DNA of 25,003 bases from a virus: positions 1 through 25,003 of IMG/VR virus record IMGVR_UViG_3300035698_010733; one strand, written 5' to 3'. Both the position numbers and the translations under genes were made by a program. Position 1 is the stretch's first letter. The number at the start of each line of letters is the position of its first letter. The notes under the pieces were generated by a model. It did no database searches and had not been told where the DNA came from. It was given only the letters and a program-made list of their open reading frames with translations. Below are positions 1-25,003 of this stretch, piece by piece.

Positions 1-228
1 CGCAAAGAGGTCTGGGTTAAACGCAGCGGCTCTTAGCGCATCCGCCCTGTTCTCGTCACTTTCAGGCTCAATGAGATCAAGGGCCAAGGATGTTACTTGC
101 AACATCCCCTTACCAGCGTCGCTTGTTAAGCCGTACTGCTTTAATGAGGCCAGCGCGGTTGCTGATGCCCCGTTTAAGCTAGAATATCCAATGTGCTGAA
201 CTGCCGATTCGCGATCAACGGGGTTCAT
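1..228 (-). CDS. Partial winged-helix-like DNA-binding protein (3' end outside window)
   Basis: An open frame of 76 codons runs from an ATG at 228 off the left edge of the window with no stop. The start has a GAGG ribosome-binding site five bases upstream. The protein begins MNPVDRESAVQHIGY and continues with SSLNGASATALASLKQYGL and, near the edge, RADALRAAAFNPDLF. From memory this pattern (a D-R-E, then a helix with GYxSLNGAS, then LKxYGL) matches a small helix-turn-helix/winged-helix-like family in proteobacteria and their phages; the assignment is not from a search. It would act as a DNA-binding regulator. The same frame stays open upstream of the ATG for about 14 codons and still looks family-like (see findings). 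It follows the spanin genes with a 22-base gap, so it is probably the tail of the same operon or a regulator read with it. Confidence 0.45.
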   Translation of the reverse strand, partial: MNPVDRESAVQHIGYSSLNGASATALASLKQYGLTSDAGKGMLQVTSLALDLIEPESDENRADALRAAAFNPDLFA

Positions 229-250
229 TCCATCCTCATTAAAAATCTTC

Positions 251-484
251 TTAACCGCTAGCCTCTGCGATTATCCGATCACATTCCTCGTCATCCCAGG
301 TCGCATTATCTTTTAAGTCCAGATCAAGATTGTGAGGCGCATTCGTGCGCCTCCAATCATATTCGATATGCGTGAAACTGCGATCCTCAGTTACAAAGCA
401 AAACAGCGGACCTTGCGGCTTGGCGTCAGGGATCAGCTGCGCGCAACCACCCACGAGAAATAGCAAGCTCAAGTTTTTCAGCAT
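251..484 (-). CDS. Outer-membrane spanin lipoprotein (Rz1-like)
   Basis: This 77-residue protein starts with a short lipoprotein signal: positively charged K3, a hydrophobic stretch LSLLFLV, and a lipobox VGGC with the acylated Cys at residue 14. The mature part is small, acidic at its end and soluble. Its gene overlaps the end of the preceding inner-membrane spanin gene by 59 bases in another frame, which is the usual overlapped Rz/Rz1 architecture. In that family the o-spanin is lipidated, sits in the outer membrane and joins the i-spanin across the periplasm to fuse the membranes at lysis. It is less proline-rich than enterobacterial Rz1. The assignment rests on lipobox, size and position rather than sequence similarity. 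Confidence 0.75.
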   Translation of the reverse strand: MLKNLSLLFLVGGCAQLIPDAKPQGPLFCFVTEDRSFTHIEYDWRRTNAPHNLDLDLKDNATWDDEECDRIIAEASG

Positions 485-671
485 CGGTCATCCCTTCGAT
501 TTGCTCGTCCCGCATTCGATCGTTTAGCACGTCCGCCAGGTTGCCCTGTAGCGCCGCGATCTGGCCCGCGGCCTTGGCGACCTCGACCTTTAATCCCTCG
601 ACCCGCTTCATTTGCCAGCCACCAAAGGCCAGAGACAAAAGCAACGCGCCGCCTAAGATTTTGGAAAGCAT
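426..671 (-). CDS. Inner-membrane spanin (Rz-like)
   Basis: This 81-residue protein has one N-terminal membrane segment (about residues 4-19, LGGALLLSLAFGGW) followed by a charged region predicted to be helical or coiled coil (about 20-75, rich in E, K, A, L, Q). This is the layout of Rz-type i-spanins, although it is shorter than lambda Rz. The ATG at 671 lies directly next to the amidase stop codon, so the two are likely translationally coupled. The lipoprotein gene that follows begins inside it. It would anchor in the inner membrane and pair with the o-spanin in the last step of host lysis. Confidence 0.7.
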   Translation of the reverse strand: MLSKILGGALLLSLAFGGWQMKRVEGLKVEVAKAAGQIAALQGNLADVLNDRMRDEQIEGMTDAEKLELAISRGWLRAADP

Positions 672-1340
672 TTATCTAACCCCCTTGGCCCAGGCTTTGA
701 TCCGCTCGCGGGCGATGAACATGAAGGCCAGCACGGCCAGCCCCACAAACCCGATTACCATATACTGCGCCACGCCGTCCAGCGCGCCCACAGCTGTGAC
801 GCCAGTGCCTACCGTGGCCGCTCCACCAACGATCGTGCCGCCCAAGGTCTTAGAGCCGCCCAGGCCGCGCGCGGGCACTTGCTTGTACCAGGGACCGACT
901 TGAAACCCTGGACACCCTTTGTTCGCGACCTCGTTGTGGCCCTTCACATATTTGATAGAGGGGAACATTTCGCGCAGCTCTGATATCTTGAAACGCAAGG
1001 CTGCATCCATTTGCGGAGTGAAGTGATCCGCGAATTTGTCGTTTGAGCTCGCACCGTGGCCACCGATCAGACACAAGTGAATGACCTTGCTGTTGTGGCC
1101 CTTTGCGCCCGCGCCGATTTCTTCCCAAGGATCGCCGTCGCCATCCAGATCGCGGCCAATATGCTCGTCGCCTTTGCGGCCTAACAACCAGGCATAACCG
1201 CAACCGCGCCAGCCCCTATCCTCGACGTGCCAGCGGGTGATTTCGGTAACCTGTGCGGCAAGCCCCTCGCTCTGCATCCAGTCTGGACGCGTCGCGCTGC
1301 AATGCACCATGATCGTATCGACTGTTGACATATCTCGCAT
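672..1340 (-). CDS. Endolysin: N-acetylmuramoyl-L-alanine amidase with C-terminal membrane segments
   Basis: Residues 5-155 form an Amidase_2/T7-lysozyme-type domain that cuts the amide bond between MurNAc and the peptide stem. The zinc ligands of T7 lysozyme have clear counterparts: H13 in VHCSAT, H135 in KGHNE and C143 in KGCPGF. The catalytic Tyr and Lys correspond to Y49 (GYAW) and K141. Unlike T7 lysozyme (about 150 residues), this protein continues for about 65 residues: a Gly/Ala/Val-rich segment (162-187) and a strongly hydrophobic segment (192-210, YMVIGFVGLAVLAFMFIA), ending in a basic tail. This implies membrane attachment. The ATG at 1340 has an AGAGGG ribosome-binding site seven bases upstream. 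Downstream come the two spanins, forming a lysis cassette. No separate holin lies next to it. Confidence 0.9.
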   Translation of the reverse strand: MRDMSTVDTIMVHCSATRPDWMQSEGLAAQVTEITRWHVEDRGWRGCGYAWLLGRKGDEHIGRDLDGDGDPWEEIGAGAKGHNSKVIHLCLIGGHGASSNDKFADHFTPQMDAALRFKISELREMFPSIKYVKGHNEVANKGCPGFQVGPWYKQVPARGLGGSKTLGGTIVGGAATVGTGVTAVGALDGVAQYMVIGFVGLAVLAFMFIARERIKAWAKGVR

Positions 1341-1352
1341 TTGAAAACCCTC

Positions 1353-3839
1353 TTATCGATTTGCGCCGAAAGCGTTTGCCAGGTCCGGCAAGCGAATATT
1401 GCCCTTGTCCTGTAGCACAGAACCACCAGGCGGGAAAAAGAATTGCGTGTCGTAGTCAGCCGCCGCGCGTGCCTTGCGCCGGAATGACTTCGCAGCCTCG
1501 GGATCAGCGAACGCCTGCATTTGATCGAACACCTCGCGCTGCAGCACCGTGCTGACAAACCAAAGCGAGCCGCCTGGCGTGTAGCGCCGCAACAAATCAA
1601 TGCCCTCTTTGGCCAGGTCCATGTCCTCGCCCGCGACTGCCTGTTGAATGTTGCCGACGCCGAACTTGATCACCGTGTCGTCAAAGAGCTGCACGCCAGG
1701 ACCGCCAAGCGTTTGCCCCAAGCCGCCGCCGAACCTGTTCACATCATCGAAAAAGAAATCGCCAAAGATACCAAGCCCGCCGCCCTGCGCAGCCGCACCG
1801 GCCCAGAATTTGCCCGACGTCATGTCGCGCGGATCGCGACCCTTTGAAACCTCTTTCATTTGGATTGCCAGACCACCTAGCAGGGTGTTGCCGATTAGAA
1901 ATCCCGCCGCGTAGGACGCTGCATTCAGTTTCCGGCCTTGATAGTATTCATTCATGATCCGGCCAACGTGCGTCACCAGGATATTCACCGGAAACGATTT
2001 GAACTGAAACCCAAACCGGGCCAGCTCGCCAGAGAATGAGCCGGGTTTAGTGTCGCCCTTCACGATCGAGGTGCTGGTAACGCCCGCCGTCGGCACAGCA
2101 AACTCGATCTGGTTGTGAATTGCCTCGCTGTAAAGGTCCGCGATCCGGTAGCCTGCAGCCTTCTCGATTTCTTCCGATCGCAACAGCTTCAATCCCTGGA
2201 CGGTCTCATGGATTTCCGCCTGATTGATCGCCGTCCACTCGCGCTCGCCGATACCGTAGCCCTCGAACATGCGCTGCGTGCGCTCGTCCAGCTGACGAAA
2301 CGGCTTGCCGTGCCACTCGTCAGCCGCCGTTGTCATAAACTGCCCGCCTTGCGCGTGCCGCTGCAGCTCTGTCAGCCAGCCTAAGCCCGACGATCGAATA
2401 ACGCCGTCAGCCAGGCGCGACGTGATTTCCGTTGGAAGCTCTGCCATTTCGTGCCGCGCTACCGCGTTACCCACGTCCACCGCATTTTGCAGGATCAGAC
2501 CCGCCTTGTTGAGCTCTGCCCGATAGGTTGGATCAGCGACGATCCGCATCATTTGCTTGAACGCTCCGGTCTTAGCCATACCCGCAAAGCCTGATGCCAT
2601 GCGTTGAGTATTGAAATCGGTAACGGATGAAATCACCGCGCGCCCTAGCATTGCCGCCGACGTCCAGCTGCGAACAGATGCACCGATATGCGCCGCCGTT
2701 TCGTTCTGCGGCACAACAGTCTTGCCCGTGAACGTGTCCAGCATGGTTTGTGCAAACTTGCCCTTGCGCACCGCGCGATTGAAGTCTTTCGGATCGGCCG
2801 ATCGGCTGGCGATATCCTTGGCCGCGTCCTGCAAATAGGCAAATGTGTGAATTGGATTTGGCCCGAGCTCCTCCATCATTGCGATATCGAGAGCGACGCT
2901 ATCAAGGTGCGAACTCATGACGCGAAACGGGTCTTTTCCAGATCCGAATTCCGCGTTGTATGCCATCCAATCGTCAGCGCTTTTGAACTTGAAAAATCTA
3001 TGATCCGCGCGCTGGTTTTTCAGAGCACCGCGCCCGGCATTGGCGGACGGATTGCGCCGTGAATGCCCGTCAGTTCTGATCGCCTGCCATGCGTCAAACA
3101 TAAGCGGCTCAATCTGTTCGTTGGAATAGGGCAGACCGTTGTTCCAGCGCTCCGCCATGCCCGCCAGATCGAGGCGAGGCAGGATCGCGTCCCGCCAAGC
3201 GGGATATCCGGCCTTAGCCACCGATCGCCGGTTGTGCATTTGAGGCAGACCCCAATCATCGAGCTTGCCAATATGACCGCCCGCGCTGTTGAACCTGGTG
3301 CGGCCCTTCTCGGACACGTTGCGCCAATCAGCCGCAAACCGTGCTGCAGCTGCATCGCCCGTGCTCTGCCCGAACACCTCGCGCACAACGTTGTTCATTG
3401 TGTCCTGGTTGCGCCGTGTGCCGATCAGCGTTGCGCGAAAGGCTTTGGTCGCGTCCTGAAAATCTCGCTTGAGAAATCCCTGCACCGCTTTGTATTTGCC
3501 GGTCAACGTTTGCCCCAAAGCGCCGCGCGTTTTTTCCACCATATCGATCAGGTACTGGCCCGCGTCCAGCTGGCCTTTGATGTTCTTGTGTGTGGCCATG
3601 CGCTGCAGCTGGCGCTGCGTTGCTACCGCCTGCAGCTGCATTGTCCTGCGCTTTTCGAAAGCCTCTAGTCGCGCGTCCTTTACAACCTGGCGCGCGGCCA
3701 TGGCCTCCGCTGCCGTGTGGCCCATGTTCTGCCGGAATTGGCTGAATACGTTGTCGTACTCTGCCAGGATGCGATCGGCCCGCTCGCGGCTCATTACGCC
3801 GTCAGCCGCCGCGCGGCTTATGCAATCTCTTGGGCTCAT
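1353..3839 (-). CDS. Large internal virion (ejection) protein, T7 gp16-position
   Basis: This 828-residue protein is the last of four virion proteins after the tail nozzle, where T7 encodes core/ejection proteins gp14-gp16. The N-terminal 150 residues are helical and rich in R, K, Q and A. Residues 180-205 hold the motif FNSAGGHIGKLDDWGLPQMH, which I recall from large internal proteins of other podoviruses and from polyvalent phage proteins. The C-terminal third contains hydrophobic, Gly-rich stretches (for example SYAAGFLIGNTLLGGLAI) compatible with membrane insertion during DNA ejection. I see no lytic transglycosylase domain like the N-terminus of T7 gp16. Its ATG overlaps the stop of the preceding gene by four bases (ATGA). 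Function is inferred from position and size. Confidence 0.7.
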   Translation of the reverse strand: MSPRDCISRAAADGVMSRERADRILAEYDNVFSQFRQNMGHTAAEAMAARQVVKDARLEAFEKRRTMQLQAVATQRQLQRMATHKNIKGQLDAGQYLIDMVEKTRGALGQTLTGKYKAVQGFLKRDFQDATKAFRATLIGTRRNQDTMNNVVREVFGQSTGDAAAARFAADWRNVSEKGRTRFNSAGGHIGKLDDWGLPQMHNRRSVAKAGYPAWRDAILPRLDLAGMAERWNNGLPYSNEQIEPLMFDAWQAIRTDGHSRRNPSANAGRGALKNQRADHRFFKFKSADDWMAYNAEFGSGKDPFRVMSSHLDSVALDIAMMEELGPNPIHTFAYLQDAAKDIASRSADPKDFNRAVRKGKFAQTMLDTFTGKTVVPQNETAAHIGASVRSWTSAAMLGRAVISSVTDFNTQRMASGFAGMAKTGAFKQMMRIVADPTYRAELNKAGLILQNAVDVGNAVARHEMAELPTEITSRLADGVIRSSGLGWLTELQRHAQGGQFMTTAADEWHGKPFRQLDERTQRMFEGYGIGEREWTAINQAEIHETVQGLKLLRSEEIEKAAGYRIADLYSEAIHNQIEFAVPTAGVTSTSIVKGDTKPGSFSGELARFGFQFKSFPVNILVTHVGRIMNEYYQGRKLNAASYAAGFLIGNTLLGGLAIQMKEVSKGRDPRDMTSGKFWAGAAAQGGGLGIFGDFFFDDVNRFGGGLGQTLGGPGVQLFDDTVIKFGVGNIQQAVAGEDMDLAKEGIDLLRRYTPGGSLWFVSTVLQREVFDQMQAFADPEAAKSFRRKARAAADYDTQFFFPPGGSVLQDKGNIRLPDLANAFGANR

Positions 3840-6286
3840 GTTATGCAGACCTCTAATTGATCAAGAAACTCGTCGTCAGCGTCGAGCTCGTCGGCCAGCT
3901 GCTGCCGTGAAATTGTGGTCGCGGACACAGCGCCCTCGTCATCCTGGACCCGGCCCGTCGGAACCTGGTCGAACAGATCAAACCGGCTCGGGTCATTTGG
4001 ATCAAAGAGCCCGCCGATTTCAGTCTGATCTGCCAAATCATCAGCGCCGCGCAATGCCCGATCCGCGTCAGCGATAAGACGATCCGCCGCCTCGATCGGA
4101 TCAACGCCATCGATTAGCAGTTGATCGCCCGCGTCGGTCGCCTCGATCCGCGTGTCGGCAACCTGGTCTTGCGCGGCTTGGCCTACCGGATCGTCAAACT
4201 CTATTGTTGGATTAGGTGCAGGCTGGCTTTCGCGCGCAGGTTTTGCAGCGCGTTCTGCTCCGCCAGTGCCAAGCCCTCCGAGACCATTTCGCTCAACCTC
4301 TCGTCTGATAACGTCGGCGACGCCTTGGGCGGTGCTTTTGGTTTTGCCGCCTGCTTTGATTTCTTTCGCGCCATTGCTCAATGCCTCCGATATTGGTCCA
4401 GCTCTGTGTGCCAGCTTTGTGATTGCAAACAGTGCAGCGTCAACAGCTGCCCGCGCTTCCGCGTTGGTTTGTTTGTCCAGGCGATTTGCGCCTGTGCCTT
4501 CGATCCGATCTGACTGCTCCGTCAGTGTGCGAAAAACCGATCGTTCTTCGCGCAGAATTTTCATTGACGCCTCGAGCACCTTGGCCCGCTCCAGAAACAG
4601 GCTTTCGATTGTCTCGCTTTCGCCAAACAGATCAACAGTTTTTTCGCGAGACACGGGTGTTGCCAATGCCTGCGAAATTATGCTTTCCGCCTGCGCCGTT
4701 GTTTGTGGATTAAGCCGCTCGATCAGGCGCGCGATCGGCATGTGCATCACCTGGTCCTCAACCAATCGGCCCAGAGCTGCAGCAAACCGCGCGGGAATAA
4801 CCTCGTTGATCACCAGCTGAAACGCGTCGTCAGATAGCGCCGACAATTCGCGGGCGACTTTGATCCCTGCGCCGGATGGCAGATTGGCGATCGCCTCGGG
4901 ACTAGTGCGCAGCACGCGCGCAGCATCCGTCGCCATGCGCGCCGATACGCCGTCGGCACTTTCCGCAATGTTCTTGATTGCGCTGTTCACCATGATTTCG
5001 TCCGGCGTGTAGCCGTCCGCCTCGCGGTACACGTTCGCCGCCAGCTTTATGTCCTGGCTTGGGTCGGCCTTCATGATCCGATTGGCCAGAGCGACGCGCT
5101 GATGGCCATCCGCGATCGCCCGCGATCCGTCCGCATACTCAAACACGACAACCGTGCCAGCCTTTACGTTGTCCCATTCCTTGACGTCGACCAGCTTTGC
5201 CGTCACGCCGCCCTCCGCCACGGTTTCACTTTTGAATTGGAAAACCTTGGGCTGCACCAGCAATTCGCCGGCACTCACTTCCTCGAGCGAGCCGTTGATA
5301 ATCGATGGCGCGGCCTGCATTGCCACCGGACGGTCAGGCATACCGGCGTCAGATTGCCCAGAAATCGCGGTTTCCGCTTGCTGTGTCCTGGCTTGGTACT
5401 CTGCGAGCGTATCGGGTGCCGGATTGGTCACAGCGGCCTCCTGGGCCTCTATATCGCGCAGAACGGTTTCGGCTAATTGCTTCAATTCGGGATCGTCAGA
5501 CTTGCTTGCAGCCTCCGCGATCGAGCGCATGACCTTTTTGGTTTGCCCCGCGCGCCCCAGATTGGCGATCTTTTGAACCCCGATCTGCCCGCCTCGGATT
5601 GCACCGGCCAGGACGCCACCAAACGCAGCACCGCGCAAAGCGTTTTCCCCAATGCCTTCCTCGGGCGCACCGATCGCGCGCAGGAATTCGTTGCGGCCTG
5701 GCGTTTGCGCAACTTCGATCGCTGAGTTTATCCCGGCCTCAACAGCCATGATTGTAAGAAGGCCAGCGCGAACCGGCGCACCAAACAGCGCCGTCGCCAG
5801 GTTGCCGGGGTCTGTGAATTCCGCGCCGACGCCGCCAATGAATGCACCAGCACCACCCTTGCCCACACCGGCTCGGGCAATCGTCGCCTCGTTTTCCTTG
5901 TCCTCTTGCTGCTGGCTCAGAACAATGTTGCGGCGAAGCTCGAAAAAGTTTTCAGCCTTGATCACGTCGGGATACTCGATCCCCAACGCGTCCAGCTCGC
6001 CCGTCATTTCCTTTAGTGTTTCACCGTCTGGCCGATAGTTCTGCTCCTGCACGCGGCGAAACAAATCCGGCGATAAACGTTTTGCAGGATCGCGACCCAT
6101 TTCCGGCAGAATACCGTCCATGAATTCGTCGAGCGGAGCATACACCTTATCCTCAAGGCCGCGCTGCGGGAAAAATCCAGCCCGTGGTTTGGCGATTTCA
6201 AAGCCAGCGCCGACCGCTTCACCGAAAGAGGCTTCCGGCTGTAGCACGGAAACCTCGTCGTCGTTTTGAATTTTATATAGAGCCAT
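3836..6286 (-). CDS. Internal virion protein with DdrB-like ParB-superfamily domain
   Basis: This 816-residue protein lies between two other putative ejection proteins. Residues about 140-240 are Gly/Ala-rich and hydrophobic, possibly membrane-active. Residues about 335-470 resemble the ParB/Srx fold: a strand-rich start (LLVQPKVFQFK), a middle ending in ADGSRAIADGHQRVALANRI with the signature DGHQR at 393-397, then a helix with NIAESADG. Residues 550-610 contain LFGESETIESLFLERAKVL and DRIEGTGANRL, which I recall from DdrB-type polyvalent proteins of phage P1 and relatives. In P1, DdrB belongs to the Dar system, whose proteins are packaged into the head and co-injected. The acidic C-terminus (700-816) looks disordered. 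The start overlaps the preceding stop (TAATG). Nuclease activity is untested; the domain call is from memory. Confidence 0.65.
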   Translation of the reverse strand: MALYKIQNDDEVSVLQPEASFGEAVGAGFEIAKPRAGFFPQRGLEDKVYAPLDEFMDGILPEMGRDPAKRLSPDLFRRVQEQNYRPDGETLKEMTGELDALGIEYPDVIKAENFFELRRNIVLSQQQEDKENEATIARAGVGKGGAGAFIGGVGAEFTDPGNLATALFGAPVRAGLLTIMAVEAGINSAIEVAQTPGRNEFLRAIGAPEEGIGENALRGAAFGGVLAGAIRGGQIGVQKIANLGRAGQTKKVMRSIAEAASKSDDPELKQLAETVLRDIEAQEAAVTNPAPDTLAEYQARTQQAETAISGQSDAGMPDRPVAMQAAPSIINGSLEEVSAGELLVQPKVFQFKSETVAEGGVTAKLVDVKEWDNVKAGTVVVFEYADGSRAIADGHQRVALANRIMKADPSQDIKLAANVYREADGYTPDEIMVNSAIKNIAESADGVSARMATDAARVLRTSPEAIANLPSGAGIKVARELSALSDDAFQLVINEVIPARFAAALGRLVEDQVMHMPIARLIERLNPQTTAQAESIISQALATPVSREKTVDLFGESETIESLFLERAKVLEASMKILREERSVFRTLTEQSDRIEGTGANRLDKQTNAEARAAVDAALFAITKLAHRAGPISEALSNGAKEIKAGGKTKSTAQGVADVIRREVERNGLGGLGTGGAERAAKPARESQPAPNPTIEFDDPVGQAAQDQVADTRIEATDAGDQLLIDGVDPIEAADRLIADADRALRGADDLADQTEIGGLFDPNDPSRFDLFDQVPTGRVQDDEGAVSATTISRQQLADELDADDEFLDQLEVCIT

Positions 6287-9177
6287 TAACTACCGCCTAA
6301 ATCTGCACTCCGAGCTTGTGCTGCGCGGATCGCGTTGTCCTGGGAAACGTAGCCGATCAGCTTGCGGCCTGTCACCTTGTCCTCTTTGACCGTCATCGAG
6401 CCGTAAAAATCCTCTGCCTCGCGAGCCGTCATTGTGTGGCCGTCCTGCAGAACTGTCGGGACGTTGTACCACTTCCCGCCGAATTCGAAAGTCATACTGC
6501 GCTCGCTGTAGAGCTCGCCGCCCTCCGTCTCCCAAATCACGCGCCCCTCCGGCGTCGCCTCGCCCGTGGCTTTGAACGACAAAGCATTCAGATCGAGCTG
6601 CAGAATTCCGGCGCCCTTGACGTTGATCAATCCGCCGTCCTCGCCGCGAGGTGTTAGCGTCGTCAGCTCGCCCGTGTGCTTAACTGTGTCGATCACGTCA
6701 ACCAGCTGGCGTTTGTCATATGTGCCGCCCTCGAATATCAGCTCGCCGCCTGCCATGAATTCAAGGTCGCCCAGGGTGGCGTCCTGTATTGTGCGATTGA
6801 ACCGCACGCCGTTCCAGCCGGACGGCAGGATCGCCTCGCCGAATATGGTTTCCTGCGGCCCGCCTGTGCCATCCTCTTGCAGCCCCATTGCAATGCGATA
6901 GCCCTGCTCGACGTCTTTCTTTTTAACAGCTCCGAGCCCGGCATTGATCGCCACGCCTCGAGCGTAGTTCAAGGCCGCACCATCCAGGACCGCCAGGCTG
7001 TCAGGATCAACAATTCCCTCGCCGATCAGATCTCCCAGAATGCTAGCGCGCGCATAGATTGTCTCCGCGAGTGTGCCGCCTTCCAGCTTCACGTCGGTTG
7101 CTCCGGTCAGTATCACGCCCGCAGCTTTCTTGTTGCCGCCGACGTGGATTTCGCCAGCCGAATAGAGCGCTGGCGCCGACGTCTCGAGAGACTTGAAAAT
7201 CGCGCTTGCCTGACCTTTGCCGAGCCCTGCGATTTCGCCCAGAAATGCAACCTGTTCGCCGAGCGGACTATCGTCATAGAACTGCCCGATCGCGGCAATT
7301 TCTGGATCAGTCAGAGGCACAGGGTTTTGACCGCCCTCTTTGGCGACCGCGCCGGTTAGCGCCTTGACGCGGTTGACGATAACGCCGCCCACATCGACCA
7401 GACCCGCCTCCTCTGGAAATCCTTCCATTTGAATGCCCGAGGCTGCAGCGAAACGCATTGGATCGTTGATGGCCATTTGATTAACCGCGTTGCTCCAAGC
7501 GGAAAGATCGTCGAGAATTCGAGACTGTGCGGCCGCGCCCGTGCCGAACTTGTCGCCAGCCTTGGCCAGGTCGACCAGCTTTTTTTGCACCGCTTCAATC
7601 TGCGCCTCGCGCTGCGCAGCGCTTGCGCCGTCCAGCGTTTCGATCTGGCGTTGCAATTCTTCTGTCTCGTTGATTTCTGCAATCAGTTCCTCGTTGCCTG
7701 CAGCCTGGCCGCGCATTACATCCCAATTCACATCGTCGGCGCTGTAGCCCTGGCCTTGCGTTTGTTGGATCACGGACAGGCCGATTTTTTCAGAGCTAAT
7801 TGCGTCGCCCATTTTGTCGAGCTGATCCTGCAGCGCCGTCACTACCTGCGCGCCTACCAGGTCCAGCTTGCCCTCGCCCGCAAGGGTGGCAATGTTCGCG
7901 CGCTGCGCTTCAACAAAGGATCGCAATTCAACGCCGTCCATTCCGGCCAGGGAAACCAGCGTGTCCGCCACTTCCATTTGCTCGAGAGCTGTCCGACGCT
8001 GATCAGGATACGGCGCGAGCGCATCGAGCACGTTCTGGCGATCCTCTGCTGACGTTGCCGTTGGCACTCCGGCCTCATTCAGAACAGCATAGGAATTTAT
8101 CACGTTGTCGGCATAGGTCGAGGCTTGCTCGCGTGCGACCTTATCCGCAGCCGCGTCGCGCGTCTCCTGGGCATTGGTGAATGCTATGCGGCGAGATACC
8201 CGCCCGCGTGCCGCTGTCGCGTTGCGCTGAACCTCTGCCGCTGCAACGTTCGCAGCCGATACCCGGCGCGCTTCATGTGCTCGAGCCCTGCCCTCAAAAT
8301 CCCGCAACATCTTCAAGCTGGTCGACGGATCAAATGGGCTATTGCCAGCGAATACCTCCCGAGCGAATTCTGCGGTCACCTGGCCCGGCGCATCGCTCTG
8401 CTGAAACATGCTTTCGAGCATGATCCCGCGCGCATTGCGTTCCATCTTTTCCATTGTGGAATTGATTTTACTTTCGCTCACAATCCCCAGGCGCGAATTG
8501 TCTGCGGCATACTCGACGCCGTTCGCGGTAAATGCCCCGCGCGGCCCGTATTTTGCCACGCGGTTTTGATTTTCCAGGATCGCCGATGTTAGTTCCTCCG
8601 GCGTGCCGCCCGTGATTGCCAGGGTTTCGAGCTCATTGTTGGCCGCTGAAACCGCGTCATTTGCAGCTGCTCGAGCTCGAGCCACAACCCGAGCCTCTGC
8701 GATTCGCGCTGTTTGGCGTGTCGCTACGGACGCGCCGCGCGTGTATGCCTGGTCAAAATCTGTTGCCAGACCGTCGAGCTCAGGCAGAGCTCCGCCGATT
8801 TCGCTTTTGATATTGCCGAGCAATTGCTGCAGCCGGTTGCTGTCACCGTTGGCCGTTTTGATTGCCGCCCGAAAACGATTGTCGAGCTCGGCCATAGTGC
8901 GCGTCGTGATAATCGTGTCAGCCGTTGCATTGAATGCCTCGTCGCGGACAGTGAACGGCTTGACGGGCTCAAATTTATTGCTGTTGATGGCCTCGATCGC
9001 CTCGCGCTCACCAGCTGCCACACGCTCCTTTACAACAGCCGGACGGACAAACGCGTTGACCGACGCAAATCCCGCCTCGATCGCCTGAAACGTTTTTTGC
9101 GCCCCTGATCCCAATTCTGGGCGAGGCGTGATTGCTGGTGTTACGCTTTGAAGCCTGGACCGTCTGACTGTTGCCAC
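6286..9177 (-). CDS. Internal virion (ejection) protein, T7 gp15-position
   Basis: This 963-residue protein is mostly alpha-helical and rich in A, E, Q and R, as expected of gp15-like core proteins that form part of the ejection conduit. Long helical stretches occupy about residues 30-600. The last 80 residues form a small separate domain with FGGKWYNVPTVLQDG followed by EAEDFYG and ending AIRAAQARSADLGGS; I recall similar tails at the C-termini of many large phage virion proteins. The start is GTG at 9177 with an AGGA site that overlaps the stop of the preceding gene. Its stop overlaps the next ATG (TAATG), so the ejection proteins are probably made in fixed ratio. No enzymatic motif was recognised. 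Confidence 0.7.
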   Translation of the reverse strand: MATVRRSRLQSVTPAITPRPELGSGAQKTFQAIEAGFASVNAFVRPAVVKERVAAGEREAIEAINSNKFEPVKPFTVRDEAFNATADTIITTRTMAELDNRFRAAIKTANGDSNRLQQLLGNIKSEIGGALPELDGLATDFDQAYTRGASVATRQTARIAEARVVARARAAANDAVSAANNELETLAITGGTPEELTSAILENQNRVAKYGPRGAFTANGVEYAADNSRLGIVSESKINSTMEKMERNARGIMLESMFQQSDAPGQVTAEFAREVFAGNSPFDPSTSLKMLRDFEGRARAHEARRVSAANVAAAEVQRNATAARGRVSRRIAFTNAQETRDAAADKVAREQASTYADNVINSYAVLNEAGVPTATSAEDRQNVLDALAPYPDQRRTALEQMEVADTLVSLAGMDGVELRSFVEAQRANIATLAGEGKLDLVGAQVVTALQDQLDKMGDAISSEKIGLSVIQQTQGQGYSADDVNWDVMRGQAAGNEELIAEINETEELQRQIETLDGASAAQREAQIEAVQKKLVDLAKAGDKFGTGAAAQSRILDDLSAWSNAVNQMAINDPMRFAAASGIQMEGFPEEAGLVDVGGVIVNRVKALTGAVAKEGGQNPVPLTDPEIAAIGQFYDDSPLGEQVAFLGEIAGLGKGQASAIFKSLETSAPALYSAGEIHVGGNKKAAGVILTGATDVKLEGGTLAETIYARASILGDLIGEGIVDPDSLAVLDGAALNYARGVAINAGLGAVKKKDVEQGYRIAMGLQEDGTGGPQETIFGEAILPSGWNGVRFNRTIQDATLGDLEFMAGGELIFEGGTYDKRQLVDVIDTVKHTGELTTLTPRGEDGGLINVKGAGILQLDLNALSFKATGEATPEGRVIWETEGGELYSERSMTFEFGGKWYNVPTVLQDGHTMTAREAEDFYGSMTVKEDKVTGRKLIGYVSQDNAIRAAQARSADLGGS

Positions 9178-9181
9178 GGGA

Positions 9182-9715
9182 TTATCCTACTAATTGAAGC
9201 TGTTCTAAGCCGATCGATCCGGCCTTAATGATGCCGCCCGTTAGCGCAGCTCTGCCCTCCGACAACAGGCCGCGCGACCGCAGGCGGCTCTGGCGCGAGC
9301 GATTGCGCGCATTTTCGCGCTCTTGCGAGATGTTGCGCGTCGCGTTTGCCTGCGTCGCCTTGGCGATATTAACCGGCGTACCGACGCCAATATTCAAACC
9401 GTTGGCCAGTTGGATCACTGACTGCTCCGATCGCAGCTCATTGTATTCCCGCGCCAGGTCTGCAGCCCTCGATGCTCCTGCGCGCGTTTCCTCTGTTGCG
9501 TTGGTTTCAGCGAATGCCGCCTCAACCTTGGCCTGGTTGTTAGCGGCAACACCCTGCCCGATCGACGCCAGAGCGGACCCGATCGAGAGCGCTGTGCTTA
9601 TCGTGGAAATGGCCGTCCCGGCAGTTGTCGCGGCTGCAGCCGTCGCAGCTGCTGCACCACCGCCAGCAAACAGCCCTGTGACTGCTGTGCCTACCGCCAT
9701 AAAAACTTGTGCCAT
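9182..9715 (-). CDS. Small internal virion protein, T7 gp14-like
   Basis: This 177-residue protein has an N-terminal hydrophobic, Ala/Gly/Thr-rich half (about residues 5-60, with repeats such as AAAATAAAATTAGTAIS) and a helical, charged C-terminal half with RNRSRQSRLRSRGLL. This is the usual shape of gp14-type internal virion proteins, which leave the head and enter the outer membrane early in ejection. Its position directly after the nozzle and before two or three much larger core proteins matches T7 gene order 12-14-15-16. Its ATG overlaps the nozzle stop codon (TAATG). A similar short protein exists in many podoviruses, so the role is fairly secure although based on layout. Confidence 0.7.
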   Translation of the reverse strand: MAQVFMAVGTAVTGLFAGGGAAAATAAAATTAGTAISTISTALSIGSALASIGQGVAANNQAKVEAAFAETNATEETRAGASRAADLAREYNELRSEQSVIQLANGLNIGVGTPVNIAKATQANATRNISQERENARNRSRQSRLRSRGLLSEGRAALTGGIIKAGSIGLEQLQLVG

Positions 9716-12477
9716 TATAACCTCACATCATAGGTTGCAGATCGGATTTCCCACGGCCCAGGATTTGCTTGCGAAATCTCAATCCGTGGGTCGATTTCAT
9801 TCTTTCCTAAACCCTGAACGCGAACCATGCCAGTGTGTACGGTTTCGCCTATTTCCAGGATCGGAATGTCCCGCAAGGTCTGCCCGGCCATATTGACGGT
9901 TAGGTTGGACGTGTTGATCGTGCTGATCAGCGCGCGGAATATCCGTTGGTTTTTCATTGTCGGGCTGACCTCGCCCCTGGCTTTGTATGGGTGCATGATT
10001 AAGTGCGGAACCATCCGATAGCCGAATTGCACCGTGAAATCCCAACGCAGCGCACCAAGGTCGATCGTTGTGCCGGTTGCTGTGAACGATCCGAGCGGAA
10101 CCTTGTCGTCAGCGTTCACAAATAGCGTCTCGCCGTCGTTGTGCGCGGGCGGAGAAATCACAATTTCCGACTGCCTGAGATTGATGTGCACAAGCGTTCC
10201 GACCGCAAGTCCGACGCCAAACGTGACCGTCTGCCCGCCCAGGCTTACCGTATAATTTGCCGCATCAATCCGCGTCCAGCTGTCGCTCGAGAGCGCGCGG
10301 GTCCAGACCGCCACGTCAGTGTCAGCTGCCGGGCTCGCGAATGTGTAGGCGAAAACCGTCTGACTGGCCGTCGCGGTATAATCGTCAGCGTCTGGATTGG
10401 TTTGTTTGATCGCATTGTCGCAAACATAATCGGCGTCGAACTTCTCGAGATAAGCCCAATTCGTCCCGTTGGCCGTCTCCTGGTAAACAACAGCATAAGC
10501 CTCGCCCGATTGCGTCGCCACAAACTGCTCAAACGTCCCTTGTGTGATCAGCCTGCCAAATGCCGTCACTTGCTGGACCCGATCGATCACAGCCAGAGCT
10601 GCGTCCACTCGTGCGCCCGTGCTATCTGTGCCGGTATTCGCAATTAGAACCTGGCGCGGCTGATGGCTCGCGCGACCGCGACGCAAGGCGATCGACTGCG
10701 GCGACGCAACCAGATGGCCGGCCAATAGCGAAATCGGCTCTGCCGAATAGCTCTGTTCTCCATCCTGGAAAAGATACTCACGCAGCGCGCCGCCATTCCG
10801 ATCGGCGAATATCGTGCCGCCCTGAACCTCGATCGGCTCCGTTTGTGGCGATGATCCGTGGCGCGTGCTGGCTTTCAGTGCGATGTTGTTAACCGTGATC
10901 GGTTCGTCTGGCACATAGAGCTCAACCGAGCTCGTGAAAATCTGCAAGTGACGCCCGGCAAAGATATTCAGGATCGTGATTTGTTCGTCGATGTTTGGCT
11001 CGACAACGATCGGAGAACCAGCCACCGGATCGGCGTCCTCTTTGAAATCAGAAAAACGTCCGTCTGCGCGGGAACCGACGATCAAAGCCGTCCGGCTTTT
11101 AAATCCGCCCATCCAGTGCCGCCCCTGGTAGAACCCGCCGCATCTGGCATATCCGCGTGTTGCGCTCCAAAGCGGATCAGTGTCGGGCTTACCGATCACC
11201 TCGTGATACGGCGTCACCGTGCCACTTCCGACCTTGATGATTGCAACCAAGATCGGCCAGGCTTTTTTGCCATCGACGCCAGTGAATTCGACTTGGTAAT
11301 TGCTCGACCCTGTGTCGGTTACTGTCACCTCGTTGTAGTCGTCCATTCCCTCGAGCGCGTCATTGATCCGCGTTAGGTTTGTGGCGTCTGTCCCGCTCCA
11401 AGATATTTCATCAGAGACTTGGCCGTTGTACTCAAAATGATAAAGGTTGCCCGAGCTCATGCTGCCGAACTTCAAGAGCTGCTTGGCATTAACTCCACCC
11501 GCAACCGTGCCGTCTGTGAACGGAAACTGCACCACAGTGTCAAACTCGAACGCGCCCGATCGCCATGCGTCGTCAGCTCCGAGCCTCTGGACGACATAAG
11601 TTTCCACGTCCTCGTGATAGATCACCAGCGTTTCCTGGTTGCGCGAAAACTTGATATCCGCGATCTGCGCCGCCGTGTGCGGCAACGGAACGCTGCAAAT
11701 CCATTCATCCGTCGCGACGCTAAAAATGTCCGCGCTGAGATTGGTGATCCAGATCACATATTCCTGGGTGATCGATATTGAAAGCTGCGTTGCCTTGTTT
11801 GCCGTAGGATCGCCCGACGCGTCCGACGTTGCTTGATTGTAGAACGTGACGCCGGACAGAGTGACCTCCGCCGTCGAGAAGTCCGCACCGATCGGATTGT
11901 CCACGATCAAACGCCAGTATCGATAATCCGTGGCAAACGCGCCCGCAGAGCTCGAGCTGATCCGGCGATCATAGGCGATATCGCCGACCTCGATCTGGGG
12001 AAGTGTCCCGCCTTCAAGGTCCACATATGAAATGTCGTCGGTCGATGCCTGCAGCCTTATTGTCCCGCCAGTGAAGCCGCCAGGCAGTCCGACGAAAGCC
12101 AGGTCCTGCAAATCCACCACGCCAAGCCGTTGCGCGGCTCCAAAATCGACGGACCAGATCACATATTCGTTTGCCGTGCCGATCGCGCCGGTTGTCAAGA
12201 ACGCTGTTGCGCGATCGTCGTCGACCAGGTTTGCAACCGTGCCGCCCTCTGGCGCTGAAAATGAGCCCGAGACCGGCGTAACGTCCGTTAGAACCCCTCG
12301 CATCCGATCGATGTGCTGCAAGCCCTCACGCCCTAGCAGCGTCCCTTGAGGCAACGGAATGACGTTAGCCAGGCGTTGCGCTGATCCGTAGAAAAACGTG
12401 ACGTCCTCGCGGCTCCACAATCTCGGATCGAATTCGCCGGACGAAAAGTTCGTTTGGATTTGACGTGCTACCGGCAT
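9715..12477 (-). CDS. Tail nozzle protein (tail tubular protein B, T7 gp12-like) with inserted discoidin-like domain
   Basis: The start MPVARQIQTNFSSGEFDPRLWSRED, followed by a line on a sequence that lists 'ANVIPLPQGTLLGREG', is the standard N-terminus of podovirus stubby-tail nozzle proteins (short excerpts only; residues 1-55). At 920 residues it is longer than T7 gp12 (794). Residues about 68-215 look like an F5/8-type (discoidin) beta-sandwich insertion: VANLVDDDRATAF, then IWSVDFGAAQRLGVVDLQ, then YRYWRLIVDN. Such domains bind carbohydrates, so surface binding is possible. The middle has the beta-rich propeller-like repeats expected of nozzle proteins. It starts four bases after the tail adaptor gene ends, consistent with co-translation of the two tail components. 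Confidence 0.85.
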   Translation of the reverse strand: MPVARQIQTNFSSGEFDPRLWSREDVTFFYGSAQRLANVIPLPQGTLLGREGLQHIDRMRGVLTDVTPVSGSFSAPEGGTVANLVDDDRATAFLTTGAIGTANEYVIWSVDFGAAQRLGVVDLQDLAFVGLPGGFTGGTIRLQASTDDISYVDLEGGTLPQIEVGDIAYDRRISSSSAGAFATDYRYWRLIVDNPIGADFSTAEVTLSGVTFYNQATSDASGDPTANKATQLSISITQEYVIWITNLSADIFSVATDEWICSVPLPHTAAQIADIKFSRNQETLVIYHEDVETYVVQRLGADDAWRSGAFEFDTVVQFPFTDGTVAGGVNAKQLLKFGSMSSGNLYHFEYNGQVSDEISWSGTDATNLTRINDALEGMDDYNEVTVTDTGSSNYQVEFTGVDGKKAWPILVAIIKVGSGTVTPYHEVIGKPDTDPLWSATRGYARCGGFYQGRHWMGGFKSRTALIVGSRADGRFSDFKEDADPVAGSPIVVEPNIDEQITILNIFAGRHLQIFTSSVELYVPDEPITVNNIALKASTRHGSSPQTEPIEVQGGTIFADRNGGALREYLFQDGEQSYSAEPISLLAGHLVASPQSIALRRGRASHQPRQVLIANTGTDSTGARVDAALAVIDRVQQVTAFGRLITQGTFEQFVATQSGEAYAVVYQETANGTNWAYLEKFDADYVCDNAIKQTNPDADDYTATASQTVFAYTFASPAADTDVAVWTRALSSDSWTRIDAANYTVSLGGQTVTFGVGLAVGTLVHINLRQSEIVISPPAHNDGETLFVNADDKVPLGSFTATGTTIDLGALRWDFTVQFGYRMVPHLIMHPYKARGEVSPTMKNQRIFRALISTINTSNLTVNMAGQTLRDIPILEIGETVHTGMVRVQGLGKNEIDPRIEISQANPGPWEIRSATYDVRL

Positions 12478-12481
12478 TTAA

Positions 12482-13102
12482 TCAAAACCTCGCCTCTGTG
12501 ATCGGATCCGATACGTCGAGCAAGGATTGTGTCGGCTTGCCGATCATATCCGCCTGCACCGCCACGTTAAACAAACCGCCGCGACCGTTCTGCGATGGCG
12601 TGCCGAATGCTTTTCCTTGATGCAATGAAGCGCGTGAAACACTCTCGACGATCGGCATGGCCAGAGCTGCGGCCAGAGCCTGATCTGCGAGGGATGCAAA
12701 GTATCCCGGCCAATCGTCCTCGTCCTCGCGTTGAATGTACTCGCAGGCGATCTCGGAACGGTTGGTGTAAACCCAATCGTTACTGATTTCAAAATCTGAA
12801 ATCTTGCGCGCGCCGTCGTCAAGGTTTGGATAGAACCCCAAAGGCTGACCCACGCGCACCGTCTTGATTGCTGGCAGCGTGTAGCCGTGCGCCCATTGCG
12901 TGTCGGACGCGCCTAAGTCCTCAACCAGCGCCGCCTTTTTGGTGGCAAACGTCCAATTGTGCATTGAAAGCAGGGTTAGGATTGTTGTTTCGTAATGCTG
13001 GTTGACGTGATCCGCGACGTCAGAGCCCGAAAAGGCCGTGATTGCTGGCTCACCAAAATGCGATATCGCTCTTGAGGCAACCGTGAATGTTGTTTCGACC
13101 AT
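12482..13102 (-). CDS. Tail adaptor protein (tail tubular protein A, T7 gp11-like)
   Basis: This 206-residue protein has the pattern of gp11-type adaptors: an N-terminal helix (ASRAISHFGEPAITAF), a stretch NQHYETTILTLLSMHNWTFATKKAAL, a central YTLPAIKTVRV strand and a late CEYIQREDEDDWPGYFASLADQALAAALAMPI helix region (split motifs). It would join portal to nozzle. The ATG at 13102 has a clear GGAG six bases upstream, in the few bases between the start and a terminator hairpin. Because that hairpin separates it from the capsid genes, expression of tail genes requires read-through or a promoter that I could not identify. Confidence 0.85.
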   Translation of the reverse strand: MVETTFTVASRAISHFGEPAITAFSGSDVADHVNQHYETTILTLLSMHNWTFATKKAALVEDLGASDTQWAHGYTLPAIKTVRVGQPLGFYPNLDDGARKISDFEISNDWVYTNRSEIACEYIQREDEDDWPGYFASLADQALAAALAMPIVESVSRASLHQGKAFGTPSQNGRGGLFNVAVQADMIGKPTQSLLDVSDPITEARF

Positions 13103-13113
13103 GCTCTACTCCT

Positions 13114-13145
13114 AAAAAAAGAGGCCGAGGCCAAAAGCCCCGACC
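13114..13145 (-). terminator. Intrinsic terminator after the small capsid-associated gene
   Basis: On the minus strand a nine-base-pair stem (GGTCGGGGC pairing with GCCTCGGCC, two G-U pairs) with a five-base loop TTTTG is followed by TCTTTTTTT. The T tract ends about nine bases before the next ribosome-binding site. It would end or attenuate transcripts from the capsid region before the tail genes. Confidence 0.8.
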
Positions 13146-13159
13146 CCTTTCCTCGTGTA

Positions 13160-13169
13160 CCCACACCCC
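13160..13169 (-). promoter_or_regulatory. GGGGTGTGGG element, complementary to the terL and scaffold leaders
   Basis: On the transcribed strand the sequence right after the stop codon of the 84-residue gene is CTCGCA, then GGGGTGTGGG, then TACACGAGGAAA, then the terminator. GGGGTGTGGG is the exact reverse complement of CCCACACCCC found before the large terminase and scaffold starts. The flanking CTCG and CGAG can form a short stem that would hold the G-rich part in a loop. The function as a pairing site is inference. Confidence 0.4.
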
Positions 13170-13175
13170 TGCGAG

Positions 13176-13430
13176 TTACGCGAACGTGTCAATCGCCGCT
13201 ATGACAACAGCGTTGGCCGCTGAAATGGTCGAGACGTGTGCATCAAAATCAGCGTCAGACGCGTGAATTCGAATGCGATCACTGACCGCCAAAAGACCAC
13301 CGGCTGCGGCTGCATCAAAATAGTTTGCACCTTTGATGGTCGCTTTGCTGTCGGCTGAATTGTAAGTGAACGAGCCAAGACCGGCGCCAGTGCCGCCCTC
13401 CCGTTCCAGGTTTTTAAGTGTAAAAGCCAT
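13176..13430 (-). CDS. Small capsid-associated protein, possibly head decoration
   Basis: This 84-residue protein has no recognised enzymatic motif. It contains FTYNSADSKATIKGANYFDAA, then a segment LLAVSDRIRIHASDADFD and an alternating hydrophobic C-terminus (VVIAAIDTF), suggesting a small beta-rich fold. I recall similar short proteins encoded directly after major capsid proteins of several podoviruses and siphoviruses. The gene has a perfect AGGAGG ribosome-binding site five bases from the ATG, which together with its position after the capsid gene suggests abundant expression. A terminator-like hairpin lies between it and the capsid gene, and another follows it. A decoration or capsid-stabilising role is plausible but unproven. 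Confidence 0.6.
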   Translation of the reverse strand: MAFTLKNLEREGGTGAGLGSFTYNSADSKATIKGANYFDAAAAGGLLAVSDRIRIHASDADFDAHVSTISAANAVVIAAIDTFA

Positions 13431-13453
13431 GCTGGCCTCCTATCAATTTGCGC

Positions 13454-13479
13454 AAAAGGGGGGCAGTCATTGCCCCCCC
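13454..13479 (-). terminator. Terminator or processing hairpin directly after the capsid gene
   Basis: On the minus strand, seven bases after the capsid stop codon, GGGGGGCA and TGCCCCCC form a perfect eight-base-pair stem with a five-base loop, followed by TTTTG. The very GC-rich stem is strong but the T tract is short, so partial termination with read-through to the small downstream gene, or protection of the capsid message 3' end, is likely. Confidence 0.7.
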
Positions 13480-13485
13480 TAATTG

Positions 13486-14433
13486 TTAGCCGTTTTCGTC
13501 GGTTGTGATTTCAACCAGACCACCGGCGTCAATGTCGATCGCGTTTGCAGAGAACAACATGTTTGCCAACCAGGACGTCTTGGTCGGAATATAGTTGATC
13601 TCCATGCGCTGATCGATCCCGACCGCGTGTCCCATTGCGCTTTTCGCATACGCAAAGTTTGTGCGGTCGCCAGCCGTTAGATCAAGGCCACCCTCTGCAC
13701 GCGAGGCGATCCATTTGAAGTGCATACCGAGAAACGAATTCACGTCACCGCTGACCAGCGCGCGAACGCTGTTGAAATCCGCGCTTGTGACTTCGGTCGC
13801 GCCAAGCAACGCATCCTTGCCAAAATACGAACCCACGAAAGTGACTTCCTCGTCCTCACCAACGCCGCCGTCGCCCAAGAGGCGAAGAATTTGGCGCAGC
13901 TTAGTCACGTTCAAATCGGTGCTTGCGCCACCAACGGAGCTCGCAACGGTCAAGGCCGTGCTCGCAGCTTCCATTGCGTCGATTAGCAGCTGATCTTCAC
14001 GGCGTTTGATCGCCATGGAAATCGACTTAGCCAATTCCGCCCGCTCTGAAATTTTGGTTTTGCTGCCGTCAAATACGTCTGTGTATTCAGCCGCGTTCCA
14101 ATCTTCCAACGTCACAGTTTGATTGTTGTGCTGCAGGTTCATCGGAATGACGTCGGTTTGAGGAACTCGCTGCGTCGCCAGCCCCTTGCCTAGTTTGTTA
14201 AATCGGTGCGTGGAGCCCACAACGCCGGTCTTAACTCGGACCGTATCGCGGAGTTTCCCGCTGTCCTGGTAGGCGTGCTTAACGTCGTTAGCAAACGAGG
14301 CGATCGCGGCGACCGAAAGGCTGATCGATCCGGCTTCGTCCCATAGAAATTCGCGGTTTGGAACAAATGCGAGAGAGATAATTGCGCCAAGAACTACGCG
14401 AATAGACGAGGCGATAGATTTAAGGATGGTCAT
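13486..14433 (-). CDS. Major capsid protein
   Basis: From residue 39 the protein reads LSVAAIASFANDVKHAYQ, then KLRDTVRVKTGVVGSTHRF, KLGKGLATQRVPQTDVIPMN and LEDWNAAEYTDVFD, which I recognise as the conserved start of a podovirus capsid family (Phage_capsid_3-like, HK97 fold). The length, 315 residues, fits. It forms the icosahedral shell and would assemble on the scaffold encoded just upstream. The ATG at 14433 has a strong AAGGAG site eight bases upstream, and I see no alternative start closer to residue 39. The first 38 residues, including a hydrophobic run SIRVVLGAIISLAFV, are therefore an unusual N-terminal extension compared with what I recall of the family. The gene is flanked on both sides by terminator hairpins. 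Confidence 0.85.
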   Translation of the reverse strand: MTILKSIASSIRVVLGAIISLAFVPNREFLWDEAGSISLSVAAIASFANDVKHAYQDSGKLRDTVRVKTGVVGSTHRFNKLGKGLATQRVPQTDVIPMNLQHNNQTVTLEDWNAAEYTDVFDGSKTKISERAELAKSISMAIKRREDQLLIDAMEAASTALTVASSVGGASTDLNVTKLRQILRLLGDGGVGEDEEVTFVGSYFGKDALLGATEVTSADFNSVRALVSGDVNSFLGMHFKWIASRAEGGLDLTAGDRTNFAYAKSAMGHAVGIDQRMEINYIPTKTSWLANMLFSANAIDIDAGGLVEITTDENG

Positions 14434-14540
14434 TTTGCCAACTCCTTCAAGGTTTCAATCTGATGGGATCAAAGGGCCTTGAGCGTTGGGCCTGTCCTTA
14501 ACGGCTGGGTGCCTAGCTCGCGGGTCTGTTCTTGGCAGGC

Positions 14541-14568
14541 AATATACAGACGATGGAAAATGGAGCAA
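14541..14568 (-). promoter_or_regulatory. Candidate sigma70-type promoter for the capsid gene
   Basis: Just downstream of a strong terminator the minus strand has TTGCTC, a 16-base spacer and TATATT, reasonable matches to -35 and -10 boxes. The leader to the capsid ATG would be about 100 bases. The location makes sense because the terminator would otherwise shut off capsid expression, but the -35 match is partial and no experimental support can be drawn from sequence alone. Confidence 0.4.
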
Positions 14569-14571
14569 GGC

Positions 14572-14611
14572 AAAAAATAAACCCGCAGCCGACACTACAA
14601 CGGCTGCGGGT
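14572..14611 (-). terminator. Intrinsic terminator between scaffold and capsid genes
   Basis: On the minus strand ACCCGCAGCCG and CGGCTGCGGGT form a perfect 11-base-pair stem with a nine-base loop, followed by TTATTTTTTG. It lies about 45 bases after the scaffold stop codon and is the strongest terminator in the window. Confidence 0.9.
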
Positions 14612-14655
14612 CCAATGCGTCACGGAAACGCAACTCCCTGGGGGGAATGAATTGT

Positions 14656-15672
14656 CTATAGCATGTCGGTTCTGATCGAGCCAGCGCTTTCGTTGCCGTA
14701 GGCTTTGTCCATTGCGGCTTGTGCCGCTGCTCTGGCCGCGTCTTTTTCTGGGCCATCTTTCATCGCGAGCGCTGCGGCCTGTGCTGCATTGGCTTCGGCC
14801 TTGGTTGCCGCGCCCTCTCCACCCTGAGCCAACGGGATAGGCTTTTCGCCCAAATAGTCCGTCATCAGCTTGTAAAACGCGTGTGTGCTTTGAGCTGTGC
14901 CAAGCGCGACCCGCATTTCGGCCTGATCCTCGGGCGACCAAATACCGCGCTCAACCATCTTGGTTGTCAGGCTGTCCACCGTGTTGATCATTGTGCTGGC
15001 TTCTTTCTTGCCAACAGTTTCGCCAAGCGCCTCGACCTCTGCAACCTGGCTGATTTCCTGCGCCTGCTCTGGCGTCTGGCCGATCGGAACGCCCGCCTCG
15101 GATAACCGGCCAAGCCCGCCGCGAATGAACTTTTCGAATGCAGCGTCAGGAATGCCAGCCTCGAGCGCTGCGGCCCTGAATGCGTCCATTGCTGGCTTGC
15201 TGGCTTCGCTGTTGATTTCGGCCCCGATCGCGTCGTCGTCGCCAGTTGCCTCGATCTTGTAGCCATCCACGGTATCAGGGACCGCGCCGTCCTTGCCGTT
15301 GGCTATCGTCGCGCGAGCGCCTGAATATGCGTGCAGAACCTTTGCCAGAGTGTCGTCGGCGTCTTTGCCTCGCAGGTGCTCGGGAACCGTGTCCGGCGCT
15401 GCATATTTGTCTCCATCGCCATCGCCCTCCCCATCGCCCTCCCCATCGCCATCGCCCTCTCCTTTGCCAGCCGCGTCGAGAATTGACTGCGATTTCGTTT
15501 TGTCGCCGTCTCCCAATCCCTCGCCATCAGCTCCCTCGCCATCGCCCTCCCCATCACCATCGTCGCCTCCGTCGCCAACCGCGCCGCACTCGTCGGCCCA
15601 GAAATTAAGAAAACGCCGCTCGACCCAGGATGTTCTGATCGACGGCAGGCTTTCAATAAATAGTTGTTTCAT
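14656..15672 (-). CDS. Scaffolding protein
   Basis: This 338-residue acidic protein lies between portal and capsid genes, the scaffold position. After an N-terminal 30 residues it has two Gly/Asp/Glu repeat tracts (about residues 37-47 and 69-87, GDGEGDG type) coded by hexamer DNA repeats. Residues about 90-140 contain YAAPDTVPEHLRGKDADDTL and KVLHAYSGAR, a segment typical of podovirus scaffolds. The rest is helical, with an Ala-rich stretch (KAEANAAQAAALAM) and a C-terminal helix (AAQAAMDKAYGNES) that may contact the capsid. The ATG at 15672 has GAGGA about eight bases upstream; before that lies the CCCACACCCC motif shared with the terminase leader. The acidic repeats could be linkers. Confidence 0.85.
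   Translation of the reverse strand: MKQLFIESLPSIRTSWVERRFLNFWADECGAVGDGGDDGDGEGDGEGADGEGLGDGDKTKSQSILDAAGKGEGDGDGEGDGEGDGDGDKYAAPDTVPEHLRGKDADDTLAKVLHAYSGARATIANGKDGAVPDTVDGYKIEATGDDDAIGAEINSEASKPAMDAFRAAALEAGIPDAAFEKFIRGGLGRLSEAGVPIGQTPEQAQEISQVAEVEALGETVGKKEASTMINTVDSLTTKMVERGIWSPEDQAEMRVALGTAQSTHAFYKLMTDYLGEKPIPLAQGGEGAATKAEANAAQAAALAMKDGPEKDAARAAAQAAMDKAYGNESAGSIRTDML
15413..15466. repeat. Imperfect tandem hexamer repeat in the scaffold gene
   Basis: On the plus strand eight hexamers, each CCATCG or CCCTCC/CCCTCT, follow one another in register, then a decayed CCTTTG. On the coding strand they encode Gly-Asp and Gly-Glu pairs. Because six is a multiple of three, gains or losses of units keep the reading frame. 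Confidence 0.85.
15533..15562. repeat. Second hexamer repeat tract in the scaffold gene
   Basis: Five units of the same hexamer family (CCCTCG, CCATCG, CCCTCC, CCATCA, CCATCG) encode another Gly-Asp/Glu tract nearer the N-terminus of the scaffold. It is about 70 bases from the first tract, so recombination between the two is possible. Confidence 0.8.
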
Positions 15673-15686
15673 GCTCGTTTCCTCGT

Positions 15687-15697
15687 TGGGGTGTGGG
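15687..15697 (-). promoter_or_regulatory. CCCACACCCCA motif in the scaffold leader
   Basis: The minus strand reads CCCACACCCCA immediately before ACGAGGA, the scaffold ribosome-binding site. The same 11 bases occur before the large terminase start. The ACGAGGAAA that follows also occurs next to the inverted copy of the motif downstream of the capsid genes. It could be a pairing site or protein-bound operator; the role is inference. Confidence 0.4.
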
Positions 15698-15702
15698 TTT
15701 GA

Positions 15703-16125
15703 TTATTCGCCGTCGCCGGACGGATACAAAACCGCGTCCATTTCCTGCTTGATTGCGGCCTTGCTCTCGCGCAGACCTCCGATAAACGGCCACTCGCCAA
15801 CGCGCTTGCCTTCGTCGTCGGCCATAAACAGCTGCAGATCGGCCTCCTTGATGAAGGTATCGAAGGCAGCTTCAAACGCGGTCATAGCGCGCAAGAGGCG
15901 ACGATTTGAGCCACGGCTTACGCTGCGCCGTTTCAGCTCTGGGCCATCATCGAGCGCCACGCTATCTTGCTGCGCCACGCCAGACTTGCCGTCAGCTGCC
16001 TCTGCGGCCTTAGCTGCGCGGCTTTTCGCCACTTCCTCTTTTTTCTTAGCCGAGGCGATTTGGCCAGGCGTTAGCTTCTTGTCGGTCTCTGTGTTCTTGT
16101 GCGCTTCTGGGTTTGGTTCAGTCAT
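15703..16125 (-). CDS. Hypothetical protein between portal and scaffold genes
   Basis: I do not recognise this 140-residue protein. The first half (residues 1-75) is highly charged and lysine/alanine-rich (LTPGQIASAKKKEEVAKSRA) and looks like a coiled coil or a disordered arm. The second half (76-140) is more globular, with LLRAMTAFEAAFDTFIKEAD and WPFIGGLRESKAAIKQEMD. An AAGGAG site precedes the ATG by six bases. It ends 30 bases before the scaffold start and begins one base after the Bbp19-like gene. A head-assembly or packaging accessory role follows only from location. Confidence 0.65.
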   Translation of the reverse strand: MTEPNPEAHKNTETDKKLTPGQIASAKKKEEVAKSRAAKAAEAADGKSGVAQQDSVALDDGPELKRRSVSRGSNRRLLRAMTAFEAAFDTFIKEADLQLFMADDEGKRVGEWPFIGGLRESKAAIKQEMDAVLYPSGDGE

Positions 16126-16126
16126 G

Positions 16127-16429
16127 CTACTCTCCTTTTTCAGCTAGCATTATTTTGTGGGCGATATCGAAAACAACTTGCTGCGATCCGCTACGGAAAA
16201 AGCCCGAACCCTCCGCCTCGCCGGGAACGCAAACAGCAACGTGCATATACTCGCGATAGAGCCATTCGAACGTCATCCGCCCGGCGTCAGTGCTGAAACA
16301 TGCCGCAACCACGCCAGGATCAATATCTGCAGGCATTTGCCGATCAACGCCCGACCCTTCCAGCATTTCGCGGAATTCGTCCATGTCCGCGCTTGCGAAC
16401 AATTCTTCTAGTGGATTTACTGCGCTCAT
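16127..16429 (-). CDS. Bbp19-like phage protein
   Basis: Within these 100 residues, FSTDAGRMTFEWLYREYM, then VCVPG, then FFRSGSQQVVFDIAHKIML follows the pattern I recall for the Bbp19-like domain (named from Bordetella phage BPP-1): an aromatic-hydrophobic helix after 'AGR' and a second helix after a Gly-Ser/Arg turn. This small domain is encoded next to portal genes in many podoviruses and has no defined activity known to me. The start overlaps the portal stop codon by four bases (ATGA), so it is translationally coupled to the portal. Confidence 0.65.
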   Translation of the reverse strand: MSAVNPLEELFASADMDEFREMLEGSGVDRQMPADIDPGVVAACFSTDAGRMTFEWLYREYMHVAVCVPGEAEGSGFFRSGSQQVVFDIAHKIMLAEKGE

Positions 16430-18060
16430 TCTGGAGCCTCCGCTGCCTGTGCTTCGTCGACGGCCTCACCGGCCACGTTAGGATCAGCGCCCACCTCTGC
16501 CGCTTGTGTTTGCGCCGCCGCTTTCTCGATCCCCTTTTTGTCATCGACGGTCGTGCGGATCGAGCGAGGGATTTCCATGTGATCGGCGATCAATGGCGTC
16601 GTTTTGCGCATGTTCATTTCGTAATGAACCAGAGCGTCACCGCCGAGCATTTTCAATATCTCGATGAAGCGCACAATGTTCTCGACCGCCTGCATTGCCT
16701 CACCGCGAGCCAGCGGCGAAATCATGCGAACCTCGATTAGAAACTGGTCGATCTTCATGCCATCGGACGGCAGGATTTGCTTGTCCTCGAGAATATCAAC
16801 AACGCGCTGAACGGACGGAATGACGTGCTCCGCGTAGAGACGCCCGAGCCCGCCCGCCTGGTCTGCGATCAGCTCGCGCGCCCGCTCGATGAATTCGGTT
16901 GCTGTGCGGATTGGTCCGGCCTCGGATGGCAGCCCGCCGTCGCCGATAATCTTCTTGATGCTTTCCTGCAACTTTTCCATGACAAGCTCGCCATAGTCGA
17001 TCCGCTGCGGATTATCCAAGCGTTGCAGGCTCGGACCATCCGGCCCGCCGTTGCGCCGAACGTTGATCACAGAAAGCGGCTTTAGATTGATCGGAGACGC
17101 AACACCGTCGGTTGCCGTGTAGATGCCCAGGATCGCAATCGCGACCGCACGCAAGGTCATTTCGACGATCTTGTTGGCAGTCCTGATATCCGGCATTGCG
17201 AAGATGACCGGACCGCGCCCACGGTTTTCTCCTGGCAACTTCGTGTGACGCGGGGTGACAAACGGCGATCCCTTTGAAACGCGTGCGACGATCCGCGAAT
17301 TTTTGTCTTTGTCCGTGGTGAAGTGGAAAACCTCGTAGCGGAACGGCTTCGCTTTCGTGCCTTTGTCTTTGTCATAATCGCGGTAAACCACCGAAACCAG
17401 CTTAACCATTGGCGGGTTGTCGCTTGCCGCCAGTAGCTTCAAATCGTCACTTAGCACCACGTCGGACCATTCAGCCTCGAGCACGTCCGCGCGCAGCTCG
17501 TGCCAGAAAAACCATTGATCGTGCCGACCGTTTGGCCCCTCGTAGGCGTAGAAATGCGACATTGGCATGGACGAGAATATCACCGGCTCGCCAACGATAT
17601 CGTCGTTTGGCATGATCTTCATGCCGCCCTGGCCATACTGCCAGTCGATATACATTTCGTTTGATGCCGTGGGAAAGCCTGGTCCGTTGAAAATGGCCTG
17701 GCAGATCGCCGTTGTTCGCTCGAGCTCCGCCTTGGCCTCGTCCTTGGATTTGCCGACCACCTTAGCAAATGCGTCGTCTGGCATAGCGTTCGCAGCTGGC
17801 CCCAGGCCGATTTCAAACCAGTTTGCGAATTGTGGCGTCCACTCTGACGATAGTCGATTTGCTGCGCGGATTATCGACGTCGTTGCCGTGCTGTCCCAAT
17901 TGCGCGCGGCCTTCTTTTGTCCCTCGGACGTCTGCGTGAAATTCTCGCGATCGGGAAACGTTAATTCCATCGCCTCGCGATAGATTTCATCCGACGCTAG
18001 TTTTGCATTCTTGGCGCGTCCAGCTGCCTTGCGCGCTCGCTCGAGGGTCCATTGTGCCAC
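16426..18060 (-). CDS. Portal (head-tail connector) protein, T7 gp8-like
   Basis: This 544-residue protein matches the T7 family of head-tail connectors in length and layout. The N-terminus contains AMELTFPDRENF and a stretch ending RLSSEWTPQFANWFEIGLG, with the usual residues near 'NRL...L.P....WF'. Mid-protein motifs include MPMSHFYAYEGPNGRHDQ, and residues about 345-390 contain the SPINLKPLSVINVRR and ERARELIADQAGGLGRLYAE type segments near the crown and stem. The C-terminus (500-544) is Ala/Glu-rich. A ring of twelve copies forms the DNA portal and docks the terminase and tail. The start is GTG at 18060; the nearby ATG at 18062 is in another frame. It begins one base after the stop codon of the preceding small gene. 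Confidence 0.9.
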   Translation of the reverse strand: MAQWTLERARKAAGRAKNAKLASDEIYREAMELTFPDRENFTQTSEGQKKAARNWDSTATTSIIRAANRLSSEWTPQFANWFEIGLGPAANAMPDDAFAKVVGKSKDEAKAELERTTAICQAIFNGPGFPTASNEMYIDWQYGQGGMKIMPNDDIVGEPVIFSSMPMSHFYAYEGPNGRHDQWFFWHELRADVLEAEWSDVVLSDDLKLLAASDNPPMVKLVSVVYRDYDKDKGTKAKPFRYEVFHFTTDKDKNSRIVARVSKGSPFVTPRHTKLPGENRGRGPVIFAMPDIRTANKIVEMTLRAVAIAILGIYTATDGVASPINLKPLSVINVRRNGGPDGPSLQRLDNPQRIDYGELVMEKLQESIKKIIGDGGLPSEAGPIRTATEFIERARELIADQAGGLGRLYAEHVIPSVQRVVDILEDKQILPSDGMKIDQFLIEVRMISPLARGEAMQAVENIVRFIEILKMLGGDALVHYEMNMRKTTPLIADHMEIPRSIRTTVDDKKGIEKAAAQTQAAEVGADPNVAGEAVDEAQAAEAPE

Positions 18061-18061
18061 A

Positions 18062-18271
18062 TTAGCCGCCTAACGTTTTTTGCAAAACCGCCGAGAGATT
18101 GCCGAGGAAAATGTTGCGTCCGCCGCGACTGCTCGAGCCACGATCGCCCGATTGTTGCGCTCGCGCCGCGCTTTCGTTTGACTTTTGCGTTGCCCGCCTG
18201 TTGCTGGCCTGGGCTTGTCTTTGCTGCTTTTGTGCTGCTCCGGTATTACCGCCGCCGAATAAATCGCTCAT
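18062..18271 (-). CDS. Small portal-adjacent protein (69 aa)
   Basis: I choose the ATG at 18271, which overlaps the previous stop (ATGA) and has GGAG six bases upstream; a GTG at 18283 would add four residues but sits on that site. The protein begins MSDLFGGG, has a Gln/Arg/Ala-rich low-complexity middle (AAQKQQRQAQASNRRATQ) and ends GRNIFLGNLSAVLQKTLGG. Small proteins with this arrangement (N-terminal Phe-Gly-Gly, charged middle, 'GR..LL' then 'LGG') are encoded beside portal genes in many tailed phages. Function is unknown; it may be a minor head component. Confidence 0.7.
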   Translation of the reverse strand: MSDLFGGGNTGAAQKQQRQAQASNRRATQKSNESAARAQQSGDRGSSSRGGRNIFLGNLSAVLQKTLGG

Positions 18272-18723
18272 GATCTGCTCCACTTAAAAAGGCTCATGTC
18301 CCGCCCGGTTGATGAAAACCCGGTCGCTGGTCCGCAGTCATAGAGAAGTCCAAAGCGTTCGGCAAATCTTATCGCTCGGGGATCATCGGCGATCACCCAG
18401 GCGCGGAGCTCGTCAAATACGCCGGATGATTTCAGGAGATTAAACAGTTTGATCAGCGGGCGCAGCTGCAGGCCGGTTGTCAGAGCTGCGCCAGGGTAGG
18501 CCACAAACCAGCCGCGCCGGTCGATATCAGGCATGACGGCAACCCCTGCGATGTATTCACCTCGATCGCCTTCAAGAGCCCATTGCCACCGCGCGTTACT
18601 CTGTATTACCGCCACTAAGTGCATTTGTCTTTGCACCTCGAACCTCGTCTCCGGTCGCAGCTCGGACACCATCGAGATCGCGCTGGACCGACTGCCCAGA
18701 ATTGTTTCGTGCAACATGGCCAT
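18268..18723 (-). CDS. GNAT-like acetyltransferase-fold protein
   Basis: In this 151-residue protein the most informative part is RAWVIADDPRAIRFAERFGL (107-126), the strand and helix found near the end of GNAT N-acetyltransferases, preceded by GEYIAGVAVMP (56-65). The central acetyl-CoA loop (Q/R-x-x-G-x-G/A) is not evident, so catalysis is uncertain. GNAT-like proteins are commonly encoded near terminase or portal genes of podoviruses, and their substrate is unknown. The first part overlaps the preceding gene by 128 bases. A later ATG at 18672 would shorten the overlap, but neither start has a good ribosome-binding site. Its stop overlaps the next ATG. Confidence 0.7.
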   Translation of the reverse strand: MAMLHETILGSRSSAISMVSELRPETRFEVQRQMHLVAVIQSNARWQWALEGDRGEYIAGVAVMPDIDRRGWFVAYPGAALTTGLQLRPLIKLFNLLKSSGVFDELRAWVIADDPRAIRFAERFGLLYDCGPATGFSSTGRDMSLFKWSRS

Positions 18724-19096
18724 AATCTTCGTCCAATGGATTGCGCCCGTGTGCGTCCGACTTGGCGATCGTGCGGGCGGGGATTGCTTTTTCGTTGTTC
18801 ACCATGTCCGCCGACCCCTGCAGGTGGTGCGGCTGTAGATCGATCGTGAATTTTTGCACGCCGTTGGGCAGGTTTATTCCGGCCTTTACCGGCAGCTGAG
18901 TAGCGACGGCCTGCAGGAATGTCGATCGGCGCATGTGAATTCGGTTTTGAGTGTCCGCCTGCACGCGGCGAAACACGGGCCAAAGGTGGTCGTCGTGAAC
19001 CATGAACGTCGGCAGGTTGGCAACGTTGCCCTTGCAGGCCGTTGCCAAGCTTTCGATCGACAGGTCGATAATCGGGTCTATATGCGCGTCACTCAC
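18596..19096 (-). CDS. Hypothetical protein (166 aa) preceding the GNAT-like gene
   Basis: I do not recognise this protein. It starts with GTG at 19096, overlapping the stop of the 59-residue gene (GTGA), with AAGGA eight bases upstream. Residues 1-95 look folded: IDLSIESLATACKGN, then FMVHDDHLWPVFRRVQADT and an alternating FTIDLQPHHLQG. Residues 95-166 are Asn/Asp/Gly/Arg-rich and probably disordered; this tail is encoded in the bases shared with the GNAT-like gene. A 128-base overlap between two real genes is unusual in this compact window, so either the tail is a by-product of overprinting or the downstream start lies further in. Confidence 0.6.
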   Translation of the reverse strand: MSDAHIDPIIDLSIESLATACKGNVANLPTFMVHDDHLWPVFRRVQADTQNRIHMRRSTFLQAVATQLPVKAGINLPNGVQKFTIDLQPHHLQGSADMVNNEKAIPARTIAKSDAHGRNPLDEDYGHVARNNSGQSVQRDLDGVRAATGDEVRGAKTNALSGGNTE

Positions 19097-19272
19097 GCCT
19101 CGCCGTCCTTGACTGCGCAGAGCTTGCCGAGCTCCTCATTCCATTCCCAGAGCCGCGCCACGTCGCCAATTTCAACCGTCACGCCAGCCCCGCGAACCAG
19201 CATTGTCACGCCGTCCGCCAGCATTTCGTAAAGGATATAAAACGCCTCCGGTGATAAACAAACTTGATCCAT
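19093..19272 (-). CDS. Small protein (59 aa) after the large terminase
   Basis: This 59-codon frame starts with ATG at 19272, with GAGGA five bases upstream, six bases after the terminase stop. Its TGA overlaps the next gene's GTG (GTGA). The product begins MDQVCLSPEAFYILYEMLA and has a short strand-rich middle (VTMLVRGAGVTVEIGDV) and LWEWNEELGKLC. Tight spacing on both sides and a good ribosome-binding site support it as a real gene. The role is unknown; a terminase accessory is possible only by location. Confidence 0.7.
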   Translation of the reverse strand: MDQVCLSPEAFYILYEMLADGVTMLVRGAGVTVEIGDVARLWEWNEELGKLCAVKDGEA

Positions 19273-19278
19273 GCTTCC

Positions 19279-20910
19279 TCAATCTAGCGGGTCAAAATCC
19301 GCTGTTGCTATGTGCGAGTTATTGCCGACCTTATCACGTCCGCCCAATCGCGCAAACTCGCCTGCGCCGAGGAACCCATAACCGCCACCGTCACAAATGT
19401 GGCTTTCGTCGTTCTTGTTGGGTTTGTCCGCGTACCGATCCTGACCGATAACCTGCACGCGTTTGTAATGCCAAGCTCCCATGAGCCCTTTATGAAACGT
19501 AGGACACCCTTCGCGATTTACAAGCAGGCCAGGCTGGCCGTCAATCAATCTCTCGCACGGCCCGCCGATCGCAGCCGCCCGCATCCTGGGGTCTTGGCTT
19601 GGCGCAGCCTGCAGGTTTATGTCGAATTCCGTCCGCAGAAAATCAAAGCTGGCCGTTTCGAATATCTCGTCGCGCTTTTCGCCAGCCGGATCGCCCCAAC
19701 CCGTGCCGGTAAGGCCGCGCTCTACATGGCTTGGGAAGTGCTCAACGAGGGCAGACTTGACCAGCTCGCCGAACCGCTTCACGCCCAGATCGAAACAAAC
19801 AACCTCTCTGTGCGCCAGGAGCATTCCGCGCGGGTGCTTTTGAAACAGCAATGCGGACGGCTGCAGCGTACCGCCGCCAATGTCCGCGCCGATCAGGATT
19901 GGCTGATCCGCCAGAACCGGCAAGTGCTCACGGCTGTGCGTCGTTGCGTTGTACTGCGGCACAACCCGCTTGCCGTCTGACACGAACGTGTAAACGCCCT
20001 GCAGATAGCTATGGATTTCCTCAACCGTTTTACCGGCCAGCGCTCGCCCGTAATAGCTGCGCACGCCGAGCGGGTTTGCCCCCAGATTGACGCGAGACAG
20101 AGCAACCAGGTTTTCTTGCCAGGGATTGACGATCCATTGTCGCTCGGCCGATCGGATGATTTCAATCGGGCAGTCAACACGCTGCACGCGACCCTTGTGA
20201 TAAACCAGAACAACCGCGCTCGTCAGCCTGATCCCTTGATACTCTGGGAAATTCTCGTCGATGATTTCCGCGCCGCCCTTGTACGGCTGGACCTCGATCA
20301 CGCCGGGCGGTTGCTGGTGGAACGTGAACCCCTCGGGCTTAGAAACGTGATGCCACTTGTAAATCCAATGATCCGCGTCGGGCGGATTTGTGTCGCCCCA
20401 TATGCCGGACCAGCTGGTCGGTCGCTCGTTGATGCCATACCGGCCAACCCGCTCTGTCAGGCGCGTGACGATCGAACGCGGAACCTCTCTGAATTCGTTG
20501 ATAGCTGCGCCGGTCAGCTCGAGGCTCAACAGCTTCTTGACGTCCTTGGGCTTATCCAGCGCGATTAGATTGACCTCGACGTCCAGGTCCGTGCCGCGCG
20601 GTCGAATGTGGGCGGTTGCGGGCGATCGCCAAACAATCTCGCCAAAACTCTCGTCAGGGTAAATCTGGCCATAGGTGACGGCTGTTGTGGCGCGCAGCTC
20701 GGGCATTGTGTTTCGAATGACTGCGAAGCGCGAGCGACGTTTGCCGTCTGGGCTCGGTGCTTGTTCCTGGCCGTGATCGAGGAGCCGCTGCAGTAGGGGA
20801 ACAGACTTACCGGAACCAACCGGCCCAATTATGAAACTGGCAAAGCTGCGATCTGTTTTGAACTTCCAGGCGATCGGGCTGGTTTCGTAGGTCCATGTCT
20901 GTTCGGTCAT
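19279..20910 (-). CDS. terL: Terminase large subunit (packaging ATPase/nuclease)
   Basis: This 543-residue protein powers DNA packaging into the prohead and cuts the concatemer. The ATPase part has a Walker A motif GPVGSGKS at 29-36 and a Walker B-like strand ending in ELTGAAINEFREV (131-143) with catalytic Glu at 139. The nuclease part has likely metal ligands D343 (LIGADIGGG), D407 (GWGDPAG) and D501 or D507 (KNDESHICDGGGYG). The length and the 'LTGA.iNE' signature fit podovirus-type large terminases. The ATG at 20910 has no purine-rich ribosome-binding site; the leader holds CCCACACCCC instead, which is odd for an essential gene. No small-subunit gene was recognised beside it. Confidence 0.92.
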   Translation of the reverse strand: MTEQTWTYETSPIAWKFKTDRSFASFIIGPVGSGKSVPLLQRLLDHGQEQAPSPDGKRRSRFAVIRNTMPELRATTAVTYGQIYPDESFGEIVWRSPATAHIRPRGTDLDVEVNLIALDKPKDVKKLLSLELTGAAINEFREVPRSIVTRLTERVGRYGINERPTSWSGIWGDTNPPDADHWIYKWHHVSKPEGFTFHQQPPGVIEVQPYKGGAEIIDENFPEYQGIRLTSAVVLVYHKGRVQRVDCPIEIIRSAERQWIVNPWQENLVALSRVNLGANPLGVRSYYGRALAGKTVEEIHSYLQGVYTFVSDGKRVVPQYNATTHSREHLPVLADQPILIGADIGGGTLQPSALLFQKHPRGMLLAHREVVCFDLGVKRFGELVKSALVEHFPSHVERGLTGTGWGDPAGEKRDEIFETASFDFLRTEFDINLQAAPSQDPRMRAAAIGGPCERLIDGQPGLLVNREGCPTFHKGLMGAWHYKRVQVIGQDRYADKPNKNDESHICDGGGYGFLGAGEFARLGGRDKVGNNSHIATADFDPLD

Positions 20911-20917
20911 GTGTCAC

Positions 20918-20928
20918 TGGGGTGTGGG
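20918..20928 (-). promoter_or_regulatory. CCCACACCCCA motif in the terL leader
   Basis: The minus strand reads CCCACACCCCA and then GTGACAC just before the terminase ATG. It occupies the place where a Shine-Dalgarno site would be expected. The identical 11 bases precede the scaffold gene, and the reverse complement of ten of them lies downstream of the capsid genes. Function is inference. Confidence 0.4.
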
Positions 20929-20942
20929 ATTAAGATTTAATC
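20928..20942. repeat. Inverted repeat next to the terL leader motif
   Basis: GATTAA and TTAATC form a perfect six-base inverted repeat around a three-base centre (GAT). It covers the last codons and stop of the 110-residue gene and touches the CCCACACCCC motif. It could be a repressor operator or just an AT-rich coding end; the arms are too short for a stable RNA hairpin. Confidence 0.35.
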
Positions 20943-21262
20943 TTGCGAAGTCCTACCAGCATAGCGTGTGCGGCCACAATGGCCAGCACATGAAACAGAA
21001 TGTTGAAATCGTTGCCCAGAGGATTGATCGCGTTCCAATGTTCGTCGGTCAGCCTACGGATCGGCCCCCAGAATAGCAGGCGCGCGTTCATTGAGACGGT
21101 CATCCAGAACACGCCAAAGCCCCAATAGGCAACCGGGCTGTCTTGCTTCCACGGCATACGCCAATAAAAGCGCGTCGCCCAGGACACGCGCGCAAGCCAG
21201 ATGGCGGCTAAGACGAACGATCCAACATTCACCAGGGCCCATAAATCAGTGTTCGCCAGCAT
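20930..21262 (-). CDS. Three-segment membrane protein, candidate holin
   Basis: This 110-residue protein has three hydrophobic stretches (about residues 7-26, 43-65 and 86-105), including LVNVGSFVLAAIWLARV and ILFHVLAIVAAHAMLVGL, and a short basic C-terminus (RKIKS). Small proteins with two or three membrane spans encoded between tail fibre and large terminase genes are often holins in T7-like phages (T7 17.5 lies in this position), so it may time lysis with the distant endolysin. Aromatic residues between the spans (RFYWRMPWKQ) are unusual. The ATG lies inside the end of the preceding small gene (17-base overlap). Confidence 0.65.
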   Translation of the reverse strand: MLANTDLWALVNVGSFVLAAIWLARVSWATRFYWRMPWKQDSPVAYWGFGVFWMTVSMNARLLFWGPIRRLTDEHWNAINPLGNDFNILFHVLAIVAAHAMLVGLRKIKS

Positions 21263-21398
21263 GTTTTGTATCCCTTAGGTGCTTGTCGAGCAGCTTGGTT
21301 ATCTGATCCTCGACCTTTTTGCGACTATCCTTCGCAGCCTGCAGCGCTTCCAGCTTGTCAGGCTTCGCGTCGTCTTTGTTAAACGGCCAAATTCTCAT
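21246..21398 (-). CDS. Small charged helical protein (50 aa)
   Basis: A 50-codon frame starts with ATG at 21398, overlapping the stop of the preceding gene (TAATG), with GGAGAG about eight bases upstream. The product begins MRIWPFNKDDAKPDKLEALQ and continues with a Lys/Asp/Glu/Gln helix that may be a coiled coil (AAKDSRKKVEDQITKLLDKH). It is soluble and of unknown function. Its coupling to two membrane-protein genes on either side suggests a shared lysis or membrane role, but that is inference. Confidence 0.65.
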   Translation of the reverse strand: MRIWPFNKDDAKPDKLEALQAAKDSRKKVEDQITKLLDKHLRDTKHAGEH

Positions 21399-21586
21399 TA
21401 CTTGCTCTCCAACCTCTGCAGGATTGCCAACACTTGCACATTTGTCGTTTGCATCGAAACCTCGCGTTCGATACCGCGATCAACTAAATCGTCGTTTCGT
21501 TTCTGGACCCTCAAAATCCAATAGCCCAGGCCGACAATCATCAGCCCAGGCAATCCGTAAGCCTCAATGATCTGCGAGACGTCCAC
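21398..21586 (-). CDS. Single-span membrane protein with coiled-coil tail (holin-like)
   Basis: This 62-residue protein has one membrane span (about residues 8-25, AYGLPGLMIVGLGYWIL) followed by a charged helix (RVQKRNDDLVDRGIE) that ends NVQVLAILQRLESK. This layout resembles the small BhlA/UviB-type holin-like proteins, although no strong sequence match is claimed. The start is GTG at 21586, one base after the previous stop, with no good ribosome-binding site, so translation is probably by coupling. The next gene overlaps its stop codon. Confidence 0.6.
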   Translation of the reverse strand: MDVSQIIEAYGLPGLMIVGLGYWILRVQKRNDDLVDRGIEREVSMQTTNVQVLAILQRLESK

Positions 21587-21587
21587 G

Positions 21588-21830
21588 CTAGATCACGGCC
21601 AGCGCTGCGGTTGCTGCCACCAGGTAGGATTTCAGGCCATCCACATCGTCAGCTGCCGCGTGTGATGTGATCCGCGCTGAAATCTGGCGCTGCAGCTCGC
21701 CGGTCAACGCAATCAGGGAAAGATCGACCTTGAGCGCAACGCCATCCTCGATCGCCTTTTCCAAGAGCCTCAACTGTCCAGCTGTATCAACGTCCAAACC
21801 AGCCACCTCTATGTCACTTAAAATCGCCAT
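21588..21830 (-). CDS. Small tail-region protein (80 aa)
   Basis: The start is ATG at 21830, preceded by a strong AAAGGAGA site; a longer open frame upstream overlaps the neighbouring tail gene and is rejected. The protein begins MAILSDIEVAGLDVDTAGQL, has an amphipathic helical middle (LRLLEKAIEDGVALKVDLSL) and ends SYLVAATAALAVI with an Ala-rich hydrophobic helix. I do not recognise it. It sits between tail-associated genes and the small membrane proteins. Confidence 0.75.
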   Translation of the reverse strand: MAILSDIEVAGLDVDTAGQLRLLEKAIEDGVALKVDLSLIALTGELQRQISARITSHAAADDVDGLKSYLVAATAALAVI

Positions 21831-21846
21831 CGTTTTCTCCTTTGGG

Positions 21847-22509
21847 TTATCGATACACCACCGACGCCGCATGATGCATATTATTTGCGGATAAGCTATC
21901 ACGGATGCCGAACAGCTCCGGAGCGCCGCCTGCAGCCGCTGTCTGCAAGTAGCTGGACGTCCGAATTGATCCATCAACCTGATACATGTGGGTCTGACTT
22001 GCGCCTGCGCCAGTGAAGCCGCCCGTTCCCGTGTGATCTGTGACGGAGCCGTTCTGGGACCATGCGTAACCAATCACGGTATCGCCTAGCGTTGTGTTGA
22101 CGTCAGGATCAACATTGATCGCTGCCACATTGTCCGCTGCGCCTGTCACATAGGACCGCGCGCCCACATCAAAAGCCGCCCAACTAATCCGGCCAGCAGC
22201 TGCCAGGGTGAAAATCAGATCGCCGGTTCCCGCCGTGGTGATCAGGTCATAGAATTTGAGGGTGTTCGTGCCGACTAACGGAGCATACCGCTCTGTCATC
22301 GACACGCCGTCAATCTCTGCGTCTGAAAGGCTGGTTGTGCCGCCGCTCGCGTTAACCGCAACAACCATGCGGCCCTCGGGCATTGTTATTCCGCTGAATG
22401 TGTAGGTGGTGGCTACCAGGTTAGTCGCGTCGAAATCATCATCAATGAAGGACGCCAGCGCAACAGGCGCTGCCGGGAGTTTTCTAACGAGGGTGATTAA
22501 GCCGGTCAT
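21847..22509 (-). CDS. Tail-associated beta-rich protein
   Basis: This 220-residue protein shows alternating hydrophobic strands with Gly/Thr/Asp turns (for example YTFSGITMPEGRMVVAVNAS, YDLITTAGTGDLIFTLAAAG, GDTVIGYAWSQNGS), typical of beta-sandwich domains in phage tail fibre or receptor-binding accessories. The start overlaps the tailspike stop by four bases (ATGA). The C-terminal end MHHAASVVYR is compact and may pack against a partner. Likely a minor tail component or attachment protein made together with the tailspike; the specific function is unknown. Confidence 0.65.
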   Translation of the reverse strand: MTGLITLVRKLPAAPVALASFIDDDFDATNLVATTYTFSGITMPEGRMVVAVNASGGTTSLSDAEIDGVSMTERYAPLVGTNTLKFYDLITTAGTGDLIFTLAAAGRISWAAFDVGARSYVTGAADNVAAINVDPDVNTTLGDTVIGYAWSQNGSVTDHTGTGGFTGAGASQTHMYQVDGSIRTSSYLQTAAAGGAPELFGIRDSLSANNMHHAASVVYR

Positions 22510-24527
22510 GCCGCATCGCCGTCCGCATCATATGAGCCGGTATAAGCTGACGCGATTTCGAAATCCGTGTCGTAGATATCCGTATTGTGGTAGCGCGTCC
22601 AAGCCTCGTCAACCGGCCAGCCCACAAAGCCAGGATGCAGGCCGTCCGCGAATATCTCCTCAGACCGAACCACGGCCCCTTGTGTCGCGCCACCCGTTGC
22701 CCAATGCGTCACCGCGCCAACTTTCGGCTTGATGCGGCCAATCGCACGACCGGAGCCAATGATGCCCTCGAATATATCCAGGTACTCGGACAAATCAGGG
22801 ATAGCGTTGTCTGTGTCGCCAATGATGATATTGCGCCCGCCTGCTCCCTCTTGCGAGGCGGTTGCTCCGGTTTTTGACGTGACGATATTGCGCGCGAGTG
22901 TTGCCCATGAACCACTGATGCCGGGAGCCCAATACTGTTGCACCGAGCCAGGTGCGCCTTGCTCCGCGCGGATCACAGTGTTGTCTGAACAATCCTTATT
23001 GGCGCCGCCTTTGCCGTTCAAGCCGTTCGCGCCATCGTAGGCCATGATATTGTTTTGGACGATCGCATTTGGCGCTGTGTTGGTGTTGCTCAACCACAAG
23101 CCGCCCTGGCACAGCGTCGTGCCTTCCTTGCGGCAACCGACGTTGCCCCAGAACAGCAGCCCGGTCATATCGCCAGACTGCATTTGCACCATGTCGTGGT
23201 GCGCCGTTGGCCCGCCCCAGAAGTTTGTCGGGAACCAATTGCGCTCAATCCGCCAGTTCATTGCAGACGTTGCAGCGCGGCACTTGAAACCATCGTTTGC
23301 AACATGATCGATCACGCAGCCGGATAGCTCAAATCCTTCCATGTTATCGTCTGCCGAAAGCGCGAACGTCCGAAAGCGTTCCATGTGGCAGCTTTTGACA
23401 TAGAAATTCGTATTGTTCGCCAGGATCGAGCCGACCGTTGACGGCGCGCTGGTCGCGCTCGCGGCTGTACCCTGGATCGAACAGCGCTCAAATCCGCAAT
23501 CAGTGTTGCCGGTTCCGCCAATCAGCGTGCAGGTCAACAGGTACATGCGCAGGTTTGTGTTGTTGTTCAGCGTGATTTTGCCCGAGCAATTCGCGCCGCA
23601 ATCTGGATTGTATGGCCAAGTGCCAGCAACAGAGAACGTCCCAACGGAGCGCACAGTGACGCGCTGCGGGAATGTGTAGTTTGCCAGGGTGATCGCCCCG
23701 AAATCTGCATCGATACCAATGACGCGCTCGTCAGTTGTGGCCAGAGACAAGCCCGCCGCCGTGTTGTTCCAGTTGGTTGTCCCGCTCCACTCGGCCAGCT
23801 TAGCCTGCAGCTGCGTTGCGTTTGTGACCGTGGCGTGAATTGTGCCTGCGGCCTGGGGTGGCGCGACGACAACAGAAACCGCCTGATCAAACGATCCGCC
23901 GCCTGCGCCCGTGTTGTCAGCGCGAACCGTCAGAGCATAGGGCGACGCGGAATTGAGCACCGACGCGGACAGAGATACCTGGCCTGCAGCGTTAACCGTG
24001 AACTTGGCTGCTGTGTCTGTGATTTCGGACCATGTGACGCTCGTGCCATCCGTGGTCAGCTGTGCGATCGGCGTGCCGGTAGCCTGATCCTCGGTAATGT
24101 TGATGATCAGCGGATTGATGACCGTTGGCGTGACGACTGTGCTTGGCGTCGTTACCGTCGAGGCGTTTGTGAAAAAGCCTGACGTTGGCAGGCGCGTGCC
24201 ATCGGTTGCCAGAATGAACCAGTAGGCCGTGTATTCCGTCGCGGACGTGGCTCCGTCAAACAGGATCGTGACGTCACCGGCCTCAAAGATCGGCGACCAG
24301 GACAGGATTTCCCCGACCAATGGCGCACCGTCCGCTGTTGGGAAGAAATTGCAAAACAGCTGGCCGCTCGAAAGGTTTTGGTCGACCGTCATTTCGATCG
24401 CATTGGCATTCCGCGCAACCGGAGCCTCTGCCGTCGCCTGGATCGTTGTTACTGTGCCAAGTGTGAGGATTTGCCCGCCGGCAACCAAGCCGGTCAGGTT
24501 TGCACCAATGTATAGCCCTTGCGCCAT
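22506..24527 (-). CDS. Tailspike with right-handed beta-helix
   Basis: This 673-residue protein appears modular. Residues 1-125 form a beta-rich attachment part. Residues about 135-225 resemble a cadherin/Ig-like repeat (INITEDQATGTPIAQL, then YALTVRADN). Residues about 230-590 look like a parallel beta-helix of pectate-lyase type: short turns rich in Asn, Gly and Cys with recurring NTNF, GCVIDH, WRIERN, FWGNVG, IVQNN and ARNIV units. In this fold tailspikes bind and often cleave surface polysaccharide. Candidate acidic residues cannot be fixed by eye. Several Cys residues (CGANCSG and others) are unusual for a cytoplasmically folded protein. The start overlaps the preceding stop (TAATG). Confidence 0.75.
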   Translation of the reverse strand: MAQGLYIGANLTGLVAGGQILTLGTVTTIQATAEAPVARNANAIEMTVDQNLSSGQLFCNFFPTADGAPLVGEILSWSPIFEAGDVTILFDGATSATEYTAYWFILATDGTRLPTSGFFTNASTVTTPSTVVTPTVINPLIINITEDQATGTPIAQLTTDGTSVTWSEITDTAAKFTVNAAGQVSLSASVLNSASPYALTVRADNTGAGGGSFDQAVSVVVAPPQAAGTIHATVTNATQLQAKLAEWSGTTNWNNTAAGLSLATTDERVIGIDADFGAITLANYTFPQRVTVRSVGTFSVAGTWPYNPDCGANCSGKITLNNNTNLRMYLLTCTLIGGTGNTDCGFERCSIQGTAASATSAPSTVGSILANNTNFYVKSCHMERFRTFALSADDNMEGFELSGCVIDHVANDGFKCRAATSAMNWRIERNWFPTNFWGGPTAHHDMVQMQSGDMTGLLFWGNVGCRKEGTTLCQGGLWLSNTNTAPNAIVQNNIMAYDGANGLNGKGGANKDCSDNTVIRAEQGAPGSVQQYWAPGISGSWATLARNIVTSKTGATASQEGAGGRNIIIGDTDNAIPDLSEYLDIFEGIIGSGRAIGRIKPKVGAVTHWATGGATQGAVVRSEEIFADGLHPGFVGWPVDEAWTRYHNTDIYDTDFEIASAYTGSYDADGDAA

Positions 24528-25003
24528 TAGGTCATATCTCCCTCGAGAATTACAACGAACCAGGTGATCGTTGCCACGCTGTCAATGTCGAGGAAACCAA
24601 TATCGCCTGCGGCGACTGATTGCGTCCAGCCGGTCAACGTGCTGTCCTCGTACTTGCTGGCCGACGATAGCGTTGGCTTGGCGCTTGCGGTGATTGTATC
24701 GGCAACCGTCGGCGGATAGTTAGCATAGCTATCGACCCACAAATCCAGAACCAGATCGCCGTCCTGATCGGAGAGGACCGTGACCTTGGTAATATTCATA
24801 TTAAACGGCATTCGAAACAGAAAACCCTGCTCGCCTGCCTCAACAACGCCACCCGCGCCCGTGCCATCAACACGAAACGGGAGCGCGACCTTTCGAACCG
24901 ACGCCACTGGTGGCCCCGATAGTTGATCGCCGTTGGCGTCCCAATACGGCACAGTGTCAGCCGTTGGCACAACGTCGGTCGTCATGAGGATCGTGCCGTC
25001 ACC
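24527..25003 (-). CDS. Tail fibre C-terminal region (partial, 5' end outside window)
   Basis: The frame is open to the right edge: before the ATG at 24985 it reads Gly-Asp-Gly-Thr-Ile-Leu in frame, so that methionine is probably internal. The visible part contains VPTADTVPYWDANGDQLSG and then a beta-rich domain: GEQGFLFRMPFNMNITKVTV, DGDLVLDLWVDSYANYPPTV, DSTLTGWTQSVAAGDIGFLD. I recall this domain ('...W.DTYANYPPT..D.I' followed by 'S.LTGW...I..GD') as a frequent C-terminal domain of tail fibres and other phage surface proteins. Its stop overlaps the tailspike start. Host recognition or tail decoration is the likely role. Confidence 0.7.
   Translation of the reverse strand, partial: GDGTILMTTDVVPTADTVPYWDANGDQLSGPPVASVRKVALPFRVDGTGAGGVVEAGEQGFLFRMPFNMNITKVTVLSDQDGDLVLDLWVDSYANYPPTVADTITASAKPTLSSASKYEDSTLTGWTQSVAAGDIGFLDIDSVATITWFVVILEGDMT

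Follow-up and report, generated by a model that had tools for sequence, protein, structure and literature searches.

In a group of related marine phages, the 3' untranslated region (UTR) of the capsid transcription unit was found to carry a short element complementary to the start region of scaffold and, in some lineages, to that of the terminase large subunit gene (terL). The letters of the element are replaced between phages, yet the match persists; this points to a so far undescribed RNA switch that would balance the parts of head assembly. By sequence comparison, the complementarity, its placement at start regions and its conservation despite sequence replacement were established. The capsid-unit 3' UTR is likely to be a base-pairing regulator that turns down the translation of scaffold, and in some lineages of terL, in trans. 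We also lean, with more caution, towards a broader proposal: a conserved and rapidly rewired RNA circuit of podovirus-like phages of marine Alphaproteobacteria and their relatives, in which the 3' UTR of the capsid mRNA would be a trans-acting sensor of capsid expression setting scaffold/terminase translation, and in which seed and targets would evolve together, giving about a dozen codes distinct from one another. The observation behind this work, made in an earlier note on the same DNA, was confirmed and is stronger than one window could show; its interpretation as a whole was supported.

The window, i.e. the whole stretch of DNA analysed, comprises 25,003 bases of an IMG/VR virus record, and no near-identical phage record was found for it. 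All head and tail genes of the window (terL, portal, two small genes, scaffold, capsid, the 84-residue gene and tail tubular proteins) are on the minus strand. The gene referred to as scaffold is a match to the T7 capsid assembly protein family, Pfam PF05396. The features are as follows.

13113..13150, minus strand: intrinsic terminator with its stem at 13147-13127 and a T-run to 13114, closing the capsid transcription unit
13159..13175, minus strand: 3'-UTR pairing element CTCGCAGGGGTGTGGGT, complement of the scaffold and terL leaders, pairing conserved in relatives
13159-13169, minus strand: core of the element, GGGGTGTGGGT, with the outer CTCG at 13172-13175
13159..13176, minus strand: hairpin 1, holding the pairing element with GGGG in the loop (RNA fold)
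13176..13430, minus strand: 84-residue gene of unknown function (PHROG 18004), second in the capsid transcription unit
13486..14433, minus strand: major capsid protein gene (PHROG 3437, Pfam PF19821)
14434..14540, minus strand: capsid gene leader, long and conserved, outside the pairing (alignment of relatives)
14541..14568, minus strand: promoter-like site TTGCTC-N16-TATATT, between the scaffold and capsid genes
14572..14611, minus strand: intrinsic terminator after the scaffold gene, acccgcagccg...cggctgcgggt TTTATTTTTT
14656..15672, minus strand: scaffold / capsid assembly gene, target 1 (Pfam PF05396 Phage_T7_Capsid, E 9e-9)
15682..15698, minus strand: whole target 1 site, with the scaffold leader ACCCACACCCC at 15688-15698 and the outer CGAG at 15682-15685, which overlaps the Shine-Dalgarno region; scaffold start codon at 15670-15672
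19279..20910, minus strand: terL, target 2 (PHROG 2 and 979)
20914..20928, minus strand: whole target 2 site, with the terL leader CCCACACCCC at 20919-20928 and the extension AGTGA; terL start codon at 20908-20910

After the TAA of the 84-residue gene, the minus strand reads CTCGCA GGGGTGTGGG TACACGAGGAAA and then a strong terminator, with a U-tract 3' of the stem; the stretch between the gene and the terminator was also given as CTCGCAGGGGTGTGGGTACACGAGGAAA. The layout of a seed followed by a terminator, described in the earlier note, was found directly after this stop codon and again in relatives. The element does lie in the 3' UTR of the capsid unit, as claimed there, although it follows the second gene of the unit and not the capsid gene itself. 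In the transcript it reads CTCGCAGGGGTGTGGG(T), is located upstream of the intrinsic terminator and is a perfect complement of the scaffold and terL leaders. The motif GGGGTGTGGG/CCCACACCCC occurs in exactly three copies in 25 kb, one in the 3' UTR and one each, inverted, in the leaders of scaffold and terL. The helix with the scaffold leader has 11 bp and, past two mismatches, a four-pair CTCG/CGAG extension. The helix with the terL leader has 10 bp and a four-pair extension with one G-U among the four. Both helices had been proposed with these lengths and extensions, and both are present in the sequence. The reading of CCCACACCCC as a promoter was not favoured because the motif abuts start codons and its complement precedes a terminator. 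A cis-encoded antisense RNA was ruled out, the UTR and its targets being on one strand at separate loci.

The pairing was compared with chance expectation, since many moderate helices arise in GC-rich sequences. Because RNAduplex over long windows was too noisy in GC-rich DNA, a gapless nearest-neighbour helix score was used instead. Among the 35 gene leaders of the window, those of scaffold (-26.8 kcal/mol) and terL (-25.0 kcal/mol) were the two best partners of the UTR, followed by a third at -15.7 kcal/mol. The best value was reached somewhere by 13 of 1500 shuffled UTRs and the second-best by none, so no shuffle gave two matches of the observed strength. When the non-coding segments of the window were paired in every combination, the UTR-scaffold pair was in the top 2 of 1186. 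The equally strong pairing of shuffled controls for which the earlier note had suggested looking was found neither with UTR and leader shuffles nor with the segment pairs within the genome.

Relatives with identical gene order were gathered by MCP-based scans of IMG/VR, and the motif upstream of scaffold was conserved in them. An exact motif search detected CCCACACCCC in their scaffold leaders and not in their UTRs. A lack of conservation of the UTR half, suggested by the exact search for GGGGTGTGGG/CCCACACCCC, was rejected once the position-wise reading of the UTRs had revealed GCTGGGGTGTGG. Read by position, most UTRs of the nearer relatives carry TCCGCTGGGGTGTGG, a 13 bp complement of the leader CCACACCCCAGCG. 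In more distant relatives, UTR and leader have changed jointly, and each UTR element was complementary to its own leader: GGGGTGCGG in L041, TCGCCGGGAAACG in L042, TTTCCGCTTGGGGGTT in L050, TGACGCGTGGACGGGGT in L027, CCCTTGCTGTTGGGGCA in L055, CCTTGCTGTGGGG in L057, CTTTGTTGCTGA in L063, CCTTGCGGTAGGG in L137 and GCTCCCTTCTGGT in L190. Further compensated changes occur among the window's nearer relatives, an example being TGTGG/CCACA to TGCGG/CCGCA in L041. The helices of the relatives were 9 to 17 bp long and came in about a dozen distinct sequence versions.

For the statistics, 14 lineages were picked for their differing sequences, two non-pairing lineages included. The mean UTR-leader energy was -25.9 kcal/mol for own pairs vs -13.5 kcal/mol for swapped pairs, and the own value was reached in 0 of 200,000 permutations. 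With the target fixed beforehand, p ≤ 0.034 against both the shuffled UTR and the shuffled leader was obtained in 11 of the 14 lineages (Fisher ~1e-20). For L027, L036, L037, L137 and L190, the leader of a small gene immediately preceding scaffold was used; L137 and L190 additionally pair at the scaffold start. The pair of the UTR and a scaffold-module leader ranked 1-7 of all non-coding segment pairs in 17 of 22 loci. In these tests, lineages were taken as independent and leaders were assigned partly by hand. Pairing in L025, L035, L046 and L067 occurred only with mismatches or a bulge. Clear pairing was missing in the related lineages L048 and L124, in the latter of which the scaffold start overlaps the preceding gene, and no pairing was detected in the distant Methylophilales/Vibrio/Pelagibacter-type relatives examined. 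The covariation and conservation check put forward in the earlier note thereby gave complementarity that is kept despite changed letters, as judged by own vs swapped pairs and by shuffles. Chance complementarity in GC-rich phage DNA is contradicted by the shuffles, the swaps and permutation and the within-genome controls, and is extremely improbable. The UTR-leader pairing is well supported by these sequence comparisons.

The same data bear on a DNA-level inverted repeat, e.g. sites of one regulatory protein of which both copies change together with the protein. Non-Watson-Crick positions in the helices were G-U in 15 and A-C in 13 cases; this nearly even count gives no clear favour for RNA, so the test does not discriminate between pairing of RNA and an inverted repeat of the DNA. 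In every lineage, however, the leader carries the sense and the UTR the antisense copy, whereas the sites of a single protein could take either orientation. The UTR copy is moreover located within a hairpin ahead of a terminator, and the paired length and register vary among lineages. Joint change of two DNA sites for one protein is unlikely, and the inverted repeat as an explanation of the whole pattern was considered very improbable.

The helix end is at most ~25 nt from the start codon, and about 3 to 21 nt upstream in the main targets. In several lineages, including the L055 clade, the Shine-Dalgarno sequence is covered by the helix. In L055, L056 and L057, the strongest partner of the UTR was the leader of a 546-549-residue gene (15 to 16 bp), which matches the terminase large subunit (PHROG 2). 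The target pair of the window, scaffold and terL, therefore recurs in a distant clade with capsid proteins only about half identical. The terL site is not conserved in the nearer relatives of the window, most of which are without it. The assignment of scaffold as the main and terL as the second target, made in the earlier note, holds. A possible third target was observed at L056:224-598, where the leader of a 124-residue gene ~9.8 kb upstream of the capsid gene is complementary to the UTR. In L138, the contig of which stops short of the UTR, two genes with leaders at -2219 and -1347 from the capsid match share CACCAGAAGGGA, as the targets of L190 do.

The sequence data establish pairing and not its sign, and a genuine RNA pairing could have a main effect other than repression: stabilisation or activation of the scaffold message, or formation of a duplex for RNase III processing. 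Such an outcome is rather unlikely, as the helix lies over or abuts the Shine-Dalgarno region, a position that usually blocks initiation. In addition, the short leaders are weakly structured alone in most lineages, which leaves little for pairing to relieve.

In most pairing relatives, the UTR was predicted to form a short hairpin that places the seed in or close to its loop, and the terminator follows immediately. In the window, the terminator is directly 3' of hairpin 1, and it is kept in relatives. The local hairpin, taken in the earlier note as a possible competitor of pairing, does exist; it is recurrent and, according to the RNA fold, presents the seed, so that it is not merely a competitor. 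In the gap between the scaffold and capsid genes, an intrinsic terminator and a sigma-70-like promoter were predicted in most of the 25 loci scanned; the promoter-like site of the relatives at the equivalent place has a better consensus than that of the window. A separate transcription unit and a hairpin-terminator form of the element are thus predicted. With a terminator and a promoter-like site in this gap, the UTR element is probably on a transcript other than the scaffold or terL mRNA and would act in trans.

A cis alternative is that a single read-through polycistronic mRNA is made, the 3' element of which folds back over ~2.5 kb onto the scaffold start. The genes share one strand and order, and read-through of terminators is common. 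Against this long-range folding stand the terminator and promoter-like site that separate the scaffold gene from the capsid gene in most lineages and the second target, terL, at ~8 kb from the UTR element. Cis pairing was considered unlikely.

In the preferred mechanism of repression in trans, the promoter between the scaffold and capsid genes would make a transcript consisting of the capsid gene, the small gene, the seed hairpin and the terminator. Either the whole capsid message or a short piece from its 3' end would carry the seed; a discrete small RNA from the UTR, its action in trans and the sign of its effect are inferred. By pairing in trans around the translation start of the scaffold mRNA, and of the terL mRNA too in some lineages, the seed would block ribosome loading. 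As the capsid message accumulates, the synthesis of scaffold and terminase would then fall, so that trans repression may provide a control of stoichiometry.

Small RNAs derived from a 3' UTR and directed at genes of the unit they come from are already known in bacteria, e.g. the autoregulatory OppZ and CarZ of Vibrio cholerae (PMC7398697). Two features of this type of small RNA were found in the phage element: it lies in the 3' UTR of an mRNA and ends at a predicted intrinsic terminator, and its seed is complementary to the target start region and conserved by covariation. In both systems, an operon mRNA bears at its 3' end an element that base-pairs at a gene; with OppZ and CarZ, translation is inhibited (PMC7398697). 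In contrast, OppZ and CarZ are bacterial RNAs that RNase E releases and that target the transcript of their own operon (PMC7398697), whereas the source of the phage element is a phage capsid transcript and its main target is scaffold in the neighbouring unit. With the phage regulatory RNAs described in the part of a review considered here (PMC12197685), the capsid UTR shares the action of a phage RNA by base pairing; the cases in that part concern lysogeny, a late activator, endolysin or host genes, and the words capsid, scaffold and terminase are absent from the review. No paper on pairing of a capsid-message UTR with scaffold or terminase starts was found in a full-text literature search. 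With Rfam 15, no match at or above the gathering threshold was obtained in the window, and only a tRNA in relatives (eight of them).

The synthesis of P22 scaffold is under post-transcriptional control, described as dependent on the scaffold protein itself. P22 and the proposed role of the capsid UTR are alike in that scaffold output is matched to capsid assembly, and they differ in that the P22 control is described as exerted via the scaffold protein, without RNA pairing to the capsid message. To our knowledge, the control of the scaffold:capsid ratio in phages with separate genes is largely open beyond a few models. The UTR element would provide one answer, in the form of a specific and mutable RNA element with a testable rule: break the helix, restore the helix. 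The circuit would show that base pairing, and not just promoters, can coordinate phage late genes, and the many seed-target codes on a common wiring would form a natural collection of cognate pairs for studies of RNA recognition.

Relatives in the genome collection were detected in a Rhodobacteraceae MAG (13 bp pairing), a Sulfitobacter MAG and a contig of Pelagibius litoralis DSM 21314. In the 424-kb contig of this type strain, GACTCCCTTGCC pairs with the scaffold leader GGCGAGGGAGTT; the pairing was reached in 0/2000 shuffles for the scaffold leader alone and in 21/300 over all leaders. The head-tail gene cluster related to these phages (L250; NZ_JAAQPH010000002.1, 213013-231855) lies inside the contig and is therefore probably an integrated relative. 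Provided that its phage region is inducible, P. litoralis DSM 21314 would offer a test system that can be cultured.

Several features of the head genes were observed apart from the pairing. The scaffold gene contains short GD/GE-rich repeats (DGDGEGDGEG...) at 15408-15600 of the window, and relatives have them too. The capsid protein of the window (13486-14433) has ~33 additional N-terminal residues including a hydrophobic stretch, SIRVVLGAIISLAFV; this N-terminus is absent in most relatives, and a few (L004-L008) match across it. The capsid leader of ~105 nt (14434-14540, minus strand; L006:4205-4311 and others) has the strongly conserved blocks GCAGACCC, GGCACCC, AGGCCC and GGCCCTCG in the aligned clade members, including Dunaliella viridis virus SI2. 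The consensus structure given by RNAalifold for this leader was weak, so the blocks may have a binding partner or may pair elsewhere.
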